The notes under the pieces are model-generated. The model was given only the letters and a program-made list of their open reading frames with translations, had not been told where the DNA came from and ran no database searches. A stretch of 64,000 nt of DNA from Candidatus Obscuribacterales bacterium. Its GTDB lineage: Bacteria > Cyanobacteriota > Vampirovibrionia > Obscuribacterales > Obscuribacteraceae. Shown here piece after piece: positions 1 through 64,000 of this stretch; the stretch's first letter is position 1, and every line of letters begins with the position of its first letter. The stretch spans positions 105,092 to 169,091 of the forward strand of contig JAIETZ010000006.1 in assembly GCA_019744775.1 (NCBI GenBank). Reading direction: 5' to 3'. A program made the translations under genes and the position numbers.

Positions 1-2
1 CC

Positions 3-434
3 GGTGATGTACGCATCACGCTACAGCCATCCAGCATTGCCACCATCGAGCATCATGCTCACACCGTAAAAGTCCGCACTCTATACGAACCGGATGCCAC
101 CTCAGTATCAATTGTCATCGAAGGCAAAGTTATTAATGTCGGCGTCGGTCAAGAACTCATCGTCGCAGACAACGAAGGTGAACTGCACAACCACCTACAA
201 AACGACAACATCGGCAGACGCCGCATCAAAGTAAATCCAGTAGGCTCCAGACATGTCGGCACGAGCGAACTCTCACTCATCTCCTTCATCGAAGCCAACC
301 CAATCCTCAATCAAATCGTCCACAGCCAAGATCAGGACGACAAAGCCATGATGGATAGACTGGTTAAAATGGCCGCCTGCTTAATGGTCTCCACCACCTC
401 CCACGGCGCCTACAACGAAAGTTTGCAGAAGTAA
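3..434 (+). CDS. Hypothetical protein, 3' end only
   Basis: An open frame runs from the left edge (first full codon at 3) to a TAA at 432-434 and gives 143 residues; the start lies outside the window. The visible part alternates short beta-type segments (VKVRTLYEP, VSIVIEGKVINVGVGQELIV) and ends in a helical stretch. The VRTLYEP...GKVINVGVGQELIV pattern resembles FecR-type or cupin-like beta domains, but this is a weak resemblance and I do not assign a function. The gene is followed by a palindromic dispersed repeat and then by an antitoxin gene on the other strand. Confidence 0.7.
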   Translation, partial: GDVRITLQPSSIATIEHHAHTVKVRTLYEPDATSVSIVIEGKVINVGVGQELIVADNEGELHNHLQNDNIGRRRIKVNPVGSRHVGTSELSLISFIEANPILNQIVHSQDQDDKAMMDRLVKMAACLMVSTTSHGAYNESLQK

Positions 435-449
435 ACTCTCATGGAAGTC

Positions 450-474
450 GTAGGGGCGCATTGCATGCGCCCTT
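450..474. repeat. Dispersed palindromic repeat, copy 1
   Basis: These 25 bases are identical to 44268-44292. The core is an inverted repeat, GGGCGCA-TTGCA-TGCGCCC, preceded by GTA. It sits 15 nt after the stop codon of the preceding gene, so on RNA it would form a GC-rich hairpin. No run of T follows, so a simple intrinsic terminator is not obvious. Confidence 0.8.
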
Positions 475-491
475 TAGACGTACTAGACTGA

Positions 492-731
492 TCACCTTCT
501 GCCCTCATCACGTAGTGCTTTCCAGTCAAGTCCGCCTAACGAATTTTGGCGACGAAATTTCTTAATGCGATCAATCACATCTTGCTTGTTTTCACAACTT
601 TTAGGAACCATAGGAACCAGCATGGCTACTGGACGACCATGCTTGGTGATCGTTATTTGCTCACCTTTTTCCACTTTTTCAAGCAGACTTGAGAAGTGCG
701 TCTTAGCTTCAAATGCGCCCATTTCCAACAT
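492..731 (-). CDS. Phd/YefM-family antitoxin, apparently orphan
   Basis: This 79-residue protein has the Phd/YefM N-terminal fold signature (FEAKTHFSSLLEKVEKGE, then ITKHGRPVAMLVP). In this family that part binds DNA as a dimer, and the C-terminal tail (here GLDWKALRDEGRR) wraps a toxin. The ATG at 731 has a GGAG about 8 nt upstream; ATG at 722 is an alternative start. Normally a PIN, Doc or RelE toxin follows directly, but downstream (below 492) there is only about 57 nt of non-coding DNA and then a gene on the other strand. The antitoxin therefore lacks a cis partner. It may act on the vapBC pair next door or in trans; this is inference. Confidence 0.88.
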   Translation of the reverse strand: MLEMGAFEAKTHFSSLLEKVEKGEQITITKHGRPVAMLVPMVPKSCENKQDVIDRIKKFRRQNSLGGLDWKALRDEGRR

Positions 732-743
732 AAGATAAACTCC

Positions 744-762
744 AACTAGTTGCCAACTAGTT
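744..762. promoter_or_regulatory. Perfect palindromic operator upstream of the Phd-like gene
   Basis: AACTAGTTG-C-CAACTAGTT is a perfect inverted repeat with 9-nt arms. Each arm also contains the self-complementary AACTAGTT, so the site reads as two adjacent 8-bp palindromes. It begins 13 nt upstream of the antitoxin start and lies just downstream of a -10-like TATTAA on the minus strand. Phd/YefM proteins repress their own promoters by binding such tandem palindromes, so autoregulation is the likely role. Confidence 0.7.
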
Positions 763-853
763 TAATACCTTTTCAGGCACGCGTCGAGCGATAGTCCTTT
801 CCTAGGTCCCTCTCATTGCCCGTCCTGAGCAAGAAATAGATTAATGAGACCGT

Positions 854-880
854 ACACACAAATGTGGTATATTTGTGTAT
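854..880. promoter_or_regulatory. Inverted repeat and promoter of vapBC
   Basis: Arms ACACAAAT (856-863) and ATTTGTGT (871-878) flank the spacer GTGGTAT; the outer pair 854/880 also matches. The repeat overlaps a -10-like TATATT at 868-873, 17 nt downstream of a poor -35 (TGAGAC, 845-850). A VapB-type repressor bound here would block RNA polymerase, as known for autoregulated vapBC operons. The promoter assignment is inferred from spacing. Confidence 0.6.
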
Positions 881-901
881 GCAGTTCCAGGAGAATGCAC
901 A

Positions 902-1102
902 ATGCATAGAACCAACATTGAGCTGGACGAAAAGCTGGTCAAGAAGGCCATGAAACTGACGCGACTGAGCACTAAAAAGGAATTGGTAAATTATGCCCTT
1001 GCGGAGCTAGTCCGTCAAAATGAACTTAAAGGATTACTTGATCTGGAAGGCAAAATTCAGTGGGTTGGCGACTTGGCAAAAATGCGTGAGTCCCGAGTAT
1101 GA
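902..1102 (+). CDS. vapB: VapB-type antitoxin
   Basis: This 66-residue protein begins MHRTNIELDEKLVKKAM, a ribbon-helix-helix opening of the short VapB family. The strand TNIEL pairs across the dimer to contact DNA, and the C-terminal part neutralises the PIN toxin. The start at 902 is chosen because AGGAG (889-893) sits 8 nt upstream; a GTG at 875 in the same frame would put the start inside the palindromic operator. The stop overlaps the vapC start by 4 nt (ATGA), which implies translational coupling. It should neutralise VapC and repress the operon through the inverted repeat at 856-878. Confidence 0.88.
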   Translation: MHRTNIELDEKLVKKAMKLTRLSTKKELVNYALAELVRQNELKGLLDLEGKIQWVGDLAKMRESRV

Positions 1103-1497
1103 TTCTTGTCGATTCTAGTGTGTGGATTGATTTTCTAAATGGAGAAAATAGCCCACAGCGCCACGTTTTGCACAGGCTAATAAACGACAAGATTAAGATA
1201 TCGATTGCAGAGATAATCATTACCGAAGTCTTACAAGGTCTCAAGCAGGAAAAAGAGTTTACAGTCATAAAAACCTTTTTTGAGAAATTGCATTTACATA
1301 AGCCCATGGGCACAGATACCTATATCAATGCAGCACAAATCTATCGAAACTGTAGAAGCAAAGGCAAAACTATAAGAAGTACCGTTGATTGCGTTATAGC
1401 AGCTATATGCATCGAGAATGACATGCCTATTTTGCACAGAGACAGTGATTTCGACATGATTGCCGCCTGCACCGCTTTGCGAGTACTAAAAATCTAA
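1099..1497 (+). CDS. vapC: PIN-domain ribonuclease toxin VapC
   Basis: This 132-residue protein is the usual length of VapC. The PIN-domain acidic residues are visible: D5 in MILVDSSVWIDF, E43 in ITEVLQG, D97 in STVDCVIAA and D115 in HRDSDFD. In this family they hold Mg2+ and cleave tRNA or other structured RNA. All four are intact, so the toxin is probably active. It overlaps vapB by 4 nt. Its TAA shares one base with the ATG of the following FkbM methyltransferase (TAATG), so translation of that gene may be coupled to the toxin, which is unusual. Confidence 0.93.
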   Translation: MILVDSSVWIDFLNGENSPQRHVLHRLINDKIKISIAEIIITEVLQGLKQEKEFTVIKTFFEKLHLHKPMGTDTYINAAQIYRNCRSKGKTIRSTVDCVIAAICIENDMPILHRDSDFDMIAACTALRVLKI

Positions 1498-2393
1498 TGT
1501 CTTTAATTGCTCATATTCACTCTTCACTACGCCACTGGAAACACACTGTATCGTATGTCGCTTCCAAGCCCTGGGTAATCATCTGGTGGCTCCGAAAGCA
1601 TTTGGCTCCGGAGATGCCGCTTAAGTCGCGAACACGCTGGGGCGCCACATGGCTCGCCTACAATGACTTTCTCGGTGCCCACACGTTTTGCGGCACTGGT
1701 TTTGAAGACAACGAACAACAGTTTTTGTTGAATTACTTACAAGAGGGCATGACCGTAATAGATATCGGTGCCCATCACGGCTTCTATACTCTTTTAGCTT
1801 CTCAAAAAGTCGGACCAAACGGAAGAGTTATCTCCTTTGAACCGTCACCGCGTGAGTTAGCAAAACTAAAAGTACATCTCTCTCTCAACAACTGCAAGAA
1901 TGTAGAAGTACAAGAAGTCGCTCTCGGCGCCGAAGAAGGCAAAGTCAACATGTTTGTCTGCGTTGATCACTCGGGATTGAATAGCTTGCGCCTACCAAGC
2001 GCTGAGACAAAAGCCACTGAGGTCGAAATTAAGCAAATTAGGCTCGACGATCTTTTAAAAGAAAAACAAATCAAGAAAGTAGATTTCGTCAAAATGGATG
2101 TGGAAGGTGGCGAACTAGCCGTCTTGAAAGGTGCAGACAAAATTCTCTTGGATGAATTGCGTCCACTCATAATTTACGAAATACAAGACATCCGCACGAC
2201 TCCCTGGGGCTATAAGGCTGTCGAGCTTTATCAATTTCTCAAAGATCACAAATACAAGTCTTTCAACGTCACAACAAATGGCCGCCTCATCCCTTGTCCC
2301 GACAAACAAGAATTCGATGACAATTTAGTTGCTGTCCCTGAAGAAAAATTGTCCCTAATCGAAAAGTTTATTGCCCCAGAATTTACAGCTTAG
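1497..2393 (+). CDS. FkbM-family SAM methyltransferase
   Basis: This 298-residue protein carries the SAM-binding motif VIDIGAHHGFYT at 87-98, the acidic loop FEPSP at 114-118 and the FkbM signature KMDVEGGE at 199-206. FkbM enzymes O-methylate hydroxyls, often on sugars of surface glycans or on natural products. The substrate here is probably a sugar of the adjacent polysaccharide locus. The ATG overlaps the vapC stop by 1 nt, and I see no strong ribosome-binding site of its own, so it is likely read through from the toxin. The 3' end overlaps the convergent glycosyltransferase by 11 nt. It is one of four FkbM genes in the window. Confidence 0.9.
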   Translation: MSLIAHIHSSLRHWKHTVSYVASKPWVIIWWLRKHLAPEMPLKSRTRWGATWLAYNDFLGAHTFCGTGFEDNEQQFLLNYLQEGMTVIDIGAHHGFYTLLASQKVGPNGRVISFEPSPRELAKLKVHLSLNNCKNVEVQEVALGAEEGKVNMFVCVDHSGLNSLRLPSAETKATEVEIKQIRLDDLLKEKQIKKVDFVKMDVEGGELAVLKGADKILLDELRPLIIYEIQDIRTTPWGYKAVELYQFLKDHKYKSFNVTTNGRLIPCPDKQEFDDNLVAVPEEKLSLIEKFIAPEFTA

Positions 2394-3543
2394 TATCTTT
2401 CTTCAACATCAACTCAAATAGTTCGACGTATTCGGCAACTTGCTTTTTCGGATCAAACTGATTGAAGCGATTGATCGCCTTTTCAATCAAAGTTTCTTGC
2501 AATGGCTTGTCGTTGATTACTTCATCCATTGTGCGAGCTAGAGCTATACGATCGCGATTTGGAAATGTCCGGCAAGCATCCAGTGCGCACTCGGACAACC
2601 AACCGGATCGCGAAACGATCATTGGTTTTCCGGCAGCCAAAAGCTCCATCACAATTAGCGCTCCCGGCTCTTCCCAAGCCGACGGCAATACGCACACTCC
2701 AGCTTCGTTAATTGCATCGAAGAGTTCCTTACCAGTTAAAGAACCACGGAACCAGACATGTCCATCAAGATCCAGCCTTGAACATAATTCCTGCAAAAAT
2801 TGCAATTGCGGTCCATCGCCAATAATCTGCAGCGTGTAACTACGACTGCCCAATCGATGCTGCTCGTTATTGTTTAAATATGCCAGCGCATAAAGCAGGT
2901 CATCGACACCCTTCTCCGATATTAAGCGACCGATAAATGTAAAACTAGTCTGGGATTTTGCCAGATTCGCTTTAGCAATTTCGGCACTGCCCACCTTAAA
3001 ATCATCAACTTCGATGGGATTGTAAATTACCCATTGGCGGGGAAGAGGCTGGCGCCTTTCTTGATGAAGGCTGGCAGCCACGTTGGCATCGGCCAACAAA
3101 CCGACAAGCCGTCTCAGCCAAAGCTTAATACCACCTGGAATTGCCTTAAATCCAAATAAGTGCAAGTGATACCGGAAAGAAGCCAAAGGAGTCATGGGCG
3201 CAGGCTTACCGGCCACCCAGCCCGCGCCGTCGACACACTGTAGCTGATAACCATGATGGGTCCAGCTAAATGGTTTATCAAGCAAGGTAGCCAGAAAAAA
3301 CAAGCTGACGCTGGAGCCGTTGGAATGAACTATATCGTGGTCGGCAACAAGCTTGGCCCGCTCAATGAGCCCCGGACGCCTAACTAGCGTATATGGCACC
3401 AGACGATGGTTATCAGATGCGGTCTCAGTGACGACCGTCACTTCGTGACCGGCTTCAACCAAGCCCTTGGCCAGGCTGTGTCCAACGTCCTCAACACCGC
3501 CGATATTAGGCCAAAAGCTGTAGGAATAAAGCAGTATCTTCAT
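2383..3543 (-). CDS. Glycosyltransferase family 4
   Basis: This 386-residue GT-B enzyme has an N-terminal Rossmann half (GGVEDVGHSLAKGL near residue 15), the donor-half motif FIGRLISEKGVDDLL from 203, and the retaining GT4 E-x7-E motif at E292 and E300 (EEPGALIVMELLAAGKP). It should transfer a sugar from a nucleotide donor to a lipid-linked glycan at the cytoplasmic membrane. The acceptor cannot be read from sequence. It stands alone on the minus strand between two plus-strand genes and overlaps the FkbM gene tail-to-tail. Confidence 0.92.
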   Translation of the reverse strand: MKILLYSYSFWPNIGGVEDVGHSLAKGLVEAGHEVTVVTETASDNHRLVPYTLVRRPGLIERAKLVADHDIVHSNGSSVSLFFLATLLDKPFSWTHHGYQLQCVDGAGWVAGKPAPMTPLASFRYHLHLFGFKAIPGGIKLWLRRLVGLLADANVAASLHQERRQPLPRQWVIYNPIEVDDFKVGSAEIAKANLAKSQTSFTFIGRLISEKGVDDLLYALAYLNNNEQHRLGSRSYTLQIIGDGPQLQFLQELCSRLDLDGHVWFRGSLTGKELFDAINEAGVCVLPSAWEEPGALIVMELLAAGKPMIVSRSGWLSECALDACRTFPNRDRIALARTMDEVINDKPLQETLIEKAINRFNQFDPKKQVAEYVELFELMLKKDTKL

Positions 3544-3623
3544 AGGGGTCCGTCAGATTTAACATACCACGCACTGCTTTTTTCAAATAAGGCTAGAATC
3601 AAGGAAGAAGTTTTAGAGACCAA

Positions 3624-4634
3624 ATGACAACCAATTCAGAAAACATGGCGGACTCCACTTGGGGGAAGGACATAACAATCCTTTGTCCTTCGGATTTTCG
3701 TTATTTGCCTGGCGTTTACGCCCTCTTCAATAGCGCCGTCCTAAATGGTTTTCTCGGTAAATTTGAAATTCTCGTCGATAAGCACCATGACTTCGACTTG
3801 TCTGTCATTCCCAATCATCCGCAGCTAGCCGTACGTTCCTTTGAGGGTCCCGGCACCGACTATTATTTCACTGTAAGTCGTCTAGCTGGATTAAGGGGAT
3901 TGAGTCCCGGCAAATATCTGCATCTTGATGCAGATATGATTATAGAAAGGCCGTGCGGTCACTTATTTGAACCAATTGAAAATGGCATTGTAGTGAGCAG
4001 TGAACCGGAACGAAAGTACGACCAATATGATGTGCTTTTATATGACCAGGCAAAGGAAGTCGGGCTGTCCCATAATTTGAAACCATTCAATTACGTCAAT
4101 GGCGGATTATTCGGATTTCGTATTCCTGAACACAATGACTTTATCAATCAATGGGCAGAACTTTCATTCAAACATTTTCGCAACCGTAAACTGATGAGCC
4201 CTGTCAATTGGTTTTGTCTTGATCAATGTATGCTCAATCTGCTCATTAGACAACCGGATGCACCGGATGTTTTCGCTATTTCGCCCAGGCAATTGGAATT
4301 CGGAAGTTTTGGGCAGTACTTTCAAGACCGGCCATTTCCTTATTTGCTGCAGGGAAAACTTATACCGACAGATCAAACCAAATTCATTATCCATGGCGCC
4401 GGCATCGACAGACCATGGCTTGAGCGCACACGAACGACACTTAAAGGAAAAATTGGCAACGCGCTGGATCATCTAGGATTGCTTGGACTATTTAAGAAAC
4501 CAAAACCTTACGGCAGAGCATGGGCTTACTATGCCTTATCTGAAAATCTACCTATTCCGCATACAACATGGACAAACAAGCATTCATTCAACAAGCACAA
4601 CAATCCCATCTGGCGATCAATTTATGGTCTTTAA
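3624..4634 (+). CDS. GT-A glycosyltransferase, GT8-like
   Basis: The protein has 336 residues. It has a metal-binding DxD in KYLHLDADMI (DAD at 102-104), followed by FNYVNGGLFGF at 155-165, which matches the Asn-x-Gly pattern of GT8 (galactosyl/glucosyltransferases such as WaaJ and glycogenin), and a later IIHGAG that supplies the second metal ligand in that family. It probably adds hexose to a surface glycan. No strong Shine-Dalgarno is seen at ATG 3624; ATG 3645 is a possible alternative. The end overlaps the next gene by 11 nt, suggesting a two-gene unit. Confidence 0.8.
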   Translation: MTTNSENMADSTWGKDITILCPSDFRYLPGVYALFNSAVLNGFLGKFEILVDKHHDFDLSVIPNHPQLAVRSFEGPGTDYYFTVSRLAGLRGLSPGKYLHLDADMIIERPCGHLFEPIENGIVVSSEPERKYDQYDVLLYDQAKEVGLSHNLKPFNYVNGGLFGFRIPEHNDFINQWAELSFKHFRNRKLMSPVNWFCLDQCMLNLLIRQPDAPDVFAISPRQLEFGSFGQYFQDRPFPYLLQGKLIPTDQTKFIIHGAGIDRPWLERTRTTLKGKIGNALDHLGLLGLFKKPKPYGRAWAYYALSENLPIPHTTWTNKHSFNKHNNPIWRSIYGL

Positions 4635-5325
4635 AGCTATGGTCTCTGGAGCCAAGCCGTCTAAAATTCTGCTTGCTATCACATGTCTAATTGTTATTTG
4701 GCTTTTGTGGACAACAATTAGTCTTGCAATTGCCGCCACAAAACCCTCACAAGCTTATTTTGTATTAGGCGGCAACAACACAAGAGAAATTCACGCAGCC
4801 GAATTAGTTGCCAAACACCCACAAATGCTCACTCTTATTTCCGGAGGCAGTCCTGATCCGTGCATTTGGAACGCCTTTCAGCGCGCCAATGCGCCAATGG
4901 ATAAAGTCTGGCTGGAAAAATGCGCGGATTCGACATTTGGCAACATGTACTACGGATTGCCCATTCTCAGAAGCTGGAAAGTCTCAAGGATTACGGTAAT
5001 TGACTCACACAGTCACGAGCCGCGAGCGCAACTTTTGGCAGGAATTATTTTTGCCACTCATGGTATTTGGACGGACTTCGATATTCTCGATGATGGATTT
5101 CCCGCTAAACCGGAGTGGGACATTAAGACTGCCTTGGATGTAATTCGCGCCTGCTGTTGGGCGGTGATAAGTCAATTCTATTATCCGCATTGCAGCAATG
5201 TAACTCAACTTTCACAAGTCGATATGAATTACTGGAATGAGCAAGGGTATCATTGCGCACATCATATAAATCCGCTGACCGGCCAAATTGAAAATGATTC
5301 GGTTGTTCGAAATACCGGAAATTAG
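4624..5325 (+). CDS. DUF218/YdcF-like membrane-anchored protein
   Basis: This 233-residue protein has one N-terminal membrane segment (about residues 14-38), then AYFVLGG (44-50), LISGG (71-75), ADSTFGNMYYG (from 101) and DSHSHEPRA (127-135). These are the landmarks of the YdcF/SanA/ElyC (DUF218) family, whose members affect envelope polysaccharide or lipid-carrier metabolism; the chemistry is not settled. The start at 4624 is chosen because the membrane anchor follows at once; an in-frame ATG at 4483 would lie deep inside the upstream gene. It overlaps the preceding glycosyltransferase by 11 nt and the convergent formyltransferase by 4 nt. Confidence 0.75.
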   Translation: MVFKAMVSGAKPSKILLAITCLIVIWLLWTTISLAIAATKPSQAYFVLGGNNTREIHAAELVAKHPQMLTLISGGSPDPCIWNAFQRANAPMDKVWLEKCADSTFGNMYYGLPILRSWKVSRITVIDSHSHEPRAQLLAGIIFATHGIWTDFDILDDGFPAKPEWDIKTALDVIRACCWAVISQFYYPHCSNVTQLSQVDMNYWNEQGYHCAHHINPLTGQIENDSVVRNTGN

Positions 5326-5999
5326 AATTTGAGTCCCTTCATGTACCAAAATCGTATGCCGGCGCGTTCAATGTATGGTCCAGGTTTCTGTGAGTGAGCA
5401 AACGCCTTAACTTTCTTCTGAACCATTTCATTCGAATCACTATCAGCGATGCGCATCATATCTATGACATCCTTTTGCCGAATCGCTTTACGCTGCCACA
5501 TCTCCCCACTCACTGTGGGTTGCCAGTTATTTTGTTTTAGATCATCAATGACTACTGATACCAGATTTGGTATGAAGCTAAGAGTACGCTCGCGTAATGT
5601 CTCTGCATCATCATCTTTTTCGATTGGGAAACGTAACACCCTCAAAATGGGACCGGTATCCACGCCCTTATCCATAATATGAGCAGTAACACCAAATTCA
5701 TTATCCCCTTCAAGGAGGGCCATCGAACAAGAGCCTCGTCCCGGCCATTTCGGCGGCGCAGTGTGGAAGTTGATGGCAGCGATAGACGGACTGGTAAGTA
5801 GTGGCTCACGCACAATAAGAGGACCGAAGGCAAACACGAATTGCGGGGCAAGTTTTGCCAAAGCTTCTTGATCTGTCTTTTCATTAAAGCTGAAAGAACT
5901 GGCAAATACGAGCTCAAAAGACTCCTTCAGTCTGTCTTCAACATCTTTCGAAGTTTGACTGTTTGTCCATCCAAGATAAATTGCCGTCGGTTTTTGCAT
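5322..5999 (-). CDS. Formyltransferase-fold enzyme, probably sugar N-formyltransferase
   Basis: This 225-residue protein has the formyltransferase catalytic layout: N77 and H79 in INFHTAPPKWPGRG and D114 in MDKGVDTGPIL. These correspond to the Asn-His-Asp triad that transfers formyl from 10-formyl-THF. At 225 residues it lacks the C-terminal OB domain of methionyl-tRNA formyltransferase, so it is not fmt. In this setting an N-formyltransferase for an amino sugar (VioF/WlaRD type) is most likely. No aminotransferase for such a sugar is seen in the window. It is tail-to-tail with the YdcF-like gene. Confidence 0.8.
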   Translation of the reverse strand: MQKPTAIYLGWTNSQTSKDVEDRLKESFELVFASSFSFNEKTDQEALAKLAPQFVFAFGPLIVREPLLTSPSIAAINFHTAPPKWPGRGSCSMALLEGDNEFGVTAHIMDKGVDTGPILRVLRFPIEKDDDAETLRERTLSFIPNLVSVVIDDLKQNNWQPTVSGEMWQRKAIRQKDVIDMMRIADSDSNEMVQKKVKAFAHSQKPGPYIERAGIRFWYMKGLKF

Positions 6000-6029
6000 A
6001 TATTAGTCTCAAAATTACTTTGCCGATGT

Positions 6030-7013
6030 TTACGCGAATAGTCGTTTTATACTACGCAACCAATCGTAAGCTGACTGCCCTGCAAAAGTGGCACAGCTAA
6101 GAACGGATGCATAAAATTTGCCGGCTGGATCCGGTGCCATTTGCTTAGCCAAGGCAAAGTACTGACGAGCCACTTTTTCCTCTCCAGCACGAAAGCAGTC
6201 TAGTCCATGAGACACACAGGTACCGGCGACCGTACTTCTGGCATGTTTAAATACATTTTCCAGCTCATCGGCAGAAAAAATACCGGCTGCTTTAGCAAGA
6301 GGATATTGCTTTTCAACAATATAACTATAACCAACACCTACTTCTGCATTACGTCTTAGTTTTTCCGTAGCCGATCCACCATGTACACGGTATTCGCCGA
6401 GAGCATCTGCAATCAAACAGACTTTTTTCGACTTGAGGGCACACCTGAGCAATAGATCCATATCCGGACCATAGGCGAAGTTTCCATCATAGTAACCGGC
6501 CTCATCCAATACAGATTTCCTGACAAAAATTGTCGATGGTTGCACAGGAATTTTACCTGTGATGTAGTCCTTGTAAAAAGCTGCACCAGTGAGACAAACA
6601 TCCTCAGCAGCCACAGCCTGCTTATCTCCGATAGGCTTGCTTTTCTCATCAATCAGTAAAACAGAACCAATTGCAACTCCCGCCTCAGGCTGGTCAATAA
6701 GCGCTTGAGAAAGCCTTCTCAGTCCATTAGGTAATAGCCTGTCATCATCATTTAAGATCAGAACAAATTCACCCGAACAAAGGTCGATGCATTTGTTAAG
6801 TGCTCCAATCATACCCAAGTTCACTGGATGGTAATGATATTTCAAGCGTGAGTCGGGAAAAGCACTGACGATTTCTTTGACATTTACTGGTGAATTAGTA
6901 TCTAAAACCAGAAGCTCTAGATCGAGATCTTTATCCGCAAGCACACTGGCTATTGCTTCTCGAAGATAGTCTGTACGATCATACGTTAAAATAGCGACGC
7001 TAATTTGCGGCAT
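6030..7013 (-). CDS. Glycosyltransferase family 2, paralogue of the gene at 9481
   Basis: This 327-residue protein opens with the GT-A nucleotide-binding strand ISVAILTYDRTDYL and has the metal-binding LNDDDRLLP (DDD at 89-91). It matches the 327-residue protein encoded at 9481-10464 nearly end to end (shared SPVNVKEIV, NLGM, AIGSVLLIDE, GEYR.HGG), so the two are paralogues. It should transfer one sugar to a glycan acceptor. AGGGAG lies just upstream of ATG 7013. Its -10 region is almost identical to that in front of the other copy's operon. Confidence 0.9.
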   Translation of the reverse strand: MPQISVAILTYDRTDYLREAIASVLADKDLDLELLVLDTNSPVNVKEIVSAFPDSRLKYHYHPVNLGMIGALNKCIDLCSGEFVLILNDDDRLLPNGLRRLSQALIDQPEAGVAIGSVLLIDEKSKPIGDKQAVAAEDVCLTGAAFYKDYITGKIPVQPSTIFVRKSVLDEAGYYDGNFAYGPDMDLLLRCALKSKKVCLIADALGEYRVHGGSATEKLRRNAEVGVGYSYIVEKQYPLAKAAGIFSADELENVFKHARSTVAGTCVSHGLDCFRAGEEKVARQYFALAKQMAPDPAGKFYASVLSCATFAGQSAYDWLRSIKRLFA

Positions 7014-7032
7014 GGCTCTCCCTTGTTCACAG

Positions 7033-7050
7033 CATCAATTGAATTATATA
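7033..7050 (-). promoter_or_regulatory. Duplicated -10 region of the GT2 gene
   Basis: On the minus strand this reads TATATAATTCAATTGATG. It holds a consensus TATAAT (7049-7044) about 30 nt upstream of the GT2 start at 7013. Seventeen of 18 bases match 11319-11336, in front of the operon with the paralogous GT2. The downstream AGGGAG fixes translation at 7013, so the ATG inside the repeat is not used here. Confidence 0.55.
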
Positions 7051-7179
7051 CTTCGATAAACGCATTCGGATCTTCAAAATTCAAAAATTGCGCTTGACAG
7101 CATTCGATCAAAAGAATGTGGCAGATACGGCGCGGTCTAGAGGTTTTCGCGTAAAATAAGCACACGAAGAGGATGATTT

Positions 7180-8178
7180 GTGACCAAGAAATCTTATCTG
7201 GTGACCGGCGGTACGGGCTTCATCGGCGCGTCTCTCGTGACAGCGCTTGTAAATCGTGGACACAAAGTACGCACGCTTGATAACAACTCAAGAGGAGCGC
7301 ACAGACGCTTAGCTTCTGTAGCTGGACAGTACGAGCATGTGGAAGGCGATATCCGCGATTATGCCACCTTTGCCGAAGCAGCAAAGGGCATAGACTGTGT
7401 TTGTCATCTTGCTTACATCAATGGCACTGAATTTTTCTACTCCATGCCGGAGACTGTGCTGGATGTTGGTGTCAAAGGTATCGTCAATGCAATTGACGTC
7501 TGCAAAAACTTGAGTATTCCTGAGCTTATTGTTGCTTCCAGCTCGGAAGTTTACCAGACACCGCCAACAGTGCCAACTGACGAGAATGTGCCTTTGGTTA
7601 TACCGGATGTTTTCAATCCGAGATACTCTTATGCTGCCGGTAAAATCATCTCGGAGGTAATGGCAATCCATTGTGGCGCAAAGTTTTTTGAACGCATGAT
7701 CATCTTCAGACCTCACAATATTTATGGTCCGGACATGGGCTGGGAACACGTTATTCCACAGCTTATCATGAGGGCAAAAGAGCTTAGTCAACAAGGCTCA
7801 AGTCCGGTGAAATTTCCCATTCAAGGGACTGGCAATCAGACACGAGCGTTTTGCTTCATTGATGACATGATCAATGCGCTAATGACAGTTTTTGAACATG
7901 GTAAACACATGGAAATTTACAACATCGGCACCGATCAAGAAGTGACGATCTCAGAGCTGACACGCATCATCGGTCACTACTTTAAATGCGAACTGGACTT
8001 AGTGGCAGGCGACATTGCCTCTGGAGGCACCTTGCGCCGCTGCCCAGACATTAGCAAAATAAGAGCGATTGGTTTTGAACCTCAGGTAAATTTAGTAGAC
8101 GGCGTACGGCGCACGGCTGACTGGTACGATGCTAATCAAAATCTAGCTCCGGCAAAATCGTTTGTTCTTAATGGATAG
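7180..8178 (+). CDS. NAD-dependent epimerase/dehydratase (extended SDR)
   Basis: This 332-residue enzyme has the Rossmann glycine motif GGTGFIG at 10-16, the catalytic Y151-x3-K155 (YSYAAGK) and Ser near 121 (ASSSEVY), followed by a sugar-nucleotide binding half (FRPHNIYGP). This is the layout of UDP-glucose/GlcNAc 4-epimerases and dTDP-sugar dehydratases; the exact substrate is not determined. Translation starts at a GTG (7180) with AGAGG 8-12 nt upstream. The next gene, a sugar C-methyltransferase, begins 20 nt after the stop. The two probably act on the same NDP-deoxysugar. Confidence 0.88.
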   Translation: MTKKSYLVTGGTGFIGASLVTALVNRGHKVRTLDNNSRGAHRRLASVAGQYEHVEGDIRDYATFAEAAKGIDCVCHLAYINGTEFFYSMPETVLDVGVKGIVNAIDVCKNLSIPELIVASSSEVYQTPPTVPTDENVPLVIPDVFNPRYSYAAGKIISEVMAIHCGAKFFERMIIFRPHNIYGPDMGWEHVIPQLIMRAKELSQQGSSPVKFPIQGTGNQTRAFCFIDDMINALMTVFEHGKHMEIYNIGTDQEVTISELTRIIGHYFKCELDLVAGDIASGGTLRRCPDISKIRAIGFEPQVNLVDGVRRTADWYDANQNLAPAKSFVLNG

Positions 8179-8198
8179 AATACTTAAGGAGATAGAAC

Positions 8199-9491
8199 AT
8201 GAAACAACAGACTGCACTTGCTCAGGGCACAGGCTCATCCGTTGTCGTCGAACGCTGCCAAACATGTGACAGTGCCCGTCTTGAGTCAGTACTGTTCTTG
8301 GGTTACCTACCGCCTGTAAATACGATGCCCATTACAGGCAAACGCCCGGCAGAAGAAGCTAGTTACCCTGCTGAAATGTTGTTTTGTCACAATTGCACCC
8401 TGGCACAATTAGGACTGATTGTCGATCCGGCAATTTTGTTTCCACCAGAATATCCTTATTCCAGCGGCACGACAAAAATTCTCCGGGAAAACTTCAAGGA
8501 ACTCTACGAGGAATCGTCTAAGATCGTACCTCTAACATCCGACGATCTAATTATCGACATAGGCTCTAACGACGGCACGCTTCTAAGTAATTTCAAAAAC
8601 GGCGGACATAAAGTGCAGGGTATCGAGCCTACACTGATGGGGAAAAAAGCAATTGAAGCCGGTATTGCAACTGAAGAAGCTTTCTTTAACATCGAAACCG
8701 CCACTCGAGTACGCTCAAAAGTAGGCAAAGCCCGCATCATAACCGCAACCAATGTTTTTGCACACATAGAAAACATTCATGACATCATGGAAGGCATAAT
8801 GACCTTGCTTGACGATGATGGAGTGTTCATCTCTGAATCCCATTATCTTCTGGGACTAGTAGAAACGCTACAATATGACACCATTTACCATGAGCATTTA
8901 CGTTATTATTCTTTGAGTAGCATTAGCTACCTTCTCAATCGCCATGGACTGGAAGTAATTCACGCCAAGCGTATACCGACGCATGGTGGTTCTATTCGAG
9001 TTTATGCGGCCCGCAACGGCAAACACCCAGTCAGAGACTCTGTAAAAGAATTACTAAACAGCGAAAATGCTGCCAACCTTGGCACCAAACTTTTGCCGGA
9101 ATTCAAAGAACGCGTCGTGCTTTCCAAGTTAAAACTCAATTCTTTATTGCTTGATTTAAAATTGAAAAAACAAAGAATTTTTGGCGTCGGAGCACCTTCT
9201 CGTGCCAGCACATTAATAAACTATGCAGGCATCGATAATGGCATTCTTGACTGTGTGGTAGAGGTCAAAAATTCACACAAGGTAGGTAAAAATATGCCTG
9301 GGACTGTAATTCCCGTAAAAGAAGAATCCTGCTTGTTTGATGAGCAGCCGGAATATGCGCTTCTTCTTTCATGGCACATCAAGGACGAATTGATACAAAA
9401 TCTATCCGCCAAAGGCTTCAAAGGTAAATACATAGTCCCTCTGCCGGAACCGCAGATCATAGGCAATGACGGCACTAGCTCTAACGCTTGA
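8199..9491 (+). CDS. NDP-sugar C-methyltransferase (TcaB9/NovU type)
   Basis: This 430-residue protein has an N-terminal zinc-binding module (C20, C23, C63, C66), a SAM-binding core (IIDIGSNDGTLL, 118-129) and a C-terminal Rossmann-like domain starting near IFGVGAPSRASTL. The Y230-H-E232-H233 cluster matches the catalytic Tyr-x-Glu-His of the C-3 methyltransferase TcaB9. Such enzymes methylate carbon of a keto-deoxysugar nucleotide, giving branched sugars. AAGGAG lies 8 nt before the ATG. It probably works with the epimerase just upstream. The last 11 nt overlap the convergent GT2 gene. Confidence 0.88.
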   Translation: MKQQTALAQGTGSSVVVERCQTCDSARLESVLFLGYLPPVNTMPITGKRPAEEASYPAEMLFCHNCTLAQLGLIVDPAILFPPEYPYSSGTTKILRENFKELYEESSKIVPLTSDDLIIDIGSNDGTLLSNFKNGGHKVQGIEPTLMGKKAIEAGIATEEAFFNIETATRVRSKVGKARIITATNVFAHIENIHDIMEGIMTLLDDDGVFISESHYLLGLVETLQYDTIYHEHLRYYSLSSISYLLNRHGLEVIHAKRIPTHGGSIRVYAARNGKHPVRDSVKELLNSENAANLGTKLLPEFKERVVLSKLKLNSLLLDLKLKKQRIFGVGAPSRASTLINYAGIDNGILDCVVEVKNSHKVGKNMPGTVIPVKEESCLFDEQPEYALLLSWHIKDELIQNLSAKGFKGKYIVPLPEPQIIGNDGTSSNA

Positions 9492-10464
9492 CCATTGTTC
9501 TCAGCTTTTGCAGTCCAGTATAAATTTCTTTCCCACCATAAGTGGCGAGCGACAGCATGGACAAGTAAAACTTTCCACCAAGTGTCGGCGTCAACTCGGC
9601 GGCGATGGCAAAGTACTGGCGCGCAACCTCGCATTGCCCTCTCTTAAAACAGTCCAATCCAATAGCTGTGCAACTGCCCGCGTACTGTCCGGCAGCAACG
9701 CAAAACATTTCTTTCAGATCATCATCAGGGAAAAGACCTGATGATTTGGCCAAATGATATTGCTTTTTAATCAGTCCTTGATACGAGCGGCCTATTTCAG
9801 CATTTGCTTTGAATTTTGTTGTGGCTGTGCCACCATGAATTCTGTACTCGCCAACGCTATCAGCGACAAGGGAAATCCTCCCATTAAGAGCAACACGCAG
9901 CCATAAGTCCATGTCCGGGCAATATTGGATTGCCGGGTCGTACTGCCCAGCCTTATTTAGAATTGATGTTCTCAGCAGCACCGAGCATGGTTGAACAGCA
10001 ATTCTACCGGTCAGATATTTTCTGTAAAAGTCTCTTCCATCTATACATCGATCAACTTCAGTGATTTTCACCTTTTCACCAATCCGCTGACCATTCTCGT
10101 CAATAAGCAGGACTGAACCTATGGCCGCACCTACTTGCGGATCAACTACGATTTGGTCGTAGAGCTTTTTCAGACCACCCGGCAAAAGCCTGTCATCATC
10201 AGCCAAAAGCATTAGATATTCCGACTGACAAAGTTCAATGCACTTATTACCGGCACCAACCATGCCTAAATTTTTCGGATAGTAGAAATAATTTACTCGT
10301 GAATCGTTGAAGCTATCCACTATTTCTTTGACATTCACAGGCGAGGCGGTATCGACTATGAGCAGCTCAAAATCAATTTCGGACTCCGACAATACGCTGG
10401 CAATGACTTGGCGCAAATAATCATCGCGATTATAAGTAGGGATAGCAACAGTTACTTTGTCCAT
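9481..10464 (-). CDS. Glycosyltransferase family 2, paralogue of the gene at 6030
   Basis: This 327-residue GT-A protein has the opening VTVAIPTYNRDDYL and a metal-binding ADDDRLLP (DDD at 89-91). By eye more than half of its residues match the protein at 6030-7013, and both have the same length. It lies downstream of another GT2 (10452-11321) and overlaps it by 13 nt, so the two are probably co-translated. The paralogy suggests two similar but not identical transfer steps, or a recent duplication. Confidence 0.9.
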   Translation of the reverse strand: MDKVTVAIPTYNRDDYLRQVIASVLSESEIDFELLIVDTASPVNVKEIVDSFNDSRVNYFYYPKNLGMVGAGNKCIELCQSEYLMLLADDDRLLPGGLKKLYDQIVVDPQVGAAIGSVLLIDENGQRIGEKVKITEVDRCIDGRDFYRKYLTGRIAVQPCSVLLRTSILNKAGQYDPAIQYCPDMDLWLRVALNGRISLVADSVGEYRIHGGTATTKFKANAEIGRSYQGLIKKQYHLAKSSGLFPDDDLKEMFCVAAGQYAGSCTAIGLDCFKRGQCEVARQYFAIAAELTPTLGGKFYLSMLSLATYGGKEIYTGLQKLRTMVKR

Positions 10465-11321
10465 GACGCTAATTTCTTATACTCAGGAGAAAAATACAGC
10501 GTTTTAAAAATAGCATATGGGCCAAGAACAAACATAGCTAAGAAAGAGACGAACATCCCTCGGATACTCTTAGCTCTAAAATTGAGTTTTGTGTAAGTCC
10601 AATAAACGCGCATCCAGTCAACCACTAAGCGAATATAATTGTCCGGTCGCGCAATAATATGCCGATGCTTGCCTTGAAAATACGTCCAAGCCGAACACCT
10701 ATCAATGGTCAAACCGATCATTTGCCGAACATTAGGAACCCGAACAGGATGCCTTACTTTGGCATCGCAAACAAAAAGAATCTCTGTTAACGGAAGCAAA
10801 CGCCGGCGCAAGTCAGAGTCTTCTTGAGTAGGATGTCGAAAATTCTCATCAAATCCCCCAATCTCCTTAAACAAGCTTCGCTTGACGGCGATGTTTGCCG
10901 ACCAAAATAGACCACCTGTCATATTAATTGGGCACTCAGAAAAAATTCTATTCATTTCACCGATTGCTTCAATTGACCCCTCTAAGGCTTGAGCCGCGCC
11001 GCCGGTATGCGCAGCATAGACAGAAAGCCAATTAGCATCAATCAAAACATCATCGTCCGTAAAAACCAGCCATTCACCAGTTGCTAATTTCGCGCCGTTA
11101 TTTCTGTTAGCAGCAGGACCTTTCTGAGGGCCCTTAACGAATCTAACCCAGGGATATCCTTCTTTGACTACAGTCTCTACCGCGCTTGAGCGGCTATCAT
11201 CGGTGACGATCACTTCATACTCACCAAAAGCCATTGTTTGCTTGCCGGAAGCAAGCGCGTCCAAGACGTGACGAAGAGGCTCTGCGCGTTCACAGGTAGG
11301 AATTATCACTGAAAACAACAT
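10452..11321 (-). CDS. Glycosyltransferase family 2
   Basis: This 289-residue protein starts MLFSVIIPTCERAEPLRHVL and has WLVFTDDDVLID (DDD at 89-91), followed by GGLFWSANIAVKR, GGFDENFRHPTQEDSDL and a C-terminal hydrophobic segment. The ATG at 11321 is preferred because the conserved first strand begins right after it; a further in-frame start at 11360 would lie upstream of the -10 box. There is no Shine-Dalgarno, and the -10 hexamer lies only 8 nt upstream, so the mRNA may be leaderless. It is first gene of a two-gene operon with the GT2 at 9481. Confidence 0.87.
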   Translation of the reverse strand: MLFSVIIPTCERAEPLRHVLDALASGKQTMAFGEYEVIVTDDSRSSAVETVVKEGYPWVRFVKGPQKGPAANRNNGAKLATGEWLVFTDDDVLIDANWLSVYAAHTGGAAQALEGSIEAIGEMNRIFSECPINMTGGLFWSANIAVKRSLFKEIGGFDENFRHPTQEDSDLRRRLLPLTEILFVCDAKVRHPVRVPNVRQMIGLTIDRCSAWTYFQGKHRHIIARPDNYIRLVVDWMRVYWTYTKLNFRAKSIRGMFVSFLAMFVLGPYAIFKTLYFSPEYKKLASWTK

Positions 11322-11336
11322 CAACTGAATTATATA
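11319..11336 (-). promoter_or_regulatory. -10 region placed at the start codon; copy of 7033-7050
   Basis: On the minus strand this reads TATATAATTCAGTTGATG, where the final ATG is the proposed start codon of the GT2 gene. The TATAAT ends 8 nt before that ATG, putting transcription start within about 2 nt of translation start. It differs from 7033-7050 at one of 18 positions. Confidence 0.55.
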
Positions 11337-11396
11337 CCCAAAAATTGTTTTATACTTCAAAGGGGCCGAACAGGACCGTTACGCTGGGGATGGTTA

Positions 11397-12491
11397 ATGC
11401 CAATTTGCGTTATTACACCAAGGTTGCCACCAGCCATGGATGGGTTGGGCGATTATTGCTATCAGATGTGGCACCACTGGCCCAACAGCGAAAAGCCCCA
11501 GAGATTTTTAGTACTGGACTCAGTCGATGAAAGCCGCAAATATTGGCCGCAGGTCGCAATTGACCAATTCGAGCCATCGGAAAACGGGCTTCTAGCAAGA
11601 CTTTCCAAAATGAATGTCGACACTGTCTTCTTGCAATACGTCGGCTATGGTTTTGACGTAAACGGCTGTCCTTCATGGCTACCAGCAGCACTTAAAAAAT
11701 GGCTGGATGGTAATAGCGGAAGACGTTTGGTTACCATGTTTCACGAAACCTGGTCTAGCGGCAAGCCTTGGCAAAAAGTCTTCTGGCTTATGGGCAAGCA
11801 AAAAAAATGCGTGTCGGACCTGATGCAGCTATCCTCGGCAATAATCACCAGTTGCGAAGTTAATCGTCAGTCTCTACTGGCACTCGGTGTAAATAAACCA
11901 GTTCAGATAATCCCTTTGGGTTGTAGTTTTGCTGTTGATGCCTCAGCAGTGAAAAACTGGAAGCAATTGCTTATTTTTGGCAAGGAATACGCCAGAGTTA
12001 GAGGTGTTCAGACTCATGTGGAGCTTCTCGAGCAACTAATCAAACAAGGCGCGATCGAACGTATAGTGCTCGCGGGTCAATGCACCGGCAAAGACCTAGC
12101 CGCCGAGTTTATTCGGGACAAACTCCCCTCTCTAAACTTAACCACAGCCTACAATTTCGACAGTTCGCAAGTACCTTCATCGGTTCAAGAAAGCGGGTTG
12201 TCCTTGATGCATACTCAATCAACCCACATTTTGAAATCGACTTCTTTCCATTTAGCGGCAAAACTGGGACAAGTCTCCATTGCTGAGGACAGCGGTCCAG
12301 CCGACACTCCATTTATTTCCGGCAAACACTATCTTGCATATCCGGTTGACAAGCCAGATATCCTTATCGGTTCACTAAACGACCAACATCTCGAATCGAT
12401 TTCGCGAGATGTTTCTCAACTTGCCTCTACTTATTTGTCTTGGCGTGAAATCGCCTCAACCTGGCATCAAATCTTTGAGTCTCTCGTCTGA
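11397..12491 (+). CDS. GT4-like glycosyltransferase, divergent
   Basis: This 364-residue protein begins MPICVITPRLPPAMDGLGDY, typical of the N-terminal half of GT-B enzymes that recognise the acceptor. It has an LLIFGKEYARVRG donor-half strand. The usual E-x7-E motif is not evident: the corresponding part reads HTQSTHILKSTSFHLAAKLGQ, without the two Glu. It may be a divergent family member or have altered chemistry. GGGGA lies about 8 nt before ATG 11397. It is flanked by convergent and divergent glycosyltransferase genes and is transcribed alone. Confidence 0.75.
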   Translation: MPICVITPRLPPAMDGLGDYCYQMWHHWPNSEKPQRFLVLDSVDESRKYWPQVAIDQFEPSENGLLARLSKMNVDTVFLQYVGYGFDVNGCPSWLPAALKKWLDGNSGRRLVTMFHETWSSGKPWQKVFWLMGKQKKCVSDLMQLSSAIITSCEVNRQSLLALGVNKPVQIIPLGCSFAVDASAVKNWKQLLIFGKEYARVRGVQTHVELLEQLIKQGAIERIVLAGQCTGKDLAAEFIRDKLPSLNLTTAYNFDSSQVPSSVQESGLSLMHTQSTHILKSTSFHLAAKLGQVSIAEDSGPADTPFISGKHYLAYPVDKPDILIGSLNDQHLESISRDVSQLASTYLSWREIASTWHQIFESLV

Positions 12492-12568
12492 TATATTAGG
12501 CAACCGATACCAAAGCCGTCTTGATCAAAGTCTTCAACAAACTCGTTGACCAGAAAGTATATTTTTGA

Positions 12569-13648
12569 TCATTCATTCAGCACCCAATCGAAGATGTCCA
12601 TTATTTGACTGGCAAAGGTTTTCGAATTCCAGCCCGAATCGACCAGGCTTCTTCCCGTTTTACCCATTTCAATAGCCTTGTCGGGGTTATCCTGAAAAAA
12701 CCGTATCGCTCGAGTCCACCCTTCTTCATCATTGGGTTCCACCCAGAATCCAATTCCCAGGGCTTCAATATCAATGTCAATATAAGGATTTTTCGTCATT
12801 ATGACAGGCTTAGCCATTGCCAAGGCATCTACCAAGCTCGACAGTCCGTTCAGATGATCAGCCGAATATAGGGGTATCGCCAAAGCCCTGGCCTTTGCGT
12901 ATATTTTTACCAGGTCTGGAAAAGGCAAAAATGAATCATCAGGTCTCACCGTAACTTCTACGCAATCGGCAACTTTAATTCCAGGGCTAAAGCTTTCTTG
13001 TAAACAAAGTATGTGAGCAGGTTGATTCATCTTGGCGCAGGCTTTAGCAAAAGTCAGAAAGTCACGTCCGGTACGACCGGCCGCTACAATTGTTTCGCCA
13101 TTAGAAATGTTCTCGGGATAATAATCCTTATCCGGTCCCCATGTTAAAGCTTTTGACTTGGGCTCTTTTAAGTTTGCAACTCTTTTGTTGATGCTTCCAG
13201 AAACAGCCTTACTCATTGCCGGAAAGGCATCGCAGCCATTCACCATTAGCCTTACAAACGGCTCACGTGTGGCAGCTAGCATGCCCATATTCAATGGTTG
13301 ATGGGCAACTACCACCAAAGGCGTCTTAAACAGTCCCAAAGCGCGCATATAGCTCAGTAAGTATGTCTGTGTCTGACAGGGTGCATAAATCAAATCAGCA
13401 TTCTTGTCAGCTAAAATGCGCGCCTGTTGTTCAAGATCTCCGATCGGCAATGGTAGCCTCAGCCGGTTATAAGTCTTTTGCAGGGAACTTAAAAACGGAT
13501 CTTCAGCAAAATCAATTAGTTCGGCCTGATAATTACGCTCAGAAAAGTAGTTAATGCCATACAAATATTGATCAGGGGTCTGTCCATCTTTAACTTCTTG
13601 CCAGACACCTGCAAGTGGATAATTGTTAACTACCAATACTCGACGCAT
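12569..13648 (-). CDS. GT-B glycosyltransferase, GT4-like with altered Glu motif
   Basis: This 359-residue protein has a GT-B pattern: MRRVLVVNNYPLAGVWQEV at the N-terminus, a donor half starting near TIVAAGRTGRDF, and a C-terminal NGLSSLVDALAMAKPVIMT. In the last block GT4 enzymes normally carry E-x7-E; here the positions read N and D, so catalysis or donor binding may differ. It is the last gene of a seven-gene minus-strand operon starting at 20167, and begins 3 nt after the GT2 stop. Confidence 0.8.
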   Translation of the reverse strand: MRRVLVVNNYPLAGVWQEVKDGQTPDQYLYGINYFSERNYQAELIDFAEDPFLSSLQKTYNRLRLPLPIGDLEQQARILADKNADLIYAPCQTQTYLLSYMRALGLFKTPLVVVAHQPLNMGMLAATREPFVRLMVNGCDAFPAMSKAVSGSINKRVANLKEPKSKALTWGPDKDYYPENISNGETIVAAGRTGRDFLTFAKACAKMNQPAHILCLQESFSPGIKVADCVEVTVRPDDSFLPFPDLVKIYAKARALAIPLYSADHLNGLSSLVDALAMAKPVIMTKNPYIDIDIEALGIGFWVEPNDEEGWTRAIRFFQDNPDKAIEMGKTGRSLVDSGWNSKTFASQIMDIFDWVLNE

Positions 13649-13651
13649 CTG

Positions 13652-14497
13652 TCACACTCTCCTTTTTTGAGAGCGTGTAAGCGAACGCCAGAGCTGATAA
13701 TGCGGGGAAAGCAAACTTATAAATGCCGCAGCGGGATCATTTGACTGAATATCACGCGCAGCAAGCACCTTTATAGAATAAATAACTTGCCGCAAGTACG
13801 CCCCAAAATCAACAGCTTCCTTATCACCGGCATGCCAACGCCAGTATGTTTCAAGGACATCCGACAAATTCTTTTGTCTTGCATCGAGTATCGTAAGAAC
13901 AGGATCAAACACGACATCATAACCTGCTTGCAACAATCGATGTCCCAACTCTCGATCCTCACTGTGCCTGCACAGACGATTAAAATTACCTATTTCCAGC
14001 ACAATTGATTTTCGTAACAGACTGCCGGCAGTTACCAACAGTCCATGACGGTTGGTCGCTCCTTCAGTCATTTCATAAATGTGTCTGTTGGCCCATCGTT
14101 CAGACAATGTTCTAGGGTGGTTTAAAATAATTCGCCCAAAGACGCCGGCCTCTTTTCCAACCAGAGGCCATGATAGGGCATGTTCCAAATACTTCGGACT
14201 AATAACTTTGCCGGCATCCAGACAAAATACAAGTTCGTTGCGAGCCATCTGCATCGCCTGTGCTCTAACTGCTCCTCGCCCGGTATTGCGGTCATTTTGT
14301 ATAACCTTCACACCGCAAGCATTGGCTACCGTTGCTGAATCATCTGTTGAGCCGTCATCAATCACAAAGATTTCATCGATTGCCACGGTCTGAGCCTGTA
14401 GCGACCTAATCGTCTCACCAACGGTCGACGCGTTGTTATAGCAGGGTACATAGGTGCTGATTTTTCTTACGCTGGATACAGATTCAGGGACTGCCAT
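13652..14497 (-). CDS. Glycosyltransferase family 2
   Basis: The 281-residue product has the GT2 opening ISTYVPCYNNASTVGETI and VIDDGSTDDSA. Where the metal-binding DxD is expected it reads FCLDAGKVIS, so the second Asp is Gly. It also has the acceptor-region motif HSEDRELGHRLLQAGY (an ED-type catalytic base). It may still be active, since some GT2 enzymes tolerate such changes. It overlaps the upstream GT4 gene by 14 nt in the seven-gene operon. Confidence 0.85.
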   Translation of the reverse strand: MAVPESVSSVRKISTYVPCYNNASTVGETIRSLQAQTVAIDEIFVIDDGSTDDSATVANACGVKVIQNDRNTGRGAVRAQAMQMARNELVFCLDAGKVISPKYLEHALSWPLVGKEAGVFGRIILNHPRTLSERWANRHIYEMTEGATNRHGLLVTAGSLLRKSIVLEIGNFNRLCRHSEDRELGHRLLQAGYDVVFDPVLTILDARQKNLSDVLETYWRWHAGDKEAVDFGAYLRQVIYSIKVLAARDIQSNDPAAAFISLLSPHYQLWRSLTRSQKRRV

Positions 14498-15533
14498 TCA
14501 CAAGTCCCTCCAAAGCTGCGTACCATTTACTACGTAGACTTTCCTTAGCGAAAATGACCTCTGAATCTCGTCTATTCGTCTCTGAAATAGAACCGAGATC
14601 ATTGTCCGCACACCAATTAATTTTCGCCGCCAAATCATTGATATCAGGCAAACGTAAATGTGCGTGCTTGACCCACTCTGTTGAGTACGCTCGCCTTTTG
14701 AACCACTGCTTTCTAACTAATAGTTCCTTCGTCGTCACATATTCATTCATTGGAGGGTAATCGGTTGTAATAACAGGCATTCCAGTAACCAATGGCTCCA
14801 GCACCATAAAACCATTGCCTTCCATTTTGGACGGTTGTATAGCCACATCACCACTTGCGTACAATTGCGCCGGGTTATCGAGATTGCCAACCTGGACTTT
14901 GATGCGCGAATCCAATTCAGGCAGCTCGATTTCCTTTTGCATACGCACAAGTAAGGATATGTCGGCTCTTTTCACTTTCTTAAAGGCAAGGATGGTATCA
15001 CGCGTGCCTTTTCTATCTTGCGGATCAACCAGTCCTGCATTATGTACAAATTGTCGGGCTTTGCCTTGAATCATCCGTTTTGGAAACCGTCCAATATCAA
15101 TCGCTACAGGAATATATATACGATTATTGAAACCATAACTTGCCACTATCTTGTCGGTAAAATGCGATTGGCAAACAAATAAATCACAAAGCTGCCATTC
15201 GGCATCAGTCCCGCGAAACCATTCCCAATTGGGAATGCAGACGGTCTTCAATCCTGATTCTTTTGCGACAGCTAACATGTTTCGGTGCCAGCCATGTCGT
15301 TCGGGAAATATTATTCCTTGCAAGCCGGCATATGCTTCTCTAAGTTGAGCATCACTAAAGTTCGGATCCAAAAGTCTCTCGAAATCACCGGACAATGGGT
15401 GATCAAACAATCGCTCGGAAGGAATTGCCAGGTAATAGCCAATACCCAACACAGACTGCACGTCGGCCATTTGCCGGCCAAAGCCGGAATCGTCCTTATG
15501 CCCTACTACTGCCCACTTTGCCGGATCAAACAT
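14484..15533 (-). CDS. Glycosyltransferase family 4
   Basis: This 349-residue GT-B protein has a donor-half motif ARQFVHNAGLVDPQDRKGT, and EGNGFMVLEPLVTGMPVITTDYP gives the E-x7-E pair and the GxPVI loop of retaining GT4 enzymes. It likely adds a sugar to the lipid-linked repeat unit. It lies 9 nt downstream of the epimerase-like gene and overlaps the following GT2 by 14 nt, both in the seven-gene operon. Confidence 0.87.
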   Translation of the reverse strand: MFDPAKWAVVGHKDDSGFGRQMADVQSVLGIGYYLAIPSERLFDHPLSGDFERLLDPNFSDAQLREAYAGLQGIIFPERHGWHRNMLAVAKESGLKTVCIPNWEWFRGTDAEWQLCDLFVCQSHFTDKIVASYGFNNRIYIPVAIDIGRFPKRMIQGKARQFVHNAGLVDPQDRKGTRDTILAFKKVKRADISLLVRMQKEIELPELDSRIKVQVGNLDNPAQLYASGDVAIQPSKMEGNGFMVLEPLVTGMPVITTDYPPMNEYVTTKELLVRKQWFKRRAYSTEWVKHAHLRLPDINDLAAKINWCADNDLGSISETNRRDSEVIFAKESLRSKWYAALEGLVNGSP

Positions 15534-15542
15534 TTTTCAATT

Positions 15543-16652
15543 CTACCCTACCGGATAACCGGCAAAATCCAGCCAGGCTATCGACCGGCGCATGCCTTCG
15601 TCAAAACTAACAAGTGGCTTATAACCAAGAACCTGCTCGGCTTTCTTATGTGGCACCTTGTAAGTACACAATTGCAGGGCAACCATTTCAGCACTAGGGC
15701 GTGGCTTGTTAACGAGCTGTTCTGTGTTAGTCGAACTCACTACAGAAGCATCTTGCGCAAAAACCATTTTCTTAATTGCGGCTTTCAGCCCACCTGAAAC
15801 AAACGGGAGAATGCTTTGTGTGACAGGCAACGCGCGTAAATGATTAAAGAAATCCTCCCTTGAAGGTTTCATACAGGCATTCACTTCGTCATCGCTCATT
15901 CGGTAGATGCTTGCAGGATTTATTTTTAAGGCATATGCCATTTGCTCATAGTATTTAAGCCAAGTGACGGTCTCATCATCACCCACTAAAAATGCTTGCC
16001 TGTCTGCAGATTTACTCCCAAATGCCAGCCTGATTGACTCCAATAGATTGTCCACATAAATTGTGTTGCAAATACCATTTCCATTGTTCACTAGATAGGC
16101 TGTACCAGCCAACAATTCATTGGCTAACCCGGCAGTCCAACGCCAAGACCTTGGTCCGTAAACTATGCCTGGGCGAAATATCACTATTTCAACTGAGCCT
16201 TTGTCTCTGCGTTTTAAAAGCTTTGTCTCTGTTGCGACTTTGGCATTTGAATAAACAAATCTCTGTTTCTTACTCAGTTTGTCTTCTTCGCTTGTACCGG
16301 CAGCAGGATTCAAGCCGTGAACGGCAAAGCTGCTTAAATAGACTATTTTCTCAACGCCTGCCTTTTCTGCCGCACTATAAACCGCATCAGCCGAACTAAT
16401 CATTGCTTGAGCATCGCCGAGTGCTGCATGCAGAACAAACCTGCTGCCTTTGAACGCTTCCACCAATGCCTCTGTGTCAGCCGCATCAGCAATTTTGCCC
16501 GCAAGATCAAAGCGAGACACTCGAGCTAGACTCCCATAGCTTCTAACAATTGGCACGACTTCGAAAAGATTCTGCAAATAAAAGAACTCAACAGCTTGCG
16601 TGCCGATGAATCCATTTGCCCCCAATATTGCCAGTTTGTCCACGCTAGCCAA
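15543..16652 (-). CDS. NAD-dependent epimerase/dehydratase
   Basis: This 369-residue extended SDR has the cofactor motif GANGFIG at 11-17, YLSSFAVHG with the catalytic Ser, and Y134-x3-K138 (YSNAK). It likely oxidises, reduces or epimerises an NDP-sugar for this locus; the substrate is not clear. The long C-terminal part (after about residue 230) is less conserved and carries the GYKPLVSFDEGM pattern common to sugar-nucleotide epimerases. It overlaps the Gfo/Idh/MocA gene by 8 nt; the two probably act in the same sugar pathway. Confidence 0.85.
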   Translation of the reverse strand: MASVDKLAILGANGFIGTQAVEFFYLQNLFEVVPIVRSYGSLARVSRFDLAGKIADAADTEALVEAFKGSRFVLHAALGDAQAMISSADAVYSAAEKAGVEKIVYLSSFAVHGLNPAAGTSEEDKLSKKQRFVYSNAKVATETKLLKRRDKGSVEIVIFRPGIVYGPRSWRWTAGLANELLAGTAYLVNNGNGICNTIYVDNLLESIRLAFGSKSADRQAFLVGDDETVTWLKYYEQMAYALKINPASIYRMSDDEVNACMKPSREDFFNHLRALPVTQSILPFVSGGLKAAIKKMVFAQDASVVSSTNTEQLVNKPRPSAEMVALQLCTYKVPHKKAEQVLGYKPLVSFDEGMRRSIAWLDFAGYPVG

Positions 16653-17706
16653 CTCCTTTTAGAAGTTGTGCTCTTTTCAATTCAATTTCATTGAGCCAGG
16701 GCATTGGCATCAACTGAGCCTTTTCATAACACGCCTCAATGAGCCGCATAGCTTTCATGGCTTCAGCACCAGTTACTACAGTCTCACAAACACGGTTTTC
16801 AGCAACGGACTCAACAACCGCATGCAGCTGATTGAAAAAAGCCCGCAAATGATCCGGTTGATCAATGCTCGGAAGGCATACTCTGTTTCTTAATTCATCA
16901 ATCGCCTTCATAGCGCTTGCATCGCTCGAAACAACTTCGATTTTAGTTGCTTGGGTAATACCCCAAGTGACAGATCCCTTTTCACAATCAATTGCGTATT
17001 TGTTGTCTAAAAACCAATCACGACTCAAACGTACTTTTCCACTAACACCATTCCTGAATTTCAACTGCAATCGGCAGTTTGCTTCAACTCCTCCCATAGC
17101 GTCATCCTCGTACTCTTGGCTGCTTTCCACATCTCCAAAAAACCACAAGGCTAAATCCAAAAGATGCACACCAAGATCCATCAAGACCCCGCCGCCGGCT
17201 TCTTTTTTGTTAAACAAGGAACCTGTTGCAGCCGGCCATTGAAATGGACTGCCCTCACTGAAATTAAAGCTTATCGCTTTACCTAAAAGCTCCCGTGTAA
17301 GAATTTCTTTGATAGCTAAAGCTGCTGGAAATTGACGACGAAAGTGTCCAACGGCCAACAATTTGTTGCCTGCCGCTTCGAGCATTGCCTGACACTGAAT
17401 GGAGGTCTGCGCCATAGGCTTCTCACACAAAACCGATGAGCCTCGCGTTAAAGCTTCGATAGTCTGTTCGGCATGAAAAGCAACCGGTGTTGCAATTATC
17501 GCAAGGTCTATATCTTTGAATTGAGCAATTTCGTCAACTGCTGATCCCGGAAACTGCAGCGACAATTTTTCCGCTCGAACCTTTGACGAATCACATACCG
17601 CTTTTACTGACACAGTACCCGAAGCACTCAGCTTCTTTAATGCCGGAGCGTAATAATGCTCAGCCACCGCACCACACCCAACGAGCGCCACATTTACAGG
17701 CTTCAT
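16645..17706 (-). CDS. Gfo/Idh/MocA-family oxidoreductase
   Basis: This 353-residue protein has an N-terminal Rossmann domain with VGCGAVAEHYY (from 9), the family hallmark EKP at 95-97 (CEKPMAQT), and GGVLMDLGVHLLDLALWFFG, which contains the D-x3-H of the catalytic region. Family members use NAD(P) to oxidise or reduce sugars, for example WlbA on UDP-GlcNAcA. In this operon an NDP-sugar C3 dehydrogenase or ketoreductase role is likely. It overlaps both neighbours (4 nt upstream, 8 nt downstream), showing tight coupling. Confidence 0.9.
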   Translation of the reverse strand: MKPVNVALVGCGAVAEHYYAPALKKLSASGTVSVKAVCDSSKVRAEKLSLQFPGSAVDEIAQFKDIDLAIIATPVAFHAEQTIEALTRGSSVLCEKPMAQTSIQCQAMLEAAGNKLLAVGHFRRQFPAALAIKEILTRELLGKAISFNFSEGSPFQWPAATGSLFNKKEAGGGVLMDLGVHLLDLALWFFGDVESSQEYEDDAMGGVEANCRLQLKFRNGVSGKVRLSRDWFLDNKYAIDCEKGSVTWGITQATKIEVVSSDASAMKAIDELRNRVCLPSIDQPDHLRAFFNQLHAVVESVAENRVCETVVTGAEAMKAMRLIEACYEKAQLMPMPWLNEIELKRAQLLKGVG

Positions 17707-18950
17707 TGTTCACCGCCTTTAGCTAGCGGCACAATAGCTTGAAGGACAAGTTGGCGATAACGATCCCAGGTTAATGACTTAGCTTTGGCTCTTGCTAGTT
17801 TACCCATTTCCGTCAATTGAGACTTATTGTCAGCACACCAGTTTATCTTTTCAGCGATTGCTTCCGGATTGCGAATAGGAACTAAAAATCCTGTTTTCCC
17901 CTCTTCAATCAAGTCGTCCCCACCGGCATTCGGGGTAACAATAAGAGGCAAGCCACAAAGCATTGCTTCTTGTTGAACAAGAGCGCGCCCTTCCACAATT
18001 GAAGGCAGTACAAAAACATCACATGTCTGCATCAGGCGCAAGACTTCATGATGAGGTCTTGTCGGCTCATAAGTAAAATCGGCATATTCGCCCTTGTAAA
18101 AGTCCAAGCCGGCAATAGGTGATCCCATCACGACGAGTTCAACATCGGATCGTCTTAACAATTTCATCGCCTGAAACAAATCCGCCAGCCCCTTCCTTTG
18201 TCCCATGCTACCGGCAAACAGAACACGCAATTTTTCACCAGTGCGGTCTCCGCGTTCCTGCACTTCGATCTCCGGCGTACCAAATTCAGCTACGACGCAT
18301 GTCTTATTCCCTCTAAAGTTTTCCGGCAATGAATCAAGAACGAATTTGCTTGGACAGATAATTGCATCTGCCAGCATAGCTTCTTCTGTCTTCCGTTCCA
18401 ATTTTTCATTAGAATCTCTTGTGCCGCCGAGTGTAGGTTCCCATTGAGGCCAACGTTGAGCTTCTTCCTTCAACAATGTCTGCACTGTTTGCCAATAGGC
18501 AATCGGCAAATCATAAAAGCACTTGATACCCAATTCATGAGCTGCCCGAAACGTCTGCAATGCCGCATCTTCATATGCGTACACCCCAGTAACCATGCCG
18601 CTTCTAGCGATTTTCCTTAGCCTTTCGGCAACCAGGCGATCAAGATCTCGATAAACAGCATCCGTTGAAGCGAAACCAGTTTCATGTTTGACTAGAGAAG
18701 AAATGCCAAGTCTTGGTGCAAGGAGTCTCAATATCTCCTTCGTCGGGTGCATAAACACCTTTTCTCGGTCGATATGGAATTGTCGTCTCAACAACTCATC
18801 AACAATACTTTTCGGTAATAGCTCTAGTAAGAAATCAGAATCTTCAAAAGCCAGAGTAGTGTGAAACTCAGCAAGCTGATTAGCTTCCTCAAGCCCTTGA
18901 AGCACAGCGCGCAAGAAAGCGTTTCCAGTTGGATGACTTACAACAATCAC
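17703..18950 (-). CDS. Glycosyltransferase family 4
   Basis: This 415-residue GT-B enzyme has RVLFAGSMGQRKGLADLFQA in the donor half and EGRALVQQEAMLCGLPLIVT with E-x7-E near the C-terminus, then the GGDDLIEEGKTGFLV donor loop. It is a typical retaining transferase for surface glycan assembly. It overlaps the upstream WcaI-like gene and the downstream oxidoreductase by 4 nt each. Confidence 0.92.
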   Translation of the reverse strand: MIVVSHPTGNAFLRAVLQGLEEANQLAEFHTTLAFEDSDFLLELLPKSIVDELLRRQFHIDREKVFMHPTKEILRLLAPRLGISSLVKHETGFASTDAVYRDLDRLVAERLRKIARSGMVTGVYAYEDAALQTFRAAHELGIKCFYDLPIAYWQTVQTLLKEEAQRWPQWEPTLGGTRDSNEKLERKTEEAMLADAIICPSKFVLDSLPENFRGNKTCVVAEFGTPEIEVQERGDRTGEKLRVLFAGSMGQRKGLADLFQAMKLLRRSDVELVVMGSPIAGLDFYKGEYADFTYEPTRPHHEVLRLMQTCDVFVLPSIVEGRALVQQEAMLCGLPLIVTPNAGGDDLIEEGKTGFLVPIRNPEAIAEKINWCADNKSQLTEMGKLARAKAKSLTWDRYRQLVLQAIVPLAKGGEQ

Positions 18951-20167
18951 GATTTATCTCCAACTAGTTCCTGAAGCTTTTGGCGAAACTTTCGCAAAAC
19001 TTCTTCCTTGGAAAATTGCTTTACATAGATCCTTGCCTTTTCGCTCATTGCACTGCGCTTGCTTCTATCCGCCAGTAAATTCTCCAAGGCCTCAGCAAGA
19101 ACCTTTTCATCATCAGGCTCTACACGCACGCCGAAATTACCTTCTGCCAAAGCCGAAGACAATGCGCCCTCATTTTGCGTAATAGCAAGTATTGGTCTGC
19201 CTAGTGCCAACATCTTCAACAACTTGCTCGGCAAAAACGCAGTTGCTGCACCCTTCTTCTGCGGTATCAAACAAATGTCACTATCCTGCAAAAATTGCGT
19301 ATGCTCATCTTCCGACAACACATCAAGCAACATCACATTATTAAGCGAGTTATCCATCTTCAACTTGGCGAGCCTGTCTACTTCCACTCCATTGCCTGCT
19401 ATAGCAAAAGTAATTGGTTTGTCTCTCAGCAATTTAGCTGCTTCAAGAATGACCGGTAGTCCCTGTTTTACACCCATGTTACCGGCGTAAGTTACAAGAC
19501 TATTGCCTGAAGCGATTCCCATCTTAGACTTCCAGGCACCAGATTCAAAACCAGTATAGTCACAATCGACCCAGTTAGGAAACAAAACAATTTTCGCTTT
19601 GCTTATACCCTTCAGCGAAATCAAATCGCACATTTGCTCGCTGATTGCCGAAACTACTCTTGCTTTTTTATAGGCAAATTTTTCCAAGGCATATAGCGCT
19701 CTTAGAAAAAAACCTTGCTTGAGCATCAAGAGTCCGGCTGCCGCGTCCGGTTGCAAGTCCTGCACATGGAAAACAAATTGCCTGCCCTTAATTAGACAAA
19801 TAAGCCAGGCCGCAAATCCAAGCAGCAATGGTGGTGAAACAACGACATATATATCGGCGGACGGAAGCGTAAGTTGGCGAAAAAAGGATGAGAACACAAA
19901 AGACGCTTCGTGCAAAATTCTCAAAAAGGGCGTCGGTTTCTCAGGCACGTACAAGGCGCAACGGCATACTTCGACACCATTAATCACTTCCTTGCGATAA
20001 AACGGCTTATCCTTTTCAAGATGTCTCCACTGGGGATAATAGGGAAAGCCGGTGACCATCGTCACTTGGTCGCCTTGTCCAGCCAAATACTCAGCCAAAC
20101 CGGTGTTATAGACACCAATCCCTGTTAATTCTGGTGCGTAGTTAATACCCCACAGATTTATTTTCAT
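18947..20167 (-). CDS. WcaI-type glycosyltransferase (GT4)
   Basis: This 406-residue protein starts MKINLWGINYAPELTGIG, followed by GFPYYPQW, the opening typical of WcaI, the colanic-acid fucosyltransferase-like family. The C-terminal block FLPSKLLKMLALGRPIL, with P-S-K instead of the usual Glu motif, is also typical of that family. It is the first gene of the seven-gene operon running down to 12569. Its promoter must lie in 20168-20237, sharing the divergent region with the FkbM gene at 20273. With gmd/fcl genes at 44-46 kb, a fucosyl transfer is possible but unproven. Confidence 0.88.
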   Translation of the reverse strand: MKINLWGINYAPELTGIGVYNTGLAEYLAGQGDQVTMVTGFPYYPQWRHLEKDKPFYRKEVINGVEVCRCALYVPEKPTPFLRILHEASFVFSSFFRQLTLPSADIYVVVSPPLLLGFAAWLICLIKGRQFVFHVQDLQPDAAAGLLMLKQGFFLRALYALEKFAYKKARVVSAISEQMCDLISLKGISKAKIVLFPNWVDCDYTGFESGAWKSKMGIASGNSLVTYAGNMGVKQGLPVILEAAKLLRDKPITFAIAGNGVEVDRLAKLKMDNSLNNVMLLDVLSEDEHTQFLQDSDICLIPQKKGAATAFLPSKLLKMLALGRPILAITQNEGALSSALAEGNFGVRVEPDDEKVLAEALENLLADRSKRSAMSEKARIYVKQFSKEEVLRKFRQKLQELVGDKS

Positions 20168-20237
20168 GGTGTACGTTTCTTACCGGATTCCCGCCTACAA
20201 TCCCATTTTGACTGCTGCGGTTGCTACGCTAACGATA

Positions 20238-20266
20238 TTGACACGCGTCATCTAAAAGCATACAAG
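20238..20266 (+). promoter_or_regulatory. Sigma-70-type promoter of a leaderless FkbM gene
   Basis: A consensus -35 TTGACA (20238-20243), a 17-nt spacer and TACAAG (20261-20266, 4 of 6 matches) lead to an expected transcription start at about 20273, the A of the ATG. No Shine-Dalgarno fits between them. Confidence 0.65.
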
Positions 20267-20272
20267 TAATAC

Positions 20273-21127
20273 ATGCAATTTACACGCCTTTTGCGACATA
20301 CAGCTGCCAGTCCTCTGCGAGCCATGTTGGATATTCCGGACGTTCGGCGCCGAGTGATTTTTGATCTCAAACAAAGATATTTTGATGAATTAGAAATTGA
20401 AGTACCTCTGGGCTTTGGGCTGAAAGCCCCTATCACGTCGCAGGAATTCTGGGTTTCCTTCGAAGAGATTTTCTTTGAACGAGAATACAAACTCCTGCTT
20501 GAAAACGTCATCACGGAAAAATACTTCCCCCAACGCTGGCTGGACCTTGGTTGCCATGCCGGCTATTTTTCTCTCTGGCTTGCCTACGAACGTATCAAGT
20601 CCGGGCTGACAATTAACGACTGTCGAGTTTTACTTATTGATCCCGATCCAAATGTCGCTGATCAAGTTCGCAAACTTATAACAACTAATCGGTTGGAAAG
20701 TTCATTTCAATTTTTGCCGGTTGCCATTTCCAAAGATTCCGGACAAACAAAATTTGCCGTACGCAGTTTTATGTCCTCATCATTAGCCGAACTAAGAGAC
20801 GAAAAAGCCGACATTCACAGCGTCAAATCAGTAAATACAAAAGAACTTATTTCGTACATGTCACCGCCATATGACTTAATCAAAGTAGATATAGAAGGTG
20901 CAGAATTCGACTTCATGACCGCTTACGAAGAGATTTTCAAATCGGCAAAACACGTAATTCTTGAATGGCATTCCTGGCACACCGGCGGTGGTGGAAGGCA
21001 ACAATTGCACGAGCTCGCGCTAGCAAACAACTTCCGAGTATTGAGCGAATTCACGTCGCCGCGGACAATTACTATCAAAGGCAAGCCGGAAACATGCGGC
21101 ATGTTTCTTCTTGAGAACAAGACCTAA
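20273..21127 (+). CDS. FkbM-family SAM methyltransferase
   Basis: This 284-residue protein has the SAM motif DLGCHAGYF at 91-99, the acidic LLIDPDPN loop and the FkbM signature KVDIEGAEF at 204-212. It is expected to O-methylate a glycan hydroxyl. The N-terminal 80 residues have no recognisable domain. The promoter places transcription start at the ATG, so the mRNA is probably leaderless. It ends back-to-back with the DoxX gene with no gap. Confidence 0.87.
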   Translation: MQFTRLLRHTAASPLRAMLDIPDVRRRVIFDLKQRYFDELEIEVPLGFGLKAPITSQEFWVSFEEIFFEREYKLLLENVITEKYFPQRWLDLGCHAGYFSLWLAYERIKSGLTINDCRVLLIDPDPNVADQVRKLITTNRLESSFQFLPVAISKDSGQTKFAVRSFMSSSLAELRDEKADIHSVKSVNTKELISYMSPPYDLIKVDIEGAEFDFMTAYEEIFKSAKHVILEWHSWHTGGGGRQQLHELALANNFRVLSEFTSPRTITIKGKPETCGMFLLENKT

Positions 21128-21556
21128 TTATTGCTTCTTGAGTTTGCTGCCAAAGAGAATTGCATCGAGCGCAAAGCGTCCCGGTCCAATCATCAACAGA
21201 AGAAAAGACATCGCTGCATAGCCAAGAGAAGATTCATACGATCCATCATATCCAACAAATGGCTCGCCATGAGCTGCACGGAAATAGACAGCCATACTCA
21301 TCATAATCAGCATTCCAAGAGAAGCAAAAGGCATCAAAAAACCAATACTCCAGGCAATGCCCCCACCAAATTCAGAAAAAGCGGCTAGCGCCTGAAAATA
21401 TCCATTAATCGGTGCATTCGGACCTAACCAAGTAAATGGTTCCTGAATTTTTAACCAACCATGAAAAACAAATGCGCTCCCTGCAACCAACCTCAGGAAA
21501 AGCATTGCCAGTGAGCCTTTTGTATCAAGGCGACTGTAGTAAAGGAATTTATTCAC
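21128..21556 (-). CDS. DoxX-family membrane protein
   Basis: This 142-residue protein has four predicted membrane segments, starting AMLFLRLVAGSAFVFHGWLKI, which is the DoxX opening with the conserved His-Gly. Later come GGGIAWSIGFLMPFASLGML and ALDAILFG. DoxX/DoxD-like proteins sit in the cytoplasmic membrane and are linked to quinone or thiol redox balance; the exact role is unsettled. It follows a GT4 gene by 14 nt and is the last gene of a three-gene operon. Its presence in a glycan locus is unexplained. Confidence 0.82.
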   Translation of the reverse strand: MNKFLYYSRLDTKGSLAMLFLRLVAGSAFVFHGWLKIQEPFTWLGPNAPINGYFQALAAFSEFGGGIAWSIGFLMPFASLGMLIMMSMAVYFRAAHGEPFVGYDGSYESSLGYAAMSFLLLMIGPGRFALDAILFGSKLKKQ

Positions 21557-21570
21557 TTGAAGTCCTCGCT

Positions 21571-22779
21571 TTAACTATCTGAAAATAACGCAAGAGTTTT
21601 ATCTATGGCTCTATCCCAGGAAAACCATTGGCTGGACAGAGTCAATGCGCCCTGAGAAAGTTTCTCACATAATGCTTTGTCGGCAATTAATTGTCCAATG
21701 GCTTCGGCAACAGCCGCCGGATCTTTTGGCGGGCACAGATAGACATTTTCTCTATCGACGAAAACGTCTTCTGATGTAGGCGAACTTGTCGTGACAATCG
21801 GCAATCCATGGCAGGCAGCAGCGCCAAACGAACTATTGTTCAGGTGCACACCCCAATCCCAAGGCATTACTCCAAAATCTGCCGCTCGCAAATACAAAGA
21901 AGGCACTTCACTATCAAAATCAAAGTTGCCGGTCCACGTAATTTTGTTTGCAATTCCCAATTTGTCTGCCAGATCTCGCATCTCCTGGGCATACGCATCT
22001 CTGCCGACATTTTTCAGAAGCATCTCGGGACTGCCGCCAACGACAATGAGTTTGATATCGTCATTTTTTTGCGCAGCAAGTTTGAACGACTCAAGTAAAG
22101 TCTCAATGCCCTTGCCTGGATACAGATAACCCAAATAAACCAATATAAAAGACGAATTCAGTGAGAGTTTTTTCTTAGCTTGCTCAATACTCAAATTTAC
22201 AATTGGCATCAACGGCGGCGGCGGAATCAATGCCAACTTTGCCTTAAGCCTTGAGTATATTTGGCATAGTTCATTACCATGCTCTTCACTCAAAACAATT
22301 ATCTTGTCACTATCACGCAAGAGCGTGCCATACGCATATGCGACGTCCTGGGATCTGAACAATTCACAGACAATTCTATGAGTAACACGAATTGTCCTGG
22401 GCCACAGGTAAACCCTACAACCGATAGGCGCCTCAATGTGGGTAACAAATCGAATCTTTGGATCAATAAAACGCAAGATTGTCGGTAAAAACGTGATCAT
22501 CGGATGATCGTTATAAAGGAAACCGCCGAAGTGCAAATTCACTACGTCAGGCTTTACACTTTTCACAACCTCTAATATTCGTACTAGTTCGGACCAAGTC
22601 CAACGGTGAATAGTCGAATGAACTGTTATTGACTCGTCTTGCACCACATTGTCGATTTTTGAAGTAAGAACATGCACGTCATGTCCACGCTTAGCAATGT
22701 TTTGACACAGCCGCAAAGCATAATCAGCGCCGCCCGAGCTCACGGGTGGAAAGGTTGCTGAAATAACAAGTATTTTCAT
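21571..22779 (-). CDS. Glycosyltransferase family 4
   Basis: This 402-residue GT-B protein opens with MKILVISATFPPVSSGGADYALRL (pattern: two Gly before the acceptor helix). The donor half begins FILVYLGYLYPGKGIETLLESF. In the C-terminal block (NNSSFGAAACHGLPIVTTSS) the usual Glu residues are replaced by Asn/Ala, so it is a divergent member. It lies 5 nt downstream of a methyltransferase gene and 14 nt upstream of doxX-like. Confidence 0.86.
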   Translation of the reverse strand: MKILVISATFPPVSSGGADYALRLCQNIAKRGHDVHVLTSKIDNVVQDESITVHSTIHRWTWSELVRILEVVKSVKPDVVNLHFGGFLYNDHPMITFLPTILRFIDPKIRFVTHIEAPIGCRVYLWPRTIRVTHRIVCELFRSQDVAYAYGTLLRDSDKIIVLSEEHGNELCQIYSRLKAKLALIPPPPLMPIVNLSIEQAKKKLSLNSSFILVYLGYLYPGKGIETLLESFKLAAQKNDDIKLIVVGGSPEMLLKNVGRDAYAQEMRDLADKLGIANKITWTGNFDFDSEVPSLYLRAADFGVMPWDWGVHLNNSSFGAAACHGLPIVTTSSPTSEDVFVDRENVYLCPPKDPAAVAEAIGQLIADKALCEKLSQGALTLSSQWFSWDRAIDKTLALFSDS

Positions 22780-22784
22780 GTTCT

Positions 22785-23582
22785 TCAGCTATTTCCGTTG
22801 TCATTTGTTATGCAGTAACAATAGCTTCGCCAATCGTCGCAACTATCGTCCGGTACAACAGCTTTTACTATCGCACCATGTGATTCAACGAACCTTTTCA
22901 TTTCCTCAACAGGAATTCCATACATCTCCATTTGCGGAGTTTGTTGTTGCTGCTTACACAAATAGCCCATACGCGTTTTGAAATACCAATTCAAGAGTGG
23001 GCGCGGTATAAGACTTTTCACTATCGCTTTTATACCTTTTGGTGCCTCCAAGATTTGAGTATTTTGTCCAGGCAATTTTTCTGTCGGCTCTTGAAAAACA
23101 ATGACACCACCAGGTGCCAGTATGCGAATGAATTCCCTAACGTAATTGAGGGCATACTCAGGTTTCATGTGCTGCAAAACGCGACAAGAGTAGATAAAGT
23201 TGAATTGTCCATCGACAAACTGTGACAAATTTGGTTGTCTGTTTACTTCATAGAAACAGCTTTCCGGATATTGATTGTATTCCTTTGCCAATTTGATCAT
23301 TGACTCAGCAATGTCAACACCGTAGGTTTTTTCAAAGCGTTGCGCCAATGCCTGAGTTAATCTGCCGGCACCACAGCCGAAGTCGAGAGCCGAGCCATAG
23401 TTAATCCGCAATCCCTGCTGCCCGACGAATTCAAGAGCCTTGTCGATTTCGTCTCTACCGGTACGGAAAAACTCATCCCGGTTCCACTTATTGCCTTCTT
23501 TGCCCGGGAAAGAAAGAATCGCCCAGAAGGGATCCCTTCTGCCGAACTCATTCCAATTTTGCTCTAGTTGCTTTAGATCCAT
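22785..23582 (-). CDS. Class I SAM-dependent methyltransferase
   Basis: This 265-residue protein has the SAM-binding ALDFGCGAGRL at 65-75, the acidic strand end TYGVDIAESMI, and a Methyltransf_11/25-type core with RVLQHMKPEYALNYVREF and LAPGGVIVFQEP. The N-terminal DLKQLEQNWNEFGRRDPFWAI is common in methyltransferases of polysaccharide loci. It starts a three-gene operon (methyltransferase, GT4, DoxX) and is divergent from the GT9 gene. Confidence 0.87.
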   Translation of the reverse strand: MDLKQLEQNWNEFGRRDPFWAILSFPGKEGNKWNRDEFFRTGRDEIDKALEFVGQQGLRINYGSALDFGCGAGRLTQALAQRFEKTYGVDIAESMIKLAKEYNQYPESCFYEVNRQPNLSQFVDGQFNFIYSCRVLQHMKPEYALNYVREFIRILAPGGVIVFQEPTEKLPGQNTQILEAPKGIKAIVKSLIPRPLLNWYFKTRMGYLCKQQQQTPQMEMYGIPVEEMKRFVESHGAIVKAVVPDDSCDDWRSYCYCITNDNGNS

Positions 23583-23604
23583 ATCTTGCTCGGATATAAC
23601 CTAG

Positions 23605-23645
23605 CACTATAAGTAGGTGTGAGGCAAGCCAAGACATAGTATTAT
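23605..23645. promoter_or_regulatory. Divergent promoter region between methyltransferase and GT9 genes
   Basis: The 69-bp gap holds TATAGT on the minus strand (23610-23605), about 23 nt from the methyltransferase start, and TATTAT on the plus strand (23640-23645), 6 nt before the GT9 ATG. No clear -35 box matches either. CATAG (23635-23639) and CTATG (23650-23654) form a small inverted repeat across the plus-strand start. The plus transcript would be leaderless. Confidence 0.4.
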
Positions 23646-23651
23646 TCACCT

Positions 23652-24728
23652 ATGTCTTGGAAGCGGGATATAGCTGAAGCTCTCGTGTGGTTGGCAAGTC
23701 GCTTTGTCCCTAGTGGCACGCCTAGTGCCGCACCTGAGTCCATTTTCGTTTTGAGAAATAACGACTTAGGAGACTTACTTGTAATTACGCCGTTATTTCA
23801 GGCGCTTCACGACCGATATCCCAATGCCAAAATCGTAGCCGGCGTTGGCGACTGGGCAAAACCTCTTTTGGAACTGAATCCCTATGTAAGTGAAGTCTTG
23901 CCGATGAACGCGCCCTGGCACAATCAGGTAATAGCGGATCAAAGCCTCAATGCAGCACTGACTTATATCCTTACTTCGGCTGAGGCGCAGCGGCTATCGG
24001 ATAGTCATTTCGATGTAGCAATAGATGTAGTCGGCAGCCCCTTTGGACAACTTTTGCTCATTAAGGCAGGCATTCCATACCGAATAGGCGTCAGAGGCTT
24101 TGCCGGTGGTCACTCCGGCGCTCATAGTTTTGTCAATTACAATCATGAAGAGCACGTCGGACGGCAGGCTTTACGCTATGCGGAAATTCTCGGGGCGACT
24201 AACTTACCTAGCAACTATCCCCAAGTATTTCTTTCCGAAGAAGAAAAATTAGCGGCCGAAAACACTTGGCACAAAAAAGCTGTCAAAAGAATTGTGGTTG
24301 GCCCAGGCGGCGGATTTGCAACGAAATGCTGGCCGGTCGAAAACTTCAGACAATTGCTTGAGCAGTTGGATAACCAATCGGTAGAGATTATAGTAGTCGG
24401 GGCTGAAAAAGACGTGGAGAATGCATCAGCTTTATGCAAAGACTTGAAGAATGCCGGAAATCTCGCCGGTAAGCTAAGTCTCAGACAGAGTTTAGCGCTA
24501 GTGGCAACAAGCCACTTAGTCATTTGCAATTCCAGCATGTTGATGCACGCGGCAGCAGCATTTAGCATTCCACATGTGATACCACTCGGGGAATACTTCA
24601 CTGACAGCAACCAGCATATGTCACAGTGGGGTTATCCAGACCTCACACACTGCCTCGGCAAAAACGCAGAGCGAAAGACGATCTATAATCCAGGTGAAGT
24701 ACTGGCTGTTGTAAACAAATTACTATAG
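23652..24728 (+). CDS. Glycosyltransferase family 9 (heptosyltransferase-like)
   Basis: This 358-residue GT-B protein has the GT9 opening IFVLRNNDLGDLLVITPLFQAL, where the Asp and Gly of LGD are typical. The donor half contains VVGPGGGFATKCWPVENF, and then SHLVICNSSMLMHAAAAFSIPHV, corresponding to the S/T-D/N-S-G-x-x-H block of heptosyltransferases. It would transfer heptose or another sugar to lipid A core or surface glycan. It stands alone and is convergent with the GT2 gene, 3 nt apart. Confidence 0.9.
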   Translation: MSWKRDIAEALVWLASRFVPSGTPSAAPESIFVLRNNDLGDLLVITPLFQALHDRYPNAKIVAGVGDWAKPLLELNPYVSEVLPMNAPWHNQVIADQSLNAALTYILTSAEAQRLSDSHFDVAIDVVGSPFGQLLLIKAGIPYRIGVRGFAGGHSGAHSFVNYNHEEHVGRQALRYAEILGATNLPSNYPQVFLSEEEKLAAENTWHKKAVKRIVVGPGGGFATKCWPVENFRQLLEQLDNQSVEIIVVGAEKDVENASALCKDLKNAGNLAGKLSLRQSLALVATSHLVICNSSMLMHAAAAFSIPHVIPLGEYFTDSNQHMSQWGYPDLTHCLGKNAERKTIYNPGEVLAVVNKLL

Positions 24729-24731
24729 TCC

Positions 24732-25703
24732 TCAGTCGTACTCGTTAAAAACAGTACGCATTAATTGCTTGCGCAATTCAACCTTTTCCGGACTTGCTTT
24801 ACCACTCAAACGAAGCGCCTGTAAAAGAATATATTCGGCTGCATGTCTGGCAAATAATAGTGGTTTTACAGAGGCGACATCCCGCGCGTGTCTTTTTAAA
24901 AGCTGCATACGCGCATGATGAAAATGGATAACTCTCTTGCCTGACCATTCAGACAAAGTTTCCTTGTTGTCGTGAATTACGCCAACTGCCTTAATAACAG
25001 CCAGCTTCCAGCCAAGTTTTGATAAGCGCCATGCCCAATCAACATCGCAATCCGAAAATGGAAATTCGCGAGCATCCAGCCCTCGACTTTTCTCCCACGC
25101 TGTTCGTCGAACGACCAGGGGACTAGTAAATACAACATCACAAATTGTCCATTCAATTTGCTGGTCTTCTTGATCTTCCTGTTGCCATCCATGTTTGATT
25201 GGTTGATCGAGATGAAGCATACAGGTTAGGTGTTGTCCCAAGACAAATTGCAAAACCGTCGGAAAAGAACAACCGATGCCGGCCGGTTCACCCGAATGCT
25301 TGGTCACGGTAAAGCCGACAGCTGCCAGATAACTTATGGACTTAAGTAACTTAAGCGCCTTACTTAAAGGCTCAGCGGAAGTTATGAAGTTATCTGTTTC
25401 AAAGAAGAAATAGTACTCAAGTTGCGGAAAACAGTCAGCTGCGTACCTGGTAGCTCGATTAATACCGCCACTAAATGAAGTGTCATCTCCAGGCTCAGGA
25501 ATTATGAGTTCGATGCGAGTGCCGCTCTCGCGCGAATATTCATTTATCCATTCAAGACTGCCGTCTGTTGAGCCGGCATCAAAAATAACAATCGCCGACG
25601 GATAATCAATGTTCTTAAGTGCGGCAACAAGACTGGGAAGCCCTTCTTTCATAAGCGCCAGGCGATTAAACGAGTTGACAATAGCAACAAGCTTTACAGT
25701 CAT
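24732..25703 (-). CDS. Glycosyltransferase family 2
   Basis: This 323-residue protein starts MTVKLVAIVNSFNRLALMKEGLPSL (first strand and helix of GT-A). It has IVIFDAGSTDGSLEW, and YFFFETDNFI with ETD at the metal-binding position. Later DVDWAWRLSKLGW gives the catalytic acidic block. The ATG at 25703 is chosen because homology begins there; an in-frame start at 25787 would overlap the divergent gene. Only 37 bp separate it from the divergent FkbM start. Confidence 0.84.
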   Translation of the reverse strand: MTVKLVAIVNSFNRLALMKEGLPSLVAALKNIDYPSAIVIFDAGSTDGSLEWINEYSRESGTRIELIIPEPGDDTSFSGGINRATRYAADCFPQLEYYFFFETDNFITSAEPLSKALKLLKSISYLAAVGFTVTKHSGEPAGIGCSFPTVLQFVLGQHLTCMLHLDQPIKHGWQQEDQEDQQIEWTICDVVFTSPLVVRRTAWEKSRGLDAREFPFSDCDVDWAWRLSKLGWKLAVIKAVGVIHDNKETLSEWSGKRVIHFHHARMQLLKRHARDVASVKPLLFARHAAEYILLQALRLSGKASPEKVELRKQLMRTVFNEYD

Positions 25704-25740
25704 GAGCCTAACTTTAGCAAATCCAATTACAATTAGAGAC

Positions 25741-26601
25741 ATGTTTGAAATTGGCTCAAAAAGATTTTGGCGATCATTAGCCGTCAAGTATTTGCCGGAA
25801 TGTCTGAAGTCCCCACTCAGAAAAAGGCTACACGGCTGGACTGACAGTCAGCCGCCTTTTAATGTTTCCTTTCAGCCAAGCGATAGGGGACTCTTAGCCA
25901 AAATCACTAACGACCTGGACTTATACATAAACGAAGAATTCAAGCCAAACGTCGATTACCAGTTTGTGCAAAATGCCGATTGTATTGAAGAATCGCGAGC
26001 TTTCATTGCCTTAGCCAAAGAAGCAAAAGTCTTATTTGACGCAGGAGCCTACGCGGGGCTTTTCTCGCTTGTCTTTTGCCGAATGGGAAAAGATAAAAGA
26101 GCAATAGCTTTTGAACCATCACCTGTGATGAAGCCCAAAATTGAAACACTGATTGCCATAAACCAGCTAGAGACCCAATTGCGTCTGAAACCCAAAGCAA
26201 TAGGCAGTGAGGAAGGCTCTCTAAATCTGGCTTTGGAAGACACGGGTTTTGTGCAGATACTGCCGTCCGACAGTTCCACCAAAACAATGGCTGTTGAGGT
26301 GACAACGCTTGATTTGGAATGCAAGCGTTTAAATGTCTATCCGGATTTATTAAAAATCGACGTTGAGGGCTTTGAGCTTGAAGCTCTAAAGGGAGCCGAG
26401 GAATTACTCGCGAAGAAGAAACCGGCAATCTGCTTAGAACTGCATCTTAATTACCTGGAAGAGCGTGGTATAAAACCAAAACTGGTAACAGACGAGCTAG
26501 AAAAACATGATTACCGGTTTTATTCCTGTGCCGGACAAGAACTATCCGCCGCTCAAATTTATGATTCGGTTAAACCCGTAGTTCGCTTCATCGCAAAATA
26601 G
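25741..26601 (+). CDS. FkbM-family SAM methyltransferase
   Basis: This 286-residue product has VLFDAGAYAGLFSL as the SAM motif, the acidic loop AFEPSP, and KIDVEGFELEALKGAE as the FkbM signature. It is a probable sugar O-methyltransferase. The start is uncertain: ATG 25741 lies 7 nt after a TACAAT box (25728-25733), consistent with a leaderless mRNA, while ATG 25702 would overlap the start of the divergent GT2 gene. It ends one base before the convergent GT2 gene at 26602. Confidence 0.85.
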   Translation: MFEIGSKRFWRSLAVKYLPECLKSPLRKRLHGWTDSQPPFNVSFQPSDRGLLAKITNDLDLYINEEFKPNVDYQFVQNADCIEESRAFIALAKEAKVLFDAGAYAGLFSLVFCRMGKDKRAIAFEPSPVMKPKIETLIAINQLETQLRLKPKAIGSEEGSLNLALEDTGFVQILPSDSSTKTMAVEVTTLDLECKRLNVYPDLLKIDVEGFELEALKGAEELLAKKKPAICLELHLNYLEERGIKPKLVTDELEKHDYRFYSCAGQELSAAQIYDSVKPVVRFIAK

Positions 26602-27447
26602 TTATTTGCGCTTTTTAAGTTCATAAGTTTTGGCAACAATGAGAAATTCATAGAAGCCATGCAGACGTGCAAAATAATAGCCTTCAATGCCGTCTAAAAA
26701 TCCCTTCTGCCAAATGTAGACATAGAGAAAACGCATCAATGGGCGAAAAGGCAACGAGCGCGAAAAGGCGCGCAGCTTGCGTCTAAAACCAACGTTTTTA
26801 TCTTGAATTGATGACGCGCTCTTTCCCTCATATTCATCACAAGCTACCCGGGCTTCCCAATTGGAATAACGATCATGCTTTTCTAAAAATACTTCCACCG
26901 TGGGAAACGCATAGTGGTCCATCTCCGCTTTCATGTGCGCGGTCTTGCCCTCAACAACGACATGCTCATGGACTTCATTGTCACCACTTGCCGTGTCTAT
27001 TTCAGTCAGTTTTTCGTAGCGACCAAGTTTGTGTTTAAAAAGGCGAAGGTTCCAATTGGGATAGTACGCATGCTTCAACCACTTTCCCATAAACTGAAAG
27101 CGCCTGTTAACCCAATAACCGGCAATATCATTTTCAGTGCCGACTATTTGCCCGACCTCTTCCTCAAATCCCTTGGGCAGAACTTCATCGGCATCAAGAA
27201 TAAACACCCATTCATTGCTAAACGGCAAATTATCCAGAGACCAATTTTTCTTCTTCGGCCAGGTGCCTGAGAATTGAAACTGCACAACCTTTGCCCCGTA
27301 TGATTCAGCGATGGCAACAGACTTGTCCGTGCTTTGCGAATCGACCACAAATATTTCATTAGCCCATTTTATAGACGACAAACAGCGCGGCAAATTGCCT
27401 TCTTCATTTTTAATAGGCACGATAAAACTTACTGGTACTTTGTTCAT
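26602..27447 (-). CDS. GT2 glycosyltransferase, WaaE/KdtX-like
   Basis: This 281-residue protein begins MNKVPVSFIVPIKNEEGNL, then CLSSIKWANEIFVVDSQSTD, and has WPKKKNWSLDN and FILDADEVL with the DAD metal motif. This set matches the WaaE family, which adds glucose to the LPS inner core. The C-terminal half (WVNRRFQFMGKWLKHAYYPNWNLRLF) also matches that family. ATG 27447 is preferred over an in-frame TTG at 27501, which would overlap the upstream acetyltransferase. It is third and last in an operon with GT4 and WcaF-like genes. Confidence 0.88.
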   Translation of the reverse strand: MNKVPVSFIVPIKNEEGNLPRCLSSIKWANEIFVVDSQSTDKSVAIAESYGAKVVQFQFSGTWPKKKNWSLDNLPFSNEWVFILDADEVLPKGFEEEVGQIVGTENDIAGYWVNRRFQFMGKWLKHAYYPNWNLRLFKHKLGRYEKLTEIDTASGDNEVHEHVVVEGKTAHMKAEMDHYAFPTVEVFLEKHDRYSNWEARVACDEYEGKSASSIQDKNVGFRRKLRAFSRSLPFRPLMRFLYVYIWQKGFLDGIEGYYFARLHGFYEFLIVAKTYELKKRK

Positions 27448-27454
27448 TTCGCAG

Positions 27455-28051
27455 TTACGGATTAAAGGAAAGATCTGACGAACGCGTTTCTGATTGAGCA
27501 ATTATTCGTTTGCCCATCACCCGCGCTGGATTGCCTGCCGCAATCATCCATGGTGGCACATCGGCAGACACAACAGCACAAGCGCCAACCACTGCACCAT
27601 CACCGACATTGACACCGGGCAAAACAAAAGCACGAGCTCCCACAAAGGCATCTTCACCTACAACTATCTTAGCTGTCTGCAAGGGAATGTTAATGTCATC
27701 GAACTTATGCGTACCCGTACATAGATAAGCTTCCTGGGCAATTGTGCATCTTGCTTTGAGCTCAATTTCATCGAGCGTATAAGCATTTGCCCTGTCTCCC
27801 AAGGCACTGCGATGATGCATTGTTAAATTCCAGGGCACGAGAATTCTTGCCCGCTGATGCACAAAAGGCGTGCCATAGAGGTGTGCGCCAAATAGCCTCA
27901 ACAAAAATAAGCGCCACGGATTAAACGCCTTGGGAGTCCAACTGCAAAAGAAAAGCCATACGTAGTCCCATATTATCTGCAACAGGCGCCCGCCAAGCGG
28001 TCTACCTGATTCATATGCCGACTTTTGGTCATAAGTACGTTTACTGCGCAT
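27455..28051 (-). CDS. WcaF-like hexapeptide acetyltransferase
   Basis: This 198-residue protein has the N-terminal helical region of WcaF/colanic-acid acetyltransferases (NPWRLFLLRLFGAHLYG) and a left-handed beta-helix of hexapeptide repeats (VVGEDAFVGARAFVLPGVNVGDGAVVGAC region), ending AAGNPARVMGKR. The catalytic His is seen in CTGTHKFDD. It should O-acetylate a sugar of the glycan in the cytoplasm. It lies 9 nt after the GT4 gene and 7 nt before the WaaE-like gene. Confidence 0.88.
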   Translation of the reverse strand: MRSKRTYDQKSAYESGRPLGGRLLQIIWDYVWLFFCSWTPKAFNPWRLFLLRLFGAHLYGTPFVHQRARILVPWNLTMHHRSALGDRANAYTLDEIELKARCTIAQEAYLCTGTHKFDDINIPLQTAKIVVGEDAFVGARAFVLPGVNVGDGAVVGACAVVSADVPPWMIAAGNPARVMGKRIIAQSETRSSDLSFNP

Positions 28052-28060
28052 ATATTGATT

Positions 28061-29218
28061 CTAGCCGACTCCTGTAAGTTCTTGAAACAGAATCATTAAC
28101 CGGCGAAAAGCCATCTCCACATCGAAGTAGTGGTTGAAACATTTTCCGGCGTTCTCCTTCATCTTCAGACGCTCATCTTCATTCAGTTCAAGCCAGGAAT
28201 TGATCAACTCTTCGGCGCCTTCAAGGGTATCGCTGGCCACAAATCCTGCTTTGGCAGCAAGAATTTCTCTCCAGATATTCACCTTGTTGGATATAAGCAC
28301 AGGCACATTGCAACCAAGCGCCTCGGCGACGACGACACCAAAATTTTCTTGATGCGAAGGCAAAATTAACACTTCGGCATTACATATTGCCGACCACTTA
28401 GTTTGACCATTGATCATTCCTGTCCACGTTACTCGCGACTGAATGCCCAACTCTTCTGCCAGGTCTTGCAATCTTGCCAGATAATGCTCCATTGCCGGTC
28501 CGGCAATAATTAGGTGCAGTTTTCTATCGACAGCTACTTTTGCAAAGGCTTTAAGCAGGAGATCACAACCTTTCTTTTCATGCACACGACCGAGAAATAA
28601 GAAAATTCGCTTGTCGGCAAGCTCAGGAAATAATTCCGCAAACTGTTTCTTCAAGATATCCGGAGAATTAGGTGGTGAAGCGGCACCATAACCAACTACC
28701 ACCTGATTGCATTCATAGATAGGAAAAGACTGGAATGACAAAATGCGTTCTTCTTCTGAGGTAAATAAAACTGCCTTGGCATCTTTCAAAACCCAGTATT
28801 CAGCGAATGGCCAATACAGGCTCTTTTTCAGATGTTTTAACGGATAGTGTTGCTTAAACCAGGGATCAAGCATGCCATGAGTAAAGACAACATACGGCGT
28901 ATCGGTATCCTTGAGAGCGAGCCACGTGCCAAACGACGAGTACTGCCAAATTCCATTTACAACGACAATATCGTATTTTTTTCTGTTGGCTCTTAGCCAT
29001 TGAAACCAACGCAGGCTGAAGCCGTAGCTTAGAAAGCCTGGTCCCAGGGCATGAACTGGGCAGGGAAAGTCTTTTACCCAGGGGTCATTGGGACTATCCA
29101 GGCAAATGATTTCAATCTCCGTGCCGCGTCGCAAGTGCAGTTGGACCACCTGCCGAATGAACTCAATTGGTCCGCCACCGGCTGGATTTACGGAATGTAT
29201 ACAGTGGAGAACCTTCAT
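28061..29218 (-). CDS. Glycosyltransferase family 4
   Basis: This 385-residue GT-B enzyme starts MKVLHCIHSVNPAGGGPIEF and has RIFLFLGRVHEKKGCDLLLKAF in the donor half. SHQENFGVVVAEALGCNVPVLIS holds an intact E-x7-E. ATG 29218 is preferred to the in-frame start at 29233, since the conserved first strand begins there. It is the first gene of the GT4, WcaF-like, WaaE-like operon. Confidence 0.9.
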   Translation of the reverse strand: MKVLHCIHSVNPAGGGPIEFIRQVVQLHLRRGTEIEIICLDSPNDPWVKDFPCPVHALGPGFLSYGFSLRWFQWLRANRKKYDIVVVNGIWQYSSFGTWLALKDTDTPYVVFTHGMLDPWFKQHYPLKHLKKSLYWPFAEYWVLKDAKAVLFTSEEERILSFQSFPIYECNQVVVGYGAASPPNSPDILKKQFAELFPELADKRIFLFLGRVHEKKGCDLLLKAFAKVAVDRKLHLIIAGPAMEHYLARLQDLAEELGIQSRVTWTGMINGQTKWSAICNAEVLILPSHQENFGVVVAEALGCNVPVLISNKVNIWREILAAKAGFVASDTLEGAEELINSWLELNEDERLKMKENAGKCFNHYFDVEMAFRRLMILFQELTGVG

Positions 29219-29309
29219 GGCAAACCAATTCACAAGGAAATTTTCGGCGTTACACTAGAATAATACCCGTGATGAGCCGCCAAGAGACTAGCGAAAGGAT
29301 ATCTCAGCA

Positions 29310-29972
29310 ATGAAGAGGCTAATAATGCTTATAAGCCTGCTTCTGCCCTGGTGCATAAGACGTCCAATTCTCTGCGCCCTTGGTTATCAGCTTCATCCAA
29401 CTTGCCGGATTGGACTGTCCTTGATTATGGCGGACCATTTAATCATGGAAGCCAATTCTAGAATTGGCAATTTGACCGTCTGTAAAAACATCCACAAATT
29501 ACACCTTGCGGAAAATGCCACCATCGGCAACTTAAATTGGATAACCGGATATCCGGCAAATGGCGTCAAGCACTTCAGACATCAAACCGATAGAAAACCT
29601 GAGCTTGTACTTCATGCTCACGCTGCAATTACCAACAGACATTTAATTGACTGCACAAATTCCATAACAGTCGGTAGTTTTACGATTGTTGCCGGATTTC
29701 AATCACAACTAATTACGCATAGCATTGATCTCAAGGAAAACAGGCAGTCATCCAATCCAATTTCCATCGGCAAATACTGTTTTGTCGGTAGCAATTCTGT
29801 TTTGTTGGGCGGCAGCGTCTTACCTGATTACTCAGTATTAGGAGCCAATTCCTTTTTGAGCAAAGCCTTTTCTGAAAGTTACTTTCTATATGCCGGCGTG
29901 CCGGCGCGCCCTGTAAAGCAACTGCCTTCAGGCTACAAATATTTCCAACGACAGATTGGTTTTGTTGACTGA
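29310..29972 (+). CDS. Hexapeptide-repeat acyltransferase
   Basis: This 220-residue protein has an N-terminal hydrophobic stretch (MLISLLLPWCI) and then irregular hexapeptide turns of a left-handed beta-helix: LIMEANSRIGNL, LAENATIGNLN, ITVGSFTIVAG, ISIGKYCFVGSNSVLLGGSVLPDYSVLG region, ending YAGVPARPVKQL. The His residues near QLITHSID are candidates for catalysis. It likely O-acetylates a glycan sugar. AAAGGA precedes the ATG by about 10 nt. The stop codon overlaps the promoter of the next FkbM gene. Confidence 0.82.
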   Translation: MKRLIMLISLLLPWCIRRPILCALGYQLHPTCRIGLSLIMADHLIMEANSRIGNLTVCKNIHKLHLAENATIGNLNWITGYPANGVKHFRHQTDRKPELVLHAHAAITNRHLIDCTNSITVGSFTIVAGFQSQLITHSIDLKENRQSSNPISIGKYCFVGSNSVLLGGSVLPDYSVLGANSFLSKAFSESYFLYAGVPARPVKQLPSGYKYFQRQIGFVD

Positions 29973-29993
29973 CTTAGTACCGAACAGGATAAA
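29965..29993 (+). promoter_or_regulatory. Sigma-70-type promoter inside the end of the acyltransferase gene
   Basis: TTGACT (29965-29970), a 17-nt spacer and GATAAA (29988-29993) predict transcription start near 30000, about 4 nt before the FkbM ATG at 30004. The -35 box lies in the last codons of the upstream gene. No ribosome-binding site fits, so this is a probable leaderless start. Confidence 0.55.
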
Positions 29994-30003
29994 TTTGGCC
30001 TAA

Positions 30004-30885
30004 ATGCGACAAATGATTCACTACATTCGTGAAAAGTTTCATCCACTTCACACGCTTAGACGCAATCCAACAATCTACAATCTTCTGCTGGCTACTTGCA
30101 ATTGGCAAGTTGCCTGTCCTTTGCGCGGTGTTCTTTGGCCTGTGTATCTGTATTCTTTAAGAGACCTCAGTTGGATAATCGGAAGTGATCTTTTCGAACC
30201 ATCAATAGTGGCACTGTGTCACGCGGTTTTCAAAGTAGCCCGACCAAAAGTTTTCTGGGATATTGGCGCCAATATTGGTTATTATTCCTGGCTTCTGCTA
30301 AGCAAAGATGAGACTATAAAGAGTTATCTATTTGAGCCGGACCCCTCAAACGCAGACTGCATAAGAAAAACAATTAAAAGAGCAAAACTGTCAAACGCAA
30401 CTTTATTTCAAGTCGCAGCATCGGACATCAATAGCATCACCGATTTTGCTGTCGATACCTTATCTGGTGCGACCGGCACCCTGGAAATCGACAGTGGTGA
30501 ATTTAATAAAACGCAGTATGGAAGCCGGTCTCCAATAATTCAGGTACAGCAGGTTGCTCTAGATGACTTGTTCACACAAGGACTATTGCCGGCTCCGGAC
30601 TTGATCAAGATTGATGTCGAGGGAGCCGAGCATCGAGTGTTGCGAGGAGCGCAAAGAGTAATACAAGAGAATCAGCCTATTCTAATTATTGAGTGCCTAA
30701 ATGAAAAGACAAAAGATTTACTATCGTGGCTTCAAAAGCTTGGTTATACGCTCATGGATGCAGGAAGCGCAACCGAATACAAAACAAATACGCAAATGGT
30801 TCTGGCTATTCCACAAAAACACGACGCGAAACTATCTCTCATATTGAATGAGTGGCAGCTACTGCTTTCGAATCTCGACAAATAG
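30004..30885 (+). CDS. FkbM-family SAM methyltransferase
   Basis: This 293-residue protein has the SAM motif VFWDIGANIGYYSWLL, the acidic loop LFEPDPSN and the FkbM signature KIDVEGAEHRVLRGAQ. It is a probable O-methyltransferase of a glycan sugar and the fourth FkbM member in the window. The N-terminal 80 residues share no clear similarity with the other three, so acceptor specificity may differ. Its 3' end overlaps the convergent methyltransferase gene by 27 nt. Confidence 0.88.
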   Translation: MRQMIHYIREKFHPLHTLRRNPTIYNLLLATCNWQVACPLRGVLWPVYLYSLRDLSWIIGSDLFEPSIVALCHAVFKVARPKVFWDIGANIGYYSWLLLSKDETIKSYLFEPDPSNADCIRKTIKRAKLSNATLFQVAASDINSITDFAVDTLSGATGTLEIDSGEFNKTQYGSRSPIIQVQQVALDDLFTQGLLPAPDLIKIDVEGAEHRVLRGAQRVIQENQPILIIECLNEKTKDLLSWLQKLGYTLMDAGSATEYKTNTQMVLAIPQKHDAKLSLILNEWQLLLSNLDK

Positions 30886-31671
30886 TAGACAAAGGGTTTC
30901 CCAAATCTGTCCATAGTAACCTTGAAGAGATAAAGGAATTTGCCTCAAGTTGTACTTACCACGAAGATAAAGTCTTAGATCCCAGAAAGACACCCAGTGA
31001 ACGGCATCAGCATCACAAAACCATGGCATGTGCAAAATGGCAGGCTCTAGATGTATCAGGAATTGAGGAGACCAAGTTATCATTGTAACCAGGCGTTTCC
31101 ACGCAATCCAACAACCAATTGCTATCTGTTCCCATTTAGCTAAGTGCCTTGAAGATGGACTTATGTAAAATGGAAAATCATAACGCGGAGAAGCAAGAAT
31201 CAGACTACCGCCTGCACTAGTTAACGAGAGCAAATGATCCAGACATGCTCGTGGATTGGTTATATGCTCCCAAACAAATGTAGCAAAGATAATATCGAAA
31301 GAACCACTAAGAGAAGTAATCGGCATTATATGAACGTGATCAGCCTGTGAATTTAAATACTCAACATTGCGGTCGGTTATGTCTTGAACATGAAATTCAA
31401 CTTCTTGTCGTAATTCACCTAGGAAGTTTGCAAAGTTAGTACAGCCGGCACCGATCTCTAAGATCCGCAACTTGTCGTTGCTGCCATTTCGCTTTGCTAG
31501 ACGCTGCGCGACAATTGCTTTGATTGGCTGCCAGAACGGACCTTGATCATTAGCACCGTGAAAGGCCGGATAATTTTCCCTCGCATAAAAGTCATCAAGC
31601 CTTGTTCTAAGTAGCGACACGCGCGTGTCGCCTTCTTTGGCAAACAACTGTGGAATCGACAAGACATTCAT
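30859..31671 (-). CDS. Class I SAM-dependent methyltransferase
   Basis: This 270-residue protein has the SAM-binding LEIGAGCTNF at 71-80, then VQDITDRNVEYL and FDIIFATFVWEHITNPRACL with SAGGSLILASPR, a Methyltransf_11-type core. The C-terminal 100 residues are rich in aromatic residues, perhaps a membrane-associated or acceptor-binding part. It overlaps the GT4 gene by 4 nt and is the last gene of the wza-wzc-wzy operon. Confidence 0.85.
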   Translation of the reverse strand: MNVLSIPQLFAKEGDTRVSLLRTRLDDFYARENYPAFHGANDQGPFWQPIKAIVAQRLAKRNGSNDKLRILEIGAGCTNFANFLGELRQEVEFHVQDITDRNVEYLNSQADHVHIMPITSLSGSFDIIFATFVWEHITNPRACLDHLLSLTSAGGSLILASPRYDFPFYISPSSRHLAKWEQIAIGCWIAWKRLVTMITWSPQFLIHLEPAILHMPWFCDADAVHWVSFWDLRLYLRGKYNLRQIPLSLQGYYGQIWETLCLLFVEIRKQ

Positions 31672-32828
31672 AGGCCGAGTCCCTTCTGTTTCATTAACCT
31701 TTCATAGAGTTCAAGATACCGCTCAGTCATTTGCTTAGGGACAAATCTTTCAATATTTCGATAACCCAGTTGCTGGAGTTCATTTCTTCTGTTTTGATCT
31801 TGTAACTCACAGATTGCTAAGGCAAGTGACTTGATATCGCCAGGCTCGCAAAAAATAGCCCCATCGCCGGCAGTCTCCGGGCAAGGTTCGATATTGCTGC
31901 TCACAACAGGACAGCCGGCAGCTTGTGCCTCAATAATTGGCCAACCAAAACCTTCACTGTACGAGGGAAAGATAAAAGCATGCGCCTGACTGTAAAGCGC
32001 CTCGAGAGTATCAGCATCACAACTTGTAACTTGAACAACACGGTCAAAAATTCCTAGCTCTTTGGCTAAGGAGTTTTGGTCATTGGTAAGCGATGAACCG
32101 GCAAAGACACACTGTCCTTTAAACTTATCTTTTATAGAGGCAAATACTTTCATGACTGACTCTCGATTTTTACGAGGTTGGCTGGAGCCGACATGCAATA
32201 GATAAGGAATTTCCGACAGCAATCCCGCAACCTTACTCAATCGTATATTTGCCTCATCAGACGGCAATTTTTTGAAACTGACGTGCATCGCTAAGGGCAC
32301 CAGATAGATTTGCCTACCGCCGACATACCCAAGTAATCTTTCTGCATCAATTTTGGTCGCCGTCGAATCGCAAGCAATCATTGATGCTCTTCGTAATCCA
32401 TGCAAGATCCAGAGTTGCAGAAGTCGACCCAAAGGTGTTAGCGGGCAACACGTATCTTCACCAAGTCCCGCCCTGACTGCCAACAGATCGTGGCAAGTCA
32501 CAATGTGTGGAATGTCATTAACAAAGGGAACATAAACAGCATTTGAATGATCACAAATGTGGACAATATCCGCCCACTGCTTTTCCTTCAACAGATGCGG
32601 CAAAAACAATAAATACTTATCGACATAGGCCAGCCATTTGGCAAGAGACTTTCCCAATAGCCGAAACTTGCCAAGAGTTGCTGCAGGACGAATTGTTCTT
32701 ACTTCAAAGCTACGCGCTTCTAGTTCAGTCGCCATCAGTTTACTGAAAGCCAGCATGGATGCTTGACCATCAGGCTCATAATTTGCCAGCAAAAGGATCT
32801 TGGTTTTAGCTCTATCGGCTAACTCCAC
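31668..32828 (-). CDS. Glycosyltransferase family 4
   Basis: This 386-residue GT-B enzyme begins KILLLANYEPDGQASMLAF after a short leader. It contains YLLHVGSSQPRKNRESVMKVF in the donor half and FPSYSEGFGWPIIEAQAAGCPVVSS, the E-x7-E block of WbaZ-like GT4 enzymes. I choose a GTG start at 32828, preceded by AGAGGATGGGG; it overlaps the upstream polymerase stop by 10 nt. An in-frame ATG at 32900 would overlap that gene by 82 nt. Confidence 0.86.
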   Translation of the reverse strand: MELADRAKTKILLLANYEPDGQASMLAFSKLMATELEARSFEVRTIRPAATLGKFRLLGKSLAKWLAYVDKYLLFLPHLLKEKQWADIVHICDHSNAVYVPFVNDIPHIVTCHDLLAVRAGLGEDTCCPLTPLGRLLQLWILHGLRRASMIACDSTATKIDAERLLGYVGGRQIYLVPLAMHVSFKKLPSDEANIRLSKVAGLLSEIPYLLHVGSSQPRKNRESVMKVFASIKDKFKGQCVFAGSSLTNDQNSLAKELGIFDRVVQVTSCDADTLEALYSQAHAFIFPSYSEGFGWPIIEAQAAGCPVVSSNIEPCPETAGDGAIFCEPGDIKSLALAICELQDQNRRNELQQLGYRNIERFVPKQMTERYLELYERLMKQKGLGL

Positions 32829-34246
32829 ACCCCATCCTCTTGATTCTTGCCGTAAACGCCCAAACGATTTGCGGCAATGCAGAAACCAACAAAGAGCCAA
32901 CCGTATCCATTAATTGTCCCCTGCAAGGAAATTTGTCCTTGAAAAATAGTAATACCGATAAAAGCAACAAGAATTAGTGGCAATGGATTGAGCGTTCGTT
33001 TCACCGCTGTTATGGCATTCCTAATAAGCCAGCCTAACAGCCAAAATCGATACAAGATATAAGCGACTCCAAATAGACCGCATTCGAGGATGACCCGCGA
33101 CCACTCGTCTTCAGCAAGAGAAAAGATAGGCGATCCAGTCGCCAGCCTAGCACCACCCATGGTGCCTGCGCCCATACCCAATCCCAACACGCTCGCCGAG
33201 GGCAAGACTTTGGCAAAGCCGGTCATCATATTAAAGAGTCGATTGGTAATCATACCTTCGGCTCCTTCGGCAGCAATTTGTCGTTCCTTCATTACCTCAA
33301 ATGCGCTGCTGAAGACGGTGACATATAGCAAACCCCCTGCTAGAACAAGCGCCGGCAAGATCAAAAGCACCTTAACCCGAGGTTTTCGTTGAAAGATGAT
33401 AATCGCACTTCCTAGCGAACCCAACATAACAAGCGCTCCCTGGAAGAACACCGAACGGCTACCACTTACGGCAAATGTGGCTAAAACAGCGGCTGAGGCT
33501 ATAAGCAGAATTATGTTGTTAAATGGTCTCTGCTTGCGCGGTAAAAGCCATGCGGTTAAAAGAAAGGCAATGACGCTGCCAACGAACAGCGTTTGAGCTG
33601 CTGCCACTGTGAAAGTACCGGATGTTCTAACTACGCCATGAGAGACGAGCATCGCCTGGCTGCCACCAAGCGAGGAGTTAATGAAAGAATCTGCTGACGA
33701 TCTGAATTGCGCCAATACCAAAAGCGCAATTGGTACACAGACTATCAAACTATGTTTAACCAGCGTCTTCAGATCCTTACCGCGAAATTGCTCGCCAATA
33801 ATGAAGGCTAAGGGCAAGTACCAGAAATACATTCGCCAGCCATATATGGCAGTAAATGGGTGCAAGTGGCTGGCTACCATTTGCACAGCCATCAACGGAA
33901 AAGAGATAACAGTCAGCGCCATACCAACCTTGAAAATGGGCGTCCATTTGGGCCACATATCATTTTTAATAGCCAGAAAATAAATGCCCAAAGCAAAAGG
34001 ATCGCGCACAAAGAAGAGCCATTCTTGTGCGTTAGGCAAAACCCATTTACGTAAGGCCCCCTCAAAAATTAGGAGCCAATAGATAATAAAAGTGAAAATG
34101 ACAATGATGCGACGGACCTTTTCCCTGTCCGTAAGCTTTACCTTCTTCTTAGCCGGCTTTTTGCCGGACGGAGGCTTTGTAGAGCCTTTGCCGAGCTGCC
34201 CGCGTCCAAAGTTCTGTCGAGAATAAGATGCAAGCGACTTTGCCAT
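32819..34246 (-). CDS. O-antigen ligase/polymerase-like membrane protein
   Basis: This 475-residue protein has about ten or more membrane segments and a larger periplasmic loop region around residues 320-370 (MKERQIAAEGAEGMITNRLF). That pattern is typical of Wzy polymerases and WaaL/O-antigen ligases, which are too diverged to tell apart by sequence. The Lys-rich N-terminus is cytoplasmic. AAGGTGG lies 6 nt before ATG 34246, which is preferred to a GTG at 34255. Placement next to the Wzc-like and Wza-like genes favours polymerase (Wzy). Confidence 0.82.
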   Translation of the reverse strand: MAKSLASYSRQNFGRGQLGKGSTKPPSGKKPAKKKVKLTDREKVRRIIVIFTFIIYWLLIFEGALRKWVLPNAQEWLFFVRDPFALGIYFLAIKNDMWPKWTPIFKVGMALTVISFPLMAVQMVASHLHPFTAIYGWRMYFWYLPLAFIIGEQFRGKDLKTLVKHSLIVCVPIALLVLAQFRSSADSFINSSLGGSQAMLVSHGVVRTSGTFTVAAAQTLFVGSVIAFLLTAWLLPRKQRPFNNIILLIASAAVLATFAVSGSRSVFFQGALVMLGSLGSAIIIFQRKPRVKVLLILPALVLAGGLLYVTVFSSAFEVMKERQIAAEGAEGMITNRLFNMMTGFAKVLPSASVLGLGMGAGTMGGARLATGSPIFSLAEDEWSRVILECGLFGVAYILYRFWLLGWLIRNAITAVKRTLNPLPLILVAFIGITIFQGQISLQGTINGYGWLFVGFCIAANRLGVYGKNQEDGVWS

Positions 34247-34292
34247 AACATCCACCTTAGCAACATGCTATCACGCCGCTACATTGAGCTGG

Positions 34293-36386
34293 TTACTCTT
34301 CCAGTTCGAGAGCTTCGCGACGGCCGGCTTTAGCTAAAGCAGAAGCCAGAGCAAACTCATCAACATCGGCTATGACCATTGAACCTGAGGCGAACTCATG
34401 ATGTCTCAATTGGCTGGCCAAAATCAACAAGGACTGCTTGAGCGTATGATTCATGCGCACTACAGACAATAAATGAGTCTTCGGTGAGATTAAGGCCAAT
34501 GCTGCCGGCGAATCGGTAATTGCCGGCGTGTCAAAGATAACTACGTCTGCTTCAGATTTAGCAATAGTCATCATCTCGCGAATAGCGTCTGTTGCTAATA
34601 GTCCAACTCCGGCAGGTCCTGCGCCGGCAGTAATTACTTTCAAATTCTTGCCTACAGGTCGCATTAGCTTATGCCAGAGATCCGGCACCGGATTGACCAA
34701 GTAATCAGCCAGACCAGGAGAAGGTGGCAAATTAAAGACGTAATGCTGTGTTGGCTCCAGCAAGTTCGCATCTATTAATAAGACTTTCATGCCGCTTTCA
34801 GCAAAACTCATTGCCAAACCGGCAGCAATGGCGCTCTTACCGTCACCTCTATCAGCAGATGCAATGACAATTTCATTACTTTCGCCAGTGAGCAGTCCTT
34901 TAATGGATAGTCGCAACCGGTGCATGGATTCACGTAATTCAGGCACTCTATCGGCTGGTACCAATTCGCTAACCCAGCCGATGACCGGCAATGGCAAGGT
35001 GTCAAGCACAGGCGTAATTCGGCGCATACGGGGATCGAGTAGATCCAAACCAAAAAATACAGCAATCGCAAAGACCAGTCCTATGACTATTGCTGATGCA
35101 AATTTCGGCAACTTCGAGGCAATGGTCACGCCGGACACTTGCGGCCTATCAATAACTTGATAGGAAGATGTTTTGGATGAAACTGCTTCAACCAAGCGTG
35201 CTTGATTAAGCGACTTCTCCGTTTCGGAAACAGTCTCAATGGCAATTTGCTCAGCTCGCATTAACTCAGCCAATTGAACTTGTTCAGCCGGCATATTTGT
35301 TAATTGCTTGCGAGCCTGCACCAAAGATCCCTGCAATAAACCGATGCGTGTTTCCAGGACAATTCTTTCGGGCAAAGCAGCGATCAACTGCTCAAGCATT
35401 CTTGCCTTAACACCTTCAACACTGGAATCGGCTTCCGACTCTAGGGCAACTTCGTTAGCACCCAAAAGTTTGCGATACCGATTGGTCAATCTTCGTTTAT
35501 CTTGCTCAATCATTCGGCGCAACTGTCGCATCTGTGGATGCTCCGGACGCAGTCGCATAGCCAATTCATTGTACCGTCCCTCACCATCGGCAATGCTCTG
35601 CTTCAGCTGAAAAACCATTGCGTCTTGAGACAATCCTTCTACCTTTAAGGCCTCACTTGGATGCACTCCTGACTTCGATGATAGGTACTCAATGCGGCTA
35701 TTGAGCTCAGCCAGCGCAATCTTGGTATTTTCGATACCCTCCTCGAGTGCAGAAATTTGCTCGAGTGCCTGTTCGGTTTCTCCTTCGAGATCCAGTATGC
35801 CGTGTGATGTCTTAAATACTTGCACCTTTTCGCTCAATTCTTTCATCTGGGTTTTGTATTCGAGCAACTGACTTTCCAAAAAGATGCGAGATTGCTTGGC
35901 GCTAACTGCTGCTTGAGCACTATTTACTCTAAGAAAAGCATCAAGTACAGCTTGCACAACTTCCACACCGACATAAGCATAATTGTTGCGGTAATAAATA
36001 ATAAGGATGTCCGCGTCCCGAACAGGATCTACACGAAGTCCACCACGCAGATCACCAAGCCCCGGCAGACGTTCAGCCGGCAATTTTTTCTTGAGTTCTT
36101 TAATTGCCTCTTCTAATACGAGAGTAGACTTCATTACTTCGCCGGCAGTATTAATTGGACTATTAAAGTAACTCAAAATAGGAGATAACCCGGCCCCTCC
36201 GCCTGAACCACCGCCTTCCGTCGGCAACTTCGACTGCACCCAAATACGAGCGGCCACCTCAAACACGGGCGGTGGTGTCACCGGTACAAAAAACGCCGCC
36301 GTCGCTACAACAGCAAAGGCCAAAGCCCCAGCTATAAATTTAGCGACAAACGATCGGAAGATACTTAACTCAATTGGTACTTGCAT
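34293..36386 (-). CDS. wzc: Wzc-like polysaccharide co-polymerase with P-loop ATPase domain
   Basis: This 697-residue protein has TM1 at about 16-34, a Wzz/GNVR periplasmic region with coiled coil (about 155-390), TM2 at about 430-448, and a BY-kinase-type domain: Walker A ASADRGDGKS (509-518), Walker A' VLLIDAN (535-541) and Walker B VVIFDTP (615-621). Family members set polymer length and act with Wza. The last tyrosine is Y562; the C-terminal tail (AKAGRREALELEE) has none, so the usual Tyr-rich autophosphorylation cluster is absent. It begins 2 nt after the wza stop in the same operon. Confidence 0.9.
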   Translation of the reverse strand: MQVPIELSIFRSFVAKFIAGALAFAVVATAAFFVPVTPPPVFEVAARIWVQSKLPTEGGGSGGGAGLSPILSYFNSPINTAGEVMKSTLVLEEAIKELKKKLPAERLPGLGDLRGGLRVDPVRDADILIIYYRNNYAYVGVEVVQAVLDAFLRVNSAQAAVSAKQSRIFLESQLLEYKTQMKELSEKVQVFKTSHGILDLEGETEQALEQISALEEGIENTKIALAELNSRIEYLSSKSGVHPSEALKVEGLSQDAMVFQLKQSIADGEGRYNELAMRLRPEHPQMRQLRRMIEQDKRRLTNRYRKLLGANEVALESEADSSVEGVKARMLEQLIAALPERIVLETRIGLLQGSLVQARKQLTNMPAEQVQLAELMRAEQIAIETVSETEKSLNQARLVEAVSSKTSSYQVIDRPQVSGVTIASKLPKFASAIVIGLVFAIAVFFGLDLLDPRMRRITPVLDTLPLPVIGWVSELVPADRVPELRESMHRLRLSIKGLLTGESNEIVIASADRGDGKSAIAAGLAMSFAESGMKVLLIDANLLEPTQHYVFNLPPSPGLADYLVNPVPDLWHKLMRPVGKNLKVITAGAGPAGVGLLATDAIREMMTIAKSEADVVIFDTPAITDSPAALALISPKTHLLSVVRMNHTLKQSLLILASQLRHHEFASGSMVIADVDEFALASALAKAGRREALELEE

Positions 36387-36388
36387 AA

Positions 36389-38188
36389 TTAGAACACCGC
36401 TACACGAGCATTGTTTGTGGGTTCGCCATCGCTGTTGGTTTGGACGTTGACGTTAGTTACCTTGTTACTGAAGTAAATTACAAGCATAGCTAGAGCAGTA
36501 ATCATGCCGGCTCTCAGTACTTCAGTTCCAACTGTTTTGATAAGTGATGTGGACGCTATTACCACATCACCAGATTGCACCGGCAATCGAGCCAGTGCTT
36601 CTCTATCTCTCATTCCTTTGGGCAGAGAAATTCGCTTGGAAAAAACAGTGCCGTCGCGATTCATTCTGCTTAAAACTACCGATCTCGTAGCAGCTGACGG
36701 CAAGAAACCACCAGCTCTTGCCAGTACGGAATATATGTCATCATTCGGTCTTAATTCGACAAGTCCGGGAGACTTCACTGTCCCCAAAACTCTAACCCAT
36801 CTTCCTTTATAGGCTGCCAGGGCACCTAACGAGTCAGGATTGAAATCAGATCCACCCTGAGGAATAAAAATTGTGTCGTTAGGCTGCATAACTACATCTT
36901 GGCTCGTATCGCCTTCACTGACTAGTTTCCAAATATCTACATTTATCACTTCTTTGCTTTCAGCACGGCGCACCTGAATGCGACGAACATTGGCGGTGTC
37001 TCGCAAACCACCGGCACGCTCAATGGCTGTCATTACAGTTACGTTATTAACGCTGACCGATGCTTGGGCAGGGATTACTAAACTTGAACTTGCGGCATAG
37101 CCGGGTCCAGGAGGCATACCACCTCCAGGTCCACCAAAATAATTACCGCGACGTGCACCACCATAACCAGCACCCAGAGTAGGGCCGCCCAAGCCGCCTG
37201 TTGGACCAACACCGGCCTGTCCGAATCCAGGTATTACAGGATTTACGCCGCCAAGTGCATCACCAAAACTAAGCGATCCAATATTGCCCTGCATTGATGT
37301 ATAGCCACCGTTTAGCGAATTTAGATTTCTTGCCGGCGATCCTGTCCCCGGCGCAATAAATGGCTGACTTAACGGAGGCAATCCCGAATCATCCCCAGAT
37401 TGTCCTTTGTTTTTGGACATCCCGTATGCGGCCAGTCCACCGACCGCGCCCCATTTAGGCGCCCACTGAGCAAACTTGGCGCCATAGACTGCACCCAACA
37501 TTGCTCCTGTGGTTTTCATTTCTGGTGAGAGTTTCGTTCTACCGCCGGTTGTTCCAATCATGCGGCTGCGCCCCATCCCAGGACCAGCACCAAAACCTAA
37601 ATCAGGCGATGCGACATCTCCGCCAGCTCCAAAAGAATAAAGACCTGGATTCGCTACCTCTCCAAGAACATAAACTGAAATTGGGCGAGACTGAACTATG
37701 TTTACAACATACTGTGGATCAACAACTGTTTCCTTGGCTTTATCAATCAGTTGGTCATTGAATTGCTTAAGTGTTAAGCCACTAACTTTCATCAGTCCGA
37801 CAGGATAGATATTTACGGTGCCATCAGGCAAAACGGTGACTGTTTGTGTCGGGAAGTCAGAATCATCAGTCATCGCATAGTCAGTGACGCTGAGAACATC
37901 ACCAGGTCCGAGCGTGTACGCCTGTGAGCTATCCTTATCCTTGTCAACAGCGCCCTTGGTTGCTGTCGGATTGCTACTGTGCTGCGCCGGAGTTTTTCGC
38001 AAAAGTCCGTCGTCAGAAGCTTTGGAGGAATTCGTTGGCTCTGCTTGCGGAGCTCTTAAAACTTTCAATCCGGGCAAATTGTCATTATCGTCAGCGAAAC
38101 ACGCAAGTGGGCTGCTGACAGACACAAGAACTAGAGCACTCGCTAATGCCACTAGTTTTTTTAGAGATGCCTGGTAATTGTTCATCAA
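36389..38188 (-). CDS. wza: Wza-like polysaccharide export protein with SLBB domains and Gly-rich insertion
   Basis: This 599-residue exported protein has a signal peptide (about 1-32) and a Poly_export domain starting YTLGPGDVLSVTDYA (91-105). Its first SLBB-type unit (SVYVLGEVANPGLYSF, 171-186) is followed by a Gly/Pro-rich insertion at roughly 187-365. Then come NVTVMTAIERAGGL, a further SLBB unit (RWVRVLGTVKSPGLVEL) and a hydrophobic helix near the C-terminus. Wza forms the outer-membrane channel for polysaccharide. The insertion and extra SLBB units are not in E. coli Wza. It heads a five-gene operon down to 30859. Confidence 0.88.
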   Translation of the reverse strand: MMNNYQASLKKLVALASALVLVSVSSPLACFADDNDNLPGLKVLRAPQAEPTNSSKASDDGLLRKTPAQHSSNPTATKGAVDKDKDSSQAYTLGPGDVLSVTDYAMTDDSDFPTQTVTVLPDGTVNIYPVGLMKVSGLTLKQFNDQLIDKAKETVVDPQYVVNIVQSRPISVYVLGEVANPGLYSFGAGGDVASPDLGFGAGPGMGRSRMIGTTGGRTKLSPEMKTTGAMLGAVYGAKFAQWAPKWGAVGGLAAYGMSKNKGQSGDDSGLPPLSQPFIAPGTGSPARNLNSLNGGYTSMQGNIGSLSFGDALGGVNPVIPGFGQAGVGPTGGLGGPTLGAGYGGARRGNYFGGPGGGMPPGPGYAASSSLVIPAQASVSVNNVTVMTAIERAGGLRDTANVRRIQVRRAESKEVINVDIWKLVSEGDTSQDVVMQPNDTIFIPQGGSDFNPDSLGALAAYKGRWVRVLGTVKSPGLVELRPNDDIYSVLARAGGFLPSAATRSVVLSRMNRDGTVFSKRISLPKGMRDREALARLPVQSGDVVIASTSLIKTVGTEVLRAGMITALAMLVIYFSNKVTNVNVQTNSDGEPTNNARVAVF

Positions 38189-38220
38189 ATGATCAACAAG
38201 CGACTGTAGGGGAGCCGGAA

Positions 38221-38260
38221 AACTTACAATTACTTTTTAAGTTGTAAATTTCCTAGTCAA
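38221..38260 (-). promoter_or_regulatory. Inverted repeat and possible promoter of the wza operon
   Basis: Arms AACTTACAA (38221-38229) and TTGTAAATT (38242-38250) pair at 8 of 9 positions around an AT-rich centre. A -35-like TTGACT on the minus strand (38260-38255) lies upstream, but no good -10 follows at 17 nt. The rest of the 284-bp gap between the Wza-like gene and wzt (38189-38472) shows nothing else I can name. Confidence 0.35.
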
Positions 38261-38472
38261 GTTTATCCTATCTAGGTAGCCGGCAACTCATCTTATACAT
38301 GCAGCATTAAGCGCAATTTAGAATTCATTTCTGCTGACTGATACCACACTGATATCACTACTGGTCGACAACTGCAGACACATCAGCACGTACAAGAGGA
38401 TTCACATCGTGCTATCAATATATATCCATCAGGAATCGTAACGCCACCGCTTTGCAGTTTAGGCAATTATTT

Positions 38473-39708
38473 TTATCCAACAGTATTTATCTTAACTTCA
38501 CAAGGAACGTTGAGAATACCCGCCCACTCTCTACTCTGATGAGCAAGTGGCGAAGTGGCAATCATCATGCTGGGAATTGCAAACCAATTATCAAGTATTT
38601 CATTGCCATCCCAAAGACTTAGTTGCCAATGATACAAACCGGGTCTTAAAGGCAACTCAGGAAGATCGTAGACGAATTCGTGCAGTCCCTTGCCCAGCTT
38701 CAAGTTAGTAACAGACGATCCCCACATCAGCTGACCATCGTCATCCCAAAGCGCAATGCCCTGCAAGCCCGCAGAAATTTTCTTGTGCACCCAGGCAGTA
38801 AATTTCACTTTCAACGGACCGGTTGTAGAAAGCCAATTTGACTCTTCACCGCGTCCTTCCAATATTTCCCAACCGGTAAAATGCGAAACGCTTTTCTGTT
38901 GTTCGGAAGCTATTACTTCTTCTTTTGATCGCGTCAGCCATGCAGACTCATAGCTGCTCACCACGTGAGCAGTCGGTCCTTCCATTCTTACTTTGCCATC
39001 ATCAAGCCAGACACAGCGACTGCAAAGTTTACGAATGGAATTCAGCTGGTGACTCACAAACAGAATTGTTCGTCCTTCTGATACCACTGATTCCATTTTG
39101 CCCAGACATTTCTTCTGAAATTCCACATCGCCAACGGCTAGAACTTCGTCAACTAAAAGAATTTGCGGCTCTAAGTGAGCTGCAACAGAAAAAGCCAATC
39201 GAACATACATACCTGATGAATAGTGCTTTACCGGAGTATCGAGGAATTTGTCTATTCCCGCAAAGCTGACAATCTCGTTAAACTTACGATCAATCTCCTT
39301 GCGGCGCATACCCAAAATAGCACCGTTCAAATACACATTTTCCCGACCGCTAAGTTCAGGATGGAATCCAGTTCCAACTTCCAGCAAACTACCCATTCGT
39401 CCCCAAGTCTCAATGCGACCTTCGGTCGGTTCCGTGACACGAGACATGATCTTCAACAATGTGCTCTTTCCAGCACCATTGCGGCCGATGATACCAATCA
39501 CCTCACCGGCATTAACTTCAAAATTTACGTCTTTCAACGCCCAAATTGTTGCTTCCGGGCTCGGCGGTTTTCCTATTCGTCTCAATCTGTGAAACGGCTC
39601 CAGAAATAGTCCTGCTAACTGTTGCGACAACAAACCATGCGGTTTCTTCGTCAAGCCGATGCGGTATCGCTTGCTCACGTTGCTAACTCTAATGGCCAAA
39701 TTAGACAT
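38473..39708 (-). CDS. wzt: ABC transporter ATP-binding protein for polysaccharide export (Wzt)
   Basis: This 411-residue protein has Walker A GRNGAGKST (75-83), the signature YSSGM (163-167), Walker B ILLVDEVL (183-190) and the switch SHQ. The C-terminal part (about 290-411) is an all-beta region matching the Wzt C-terminal glycan-binding domain that recognises a terminal modification on the exported chain. It powers export through Wzm. The ATG at 39708 is chosen because the conserved start MSNLAIRVSNVSKRYRIG follows; upstream in frame is repeat DNA. It lies 116 nt downstream of wzm. Confidence 0.92.
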   Translation of the reverse strand: MSNLAIRVSNVSKRYRIGLTKKPHGLLSQQLAGLFLEPFHRLRRIGKPPSPEATIWALKDVNFEVNAGEVIGIIGRNGAGKSTLLKIMSRVTEPTEGRIETWGRMGSLLEVGTGFHPELSGRENVYLNGAILGMRRKEIDRKFNEIVSFAGIDKFLDTPVKHYSSGMYVRLAFSVAAHLEPQILLVDEVLAVGDVEFQKKCLGKMESVVSEGRTILFVSHQLNSIRKLCSRCVWLDDGKVRMEGPTAHVVSSYESAWLTRSKEEVIASEQQKSVSHFTGWEILEGRGEESNWLSTTGPLKVKFTAWVHKKISAGLQGIALWDDDGQLMWGSSVTNLKLGKGLHEFVYDLPELPLRPGLYHWQLSLWDGNEILDNWFAIPSMMIATSPLAHQSREWAGILNVPCEVKINTVG

Positions 39709-39824
39709 ATGTAGCGCTCCGGCTCCGTTGCACTTTGCCTTCGCTTGCCGGCCGGCTTTCCACGCTCCGCTCCGGATTGCTCTGTCGCAATCCTTCACTC
39801 TCGCTGTAGCATGTTGAATGATAC
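39709..39824. repeat. Dispersed structured repeat, copy A
   Basis: This sits between wzm and wzt. It contains the hairpin GGATTGC-TCTGTC-GCAATCC (39774-39793), the palindrome GCCGGCCGGC and the words GCGCTCCGG and TGCCTTCGCTTGCC. The same words and hairpin occur in the same order, on the opposite strand, at 55945-56065. The two copies are similar but not identical. It may affect the wzm/wzt expression ratio. Confidence 0.65.
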
Positions 39825-40724
39825 TTACACGACATCTGCGAACGTCCGTTCCATGCGCTGGAAGTAGATGATACCACTTACGAGTAATACCACTCCCACA
39901 GCAAAAGAAATGCATATTTCATTGATGGGCACTCCATAGTGACCGAAGAGACACCAGCGGAAGCCATCGATGATACCGACCAATGGATTCAAGGCATAGA
40001 GCGGCTGCCATTTCCAGGGAACCATCTTGCTGGAATAAACAACTGGAGAAGCAAACATCATGAATTGCATCAAGAATGGGAATATGTAGCTGATGTCACG
40101 GTACTCGACGGAAAGTGCCGAAAACCAAATCCCAAGCCCGAGAGCATTTATCATCGTGACAACAATTAGAACAGGAATTACAACCAGACGCCACGTCGGC
40201 AGAATGTCGTAAATCTCCATCATTAAAAGTAAAACCAATAACGCTATTGCCAAATCAACCAGTGGTGGCAACACACTTGACACTGGGAGGATCAAGCGAG
40301 GGAAGTACACTTTTGTGAAAACATTGGCATTTCTCAAAAGACCGCCCGCGGCATTAGACAGCGCCGACGAAAAATACTGCCAGGGCAACATAGCAGCGTA
40401 GTTGAAAATCGGATACGGCACACCTTCAGATGGAATACCTGCCCAACGATGGAAGAAAACCGAAAAGACAACCATCAAGGCAACCGGTTGAATAATTGCC
40501 CAAGCCGCCCCAAAAATTGTCTGCTTATATCTAACCGATATATCCCTTCCAGCCAATACCAATGCAAGCTCGCGGTATTCCCAAAGCTCATGCAAACGCA
40601 AAAATGACCAACCGTGCATAGGTTCTATAACTCGGCGCGCGTTATCGCCATTTGCGCCATTTTTAAACAATTGGCGCTCCCGGGCGACGAATTCGTTAGT
40701 AAGGTGGTTACTTTGAGTTTCCAA
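39825..40724 (-). CDS. wzm: ABC-2 type polysaccharide export permease (Wzm)
   Basis: This is up to 299 residues with about six membrane segments. It has the typical opening LHELWEYRELALVLAGRDISVRYKQT and then FGAAWAIIQPVALMVVFSVFF, and ends near GIIYFQRMERTFADVV. It forms the inner-membrane channel with Wzt. The start is uncertain: TTG 40724 gives 299 aa without a ribosome site; TTG 40670 has GGAG 6 nt upstream and gives 281 aa; ATG 40619 gives 264 aa, close to usual Wzm length. The presence of both Wzm/Wzt and Wzy-type machinery suggests two polymers or a mixed route. Confidence 0.9.
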   Translation of the reverse strand: METQSNHLTNEFVARERQLFKNGANGDNARRVIEPMHGWSFLRLHELWEYRELALVLAGRDISVRYKQTIFGAAWAIIQPVALMVVFSVFFHRWAGIPSEGVPYPIFNYAAMLPWQYFSSALSNAAGGLLRNANVFTKVYFPRLILPVSSVLPPLVDLAIALLVLLLMMEIYDILPTWRLVVIPVLIVVTMINALGLGIWFSALSVEYRDISYIFPFLMQFMMFASPVVYSSKMVPWKWQPLYALNPLVGIIDGFRWCLFGHYGVPINEICISFAVGVVLLVSGIIYFQRMERTFADVV

Positions 40725-41076
40725 GCAGGTGTGTTTCTAGATGTCAGAATGAAAGCTTTATCGGCATTAATCAATGCTGGAATCGCCCATAGGATGACAG
40801 AATCGACGATTTTCCGCAATACTTTATACTAAACCACAGGGTTGCCGGCACCTGTTGTATATATACCCTCATTGTAACTATCTATTAATTTGTTCAAATA
40901 AAAGCAAAGCTTCAATAGCGCCTGCTTTACAGCTATTTGCCGCCAGTTTCATATAATTGACAGTCGACTGCATAGAATTTGCATACATAGGTGAAGTAAC
41001 TATCAGGCAATTTAGCGGTTGTAAGTATAGAATTGCCGGATTGATTCTTAGCTTTCAATGCGTTGAGGTATTTGGC
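40725..41076. other. Intergenic region between wzm and the TPR coiled-coil gene
   Basis: About 350 bp without a convincing gene; short ORFs on both strands here overlap each other and have no recognisable content. It contains AT-rich stretches (GTATATATACC near 40856) and must hold divergent promoters for wzm and the TPR gene. Confidence 0.5.
40926..40957 (+). promoter_or_regulatory. Possible promoter of the TPR coiled-coil gene
   Basis: A consensus TATAAT (40952-40957) follows TTTACA (40926-40931), but with a long 20-nt spacer. Transcription would start near 40964, leaving about 113 nt of untranslated leader before ATG 41077. Confidence 0.4.
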
Positions 41077-44000
41077 ATGAAGCGCAAAATCGCGTTATCA
41101 ACTGTGGGCTTGTGTGGAGCACTGATTCTGACATCAGCTGCCTCGGCGCGTAGTTCGGACTGGCAATCAAGCTTTGAACTCGGACGTCGAGCTTTTGCCG
41201 ACGGTCGCTACGTTCAAGCCGAGCAAGAGTTTCGAACTGCTCTTGAAAGTGCCGAATCTTTCGGTAAATCCGACCCTCGCCTGGCGGAGACTCTGACAGC
41301 CCTTGCTGAACTCTATGAGAAAGAAGGCAAGTGGAGCCAAGCTGAAGCTATTTACTGGCGCTGTTTAGAAGCCCAAGAAGTTGCCCTTGGTCCTGACAAC
41401 CAACAGTTGTCGGAAACGCTAAGTCGCCTGGCACAGATTTACACGCTCAAACTCAATGAACCAAGCAAAGCAAGTGGTCTGGTTGAGCTGGCAAATGCTA
41501 TCGACGCCCATGCGCATGCCAAAAGCGACCTGGAAACAGTGCAGTCCTTGCACAATCTGGCAACCATCTATGCTGCACAAAACAAATCTGCCAGCGCCCA
41601 AAAGTTGCTCAAGAGCGCAATGAAATTCGGCGAGAAAGCCCTGGGCAGCCAGAACCAAGAAATGGTTGCAGTCCGTAGAGACTACATTGCTCTGACCAGA
41701 ACAGGCAAAGTACAACCAGCACAGTCACAACGCGTTGTTGACTCTGTTGCAGAAAGCCAAAATACAGAAGCTCCAGCAATCCAACCAGTTGCAACTGCTG
41801 AGCCGGCTGTAAGCGAAAGCTATCTGGCTGACGATCCGGAATTACAGCAAATTGCCGAGCAAGAAAGACTGGCTCGCATGCGCGCTGCTCACGCTAAAGC
41901 CTTGGCTCAACAAGCCGCTGCTGAGCGTGTTAATGCTGAAAGATTAGCCAATGAAAGAGTAACTGCTGCTCAACAAGCCGCTGTCGATAAGGCAGCTGCT
42001 GAAAAAGCCGCTACAGATAAGGCTAATATGGAACGCCTGGCTGCCGAGCGTGCTGCTGCCGAGCGTCTTGCTGCTGAGCGCATTGCCGCTGAAAGAGTAG
42101 CTGCTGAAAAATATGCCGCCGACAAAGCGGAAGCGGAAAAATTTGCTGCAGAAAAAGCTGCTGTTGAGCGTGCGATAGCTGCTAAAGCTCTGGCTGAAAA
42201 GCTTGCCGCTGAGCGTGCCGCTGCCGAAAAGGCCATGGCTGAGAGAATGGCCGCCAAAAAAGCTTTGCTGGAAACAGCATCAGCTGAAAGAGTAGCTGCT
42301 GAAAAAGCTGCTGCTGAAAAAGCCGCGCAAGCCAAATTAATTGCTGAAAGAGAAGCTGCCGAGCGCGCTGCTGCCGAACGTGCCGCTGCCGAACGCGCAG
42401 TTGCTGAAAGAGAAGTTGCCGAGCAATCTTACAAGGCAAAGCTGGCTGCCGAACGCGCTGCTGAATCAGCAAGACTTACAGCAGAAAGACTAGCTGCTAA
42501 AAAAGCTGCCTTGGAAAAAATCGCTATTGCTCGTGCCGTACAAGAAGAAGCAGGTGCGGAGCGCGTCGCTGCCGACTCGCAATATGCTCGCAAGGCTGCC
42601 GCAGCTCGTAAAGCTGAAGCTGAGCAAGCACAGGCATTGCAATTGGCAGAGCAAAAAGCCAATGAAGCACGCATCATTGCGGAGAAATTAGAAGCTGCCC
42701 GTTTGGCGTCAGAAAGACTCTCTGCTGAAAAAGCTGCTGCTGAAAAGGCTGCCACTGAGCGTTCGCTCGTAGCCGCTAGATTAGCTTCGGAAAGACAGGC
42801 TGCCGAAAGATTGGCTACTGAGCGCCGTGCCGCAGAACAAGCTGCTGCTGAGCGCGCCAACGCCGAACTTGCCGCCAGTCGCGATCTCGTATCAGATGTA
42901 GCAATGGAAGATCCGGCCGCTGCAGCTCGTGCTGCCAGCCAGAACCGCATTGCCGTTAGTGCTGCACAAACAGCTCAAACGGAAATTGCCCGCCAGGCTC
43001 AAATTGCCAAGCAACGACTGGAACAACAAAAAGAAGAGCTGGAAAAGCTGCAAGCTGAAAGAGAAAGACTGGAACAGCAATTAGCTGAAGAGAAAGCTGC
43101 TGCTCAACGCGCTCAAGAACTAAGAGCACAAGCTCAACAGCAAGCTTCGGACAACGGCTTAATTGCTGAACAAGAAGCGGCAAGAAAAGCAGCTCAAGAA
43201 AAAGCTAGCCTTGATCGTCAAATAGCGATGGAAAAGGCAGCCGCTGAAAGAGCAGCCATGGAAAGCCAAGCAGCCGAACAACGTGTGGCATTGGAAAAAG
43301 CCAGATCACAAAGAATTGCCGCTGAAAATGCCGCCGCTCAGAAAGCCACAGCAATGAAGGTAATTGCTCAGTCAACCACTAAGGTAGCGCCAGTAAAAGC
43401 GACCACCAGCGTCCTACCTGCCGCACAGCCTGCATTAGAAGGTGATCTTGCACCAATAACCATGCCGTCAGGATTTGCTGATCAAACAGCATTGAATACT
43501 TTGCTGGAAGAAATCAAAGCAAGTGGACCGCAAAACAACAACGGTCTGGCTGTAAGAATCAACCAGTTGGCAGAGCGCTATTTGGGCAAAGGTGATCTAG
43601 TCAGCGCCGAGAATATCTTCAAGCAAACACTCAACGCATACGATCGCGTTGGCGCATTGGATACACCAGCAAGCGCTACCCTGTCGAGCAACCTGGCAGG
43701 ACTTTATTTCAGCCAGAGAAAATATGAGGAATGCCAACTTATGTATGAACGTTCACTTCGCGTGTACGAACATACACTTGGTCTCAAGCATCCTTATGTA
43801 TCCGGTGCTGTAAATAACCTGGCCATTGTTCTCATTCAACAAGGCAAGTACAAGGAAGCGGAAAATCTCTATCAAAATGTTCTTTCTCTCCGCGAGAAAA
43901 CACTTGGACCTGATGATCTATCCGTTGCTGAAAGCTTGTTTGAATTGGGCAGCTATTATTTGAACCGCAAAGACTTCCCGCAGTCAGAGAAGCTCATCAA

Positions 44001-44166
44001 GCGCGCTCTAGCGATAAGAAGCAACAAGCTTCCCGAAAGAAATCCGGAAGTCATTGCCACCCTCAATTGCTACGTTAAGGTCTTGCGCCTTAACAACCGC
44101 AACAGAGAAGCCGATCAAATAGAAGCTCGCGCAGTTGCTGCAAGAATGAAACATGCGGGAATGTGA
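41077..44166 (+). CDS. Exported giant TPR / Ala-rich coiled-coil protein
   Basis: This 1029-residue protein has a signal peptide (about 1-26, ending ASARSSD). It has N-terminal TPRs (about 30-200; FELGRRAFADGRYVQAEQEF), a very long Ala/Glu/Arg/Lys-rich region (about 260-765) made of AAAERxAAEK-type units that should be a continuous helical coiled coil, and C-terminal kinesin-light-chain-type TPRs (about 805-1029; NNLAIVLIQQGKYKEAENLY). It is probably periplasmic or surface-attached and may span or scaffold the envelope. ATG 41077 is preferred over an in-frame start at 40957 because the signal peptide and GAGGT (41065-41069) fit it. Its function is unknown. Confidence 0.85.
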   Translation: MKRKIALSTVGLCGALILTSAASARSSDWQSSFELGRRAFADGRYVQAEQEFRTALESAESFGKSDPRLAETLTALAELYEKEGKWSQAEAIYWRCLEAQEVALGPDNQQLSETLSRLAQIYTLKLNEPSKASGLVELANAIDAHAHAKSDLETVQSLHNLATIYAAQNKSASAQKLLKSAMKFGEKALGSQNQEMVAVRRDYIALTRTGKVQPAQSQRVVDSVAESQNTEAPAIQPVATAEPAVSESYLADDPELQQIAEQERLARMRAAHAKALAQQAAAERVNAERLANERVTAAQQAAVDKAAAEKAATDKANMERLAAERAAAERLAAERIAAERVAAEKYAADKAEAEKFAAEKAAVERAIAAKALAEKLAAERAAAEKAMAERMAAKKALLETASAERVAAEKAAAEKAAQAKLIAEREAAERAAAERAAAERAVAEREVAEQSYKAKLAAERAAESARLTAERLAAKKAALEKIAIARAVQEEAGAERVAADSQYARKAAAARKAEAEQAQALQLAEQKANEARIIAEKLEAARLASERLSAEKAAAEKAATERSLVAARLASERQAAERLATERRAAEQAAAERANAELAASRDLVSDVAMEDPAAAARAASQNRIAVSAAQTAQTEIARQAQIAKQRLEQQKEELEKLQAERERLEQQLAEEKAAAQRAQELRAQAQQQASDNGLIAEQEAARKAAQEKASLDRQIAMEKAAAERAAMESQAAEQRVALEKARSQRIAAENAAAQKATAMKVIAQSTTKVAPVKATTSVLPAAQPALEGDLAPITMPSGFADQTALNTLLEEIKASGPQNNNGLAVRINQLAERYLGKGDLVSAENIFKQTLNAYDRVGALDTPASATLSSNLAGLYFSQRKYEECQLMYERSLRVYEHTLGLKHPYVSGAVNNLAIVLIQQGKYKEAENLYQNVLSLREKTLGPDDLSVAESLFELGSYYLNRKDFPQSEKLIKRALAIRSNKLPERNPEVIATLNCYVKVLRLNNRNREADQIEARAVAARMKHAGM

Positions 44167-44191
44167 CAAAATCGTAAAAGCGATTTTGTCA
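44164..44191 (+). terminator. Hairpin overlapping the stop codon of the TPR gene
   Basis: TGACAAAATCG (44164-44174) pairs perfectly with CGATTTTGTCA (44181-44191) around the loop TAAAAG; the stem begins with the TGA stop itself. No T-run follows, so it may be a weak terminator or an mRNA-stabilising 3' hairpin. Confidence 0.5.
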
Positions 44192-44195
44192 TCCT

Positions 44196-44263
44196 AACTT
44201 GCCCTCGCTCTATCCTGTGTAGCCGCCGCACACTATCCTGACTTGCCGTCGCACACTATCCTG
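44196..44263. repeat. Three degenerate 22-23 bp tandem units
   Basis: Units at 44196-44217, 44218-44240 and 44241-44263 each end CTATCCTG, and two share GTCGCACACTATCCTG or CCGCACACTATCCTG. They lie between the stop-codon hairpin and copy 2 of the palindromic dispersed repeat. No coding potential. Confidence 0.65.
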
Positions 44264-44267
44264 TCTT

Positions 44268-44292
44268 GTAGGGGCGCATTGCATGCGCCCTT
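44268..44292. repeat. Dispersed palindromic repeat, copy 2
   Basis: Identical over 25 bases to 450-474, with the same GGGCGCA/TGCGCCC inverted repeat. Like copy 1 it sits in a 3' intergenic region, here 102 nt after the stop of the TPR gene. Confidence 0.8.
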
Positions 44293-44345
44293 CCCGAAGA
44301 CAACTAAAATCTGTTTGTGTACCAACCAAAACGTTAGTAAAGATA

Positions 44346-45299
44346 CTACCGCTTGCTTGCAGTGCCGCACTGCGCTAGATACCAGTCTATTGTTTCCTTG
44401 AGTCCCTTTTCAAAAGAAGTCTGCGCTTCAAAGCCGAAGAACTTCTTGGCTCTGGATGTATCAAGCTTTCTGCGGGGCTGACCGTTTGGCTTACTTTTAT
44501 CCCAAACAATTTCACCATTAAAGTCGGTCAAGCGAGCAACAAGTTCAGTCAAGTCCTTAATTGAGATCTCAAATCCAGAGCCGAGGTTAACAGGCTCCGA
44601 TCCATTGTATTTTTCAGCTGCCAAAACAATTCCTTCTGCACAGTCATCAACGTACAGGAACTCTCTTGTTGGACTACCATCGCCCCAAGCAACAACTTGC
44701 TTTTCATTTTTCTCTTTTGCTTCAACGAACTTGCGTATTAATGCTGGAATGACATGCGAAGACGAAGGATCAAAATTGTCACCAGGTCCATATAAATTTA
44801 CCGGCATCAAATAAACAGCGTTGTAGTTGTACTGCTGCCTGTATGCCTGCGCTTGTACCAAAAGCATTTTTTTGGCCAAGCCATATGGTGCGTTTGTTTC
44901 TTCCGGATAGCCCAGCCAAAGATCTTCTTCTTTGAAAGGAATTGGTACCACTTTCGGATAAGCACAAATGGTCCCAATGGCAACAAACTTATCAACTCCA
45001 GCTTTGCGCGCCTCTTCCATAAGCATGGCGCCCATAACCATATTCTCGTAATAGAACCTGCCTGGATTTTCTCTGTTGGCGCCGATGCCACCGACGACTG
45101 CGGCCAAATGGATAATCAAATCGGGATTAAGGTCTGCCATCAATTGGCGAACGTCGTTTTGTTCAATTAGGTCGTATTCCTTATGTGAAGGCACTAGAAC
45201 CTCGCCGACGGCTCTTTGTTTCAGAACGTTGACGACCCGCTTGCCGAGGAATCCCGAACCCCCAGTGACCAAAACACGATTGTATGGAAAACTGCCCAT
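44346..45299 (-). CDS. fcl: GDP-L-fucose synthase
   Basis: This 317-residue SDR has the cofactor motif GGSGFLG at 13-19, the GDP-fucose synthase hallmark [24 protein letters not shown] with the catalytic Ser position as Thr/Cys, and Y139-x3-K143 (YGLAKK). It epimerises and reduces GDP-4-keto-6-deoxymannose to GDP-L-fucose with NADPH. It is divergent from the gmd-like gene, so both steps of the pathway sit side by side. A TATTAT -10 box (minus strand, 45315-45310) lies 10 nt before the ATG. Confidence 0.92.
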
Positions 45300-45427
45300 A
45301 TATCAAGTCATAATACAACAAAGTAGGAACGGGTCCGATAAAGCCGCCGCTACTGACAATCAATTACTTGCTCGGCCGGGTAAAATGATCTAGATAGTGT
45401 CCTTGATAGTACTGACGGGGTTCCAAG

Positions 45428-46423
45428 ATGAAAAAGCGCGTACTCATAACCGGAATAACAGGCATGGCCGGTTCACATCTGGCGGATTTGTTATTAGCAG
45501 AAGCCCCGGACTATGAAATCTTCGGCACCAAGCGCTGGCGCAGTTCTCTTACCAACGTCGCTCATTTAGATGGAAAAGTTAAGTTTATTGACTGCAATTT
45601 GACCGACAGCACAGCTTGCTTGAAGCTTATTGAAACAACACGCCCCGATTATGTCTTTCACTTAGCCGCGCAAAGCTTTGTACCGCACTCCTGGCAAAAC
45701 CCCAATGCCACTTTGAGCGACAACATCATGATGCAATTGCATCTATTTGAAGCAATCAGATCAGTAGGCATTGATCCTGTAATTCAGATAGCACTGAGCT
45801 CTGAAGAGTACGGCAAAGTTTTGCCACACGAAGTGCCGGTCAAAGAAAACAATCCTTTGCGACCGCTGAGCCCATATGCGGTAAGCAAAGTTGCTCAAGA
45901 CATGCTTGCTTATCAATACAATCAAAGCTATGGATTTAAAACCATTCGCACCAGAGCCTTCAATCATGAAGGACCAAGACGCGGCGAGGTGTTTGTAACA
46001 TCCAACTTCGCTAAGCAAATTGCTGAAATTGAGGCAGGATTGAAACCACCACAATTGAAAGTCGGCAATCTAAATGCCAGACGCGACTGGAGCGATGTAA
46101 GAGACGTTGCTCGCGCCTACTGGCTGTCAGTTCAGCATTGCGTACCTGGAGAAGAGTACGTAATTGCCTCCGGACAGACTCGTTCCATTCAAGAGCTTTT
46201 GGACTTCCTGCTCAGCCAAACAAAATCAAAGATAGAAGTAGTTGTCGATCCAACTCGCCTGCGCCCGTCTGACGTGGAACTCCTGCAGGGCGATCCAAGT
46301 AAATTCATCAAAGCTACCGGCTGGAAGCCACGCTATACATTTGAGCAAACAATGGGCGATTTGCTCGAATACTGGCGTGAGCAAATCCGCAGCGGCAACA
46401 GTGTCATTGGTGTCGGCTCGTAA
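45428..46423 (+). CDS. gmd: GDP-mannose 4,6-dehydratase-type SDR
   Basis: This 331-residue SDR has GITGMAG at 9-15, HLAAQSFVPHSW, ALSSEEYG with the active-site Ser/Glu (124-126), Y150-x3-K154 (YAVSK), and the Gmd block RTRAFNHEGPRRGEVF followed by RDWSDVRDVARAYWL. It should convert GDP-mannose to GDP-4-keto-6-deoxymannose, the substrate for the adjacent fcl product. A 4-reductase (RMD) function cannot be excluded from sequence alone. It ends directly against the convergent ATP-grasp gene. Confidence 0.87.
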   Translation: MKKRVLITGITGMAGSHLADLLLAEAPDYEIFGTKRWRSSLTNVAHLDGKVKFIDCNLTDSTACLKLIETTRPDYVFHLAAQSFVPHSWQNPNATLSDNIMMQLHLFEAIRSVGIDPVIQIALSSEEYGKVLPHEVPVKENNPLRPLSPYAVSKVAQDMLAYQYNQSYGFKTIRTRAFNHEGPRRGEVFVTSNFAKQIAEIEAGLKPPQLKVGNLNARRDWSDVRDVARAYWLSVQHCVPGEEYVIASGQTRSIQELLDFLLSQTKSKIEVVVDPTRLRPSDVELLQGDPSKFIKATGWKPRYTFEQTMGDLLEYWREQIRSGNSVIGVGS

Positions 46424-47395
46424 TTACTTGCCTTCAACAAGCAATCCAGCAAGTCTTTGTGCTATAGGAAGTTCCAATGCTTCTTGAAGCCAAAGAAATT
46501 GCCCCTGTGGATTTAGTTCAAAAAATACAAACCGCCCATCCGGCGTCAAAGCAAAATCAAAAGCAGCATAGACCAATCCCAGGTTTTTCATGAGTTGTCG
46601 ACACTTGGACTCAATATCATCCGGTAGTTTGAACTTGCTTAGTTTGTTATTTCGAGCCACGCGCCAATCCAACTTGGCTCCTTCTACTTGCGGTTCAATT
46701 TTCACCGCAAAGATTTCATCACCAACAACCATTACTCTCAAGTCGCAGATTTTTTCAATTTTTTCCTGAAAAAGCTGCAGTGAATACTTAGTTTGTTCCA
46801 AATGGGATAGATCAGTTTCACGAAATTCAAGCGTGGGCATTCCCCGTGGCTGCTCTTGTTCAGGAAAATATTGCCAGCTCGCCTCGTCGATAAGCTTGTA
46901 AATGATTCTATTTGAAAAGCGCTCAGCAAATTGTTTTATCAGTTTGGGATCGTTGCTGACTAATGTATGTGGGATTTTGAAGCCTGCATCCTGAGCAATT
47001 TTCAATTGATTCAGCTTGATTAGTGCCTCTTGCTGCTTAGTAGGATTATTTACCCAAAAGGCGTGCGACAGAGTTCTATAAATCCCCTCCAGCGCCCTTC
47101 CAGACTCCCAGTTGACCAAAGCTTCCAGCCACCGCTTGGGCATACTACCGCTCTTTGGTGTACCAGGACGCCTGTACCAAATGGCATCAAATGCACCTAA
47201 TTCAAATGTTTGGGAATCCTGTGAAACAAGACTGGCACACTCATTGCCGCCCAGCTCAAACCCCAGCAAGCTTTCTTGCGGAATCCTGCGCGCGGACCAG
47301 ACAACAACTTTACACTTGAGCTTGTCCAACTCGTCACAAACAGCACGAGTATGAACGTCTTTATCAGGCGCCAGAATGAGAATACTTCTGCTCAT
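46424..47395 (-). CDS. MvdD/RimK-like ATP-grasp peptide ligase
   Basis: This 323-residue protein has the landmarks of MvdC/MvdD-type ATP-grasp enzymes: IWYRRP (72-77), FWVNNP (113-118), the QLKIAQDAGFKIPHTLVSN region (from 130), DLRVMVVGDEIFA (218-230), DWR (243-245) and the metal-binding FELNPQGQ (292-299). In microviridin and other graspetide pathways such enzymes form ester or amide links between side chains of a precursor peptide. All catalytic blocks appear intact. It overlaps by 4 nt a 60-codon ORF directly upstream and is divergent from a kinase/PqqD-type operon. The substrate is unknown. Confidence 0.87.
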   Translation of the reverse strand: MSRSILILAPDKDVHTRAVCDELDKLKCKVVVWSARRIPQESLLGFELGGNECASLVSQDSQTFELGAFDAIWYRRPGTPKSGSMPKRWLEALVNWESGRALEGIYRTLSHAFWVNNPTKQQEALIKLNQLKIAQDAGFKIPHTLVSNDPKLIKQFAERFSNRIIYKLIDEASWQYFPEQEQPRGMPTLEFRETDLSHLEQTKYSLQLFQEKIEKICDLRVMVVGDEIFAVKIEPQVEGAKLDWRVARNNKLSKFKLPDDIESKCRQLMKNLGLVYAAFDFALTPDGRFVFFELNPQGQFLWLQEALELPIAQRLAGLLVEGK

Positions 47396-47574
47396 ATATT
47401 TTCATCGCAAATTGCAGAAGCAACATCGCAGATTGGATCTGAATATTTCGACCACAAGGGCGCACAAATGTTATCAGGCTCACCCCACATTATGTCCGCA
47501 TACTCACTGGTCTGACGCAGCCACCAGGCACGTAAAAAGAAAGGCACCAAATTGGCTAGCTGAGAATTGTCCAT
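47392..47574 (-). CDS. Small ORF, candidate substrate or partner of the ATP-grasp enzyme
   Basis: This 60-codon ORF starts at ATG 47574 with AGG about 7 nt upstream, and its stop overlaps the ATP-grasp start (ATGA). The product has three Trp, three Cys (37, 49, 56) and an acidic C-terminal third (SDPICDVASAICDENI) preceded by LWSKYS. No signal peptide and no recognised family. Graspetide cores need Asp/Glu plus Ser/Thr/Lys, which this tail has; that makes it a candidate precursor, but the usual conserved leader motif is not seen. It may instead be a small accessory protein. Confidence 0.5.
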   Translation of the reverse strand: MDNSQLANLVPFFLRAWWLRQTSEYADIMWGEPDNICAPLWSKYSDPICDVASAICDENI

Positions 47575-47602
47575 GTAGCCTATATTACATCAAGGAAGAA
47601 TC

Positions 47603-47631
47603 TTGCAGAATCGCTTCGGACTGCTGATAAA
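47603..47631 (+). promoter_or_regulatory. Weak promoter candidate for the AlkP/kinase/PqqD operon
   Basis: TTGCAG (47603-47608), a 17-nt spacer and GATAAA (47626-47631) predict a start about 3 nt before the GTG at 47641. The -35 is a poor match. It lies in the 66-bp region divergent from the 60-codon ORF. Confidence 0.3.
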
Positions 47632-47640
47632 ATTTATAAA

Positions 47641-48957
47641 GTGACTAGCCAAACAAACACTGCAAAAAAAATGCTGCTCATTAGCCTAGATGGGCTATCA
47701 GCTGAGCAGTTCCGATATCTGTCAACAACATTTGGCTTACTCAATACCTATTTAAAGTCAGGCATTAAGAAGCTGACCAGCAATACTCTGAGTTCAACTC
47801 AGGGAGCATGGGGCGAAATCTTATCCGGCAAGCCTTGGTGGGAAACCGGCTGTGTAGGATACGCCGTTCCAAAAAATAGTCTTTGCGACTTGGAAGTTAG
47901 CAGCGAGTCTTCTTACAAGCTTGATTCCGCAATGACACAGCTACCAAGTCTTGTCGTCAACGTGCCTTTGTTGGAACCAAAAGACAGGCTCTGGCTTTCC
48001 GAAGGCTTGTCAGCCATCAGCGTTAATCCGAAAAGACTGATGTCTAGTGAACCTTTTAAGTCGTATCAAGCCCGTCCGTTTTCTTCACCGGCATATTTCT
48101 TGGGAAAACCTTTTGAAGGCACTCGACTCTGTCTTGAAGCGGAAAAGCAAAGACTCATCTGCGCCGAAGCCTTGGCTCGCGAAAACAATTGGCAATTAGG
48201 CATCATCCGCCTAACTACTTTTGATCAGTTAGCTCACTTGCTCGGCAACGACTATCTTGGCAAAACCACTCTGGCAATCCGCCCGGAAATTGAGTCTTTC
48301 ATCAGCGAAATCAACGATGTGCTTGAACGTATTATTGAATCTGCAAAACCATCAACAGTTGCCGTTATGTCTTCGTACTCACACGTCGAGTGCAAGAAAC
48401 GCATCAGCCTGAATCAGCTATTGGCACAATTAGGATTCTGCACACTTAAGGATAAAGCCTTGGTACAAAAAGAACAGGTTTTGCGATATGAGTCAACAAT
48501 TGCTCTGTCCACCAGAAAAGTTTCCTCACCCTTAATTTCTACAACAAACGCTTTTGTTGAAGAATCTTGCATCGCAGCTTCTCCTATTCAAGGTGCCATT
48601 TATGTAAACGTAAAAGACCGATTCAAAAATGGAATCGTCTCCCGCGATAGCCAGCAGTCTCATGTCAAGCAAGTTGAATCACAGCTGAAGTCGGCATTGC
48701 ATGAAGCAGGTGTGACCAATTTCAATATTGAGTTAAATCCGGAACCAACAAATTCCTCAAAGACGCCTGCTCCTGATTTAATGGTGTACGCAGATGGAGT
48801 CGACTTTCATAACCTCTACGATGCTCCTGTTGTTGACTCCTTTAGCCATCCAATTAGTTGTCACTCCACAAACGGCTTTGTTTGCATAGATAATAATGAC
48901 GGAGATTATTTAAGTCGCTTATCACTGCATAGGTTGTTGGAAGCGAGGCTAAATTGA
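47641..48957 (+). CDS. Alkaline-phosphatase-fold protein with degenerate metal site
   Basis: This 438-residue protein has the type I phosphodiesterase/nucleotide pyrophosphatase opening MLLISLDGLSAEQF (metal Asp), a nucleophile region NTLSSTQGAWGEILSGKPWW, and TTFDQLAHLLG matching the D-x3-H metal ligands. The canonical S-D-H-G block is replaced by MSSYSHVE, so one metal site lacks its Asp-His pair; HSTNGF keeps the last His. It may be a binding protein or a hydrolase with altered metals. The start is GTG 47641; ATG 47671 is possible. Its stop overlaps the next start by 4 nt. Confidence 0.72.
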   Translation: MTSQTNTAKKMLLISLDGLSAEQFRYLSTTFGLLNTYLKSGIKKLTSNTLSSTQGAWGEILSGKPWWETGCVGYAVPKNSLCDLEVSSESSYKLDSAMTQLPSLVVNVPLLEPKDRLWLSEGLSAISVNPKRLMSSEPFKSYQARPFSSPAYFLGKPFEGTRLCLEAEKQRLICAEALARENNWQLGIIRLTTFDQLAHLLGNDYLGKTTLAIRPEIESFISEINDVLERIIESAKPSTVAVMSSYSHVECKKRISLNQLLAQLGFCTLKDKALVQKEQVLRYESTIALSTRKVSSPLISTTNAFVEESCIAASPIQGAIYVNVKDRFKNGIVSRDSQQSHVKQVESQLKSALHEAGVTNFNIELNPEPTNSSKTPAPDLMVYADGVDFHNLYDAPVVDSFSHPISCHSTNGFVCIDNNDGDYLSRLSLHRLLEARLN

Positions 48958-49766
48958 ATTCGCACATTTATATACTCGGCAGTCACCTTTATCATCTTCA
49001 GTCTAAAGATGGCGAACTTTTGGAACTACTAAATAAACTGCTGCCAAACTATGACAGCAGTATGCACGCGAACAATTACATCAACACTGCCATCGAAACA
49101 ATTGACTTGGATGGACCTCTTCCTATACGAGGACTGGATCAATCCTTATTTGCCAAAGATAATCCGGAAATAGCGTTAATAGGACTCTTAGACCGCTGTC
49201 TAGCTGATCATGCAGGTTACCTTTGGATTGACGCCTCAGCACTCTTAACTCCACAAGGCGCACTTGTTTTGCTATCTGGTCCATCCCATAGCGGCAAAAC
49301 CACCCTTACCTTGTCTATGGCATTGGCGCACAATTGGAAAATCTTGGCCGAAGATATCGTACTCATTGATTTGAAAACTGGACTACTGGTCCCATTTGCC
49401 AGACCCCTTTCGCTGCGATCGGACACAGCCGGCAAAATTAAAACAGCAACCGGACTTGATGTCGGGTCGTTTGTCTTAGAAGGATGGCTCACCAATAGCC
49501 AGTGGTACAGTCTTAAACCGGTGCCGGCCAACTTCGACCTAGCCATAGACTTAGCTGTAACCGATAAGGATGCAGCAACCAGCCTAAAAATTAACACTGT
49601 GGAGAATGGCGAGTTTCTGCGAAGCCTGATTACCCATTCAAATGCGCTTCGTTACGACAATGGTGTCCAAGTCTTATCGAGCGCGTTTGCCAAAGCAACG
49701 CTCAACTTGCTGTCAGGCGGCTCACCTAGGGACAGAATCAACCATTTGCTCAAGCTAGGCTGCTAA
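48954..49766 (+). CDS. HprK-like kinase (HPr kinase fold), peptide-system type
   Basis: This 270-residue protein has a P-loop GPSHSGKTTLT (109-119) and LAEDIVLIDL (131-140), the HprK-type nucleotide/acceptor loop, in a fold like the C-terminal half of HPr kinase/phosphorylase. The length and missing N-terminal domain fit the HprK-related proteins found in RiPP and PqqD-linked loci; in lasso-peptide clusters (PadeK, ThcoK) such kinases phosphorylate the precursor. It starts at TTG 48954 (TTGA overlap with the previous stop), so is translationally coupled. The likely substrate is the small peptide encoded at 50146. Confidence 0.82.
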   Translation: MNSHIYILGSHLYHLQSKDGELLELLNKLLPNYDSSMHANNYINTAIETIDLDGPLPIRGLDQSLFAKDNPEIALIGLLDRCLADHAGYLWIDASALLTPQGALVLLSGPSHSGKTTLTLSMALAHNWKILAEDIVLIDLKTGLLVPFARPLSLRSDTAGKIKTATGLDVGSFVLEGWLTNSQWYSLKPVPANFDLAIDLAVTDKDAATSLKINTVENGEFLRSLITHSNALRYDNGVQVLSSAFAKATLNLLSGGSPRDRINHLLKLGC

Positions 49767-49775
49767 AATGAGCCA

Positions 49776-50054
49776 ATGCATTATCAACGCAATGATGAAA
49801 TTAAGACAACTCTGATGCCGGATGGTCATGTGGTTCTATTTAACACAAAGACCGAATGGGCTCAGGTGTTAAACCCTGTCGGCGCTCTGGTCTGGGAGTA
49901 TTGCGATGGGACTACTTCCGTCATGGAAATGACAGACGAAATCAGCAAGTTGCTGGAGACCGATAAGACTGCATTGCAAAATGATGTTAATTCCTTGATT
50001 GACGAACTTTTGACCCAAGGACTAATTAAACAGGCGCAGCCAAGTAAGCCATAA
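49776..50054 (+). CDS. PqqD-family peptide-binding protein (RRE)
   Basis: This 92-residue protein has the PqqD winged-helix pattern: an N-terminal beta hairpin (TTLMPDGHVVLFN), LNPVGALVWEYCDGTTSVMEM, then helices to LIDELLTQGLIKQ. PqqD/RRE domains bind the leader of a precursor peptide and present it to modifying enzymes. It starts 9 nt after the kinase stop and precedes a 70-aa peptide gene. Kinase plus PqqD plus small peptide suggests ribosomal peptide modification. No lasso protease (B2) or cyclase (asparagine synthetase-like) is present. Confidence 0.87.
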   Translation: MHYQRNDEIKTTLMPDGHVVLFNTKTEWAQVLNPVGALVWEYCDGTTSVMEMTDEISKLLETDKTALQNDVNSLIDELLTQGLIKQAQPSKP

Positions 50055-50082
50055 GCCAGGCTGAGCTTAGCTTTTGCCGTGC

Positions 50083-50091
50083 TGATATAAT
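50083..50091 (+). promoter_or_regulatory. Extended -10 promoter of the small peptide gene
   Basis: TGATATAAT gives a consensus TATAAT (50086-50091) preceded by TGn. No good -35 is seen, as usual for extended -10 promoters. Transcription would start near 50098, giving a leader of about 48 nt with AAGGT (50133-50137) 8 nt before the ATG. The peptide gene can thus be expressed apart from the enzymes upstream. Confidence 0.6.
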
Positions 50092-50145
50092 ATGCTTTAG
50101 GGGGAGCTTGGTCTTCAAGTAGGGCTAGCCATAAGGTCGAAAACC

Positions 50146-50358
50146 ATGACACACGACAACCAAAACGACATCACCATCAAAGACGCTAACTCTCCGGCCA
50201 GCGACAAAAGCATAAGCCGGAAAGAGTTTGTGCACTTGGTCTTGAAGCGCGGTGCCATAGCAGGCGCAATCGTTGCGGCCCCCAAAATTATCGATAAATT
50301 TCTAGTACCACCAGTCTATGCAGGCACTAGCACACAACCTCATGGACACTTGGCCTAA
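50146..50358 (+). CDS. Small exported peptide with Tat-like leader, candidate RiPP precursor
   Basis: This 70-residue protein has a polar N-terminus (1-22), a Tat-like signal SRKEFVHLVLKRGAIAG (from 24; twin basic RK rather than RR), a hydrophobic core, and a possible signal peptidase site VYA-G (57-60). Cleavage would release 11 residues, GTSTQPHGHLA, rich in Thr/Ser/His. It has its own promoter and follows HprK-like and PqqD-like genes. Thr/Ser in the tail could be kinase targets. It has no Asp/Glu in the tail, so is not a likely graspetide core. It could also be a small Tat-dependent protein of other function. Confidence 0.7.
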   Translation: MTHDNQNDITIKDANSPASDKSISRKEFVHLVLKRGAIAGAIVAAPKIIDKFLVPPVYAGTSTQPHGHLA

Positions 50359-50412
50359 ACTGGAACAATGCTTGCCGTGGTATAACTCCTGAGGACCTGA
50401 AAGAAAGGCCCT

Positions 50413-52860
50413 ATGGATACTGCATTAAATAATAAAGTTATGGCAACTTGGAAGACCTATGCTGGGGTCTTTTTAGTTACTGCCGCAACGCTGCTACTAG
50501 AATTACTACTGACCCGAATCTGGTCTGTCACAATGTGGTATCACTTTGCTTTTGTGGCAGTTTCACTCGCTATGTTTGGCATGACTGGCGGCGCTCTTTT
50601 AATTTACCTTATGCCGAACCGCTTCCCTCAGAACAAAACGGAAAGCCAACTATCGCTAGCTACATTATGCTTTGGCATATCTATCATTATCTCCTTCCTT
50701 TGTCACCTCGCCATGCCCTTCATGCCGGACAAATCATTGAGCGGTTTATTTGCTATGGGTCTTTCTTACTTGACCATATCCATTCCGTTTATATTTAGCG
50801 GTATCGTCATAACTCTGGCTCTCACGCGTTACTCTCAGCAAGTAAATAAGATGTATGCAGCTGATCTCTCAGGAGCTGCCATCGGTTGTCTTTTATTCAT
50901 CGGAATTCTAGACTTGGTCGACGGTCCCACAGCAGTAATCGTCTCTTCACTCGTAGCCCTTTGTGCTGCACTACTACTTTCGACCAATAAGAAACAAACT
51001 ATGGCAACAATCATCGCTGTGGTTTCGGTCGGGCTATTGGTAGTTCTGAATGTCTGGTCTGTGCAAATAAAACATCCTCTTGTGCGTCTAATGTGGGTAA
51101 AAGCCAACTTTCAAACGCCATCATATTTCGAACGTTGGAATTCACTATCACGCGTTTCTGTCGATGGCGACCCTGAGCACAGATTTGCTTCTCCAGATAT
51201 AGCAACTTCCAATCCTAGTGAAAAGGAGAAGGGCAAGCAATTACTACTGACCGTAGACTCACTTTACTCCACGCCATTGCCTGGGTTCAGCGGGAAGCTG
51301 GCAGATGCCGATTACTTGAAGCACGATATCAGCTTTTTGGCTCACTACCTAAGACAAGACGCTAATGTACTGGTAATTGGAGTCGGTGGGGGTCGCGATA
51401 TTCTGGCAGCTCTCAACTTCAATCAAAAATCAATTACCGCCGTTGAGATCAACAAAATATTTACCGATTTGCTCCTTAATACCTTTGCTGATTTCTCCAG
51501 CAATTTCGCACGTGACAAGAAAGTGACGCTTGTAAATGACGAGGCCCGTAGCTTTGCAAGCAGGCAAAAAGACAAGTTCGACATTATTCAGTTATCTTTC
51601 ATCAGCACGGGTACTGCTAGTTCCACAGGCGCCTTTGCTTTGACGGAAAACTCGCTCTATACAAAAGAAGCCTGGCAAATGCTTCTTAACCATTTAACTG
51701 ACGATGGGATTCTGACGTGCACTCGCAACTATTTCGTGGATGAGAAGGGACTGGCTCGTCCTGGCGAACTGCAACGCCTAATTTCCCTTGCTCGCGCCGC
51801 GCTTGAACAAAACAACATTGCCAGCCCGGAAGCTCATATTGTCTGCATATCGCATACTCCAAGCAAGGCGATAGACGAAGGCATCGCTTCAGTAACGATG
51901 CTGGTAGGCAAAAAGGCTTTTTCAGAAAAAGATTTGATAATTCTCGCTCAAGTAGCTAAGGACAACAACTTTAATATCTTGTTGACACCGAAATATTCAT
52001 CGGAACCATCGCTCAAGACATTGGCATCAGGCAACGGATTAGCTGAACTCACCAATGAATTTCCCACGCGGATCGATGCACCCACGGATGACAATCCGTT
52101 TTTCTTTTACATCTTGCGATTGGAGAAGCTTTTCACAACCAAAGCCAGCGAAGTAGGCACCTATGCAATTTACACCAAAGCAATGGAAATTCTTATCGAA
52201 TTACTGATTGTGGTCGTGGTGCTCACTGCTGCCTGCTTTGTCGTGCCATTGGCCTTAACCAATAAGTCTCTGAAATTGAAGCGAGATTTACCACTGCTTA
52301 CATTTTTCGCCTCAGTAGGACTCGGTTTTATGTTTATCGAAGTATCGCAGCTACAGCGTCTCGTTATATTCCTCGGACATCCGACTTATAGTCTGTCTGT
52401 TGTACTTTTCTCGCTGTTGTTATCTTCCGGACTGGGCAGCTATCTGGCAGGAATAATCAAACAAGATACGACTTATAAGGGCGACTTAACAAGACTCACA
52501 CTGTTACTCTTTGCACTTGGTGCATATGCGTACGTATCACCTGTAGTTGTTCATTCCCTACAAGCTGCCACTACGCCAGAGCGTGTCATAGCCACGATAG
52601 CGATGCTCTTTCCACTCGGACTGCTTATGGGTATGGCCGTTCCAGCGGGCTTGCGATTAGCTCAACAGGAGTCCGCAGAAATTCTTCCCTGGCTGTGGGG
52701 AGTTAACGGCGCAACATCTGTTTGTGCATCAGTGGTGGCAGTTGCCGTCGCTATCAACTGGGGACTTACCAATTCCTATTGGATTGGCGTAATTTGTTAT
52801 CTAGCAGCATGTACGGCATTCGCTTGCGCAAGAAAATCCTTACCGGAAAGCAAGTCTTAG
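50413..52860 (+). CDS. Polytopic membrane protein with spermidine-synthase-like domain
   Basis: This 815-residue protein has N-terminal membrane segments (about 15-220), a cytoplasmic SAM/aminopropyl-transferase-like Rossmann domain (VLVIGVGGGRDILAAL, AVEINKIF, then FDIIQLSF), and a second set of membrane segments from about 590 to the end. This is the SpeE-fused membrane family, known in many bacteria but without a settled reaction. The usual Asp of polyamine synthases in the GGGDG motif is here R-D (GGGRD). It follows the peptide gene by 54 nt in the same direction and may process or export its product; this is inference. Confidence 0.83.
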   Translation: MDTALNNKVMATWKTYAGVFLVTAATLLLELLLTRIWSVTMWYHFAFVAVSLAMFGMTGGALLIYLMPNRFPQNKTESQLSLATLCFGISIIISFLCHLAMPFMPDKSLSGLFAMGLSYLTISIPFIFSGIVITLALTRYSQQVNKMYAADLSGAAIGCLLFIGILDLVDGPTAVIVSSLVALCAALLLSTNKKQTMATIIAVVSVGLLVVLNVWSVQIKHPLVRLMWVKANFQTPSYFERWNSLSRVSVDGDPEHRFASPDIATSNPSEKEKGKQLLLTVDSLYSTPLPGFSGKLADADYLKHDISFLAHYLRQDANVLVIGVGGGRDILAALNFNQKSITAVEINKIFTDLLLNTFADFSSNFARDKKVTLVNDEARSFASRQKDKFDIIQLSFISTGTASSTGAFALTENSLYTKEAWQMLLNHLTDDGILTCTRNYFVDEKGLARPGELQRLISLARAALEQNNIASPEAHIVCISHTPSKAIDEGIASVTMLVGKKAFSEKDLIILAQVAKDNNFNILLTPKYSSEPSLKTLASGNGLAELTNEFPTRIDAPTDDNPFFFYILRLEKLFTTKASEVGTYAIYTKAMEILIELLIVVVVLTAACFVVPLALTNKSLKLKRDLPLLTFFASVGLGFMFIEVSQLQRLVIFLGHPTYSLSVVLFSLLLSSGLGSYLAGIIKQDTTYKGDLTRLTLLLFALGAYAYVSPVVVHSLQAATTPERVIATIAMLFPLGLLMGMAVPAGLRLAQQESAEILPWLWGVNGATSVCASVVAVAVAINWGLTNSYWIGVICYLAACTAFACARKSLPESKS

Positions 52861-53585
52861 CGTCGCGTAACAGCTAAGGGACTACTACCAAACATCTTTT
52901 CGATTTCTTTGGTCAATTCAGTCAAATCCTTAGCAGTATCAACTGTCCGCCAGAAAAATTTGGACTTATAGGCTCTCAATTGCCCGCTCTTAGCCAATCC
53001 CGGTAAAGTTGTCTCCTCATGATCGCCGACATCCGGCAAAAGATCAGTGATATCAGAATCAAGCAAATAAATACCGGCGTTAATCCAAAAAGGCAATTCC
53101 GGCTTTTCTCTAAAGCCAGTCACCAAGGCATTTTCCTCAATATCGACAATGCCATATGGGCTGCGCAAAGGGACCGTAACCAGCGTCGCAATTGATTTAT
53201 GCTGAGTATGCGTTTTGTAGAGATCGTCAATCGGCAAGTTGGTAATAAGGTCGCCGTTGAGAGCTATCAAAGGGCCACCATTGGCACTATTACGCAAATG
53301 AGTCATGCACGCCTTAAGCGCACCACCACGTCCCAGTGGCTTTTCCTCTACAAGATAGTCAATTTTGAGATCCCACTTGGAACCATCACCGAAATGCTTC
53401 TGGATAATCTCGTGTTGGTAGCCGCAGGCAATAGCCACGTGCTCAATGCCATAAGACTTTAACCAATGAAGCTGATAAGCTAAAAGCGGATTTCCAAGTA
53501 TTTCCACCATCGTTTTTGGACGGTCATCCGTCAGGGGCCGAAGCCTCTCCCCGCGTCCCCCGGCTAAGATAATGGCTTTTTTCAT
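52857..53585 (-). CDS. Sugar-1-phosphate nucleotidyltransferase
   Basis: This 242-residue protein opens with the nucleotidyltransferase motif AIILAGGRGERLRPLTDDRP and KTMVEILGNPLL, then has IALNGDLITNL with the metal-binding Asp and TGFREKPELPFWINAGIYLL. It lacks a C-terminal hexapeptide domain, as in RmlA-short, RfbF and HddC-like enzymes. It makes an NDP-sugar (NTP + sugar-1-P); the base and sugar are not clear. The gene is convergent with and overlaps the membrane protein by 4 nt, and is divergent from the sugar transferase. Confidence 0.88.
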   Translation of the reverse strand: MKKAIILAGGRGERLRPLTDDRPKTMVEILGNPLLAYQLHWLKSYGIEHVAIACGYQHEIIQKHFGDGSKWDLKIDYLVEEKPLGRGGALKACMTHLRNSANGGPLIALNGDLITNLPIDDLYKTHTQHKSIATLVTVPLRSPYGIVDIEENALVTGFREKPELPFWINAGIYLLDSDITDLLPDVGDHEETTLPGLAKSGQLRAYKSKFFWRTVDTAKDLTELTKEIEKMFGSSPLAVTRR

Positions 53586-53676
53586 CGTTATGATTCCCGA
53601 ACTAATAAAGTAAACAAATAGATTAAAGAGCTATGATAGAGGAAATGGCAAGATATTTCGAGCTAGGAGTCTCATC

Positions 53677-54378
53677 TTGGAAGCCGGCACCTTTGATACT
53701 GCGTCACATCATTCGGTAGCAAAGAAAACCATTTATGGTTTGTTCGGCAAGAGATTCTTTGACCTATTGTTCGGCAGCATCGTCTTTATTTTTTCCCTAC
53801 CTGTCCTGCTTTTAGCATCCCTTGTAATCATGATTGATAACCCGGGAAGCCCTATTTACAGGCAAAAACGGGTAGGCAAACACGGCACCGTCTTTGACTT
53901 GTACAAGATTCGCACCATGTACATCGACCAGGAGCATCACGGTTTTCGCACCACCGATGGTGACAGCCGCGTCACCCGTTTCGGCAAAATTCTACGCGAT
54001 ACTAAAATAGATGAACTGCCGCAGCTGTTTAATGTTATTAAGGGCGACATGAGCCTCATTGGACCCCGTCCATTATCCGTCAGCGAATTTGAATACATTG
54101 AACACCTTGGATTTGCTGAGACACATCCAGGCTTTTGTCCGGAAGTCGCTCCCGGGCTAACAGGTCTGGAGCAGGTCAACCGCGCCGGATTGCACATGCC
54201 TTACGTAGACCGTTTCATCTTCAACAAATTCTATGAAACTCACCTGTCGCCATGGTGGGACTTCAAAATCCTGGTCAAAACTTTCCTGCTTTGCACACCC
54301 GTCTGCATCCTGTTAGGGCTAGCCGGACTTGCCGAGCTTGCCTGGCTAACGATACCTGCCTATTTAATCGTTAAATAG
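53677..54378 (+). CDS. Polyprenyl-phosphate sugar-1-phosphate transferase (initiating)
   Basis: This 233-residue protein has KRFFDLLFGSIVF with the N-terminal membrane hairpin, then YRQKRVGKHGTVFDLYKIRT and DELPQLFNVIKGDMSLIGPRP. These are the catalytic Asp-Glu and the signature of the WbaP/PglC type (Bac_transf). It links the first sugar-phosphate to undecaprenyl phosphate and starts glycan assembly. The C-terminus has an extra hydrophobic stretch (about 205-233). The start is TTG 53677 with AGGAG 8 nt upstream. It overlaps the convergent SRPBCC gene by 15 nt. Confidence 0.92.
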   Translation: MEAGTFDTASHHSVAKKTIYGLFGKRFFDLLFGSIVFIFSLPVLLLASLVIMIDNPGSPIYRQKRVGKHGTVFDLYKIRTMYIDQEHHGFRTTDGDSRVTRFGKILRDTKIDELPQLFNVIKGDMSLIGPRPLSVSEFEYIEHLGFAETHPGFCPEVAPGLTGLEQVNRAGLHMPYVDRFIFNKFYETHLSPWWDFKILVKTFLLCTPVCILLGLAGLAELAWLTIPAYLIVK

Positions 54379-55062
54379 GTGGCGTCTTTCGACATTAGCA
54401 GCCAGAATTGTCTTAGACAGTAATGTTGACTGGGCCGTGCGCAGTGAAATTAAACGCTTGCGAAGAGCAACTAATGTCTTCGGCAGGTCTGACTTCACAC
54501 CCTCATTTACCAGCCAACCTGGGACTGGTACGCCCGGATCGATAGACATCCAATAGGATACTTCCGTCTTTCCGCTTGCGCGCGGTGTTAGTTTCCAGCC
54601 ACCATCCAGCGCCTTCAAAGACCCTTCTTTGCGGTGGAATGAAATCCTCTGCATTGGTTGATAGTCCGTTTCAACAACTGCATCAATATCGGGGACAACA
54701 AGTCCTATTGCTATTTTGCAGCGCATTACGGAACGTCGAGGCTCATCCTCCAACATCTGCACATCCTTCATACGCGAGTAAATACCATTTTGAAATTCAT
54801 AGGGATTAGCTAAAACAGACCAGATCTGCTCAGGACTGGCATCCAAAATGATGCGGCCCAGGACGTATCTCGATGAGCCCTTTTTGGTAAATCCAACTAC
54901 AACTTGACCTTTTTCAAGGTTCTGTTTTTCCTTGGCGGTCATTTGTACTGCACCTTCAATTTCTTCATTCGTTAGAGCAGGCACCGCCGCAAATGCTCCA
55001 AGTGTGCCAATCTGCAAGCCTAAGACAAGTGCCATCACCAGGGGAAGTATTCGCATTTTCAA
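54364..55062 (-). CDS. Exported SRPBCC (START-like) protein
   Basis: This 232-residue protein has a signal peptide (about 1-25, ending AFAAV) and then an SRPBCC fold pattern: GRIILDASPEQIWSVLANPYEFQNGI, and later MQRISFHRKEG, DGGWKLTPRASGKTEVSYWMSI. The fold forms a hydrophobic pocket for lipids or polyketides, so a periplasmic lipid-binding role is possible. The function is not established. It is convergent with the sugar transferase and overlaps it by 15 nt. Confidence 0.8.
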   Translation of the reverse strand: MKMRILPLVMALVLGLQIGTLGAFAAVPALTNEEIEGAVQMTAKEKQNLEKGQVVVGFTKKGSSRYVLGRIILDASPEQIWSVLANPYEFQNGIYSRMKDVQMLEDEPRRSVMRCKIAIGLVVPDIDAVVETDYQPMQRISFHRKEGSLKALDGGWKLTPRASGKTEVSYWMSIDPGVPVPGWLVNEGVKSDLPKTLVALRKRLISLRTAQSTLLSKTILAANVERRHLFND

Positions 55063-55231
55063 TTTTCCTTCTGTCGTGCATGAAGCTGCGCGAAAACTCA
55101 GCCGGCAGTGAAGACACTCCCCCCTTCACGGACTTAATTTACGCTGCTAGAGATAATTGACTGGGACTTACCAAAAAGGTTCCCAGACGGCTTTTGAATG
55201 GCTTTAAATAGGTCATTCAGGACTTCAGCTG

Positions 55232-55807
55232 CTAACGAGAATACGTCCCCATAAGCTTCGCCTCGGCCAGGATGTGCCCCTGCATTGTGCACAACACCTG
55301 ATCAGCTGTTGCCTTCGCCTTAAGATGCAGACGTCCATCAACCGCATACAGCTTGAAGAAATAGTGATGCGTCTTGCCTGGCGGTGGCGACGGTCCATCG
55401 TAACCAACTCCGCCAAAACTATTAATTCCCTGGCGACTTCCATCACTCAAATCCCGACGAGTGCTCAGTCCTTCCGGAATGCTTTCCGAATTTCCCAGCA
55501 TGTCATAAATTACCCAATGAACAAATGTCCCACCAGGAGCATCTGGATCATCGCATATCAGAACCAACTTCTTCGCATGCTTGGGCACATTGCTAAACAA
55601 AAGCGGCGGCGACATATTGCTACCATCCGCAGTATAAATTTTCGGAATCGGTTCACCATCTTTAAACGCCGGACTCGAAATCTTCATCGGCCGATACGGT
55701 GGTGCACAGCCATTGGCTAAGCCCTTCGGCGCCACACCTACAGTTGCCGCAATTATTGCAAGGCAACCCACTGCAGAGCAAATCTTAGTCATTGTGCCAA
55801 ATCGCAT
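55232..55807 (-). CDS. Exported PEBP-family protein (YbhB/YbcL type)
   Basis: This 191-residue protein has an N-terminal signal peptide (about 1-31), then FSNVPKHAKKLVLICDDPDAPGG, TFVHWVIYDM and GYDGPSPPPGKTHHYFFKLY. These are the ligand-pocket signatures of phosphatidylethanolamine-binding proteins. Bacterial members bind small anions or lipids; their role is poorly known. ATG 55807 is chosen since AAAGGGG lies 8 nt upstream; an in-frame start at 55852 has no ribosome site. Confidence 0.9.
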   Translation of the reverse strand: MRFGTMTKICSAVGCLAIIAATVGVAPKGLANGCAPPYRPMKISSPAFKDGEPIPKIYTADGSNMSPPLLFSNVPKHAKKLVLICDDPDAPGGTFVHWVIYDMLGNSESIPEGLSTRRDLSDGSRQGINSFGGVGYDGPSPPPGKTHHYFFKLYAVDGRLHLKAKATADQVLCTMQGHILAEAKLMGTYSR

Positions 55808-56130
55808 GGTTGAGCCCCTTTCGATAAGCCTTATCAGCCTCTGCGCCGCCAATTTACGGCATTTCCACAGAATTTATGCCCAACAACTCTAAGTAAACTC
55901 GCCTATGTTAAGCAAACAAGACTGGCTGAAACAACAAAGAACAGCGGAGCGCCGGATTGCGACATAGCAATCCAGAGCGAGAGCGTAGAAATGCCAAGGA
56001 GACGAGACTAAATGTCTCGTCGGGGGCAAGCGAAGGCACTGGCTCAGCAGTGCCGGAGCGTTACAAAAAGACGGTCAGGGACCAGCGCTACATGCTGGCC
56101 CCTATCCCGGAGTCTCCGGCTGCCCAATTG
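55808..56130. other. Intergenic region holding a structured repeat
   Basis: About 320 bp between the PEBP gene and a small exported-protein gene. The middle is occupied by repeat copy B (55945-56065). The rest shows no feature I can support. Confidence 0.5.
55945..56065. repeat. Dispersed structured repeat, copy B, with three hairpins
   Basis: Three perfect stem-loops follow each other: GGATTGC-GACATA-GCAATCC (55954-55973), GACGAGAC-TAAAT-GTCTCGTC (56001-56021) and GGCACTG-GCTCAG-CAGTGCC (56035-56054). Outer words GAGCGCCGG and GCCGGAGCG flank it. Several words match repeat copy A (39709-39824) on the opposite strand, including the first hairpin. It could be a REP-type element or a small structured RNA. 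Confidence 0.65.
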
Positions 56131-56439
56131 TTATGGATGAACGTTGCCGACGGCCCTCAAACTTATGGTGATCTGCTGCGCAGTATCCATGGCTATTGGC
56201 TGATTCTGCGATATGGACATAACGGCAGCTTGTACATTTAGCTTATTAAGCCTATCGAGGGACACTTTCGTGAGCACTGCCTGCGCGTCTTTCTTTTCTG
56301 CCTTGCCAACCAGAATACCGTCTTCGCCAACGACTATTGTTTCGGTTGGCTCTTCAGAGGGGACCGGCGCTGGAAATGCCTGGAGGTTAGAGGAGGAATA
56401 AATAATAAGAGCTGCTACTGCCCATCTCAAAAGACTCAT
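56131..56439 (-). CDS. Small exported protein of unknown function
   Basis: This 102-residue protein starts at ATG 56439, with a full GGAGGT 8 nt upstream, which makes the start firm. It has a signal peptide (about 1-21, ending LQA) and then a mature part with SEEPTETIVVGEDGILVGKAEKK and KVSLDRLNKLNVQAAVMSI. No domain is recognised. It may be lineage-specific. It is followed by the repeat-bearing intergenic region. Confidence 0.7.
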   Translation of the reverse strand: MSLLRWAVAALIIYSSSNLQAFPAPVPSEEPTETIVVGEDGILVGKAEKKDAQAVLTKVSLDRLNKLNVQAAVMSISQNQPIAMDTAQQITISLRAVGNVHP

Positions 56440-56514
56440 GATGTAGGACCTCCGAACGCCGTCAATACAACGAGCTTACGGGAGTGCCTTCCAACATCAC
56501 AATTGGAAAAGTTT

Positions 56515-56925
56515 CTAGCCAGGCTTAACTTTAGTCAATGAAATCGCTTTGCCAACGATCATCTTGAGGTCATCTGGAGAATTAGAGTGCGCGCCCCGCT
56601 CGGCACGAAAAACTAAATCCGCTCCCTTTGCCTGCAAACTAAGTGTTGAATTTTTAGTCCACGAGCAATTGATACCAATGCTTTCCAAATCACGCTCTAG
56701 AATCCGCATTACATAAGCGGCATTATCTCTGCTCGTTAACGACTGCAACTCTTCTTGTATGCCATCAGCGTCGGCGAGAATAATGTCTCGTTCTAATCTG
56801 GACAAAACACTCATGCTTTCACTGTCGCTGACGCTCAAATTAGCCTTGTCTTCGAGCGTAAAGACATTACGGTTCATCTTTTGCATTATGGCAGTCACAG
56901 CCTTGAATTCTGCCGTCGAGTCCAT
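56515..56925 (-). CDS. Hypothetical cytoplasmic protein
   Basis: This 136-residue protein starts at ATG 56925 after AAGGTG. It is mostly helical in the first 80 residues (AVTAIMQKMNRNVFTLEDKANL, MSVLSRLERDIIL) and ends with beta-type segments (STLSLQAKGADLVFRAERG). No signal peptide or known motif. It is 75 nt upstream of the small exported protein on the same strand, so may be co-transcribed. Confidence 0.65.
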   Translation of the reverse strand: MDSTAEFKAVTAIMQKMNRNVFTLEDKANLSVSDSESMSVLSRLERDIILADADGIQEELQSLTSRDNAAYVMRILERDLESIGINCSWTKNSTLSLQAKGADLVFRAERGAHSNSPDDLKMIVGKAISLTKVKPG

Positions 56926-57077
56926 AAATCACCTTAATTGAGCTTGGATCAGCTATATACCCAACCTCGGCTAAATTAACTGTGTCCATTCAGCATGGGA
57001 AAGCCCCCCTGATAACCTTTCCAACTATCAGTTAATTGCTAAGATCTCGACAGATAGGCGCTTTGAGGCATCCCCCT

Positions 57078-57911
57078 ATGTCCCACGATAGAAATCACGA
57101 CAGAACTCACAAATCCGTAGAGGAAAGAGCACATTCCATTTACTCGTTTGCCTCAAATGGACAGACGGACAAATTACTGGAAGAACTCAACGCCACAAAA
57201 CCCAAGGAATTATCAAAACTTGCTGCTCGCTTGCAAGAGGAAGCAAGCAAGAAGGCAAACAAAGATTTACCCGAAGTAAAAATCACACAGCAAGCAGACA
57301 CCAAAGAAGGTGGATCTCTCCAGCCGATTCAATTATCCTTCGAGGGAGACAATAAGGTTTCTCGAGCACAGGTATTTTCATACGACGTGCTAAAGCACAA
57401 GTGGTACCATTCGGATCTTGACGAGAAAGCTAGAAAAATTGAGTTATACGCAGCCGATCAAAGTCCGAGCAAAGTAATAGAAACTCTTAATTCCATAAAG
57501 CCCAAAGACTTTTCTGATCTTGAACGTAAATTAAATGAACAAACAAGCCACTTCACGCTTGGCTCCGAATCTTTCCCAAAAGTGGAGGCTACTCGCAACG
57601 GTCCAACAGAGGGCGGCATGCAGCCCGTGCAGTTTGCATTAGACAACAAATCCGACTATCACGCGCACGTCTACGAATACGACGCCTTAAAACATACGTG
57701 GAAGGAAAACAAACATGCAAGCGACAGAAGAAGCTTGCAGCGTCTGGGAAGTAATTGGCAGTTATGGCTGCATGACACTAAGCACATGTTTGGACAAGCC
57801 GGCAAAGAGTTTGCCTCAGGCTCAGACAAGTGCTATCGTTTCTTCATCAAGATGGAAGGCGTGACGAAAAGCCTTGAGAGCATAAGCGGCGGCAGTTCTG
57901 AAAACAAATAA
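57078..57911 (+). CDS. Hypothetical protein with an internal duplication
   Basis: This 277-residue protein contains two related units of about 95 residues. The first (about 10-110) has ERAHSIYSFASNGQTDKLLEELN and then VFSYDVLKHKWYHSD; the second (about 112-215) has KARKIELYAADQSPSKVIETLN and then VYEYDALKHTWKENK. A non-repeated C-terminal tail of about 60 residues follows. No known domain. ATG 57078 is favoured, with TGAGG 9 nt upstream; a TTG at 57036 is in frame. It is convergent with the large gene at 57928. Confidence 0.75.
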   Translation: MSHDRNHDRTHKSVEERAHSIYSFASNGQTDKLLEELNATKPKELSKLAARLQEEASKKANKDLPEVKITQQADTKEGGSLQPIQLSFEGDNKVSRAQVFSYDVLKHKWYHSDLDEKARKIELYAADQSPSKVIETLNSIKPKDFSDLERKLNEQTSHFTLGSESFPKVEATRNGPTEGGMQPVQFALDNKSDYHAHVYEYDALKHTWKENKHASDRRSLQRLGSNWQLWLHDTKHMFGQAGKEFASGSDKCYRFFIKMEGVTKSLESISGGSSENK

Positions 57912-57926
57912 GCAACGTTAGTTGCT
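57911..57926. terminator. Short hairpin between convergent genes
   Basis: AGCAAC (57911-57916) pairs with GTTGCT (57921-57926) around GTTA, followed by TTCT. A second palindrome, AGAGCAATTGCTCT (57930-57943), lies next to it over the end of the minus-strand gene. It could serve as a weak bidirectional terminator. Confidence 0.35.
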
Positions 57927-57927
57927 T

Positions 57928-59763
57928 CTAGAGCAATTGCTCTAACGCCTGCCAAGCCGTCATCACTTCTTGTTTAGCATGATCAATCTCAGCAGCTGTC
58001 GGGAATACTTTTACGTTCTTGCCGCGCATTAAATCGCGAAGAGTACCTAACTTTTTGAGCACATTTTCAGCCGCCGCCAATCGAGTCGGAGCAAAAACAT
58101 GTGCATCTGGATGACACACTCTGGCCATGTCACGGAACATTAGTTCCTGAGCTCTACCCCAATCACGATCAGTTGATTCACACATTGCCCTAACAGCTAA
58201 CTTTGCCCTGTCAACTACTTCCGCCTTAAGATTGTGGGAGACCTCGGCTTGTGATTCTGGAGCATCGGATTCTTGTTTCGGTGCCTCGGCTTCTTGCTTC
58301 GGAGCTTCAGCTTCTTGTTTCGGAGCTTCAGCTTGCTGCTTCGGTGCGTGCGGCTGAGGAGCTTCCGCCTGAGGATTCGGTCCGCCTAATTCTGGACTTC
58401 CCTTTGTGCCACCAATTGAGGTTACTGGTTTTGGTTGCTCAGGAATCTCTACTGGCTTGGCTTTGAAGCGATAGCCTAGTCCACCAGATATTGTGCCCAG
58501 AAGAGCGCCACCAGCAAAACCGGCACCGATTCCCTTCAAGGAGTCATTAGCGCCTTGCCAAACGTCGTAATTGCGTCCTTCGTTGCGTGCGTGCGCATAT
58601 CCGACATTCACCCCTTCAATAGCACCACCAGCCGCACCGCCGGTACCACCGGAGACGAAGCCTCTCAATAGGTATTTCGGCAAAGTCTGAGCCTTGAATT
58701 TCGAATCGACACCGTGCATTACTTTGTCACCGGCAAAGAATGCCAATCCGGATACGGCTCCCGAGCGGAAATCTTCTGCTCCGGTGCTGAAATTGCCATG
58801 TTCTAAAGCCTTGGCACCTGTTTTAACAGCACCACCGAAGCCGGTCATGAGCAGTCCTTGTTTCATAAAGCTGCCTATACCTTTTGCTTTACCCAGATAC
58901 GCTGACAAAGCCCAGTTTGCGGCCAGCGTAGCTGCTTCGGTAAGATTTTCAACGGTACTTGTGTGGTTCTTGTTGAATGAATTGAATTGTAGATCCATGT
59001 TCAAGCGAGCAGTTTGTTTTTGATTCGGATCGAAATCGACACCTGTAAGCGCTTTATGAGCTTTGGCGAAGTCATCCAATTTGCCTTCGTTAGCATATTT
59101 GCCCAGTGCCTTGATGCCATTCTGCTTATCGCTCAAATCTTTCCTGACAGCATTGGAGCCATGATCGAAAAGATTCTCCCAAGCATCTGCACCATGACCG
59201 AATACATTGCCAACACTCTTGTCTAAGCAAGTTTGTTTGCACAATAAATCAGATTGCAAGTCTTGGGCAACTTTCTTCGCTACGACAATATCGTGATCAA
59301 GCTTTCCCTGACCAGAGGCTTCAGGCTTACCTGATGGATTTTCAGCAGGGTTTTCTTTGCCGGTACCTGGAGTCGGCTCCCCTTTAGGACCCTTATTTTC
59401 TGGAGTTTTCGGGACCCTAGGCTCTGCTTTTTTGTTCGCCGGATATTTCTCATTCCAATACTTAAATGCTTGCTTGTCCAGCTCCTTAAGCTGACCGGCT
59501 TCCGGCAACTTAATATGATCGCCTTCATGTATGTAAGGCAGTTTGAAGGATCTGGTTGCCTTACCGGTTTTCTCATCAACATGGACTTTGACCTTGTCCA
59601 GCCAGCCGTTGACCACGCAAATGGCACCCAAGTGAGCATCCAGACCTAGATATTTCGCTCTGCCGAAGTTGTAGACGGCATCGTGCAGCTTTACCTCGAC
59701 GTCCTTAGGACTTTCCGGAGGTCCGACCCTTTCATGAAGATGACTAAATTCCTTGCCCGACAC
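57928..59763 (-). CDS. Large lineage-specific protein with Gly/Ala-rich centre and HPD-bearing C-terminus
   Basis: This 611-residue protein has an N-terminal part with YIHEGDHIKLPEAG, which looks like a LysM- or baseplate-like strand. Then come a Pro/Lys/Glu linker (about 115-155), a helical region, a Gly/Ala-rich stretch with amphipathic helices (about 290-440), tandem PKQEAEA repeats (about 475-500) and a C-terminal helical domain with RDMARVCHPDAHVF. The HPD within two helices recalls a J-domain, but the rest does not clearly fit. No signal peptide is seen. Function unknown; possibly an effector or structural protein. Confidence 0.7.
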   Translation of the reverse strand: MSGKEFSHLHERVGPPESPKDVEVKLHDAVYNFGRAKYLGLDAHLGAICVVNGWLDKVKVHVDEKTGKATRSFKLPYIHEGDHIKLPEAGQLKELDKQAFKYWNEKYPANKKAEPRVPKTPENKGPKGEPTPGTGKENPAENPSGKPEASGQGKLDHDIVVAKKVAQDLQSDLLCKQTCLDKSVGNVFGHGADAWENLFDHGSNAVRKDLSDKQNGIKALGKYANEGKLDDFAKAHKALTGVDFDPNQKQTARLNMDLQFNSFNKNHTSTVENLTEAATLAANWALSAYLGKAKGIGSFMKQGLLMTGFGGAVKTGAKALEHGNFSTGAEDFRSGAVSGLAFFAGDKVMHGVDSKFKAQTLPKYLLRGFVSGGTGGAAGGAIEGVNVGYAHARNEGRNYDVWQGANDSLKGIGAGFAGGALLGTISGGLGYRFKAKPVEIPEQPKPVTSIGGTKGSPELGGPNPQAEAPQPHAPKQQAEAPKQEAEAPKQEAEAPKQESDAPESQAEVSHNLKAEVVDRAKLAVRAMCESTDRDWGRAQELMFRDMARVCHPDAHVFAPTRLAAAENVLKKLGTLRDLMRGKNVKVFPTAAEIDHAKQEVMTAWQALEQLL

Positions 59764-59916
59764 TTGCGTATCCCCCTAGGTTTGTGAGCGAATCTAATTC
59801 GCGCATCGTGCATCATTAAATGAAAAATGGCACTCGCCAACAATGGGGAAACTACGGCTGACTCATTAAAAACGAAGCCGCGTTATACTTAGCTGCACCA
59901 GCTAAGGAGATCACAC

Positions 59917-60444
59917 GTGCTTAAGAAGGTAGCCCTCATCGTTGTCATAGCAATCGTTGCGTTTCTTGCTTATTGTGCAACCAAACCCGATACGTTTCGT
60001 ATCGAGCGTTCAATAACGATTAATGCCCCTGCAGAAAAAATCTTTCCGTATATCAATAACCTGCATGATTTTGGCTCATGGTCTCCTTACGAAAAAAAGG
60101 ATCCCGCTATGAAAAGAAGCTATGCCGGTCCGGATAGCGGCAAAGGTGCTATCTACGCCTGGGAAGGCAACGATGAAATTGGACAGGGACAAATGGAGAT
60201 AACAGACGCGACAGAACCACACAACGTGACCATTAGCCTGGACTTTACAAAGCCATTTAAGGCTCACAATACTGTTGAGTTTAATCTGCAACCCAAGGGT
60301 GAATCCACAAATGTCACCTGGTCGCTGGCTGGGCGTAATGAATTCATGTGCAAAGTAATGCAGACCTTCTTTGACATGGACAAAATGTGTGGCAAGGACT
60401 TTGAAGACGGTCTAAATAGCCTTAAGCAGCTAGCCGAAAAGTAA
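59917..60444 (+). CDS. Membrane-anchored SRPBCC (polyketide cyclase-like) protein
   Basis: This 175-residue protein has one N-terminal membrane segment (about 3-21, VALIVVIAIVAFLAYCAT) followed by an SRPBCC domain: FRIERSITINAPAEKIFPYI, NNLHDFGSWSPYEKKDPAMK, then TNVTWSLAGRNEF. This is the polyketide-cyclase-like family with the hydrophobic cavity. Likely a small-molecule-binding periplasmic domain. GTG 59917 has AAGGAG 7 nt upstream, and TATACT (59884-59889) is a possible -10. Confidence 0.88.
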   Translation: MLKKVALIVVIAIVAFLAYCATKPDTFRIERSITINAPAEKIFPYINNLHDFGSWSPYEKKDPAMKRSYAGPDSGKGAIYAWEGNDEIGQGQMEITDATEPHNVTISLDFTKPFKAHNTVEFNLQPKGESTNVTWSLAGRNEFMCKVMQTFFDMDKMCGKDFEDGLNSLKQLAEK

Positions 60445-60552
60445 TCCTGACAGTGTCGAATAGTCTGGTCAAGTTTTAATAGTCAATCTGCTAAGAGACG
60501 GAATGCCGCTTAAGTTGCCGGTCAAATTATCAACCGGACGCGCCGCATAAAG

Positions 60553-61263
60553 CTACAACGGATCTCCGTCCTTTAGAGGTCTTACTTTGCCTGTTCCTCT
60601 ACAAACAGGACAACGCGCACCGGCAACTGGATGCCCTCTGTTGAAGCTAAGTAACTGTCCTATGTGGACCTGGCTCAAATAATGAGGTCCATCAGGTGTA
60701 TTGAATTTTATCCATAGTCCAGGGTGATCAGGAGAAGTTTGCCAACGCGGATCATTGGCTTTCACACAATTCTCGGGACAAACTCCCTTCATGTAGTACT
60801 GCAAAGTTCTAGCAGTTCTGGCGGCGGAATGCTGAAGGCTAATACTGTTCTTGCCATTCTTAGCGACCCATTCATATTCTTGGATTGCTTTACTGTATTG
60901 CCTCTGATGGTAGTAGCACTGTGCCAAATAATCATGTACTCGTTCATCACTAGAACCATTTTTGACAAAACCTTGAAACGCCTTCGTAGCCTCCGGATAT
61001 TTCTTCGCGTTGAATGCTTTTACAGCAGCATCGAAACCGGCCGGCAGCGGAGGTACAACCGGTTTTATAGGCACTGCTACCTTAACGGGGTCTGGTGCTT
61101 CTACCGGCACGGGCGCAACTGGTACAACCGGCACTTCTTTTGATTCGGCAGGTTGCACAACTTCTGTTGTTTTCGGCTCTTCTTTCGCAACAGGCGGCGT
61201 CTCTTGTGCATACACCGGAATTATCAGAGCCGTGCACGCCAAAAGAAAAACAATTTTTTTCAT
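60553..61263 (-). CDS. Exported TPR protein with single zinc-finger-like CxxCxGxG
   Basis: This 236-residue protein has a signal peptide (about 1-20, ending VYAQ), a Pro/Val/Glu-rich linker, and TPR helices (AFNAKKYPEATKAFQGFVKNG, YLAQCYYHQRQYSKAIQEY). Near the C-terminus is CPVCRGTGKVRPL, a single copy of the CxxCxGxG unit that DnaJ zinc fingers contain in four copies. ATG 61263 has GGGGAG 8 nt upstream. It follows the other TPR gene by 16 nt, likely one operon. Confidence 0.82.
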   Translation of the reverse strand: MKKIVFLLACTALIIPVYAQETPPVAKEEPKTTEVVQPAESKEVPVVPVAPVPVEAPDPVKVAVPIKPVVPPLPAGFDAAVKAFNAKKYPEATKAFQGFVKNGSSDERVHDYLAQCYYHQRQYSKAIQEYEWVAKNGKNSISLQHSAARTARTLQYYMKGVCPENCVKANDPRWQTSPDHPGLWIKFNTPDGPHYLSQVHIGQLLSFNRGHPVAGARCPVCRGTGKVRPLKDGDPL

Positions 61264-61279
61264 TGTCGAACTCCCCAGT

Positions 61280-62149
61280 TTATCGAGCACCGTCAACATC
61301 AAAATTCAATTCACGTGCCTTGGCAAAATCTTGTTCCATCTTCGCATTGTTTTTCATCGCCTTGTAAATCAATCCACGCTTGAAGTAATGATGACCAAAA
61401 GTTGGATTTAACTCAATTGCCTTGTTCTCGTCGGACAATGCTTTTCTGTAAAAACCTAGCACGAGATAGGCGCAAGCTCTGTTGTTCCAAGGCCAATGAT
61501 CGTCAGGATTAAGCTCAATAGCTTTGGTAGTGTATCGAAGTGAACCCTTCGCATCACCACTGCGCAAATAAGTCATTCCGATGCCATTCCACGCAAGCGC
61601 ACTTTGGTCATTGATCTGACTAGCTTTATCAAAATCACGGAATGCTGCCTTCTGGTCGCCTTTATCGGAAATGAGAATACCGCGATTTACATATCCCAAC
61701 GTAGCGTCCGGTCGGAGCTCGATGAAGGTCGTGTAGTCTTTAATTGCTTCGTCGTTACGTCCAAGCTCTTTCAGCAATGAAGCACGATCAGAATAGTATT
61801 TGTCATTCTTAGGCTCAATCTCGATGCACTTGGACAATAAATCTACAGCCTTTTCCGTTTGTCCATCCGACACAGCTTGAACGGCTTCTTCGTAAAGTTG
61901 CTTCGAATCCACCTCTGAACTTGTGACAGCACTAGGTGCTGCTTCTTGCGTTTTAGCCGGCACTTCCGGTTCCGTAGCAGGGACAGCCTTTTTAGGAGCC
62001 ACGACAGGAGCCTGAGGCACAACCGATGCCTTGGGAACAGCTAGCGGAACGCCCGGAATCATTGGCGCTCCAAATACCAAGCTTGCGCTAATTAAAACGC
62101 ACGCACATAAATTAGCCACAAAGAAAGCGATTACTTCAAAGCGCCTCAT
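61280..62149 (-). CDS. Exported TPR-repeat protein
   Basis: This 289-residue protein has a signal peptide (about 1-28), a Pro/Ala/Val-rich spacer (about 30-75), then four to five TPRs (from LYEEAVQAVSDGQTEKAVDL through AIELNPTFGHHYFKRGLIYK). TPRs mediate protein contacts in the periplasm or envelope. ATG 62149 is preferred, with AGGGGTGG upstream; a GTG at 62158 is in frame. It is first in a two-gene operon. Confidence 0.87.
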   Translation of the reverse strand: MRRFEVIAFFVANLCACVLISASLVFGAPMIPGVPLAVPKASVVPQAPVVAPKKAVPATEPEVPAKTQEAAPSAVTSSEVDSKQLYEEAVQAVSDGQTEKAVDLLSKCIEIEPKNDKYYSDRASLLKELGRNDEAIKDYTTFIELRPDATLGYVNRGILISDKGDQKAAFRDFDKASQINDQSALAWNGIGMTYLRSGDAKGSLRYTTKAIELNPDDHWPWNNRACAYLVLGFYRKALSDENKAIELNPTFGHHYFKRGLIYKAMKNNAKMEQDFAKARELNFDVDGAR

Positions 62150-62267
62150 AGACACCACCCCTAACGCATCAAGTTATTTAGTAAGTGCTTTGATTGTCAC
62201 AGAATTAATGTCGCTTGACAAGCGGAATTTAACTCTCTGGCACAAAAACAGGGCAAACTTAGAAACA

Positions 62268-62840
62268 ATGGACCGCAGTAACTTCCTACCCTTGCCTCTT
62301 TTGTTGAAACTAGCTCGGCTAGTTCTAATACTTATTTGCATACAAATGCCCTTTCTGTCTGCGCAGAGCCAGGCAAGCATGGAGGGAGCAGACACAGCCT
62401 TTTGGGAGCAAATAAAAGCTGTCAGCGACGGTTTTACTGAATATGCTGACAAAAATGGTGTTTTTCCTGCCTTCAACCAGTTCGGCGGACAAATGCTGCC
62501 CGTTGTGATGAAAGCACTCGATGGCAATCTTACAAATCCATACTTCAAAGAGCGTCAAGATCTGGTTCGTCAAATAAGACTCGAAGAAAGAATGATGCAC
62601 GATGTAGACTTTCGCTACATGATGGATAAAACTCTTGATGATGAACGCATTGATTATTATCGAGAAAATCCACCTGCGGATTGGAAAGGAATTCCCGGTA
62701 CAATTGTCGGAGTAGGTAACAGCAAAGGCGACATCATTGCCTTCTTCGGAATTGGTGCTGATGGTAAACCACTAGCAGATACGACCGAACACGAAATTCA
62801 AGTTAGATTTGCAGTTGTACATCTAAATCAAAAACAATAA
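62268..62840 (+). CDS. Exported protein of unknown function
   Basis: This 190-residue protein has an N-terminal signal peptide (about 8-36, LARLVLILICIQMPFLSAQSQA). The mature part starts helical (ADTAFWEQIKAVSDGFTEYADKNG), has FPAFNQFGGQMLPVVMKAL and ends in beta strands (GTIVGVGNSKGDIIAFFGIG). No family recognised. The start is uncertain; ATG 62208 is also in frame. It precedes the TadE-like genes and may belong to the same secretion or pilus system. Confidence 0.65.
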   Translation: MDRSNFLPLPLLLKLARLVLILICIQMPFLSAQSQASMEGADTAFWEQIKAVSDGFTEYADKNGVFPAFNQFGGQMLPVVMKALDGNLTNPYFKERQDLVRQIRLEERMMHDVDFRYMMDKTLDDERIDYYRENPPADWKGIPGTIVGVGNSKGDIIAFFGIGADGKPLADTTEHEIQVRFAVVHLNQKQ

Positions 62841-62928
62841 GCGCAATTGCTCCTTGCAACATCTGACACTTGCCCGCATAATTGTTTCATTCGGACCAAT
62901 CAGCGCCACCATTACTAAAAAAGTGAAT

Positions 62929-63423
62929 ATGAAATATAAAAGAACCGCCATAAGGCGATCACACACAGGTGCTGCTATTGCAGAGTTTGCTCCTGCATTA
63001 GCTTTACTACTCCTTTTTGTGTTCTTTCCACTTCTAGATCTAATGCCTATACTAATTGGTTATGTCGGCTGCAATTATTTAAATAGCCAGCAATCAGATC
63101 TTGCAGCACAGTCATTGCGCGCCAGAGGCTCAAGCTTTACTAACCAGGCAGAAGTACAGCCTCGCCTTGACACATTGGCCACCGATTGGAAGTCCTCATC
63201 TCTGGGCAAACTGGCCAATTTAAATAGCTCCACAACTACAATCGCAGGTCCTTTGAACAGCACCCTCCATAGCGGTTATTTGACCTGCTACGTACGAGTA
63301 ACGACAGCAGTTCAATGCGCACCGTTTCTCTTATTGCCGTTTATGGGTCCGGTTCCCGGTTTGGGCGCCCCAGTAAATATTTCCATTTCATCGGAAAGGG
63401 TGGTTGAAGATGCGACCCCATAG
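62929..63423 (+). CDS. TadE-like pseudopilin
   Basis: This 164-residue protein has a short basic N-terminus (MKYKRTAIRRSHTG), then AAIAEFAPALALLLLFVFFPLLDLM: the TadE signature with a Glu near the start of a single membrane helix. The rest is a periplasmic beta domain with several Cys. TadE-like minor pilins belong to the tight-adherence (Flp) pilus system, but no tad ATPase or prepilin peptidase is in the window. It overlaps the next gene by 14 nt. Confidence 0.83.
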   Translation: MKYKRTAIRRSHTGAAIAEFAPALALLLLFVFFPLLDLMPILIGYVGCNYLNSQQSDLAAQSLRARGSSFTNQAEVQPRLDTLATDWKSSSLGKLANLNSSTTTIAGPLNSTLHSGYLTCYVRVTTAVQCAPFLLLPFMGPVPGLGAPVNISISSERVVEDATP

Positions 63424-63799
63424 AAAAGGCCAAAGTATTATCGAAGTTGTTGTAGGAATAATACTTATTGTTGTCGCATTACTAGGCTTAGCCGATCTTG
63501 TAGTTGTTGTTCAGGCAGGCATAATCAATGGCGACTTAGCAGCAAGGGCAGCTCGCGCAGCGGCGAATCAAGAAGACTCAGCATCAGCGACAAGCGTCGC
63601 AGAAGATGTAGCTAACAAATTTGCGACCTCAACAATCATTTCCAGCGTTGAGGACATCAAGGTTACCTTAAACTCACCGGCCAATGGTCAGCTGACGGTT
63701 GATTCAGCGATAAAGGTCAATGTGCCTTTTCCTATTCCCGGACTCAACCTAAACCCCGTCACGCTGCGTACGCAATCCGTCGGACCGATGCTGCGCTAA
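63410..63799 (+). CDS. Second TadE-like/pseudopilin protein
   Basis: This 129-residue protein starts MRPHRKGQSIIEVVVGIILIVVALLGL: basic tail, then a conserved Glu in a single membrane helix as in TadE/TadF and type IV pseudopilins. The periplasmic part is Ala-rich (AARAARAAANQED) and ends in beta strands. ATG 63410 has GGGTGG about 7 nt upstream; TTG 63404 is in frame. It overlaps the previous gene by 14 nt and is probably co-translated. Confidence 0.82.
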   Translation: MRPHRKGQSIIEVVVGIILIVVALLGLADLVVVVQAGIINGDLAARAARAAANQEDSASATSVAEDVANKFATSTIISSVEDIKVTLNSPANGQLTVDSAIKVNVPFPIPGLNLNPVTLRTQSVGPMLR

Positions 63800-63909
63800 T
63801 TTATTTACTGATAAGTGATCTTCTATCAGCTAAGACAAATGCTTGAAGTTGAGCACGCCTATATCTTGCGACAAGGTATATTGAGCCATTTTGCCGGGCA
63901 GATATTAAC

Positions 63910-63938
63910 TTGACAACATTTTCGGCTGCCCTTATGGT
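63910..63938 (+). promoter_or_regulatory. Promoter candidate at the right edge
   Basis: TTGACA (63910-63915), a 17-nt spacer and TATGGT (63933-63938, 4 of 6 matches) lie in the last 200 bp, in which no gene is visible. A short hairpin CTGATA/TATCAG (63808-63813, 63824-63829) follows the pseudopilin stop. It would serve a gene beyond the window. Confidence 0.4.
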
Positions 63939-64000
63939 TGGTGGGTTCGATCTTACTAACTATAGGCTAAACCTTTGTTCGCAAGCCACCTTTCTTAGCT

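Follow-up and report, generated by a model that had tools for sequence, protein, structure and literature searches.

Whether two sets of predicted peptide-modification genes that diverge from one short gap amid sugar genes form a single pathway, and what that pathway would make, is the question raised by this locus, which lies in a 64,000-nucleotide window (the whole stretch of DNA analysed) from a 4.1 Mb genome of a Candidatus Obscuribacterales bacterium. The cassette is real and conserved, and it combines a graspetide module with a module like that of the linear polyphosphorylated peptides (LPP). We incline, with modest confidence, to reading it as one two-precursor RiPP cassette with a graspetide branch, a phosphopeptide branch, sugar addition, and an AlkP-fold protein that would couple them.

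Layout of the locus

All open reading frames claimed in an earlier note on this DNA were confirmed at their coordinates, as was the 66-bp divergent gap. The features, in positions of the window, are as follows.

44346 to 45299, minus strand: fcl-like GDP-fucose synthase (context)
45428 to 46423, plus strand: gmd-like GDP-mannose 4,6-dehydratase (context)
46424 to 47395, minus strand: GRASP, MdnC/MdnB-like ATP-grasp graspetide synthetase, from profiles and conserved residues
47392 to 47574, minus strand: smORF, predicted graspetide precursor of 60 aa, leader LVPFFLRAWWLR, core LWSKYSDPICD
47575 to 47640, no strand: divergent intergenic region of 66 bp between smORF and ALKP
47641 to 48957, plus strand: ALKP, NPP-fold AlkP-superfamily protein, from PF01663 above cut-off, a structural model and residue conservation
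48954 to 49766, plus strand: HPRK, predicted HprK-like peptide kinase, from a weak TIGR04352 match and Walker A
49776 to 50054, plus strand: PQQD, discrete RRE of the PqqD family, PF05402 above cut-off
50146 to 50358, plus strand: PEP, predicted second precursor of 70 aa, Tat-like leader SRKEF...IIDKFLVPPVYAG, tail end TSTQPHGHLA
50413 to 52860, plus strand: SPEE, membrane protein with a spermidine-synthase-like domain, Spermine_synth PF01564 above cut-off
52857 to 53585, minus strand: NTPT, sugar-1-phosphate nucleotidyltransferase (guanylyltransferase-like), from profile matches
53677 to 54378, plus strand: second, divergent PF02397 sugar-phosphate transferase, from a profile match

The cassette is flanked by fcl and gmd upstream and by NTPT and the PF02397 transferase downstream, and the 3' end of smORF overlaps the start of GRASP by 4 bp, both on the minus strand. 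A promoter scan detected no sigma-70-like consensus in the 66-bp region and nothing above shuffled sequence. Among named genomes, the closest relatives are MAGs of Candidatus Obscuribacterales, Cyanobacteria bacterium SZAS-4 and a MAG that is labelled Chloroflexi and has the same cassette as the window. A pattern-based scan of named genomes found five cassette loci, all of Obscuribacterales lineage by sequence, and, within the reach of such scanning, no cassette outside the order.

Co-occurrence, linkage and co-divergence

Among the 53 Obscuribacterales genomes surveyed, the GRASP clade, smORF and ALKP shared an identical set of 11 (11/53, from 6 genera), while PQQD and PEP shared an identical set of 15 (15/53). 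Linkage was close, with smORF and ALKP within 2.3 kb of GRASP at 16 of 17 GRASP loci and PEP within 2.9 kb at 15 of the 17; no smORF, ALKP or PEP lay near any of the order's other six ATP-grasp relatives. ALKP was found in the order only with GRASP, and its profile, run across 386 genomes of the phylum, gave only weak generic AlkP matches outside the order. GRASP, ALKP and smORF were also confined to genomes with PEP, save for one truncated contig. The sole exception to the linkage, G067:C144, has GRASP near a contig end and is a possible orphan; contig G067:C72 has ALKP-PQQD-PEP at its end, and a single locus may be split between these contigs.

Hypergeometric p-values for co-occurrence ran from 1e-6 to 1e-13 with phylogeny ignored, and stronger evidence comes from comparison within genomes, as cassette types I and II occur together in three of them. 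In the tree of each of the five genes the two types part in the same way, and pairwise distance correlations among the five were 0.68-0.91, values that 0 of 2000 permutations reached. Two genomes (L040, L039) hold a co-directional run smORF-GRASP-PEP-ALKP-PQQD; at the other loci the five genes are divergent and reordered, yet duplication and divergence have affected all five jointly. From this co-divergence and linkage together we conclude that the five genes are inherited and selected as a unit. Co-occurrence, linkage, the co-directional version and co-divergence therefore give strong support to a single system made up of both halves, and the independent occurrence of the halves at chance level, which the earlier note had named as its refutation, is not what these genomes hold.

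Two predicted precursors and their partner proteins

On the minus strand, GRASP matched the MvdD pre-ATP-grasp family (PF21068) above cut-off in HMM searches and scored 193-231 bits against GRASP_SAV_5884, MvdD and MvdC, all under their own cut-offs (for the NCBIfam equivalogs, 193 bits with a cut-off of 425 for MvdC and 194 bits with a cut-off of 475 for MvdD); the best PDB matches of its profile were MdnC (1.8e-64) and MdnB (5.5e-61). The catalytic residues D280, E293 and N295 are invariant, as in graspetide-type ligases, and so is D195, the equivalent of leader-binding acid D192 of MdnC, an enzyme whose Glu191, Asp192 and Asn195 contact Arg17 of the PFFARFL leader (PMC7823629). The adjacent smORF carries a leader of the form Phhx(1,2)h, by which graspetide leaders are defined (PMC8939145), which reads PFFLRAWWLR in the window, has close variants among relatives and keeps the leader Arg (PFFLR). 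An AF2 model of smORF (pLDDT 62) has the leader helix alone, at 12-24, the remainder being disordered. With dN/dS of about 0.05-0.12 against same-genus copies, at dS near saturation, smORF is under purifying selection and behaves as a real gene. The leader, its conserved Arg, GRASP D195 and this selection lead us to read smORF, by anatomy, as a graspetide precursor that would be ring-closed; a Ser45-Asp50 lactone would be expected by analogy with the microviridin order, in which the nucleophile precedes the acid.

Across relatives the smORF core is a constant W-S-x-[YHF]-S-D-P-x-C-D, and P11, F12, W17, D46, P47 and C49 are invariant in 13 sequences. This core is strikingly constant for a natural product, which counts against a two-precursor RiPP reading.

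Likeness to microviridin and marinostatin systems (MdnA-MdnB/MdnC; MvdC/MvdD) extends to the ligase family, the catalytic residues, the PFFxR leader helix, the leader-binding Asp and the placing of ligase beside precursor. The smORF core, however, is not the TxKxPSD of microviridins (group 1), and the window cassette, unlike theirs, has a single ligase and no acetyltransferase and ties its graspetide module to an AlkP-fold protein, an RRE and a second precursor. Membership of the GAK system was rejected, as GRASP scores 14.7 bits against the 300-bit cut-off of TIGR04356, the ATP-grasp that occurs with HprK_rel_B.

On the plus strand, PQQD is by family (PF05402) a discrete RRE, and HPRK has a GxSxSGKTT-type Walker A and an invariant E133; the labels leader-binding protein and kinase given earlier are consistent with the families. 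The HPRK match to HprK_rel_A TIGR04352 is weak, however (40 bits, cut-off 200), and at some loci (L038, L041) no kinase gene adjoins the cassette, both of which count against our preferred reading. PEP has a conserved Tat-like leader that ends in DKFLVPPxxA and, in one relative, scores close to the TIGR01409 cut-off; it is followed by a variable tail, some 10-60 residues long, in which Thr, Ser, Gly and Pro are abundant. Ser or Thr is present in 20 of 20 tails, and Thr makes up 12.6% of tail residues versus 5.3% in the larger cassette proteins. A dN/dS of 0.04 against same-genus copies, with dS near saturation, indicates that PEP too behaves as a real gene. The [Y/W]xxP RRE motif of lasso and LPP leaders is absent from PEP, which has FxxP at best; this also counts against the two-precursor reading.

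This half resembles LPP, reported in 2026 in Bacillota with an RRE, an HprK kinase that phosphorylates core Ser, an NTP transferase, a tail-variable precursor and a capsule locus (PMC13381572). The window shares the discrete RRE, the HprK-like kinase, the NTP transferase, the capsule-type setting and a precursor with conserved N-terminus and variable tail, with the HprK match weak and the NTP_transf_5 gene, which adjoins several related loci, located elsewhere in the window's genome. Where the plus half occurs without GRASP (L037, L046, L047, L048), an HprK-like gene likewise accompanies it, as does NTP_transf_5 in many cases. In contrast to LPP, the window has a Tat-like PEP leader, an added graspetide module and an AlkP-fold protein, and belongs to a different phylum; SpI-like leader peptidase and MsbA-like exporter families are absent among its cassette ORFs. 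Since the LPP motif YxxPxVLxHQxIxFETxxS is absent from the PEP alignment, we call the half LPP-like rather than LPP.

The paeninodin and pseudomycoidin lasso systems (PadeK, PsmK/PsmN) resemble it in an HprK-like kinase, a PqqD-type B1 and a nucleotidyltransferase-type protein, but a lasso peptide of paeninodin type was rejected, there being no macrolactam cyclase or B2 peptidase among the cassette ORFs. SynChlorMet membership was rejected as well: the best NCBIfam match of PQQD is ScmD (TIGR04248) and some relatives' kinases match ScmC (TIGR04249) weakly, but all matches are far under cut-off and a radical SAM gene is absent from the window's cassette.

ALKP, the third partner, gave an AF2 model (pLDDT 86) that aligns with XacNPP (2gsn; Z 20.6, rmsd 4.0, 306 aligned), which places it in the NPP fold. 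Aligned with canonical homologues, 12 of 12 ALKP sequences have the SDHG motif replaced, which we take to supply the Asp-His of metal site 2, our assignment of motifs to sites being presumed from the NPP family. The nucleophile Thr is retained in 3 of the 12, the window copy included, and D195, H199 and H408 of the remaining metal site are invariant, so that none of the 12 sequences has the full set of two metal sites plus Thr/Ser nucleophile of the NPP branch. Such losses make an ordinary hydrolase unlikely, and ALKP is more likely, from its residues, a partner or repurposed enzyme than a phosphodiesterase. SPEE accompanies the cassette at 4 of 17 loci (G000, G001, G002, G023:C16) and is accessory rather than core. 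The earlier interpretation is thus supported in part: the single system stands, while an ordinary hydrolase is unlikely and the SpeE-membrane protein is no core member.

Sugar transfer and readings of the whole

A standard PF02397 gene (about 200 bits) is single-copy in most genomes of the order. A further type, divergent and scoring 146-181 bits, is present in 13 genomes, each with the RRE/PEP half or, in the case of G001, a truncated cassette. The divergent type lies a few kb from cassette genes in G000, G002, G008, G013, G015, G018, G030, G032 and G067; in G001, where the cassette is truncated, it adjoins the SpeE and nucleotidyltransferase genes, and at several loci a sugar nucleotidyltransferase stands alongside it. 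Because it is restricted and linked to the cassette, the glycan-locus insertion described earlier is more aptly seen as a set of dedicated sugar genes, and the dedicated transferase suggests attachment of peptide to glycan, with sugar probably placed on the peptide.

The two-precursor RiPP reading is built on the families, conservation, linkage and co-divergence observed; we infer the chemical steps, their order, their localisation and the coupling of the branches as follows. GRASP would bind smORF at its PFFLR leader helix and form, within the smORF core, one or two rings between side chains, which are probably Ser-Asp lactones. PqqD would bind the conserved PEP leader and hand PEP to the HprK-like kinase, which would phosphorylate a Ser/Thr of the tail; in RRE systems, Ser phosphorylation by HprK kinases is documented (PMC13381572). 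A sugar or glycan would next be added by the PF02397 transferase and the sugar nucleotidyltransferase, joined in most genomes of this kind by an NTP_transf_5 protein, and in pseudomycoidin the kinase/nucleotidyltransferase pair PsmK/PsmN likewise adds phosphate first and hexose second (PMC9266682). The Tat-like leader would put the tail outside the cell, and ALKP would most likely be a non-hydrolytic partner through which the graspetide and phosphopeptide branches are coupled. The best reading of the end product is a phosphorylated, probably sugar-modified surface peptide, which may be attached to glycan.

It is possible, though unlikely, that the plus half is instead a glycan regulator or builder (a control or anchor system) and no RiPP, with the graspetide serving as a protecting protease inhibitor. 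Recurrent placement in glycan loci and the dedicated PF02397 transferase would fit, as would the capsule-locus setting of LPP and paeninodin clusters, in which they have no known role (PMC13381572), but PEP is short, RRE-paired, tail-variable and present in up to three copies (L037, L046), as a precursor would be.

The near-invariant smORF core beside variable PEP tails, and the confinement of GRASP, ALKP and smORF to PEP-bearing genomes with one truncated contig excepted, would also suit a constant helper peptide whose core GRASP ligates to PEP (or a glycan amine) in an intermolecular crosslink. We think this unlikely, as the relatives MdnC and MdnB form intramolecular rings (PMC7823629) and the literature searched had no precedent for joining two peptides. 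A further proposal, that GRASP is guided by a degenerate ALKP in crosslinking the smORF core to PEP and that the phosphorylated conjugate seeds or caps surface glycan via PF02397, strikes us as improbable. Two unrelated peptide clusters that are neighbours by chance would explain the plus half standing alone in L037, L046, L047 and L048, but are very improbable given that the minus half is essentially never alone (one possible orphan, G067:C144), that linkage outlasts rearrangement and that the genes co-diverge.

Neither the combination of a graspetide with HprK/PqqD nor any RiPP from Obscuribacterales was described in the literature searched, most subscription journals lying outside its reach. 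If the two-precursor reading is true, graspetide cyclisation and peptide phosphorylation of the HprK/RRE type would be coupled within one RiPP system, placed in an uncultured, non-photosynthetic cyanobacterial order, with the single-metal ALKP a candidate for a new type of RiPP partner protein. It would also provide a second phylum in which a dedicated sugar-phosphate transferase is tied to the kinase/RRE core, making peptide-glycan coupling directly testable.

Neighbours of the cassette in compared loci

At three of the loci compared with that of the window (L036, L042 and L044), the ATP-grasp ligase gene, GRASP, is directly adjoined by the gene for a very large protein; these proteins form one family, reach 1656 aa and gave no Pfam match in the part tested:
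L036:2-2314, very large protein
L042:12483-17453, very large protein
L044:2671-6927, very large protein

Two loci without an adjacent kinase carry related genes close to PEP, the second precursor:
L038:11279-12205, related to the L041 copy
L041:2769-3731, calcineurin-like phosphoesterase, related to the L038 copy

Near one cassette, L039 and L040 hold a run of four HprK-like genes interleaved with NTP_transf_5 (nucleotidyltransferase-type) and DUF2092/AhpC-TSA genes.

Other genes of the window and its genome

The window also encodes a TPR-type protein with a long, repetitive, Ala/Glu/Lys-rich middle part, and two further genes lie elsewhere in its genome (G000):
window 40957-44166, TPR-type protein, 1069 aa
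G000:C1:219362-219541, second PqqD-family gene
G000:C6:19636-20451, NTP_transf_5 gene

A cassette on a contig labelled Chloroflexi

An Obscuribacterales-type cassette was also present on a MAG contig labelled Chloroflexi bacterium (L078, SBAT01000412.1), with its AlkP-fold protein being 53% identical to that of the window; the Chloroflexi label is probably a mislabelling.

Follow-up and report, generated by a model that had tools for sequence, protein, structure and literature searches.

The window analysed here is a 64,000-nt stretch of DNA (contig C6, positions 105092-169091) within the 4.1 Mb Obscuribacterales genome of a non-photosynthetic member of the Cyanobacteriota, and it contains a gene cassette with two divergent sides. 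On the minus strand lie the gene for an MdnC/MvdD-like ATP-grasp peptide ligase of the graspetide synthetase type (46424..47395) and an open reading frame (ORF) for a 60-amino-acid candidate graspetide precursor, peptide A (47392..47574), the stop of which shares 4 nt with the ligase start. Genes on the plus strand encode an alkaline phosphatase (AP)-superfamily protein with a predicted type I phosphodiesterase/nucleotide pyrophosphatase (NPP) fold and an altered metal site 2 (47641..48957), a P-loop kinase of the HprK/PEPCK fold with a TTG start (48954..49766), a PqqD-type peptide-binding (RRE) protein (49776..50054) and a 70-amino-acid peptide, peptide B (50146..50358). The stop of the AP-superfamily gene overlaps the kinase start, and the kinase is translationally coupled to it. 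A membrane protein with a spermidine-synthase-like domain (PF01564; 50413..52860, plus strand) is an optional part, found in three of 16 cassettes (the window, L033 and L038 only).

The cassette sits in a large polysaccharide biosynthesis and export island (window positions 1-40724, 44346-46423 and 52857-54378), which includes glycosyltransferase, SLBB/Poly_export, ABC-2, GDP-mannose dehydratase and Bac_transf genes; positions 40957-44166 encode a 1069-amino-acid protein, TPR-like at both ends and rich in Ala/Glu/Lys/Arg along a long middle part that is probably coiled-coil. Among the ORFs examined at 34-56 kb, which comprise sugar, export and peptide-cassette genes along with unrelated ones, there is no lasso cyclase or leader protease; no radical SAM enzyme was seen in the locus. 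An earlier note on this DNA had named the kinase, the PqqD protein and the 70-amino-acid peptide as a set lacking lasso and radical SAM enzymes. All three ORFs are real, and none of those enzymes turned up; the set is not, however, free of peptide-modifying enzymes, as it is flanked by the AP-superfamily protein and by an ATP-grasp peptide ligase that comes with a separate precursor gene.

The ligase matches TIGR04187 (E 1.5e-68) and TIGR04184 (E 3.8e-57), and its matches to TIGR04187, TIGR04184 and TIGR04185 span 1e-68 to 5e-57; its scores lie under the NCBIfam curated cut-offs for MvdC, MvdD and TIGR04187 (193, 194 and 231 bits vs. 425, 475 and 350), while its match to PF21068 is above cut-off. 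A profile of 10 homologues matched PDB entries 5ig9 and 5ig8 at E 4e-63 to 4e-58, and CdnC (7mgv) and AMdnB (7m4s) at about 1e-56; the titles of 5ig9 and 5ig8 read merely ‘ATP grasp ligase’, and we take these two to be MdnC and MdnB. On these matches, the gene clearly belongs with the peptide ligases.

Peptide A consists of a leader with the segment PFFLRAWWLR and a core, PLWSKYSDPICD. P-F-x-L-R-x-W-like residues recur in the leaders of 16 homologues, those of L222 and L223 being slightly degenerate; the cores follow the pattern W(15/16)-S(13/16)-x-x-S(15/16)-D(16/16)-P(16/16)-x-C(16/16)-D(15/16). Microviridin precursors carry PFFARFL in their leaders, and Phhx(1,2)h describes graspetide leaders in general (PMC8939145); the PFFLRA of peptide A fits it. 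Graspetide cores combine acceptor (S/T/K) with donor (D/E) residues, and both are present in A (S in 15/16, D in 16/16 and D in 15/16 homologues). Ala stands in place of the second core Ser in L038, where Gln also stands in place of the last Asp; this paired change is one isolated hint of a possible link between the two residues. Several features pair the ligase with A, namely gene adjacency, coupling, the leader motif and the chemistry of the core, and A is most likely cross-linked by it; the tail of B in the window contains neither Asp nor Glu, and would thus be unable to carry such a cross-link. The dN/dS of A is ~0.05-0.06 against congeners (dS high, 60 codons).

The AP-superfamily protein matches PF01663 at 31.9 bits (cut-off 23), and its AF2 model (pLDDT 84.8) matches phosphonoacetate hydrolases and NPPs (best E 4e-11). 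The Zn1 ligands D195, H199 and H408, mapped by inference from motifs, are invariant; the site-2 Asp of an SDH-type motif, likewise mapped by motif, is lost in 11/11 homologues, which have Ser, Gly or Ala instead, and the nucleophile position, Ser/Thr in nine of these, is lost in two. Because the active site is incomplete in these respects, the protein may catalyse a reaction that uses metal differently, or may have a role in binding.

The kinase, whose P-loop (GPSHSGKT) contains an invariant Lys, matches TIGR04352 (HprK-related kinase A) at E 1.9e-10, with 40.3 bits against a curated cut-off of 200; 21 of its 22 homologues match the same family at E<=0.001. HprK shares the PEPCK fold, and the AF2 model (pLDDT 91.9) is of that fold, with a PEPCK match at Foldseek E 1e-5 and VIA Z 14.6 (rmsd 4.5 over 245 residues), so that the modelled protein falls within the HprK/PEPCK fold. 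Searches of the PDB with the kinase profile reached HprK at E 0.12 at best, and no HprK was among the structural matches listed; the HprK side of the assignment therefore rests on the NCBIfam match and the known kinship of PEPCK and HprK. HprK-like kinases of lasso clusters phosphorylate a precursor Ser, the phospho-Ser being modified by PsmN, and share a His-Lys-Asp-Asp (HKDD) catalytic set (PMC9266682). The corresponding residues here, taken from an alignment of homologues without a directly aligned lasso kinase, are His (His86, 16/22), Lys (22/22), Glu (22/22) and Asp (20/22), Glu replacing the first Asp in every member. The PqqD-type protein matches PF05402 with E 1.9e-13 and 51 bits (gathering cut-off 23.4). 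PqqD domains bind peptides.

Peptide B comprises a leader, SRKEF..APKIIDKFLVPPVYA, and a Ser/Thr/His tail, GTSTQPHGHLA. A congener's copy shares 83% identity with it, at a dN/dS of ~0.04 (dS saturated). Conservation of GTST, which the earlier note would have counted as support, holds within the genus and breaks down beyond it; tails in the family are short and Ser/Thr-rich in most members and long in a few. In loci that also contain A, B includes an AP-x-x-x-DKF-x-x-(P/Q)P stretch, which is mostly missing where B occurs without A. Across the family, an S/T-R-x-x-F motif retains its first Arg and its Phe, and the stretch downstream is moderately hydrophobic (Kyte-Doolittle maxima of 1.0-2.0 over 17 residues). 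The host genome has TatC, and the N-terminus had been read as a Tat-like signal; that reading did not survive comparison, as the residue after the first Arg in 30 homologues is Lys in 18, Gly in four, Ala in three, Glu, Ser, Gln and Thr in one each, and Arg in a single one (the residue in L046 was read by eye). Lacking the second Arg in 29/30 members, the window's SRKEF included, the family is a doubtful candidate for Tat export, which was ruled out as the default. The conserved N-terminal part would read better as a leader recognized by PqqD.

The extended -10 element that the earlier note had placed before peptide B is real (TGATATAAT, approximately 50080..50093, plus strand), and a 12-nt block, GCTGATATAATA, is identical in the congener L033, where the remainder of the intergenic stretch differs more. 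A two-hexamer promoter scan did not list this element, and returned sites no more numerous than in shuffled sequence; the conservation of the element supports separate transcription of B, in line with the earlier note. A block of the same type, GCTGATAAAATT, lies upstream of the AP-superfamily gene (47641) in three genomes.

To define the distribution of the cassette, 50 family genomes were searched with profiles of A and B. Peptide A, counted at E < 1e-3, occurs at 16 loci in 11 Obscuribacterales genomes; the B family occurs in 16/50 genomes at E<=0.01, the weakest member (G037, E 0.003) being doubtful. The ATP-grasp gene adjoins peptide A, and an AP-superfamily gene is present, in 16/16 A loci; gene order differs from one locus to another. 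Peptide B is present in 15/16 (the exception, L034, is a contig end), PqqD in 13/16 (it is missing from L034 and L221, both cut by a contig edge, and from L038, a complete locus), the kinase in 13/16 (absent from L220 and L225, neither at a contig end, with L221 cut) and a PF14907 nucleotidyltransferase in 9/16, the sole PF14907 gene of the window's genome lying 85 kb before the window. In relatives, as the earlier note had suggested checking, B adjoins the kinase/PqqD pair. This conserved co-occurrence gives good support to a peptide-modification locus made up of kinase, PqqD and substrate peptide, and we propose that peptide B is phosphorylated.

Nine further loci (L039, L042, L043, L045, L047-L050 and L226) have kinase and PqqD genes with between one and three copies of B, and are devoid of A, ligase and AP-superfamily gene, which makes B, kinase and PqqD a module of their own and B the likelier partner of the two proteins; B is most likely bound by PqqD and phosphorylated by the kinase. 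The window combines this module with that of A, ligase and AP-superfamily protein. Divergence of all parts is correlated (r 0.60-0.85), a figure confounded by species phylogeny, so that their diverging in step reflects, in part, shared ancestry.

This organization appears to be restricted to one lineage. Among 80 ATP-grasp loci from named genomes, 12/13 in Obscuribacterales contain peptide A, and A, B, the AP-superfamily gene, kinase and PqqD are found in 0/67 outside the order (Fisher p ~2e-13 for the restriction of A, uncorrected for kinship). Profile searches of 385 other genomes, evenly sampled from the phylum, found no convincing A or B. The kinase alone, used as query, retrieved no relatives in 84,980 named genomes; relatives came up with the ATP-grasp alignment as query. 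An Obscuribacterales ATP-grasp homologue on the same branch (L092:7905-8987) has no recognisable A or B nearby.

From the observed gene content, conservation, linkage and folds, we infer the substrate pairings and every chemical step of the following scheme. The cassette is probably, though well short of certainly, a lineage-specific RiPP set with two substrates, in which the ligase serves A, PqqD and the kinase serve B, and the AP-superfamily protein belongs to the A module. The PFFLRAWWLR helix of A would dock on the ATP-grasp ligase, which would join Ser/Thr side chains to Asp/Glu carboxylates within the core W-S-x-x-S-D-P-x-C-D. PqqD would bind the conserved N-terminal leader of B (S/T-R-x-x-F...), and the HprK-like kinase would phosphorylate Ser/Thr in its variable tail; in other loci the PF14907 protein may elaborate that tail. 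The AP-superfamily protein, always found with A and the ligase, might act on a phosphoester or bind the product. Several findings count against this scheme: the Glu in place of the first HKDD Asp, the retention of His86 in no more than 16/22 kinases, the incomplete AP site, the lack of a kinase in 3/16 loci, one complete locus without PqqD, and the ligase homologue of L092, which has no A.

Alternatively, a single substrate may be modified stepwise, A being both cross-linked and phosphorylated with the help of PqqD, and B serving as a membrane-anchored or exported accessory peptide (immunity or carrier). The near-invariant Ser residues of A, and the usual presence of kinase and PqqD at A loci, would suit such an arrangement, which we nevertheless regard as unlikely, given that B, kinase and PqqD occur together without the A module in nine loci, some with as many as three B genes in tandem, and that two complete A loci lack a kinase. 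More speculative still is an extension of the two-substrate scheme, in which cross-linked A and phosphorylated B from one cassette would be functionally joined, with the phosphoester handled by the altered phosphodiesterase-fold protein and the near-fixed A core pointing to a constant signal or cofactor, not to an antimicrobial that diversifies.

The polysaccharide island around the window (Poly_export, ABC-2, Bac_transf, GDP-mannose dehydratase), together with sugar transferase and nucleotidyltransferase genes that recur beside some kinase loci, raises the prospect of exopolysaccharide tailoring, in which PqqD, kinase and AP-superfamily protein would act on phosphate attached to sugars or lipids, and A and B would serve as regulatory or scaffold peptides; we hold this to be improbable, as the ATP-grasp gene sides clearly with peptide ligases, PqqD domains bind peptides, and many cassettes have no adjacent sugar genes. 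Least probable is that the kinase and PqqD produce a single Tat-exported phosphopeptide, B, beside ATP-grasp and AP-superfamily genes that are mere neighbours: TatC in the host, and an A-x-A-like site and a Ser/Thr-rich tail at the end of B, would agree with it, but twin Arg is found in 1/30 homologues, and mere neighbourhood does not explain the linkage of A, ligase and AP-superfamily gene to B in 15/16 loci of differing gene order.

Compared with known systems, the two-substrate locus shares with graspetides (microviridin, plesiocin) an MdnB/MdnC/CdnC-like ligase, a coupled precursor, a P-F-F... leader and core Ser and Asp; its own features are the leader PFFLRAWWLR, the core WSxxSDPxCD, and the linked HprK-like kinase, PqqD, AP-superfamily protein and second peptide. 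These four associates are absent from the associate table of a 2022 graspetide survey (PMC8939145). Nor does any of the four appear in the main text of a 2026 survey of >20,000 predicted graspetides, which mentions no kinase, PqqD or phosphatase and places phosphotransferases solely in groups 29 and 37, both of Actinomycetota; its supplementary tables might list such a group (PMC13097080). Literature searches on graspetides with PqqD or HPr kinase, on Obscuribacter, and on kinase or phosphorylation found no report of the combination.

Kinase-bearing lasso clusters (paeninodin PadeK, ThcoK, pseudomycoidin PsmK/PsmN) likewise have an HprK-like kinase, a PqqD-type protein and a PF14907 nucleotidyltransferase (here in 9/16 loci), but no lasso cyclase or protease was found in the present locus, B is an unrelated substrate, and Glu replaces the first HKDD Asp. 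The SynChlorMet cassette gives weak matches below curated cut-offs (PqqD to ScmD, E 1.2e-8; 2/22 kinases to ScmC), and no radical SAM enzyme was seen in the locus here, which has an ATP-grasp enzyme instead. The AP-superfamily protein shares its fold and Zn1-type ligands with the NPP/phosphonoacetate hydrolase family, and differs in the loss of the site-2 Asp (11/11) and, in 2/11, of the nucleophile Ser/Thr. If correct, the two-substrate scheme would extend graspetides to the sister class of cyanobacteria that lacks photosynthesis, adding a leader and a core of a new type. It would also place in a graspetide locus an HprK-like kinase and PqqD hitherto discussed mainly for lasso and radical SAM systems, and offer a two-peptide system, open to testing, that pairs different enzymes with different leaders.

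Some related loci are more elaborate. Clusters in L044 (6620-12695) and L046 (7132-13158) each contain four HprK-like kinase genes interleaved with a PF14907 gene, and adjoin an A-ligase-AP-B cassette; a thioredoxin/AhpC-domain protein lies within the L044 cluster and its L046 relative. In L047 (7151-9373), a tetrapyrrole-methylase-family protein (PF00590, E 3e-16) is the last of four in a row, after kinase, peptide B and PqqD; it presumably resembles split-borosin N-methyltransferases, so that B may meet other RiPP enzymes. Three tandem B genes each in L042 (6816-7639) and L043 (9260-10171) have near-identical leaders and different tails, and a B homologue in L049 (10909-11286) has a tail of PAPPTP/PEPPAPTP-type repeat.
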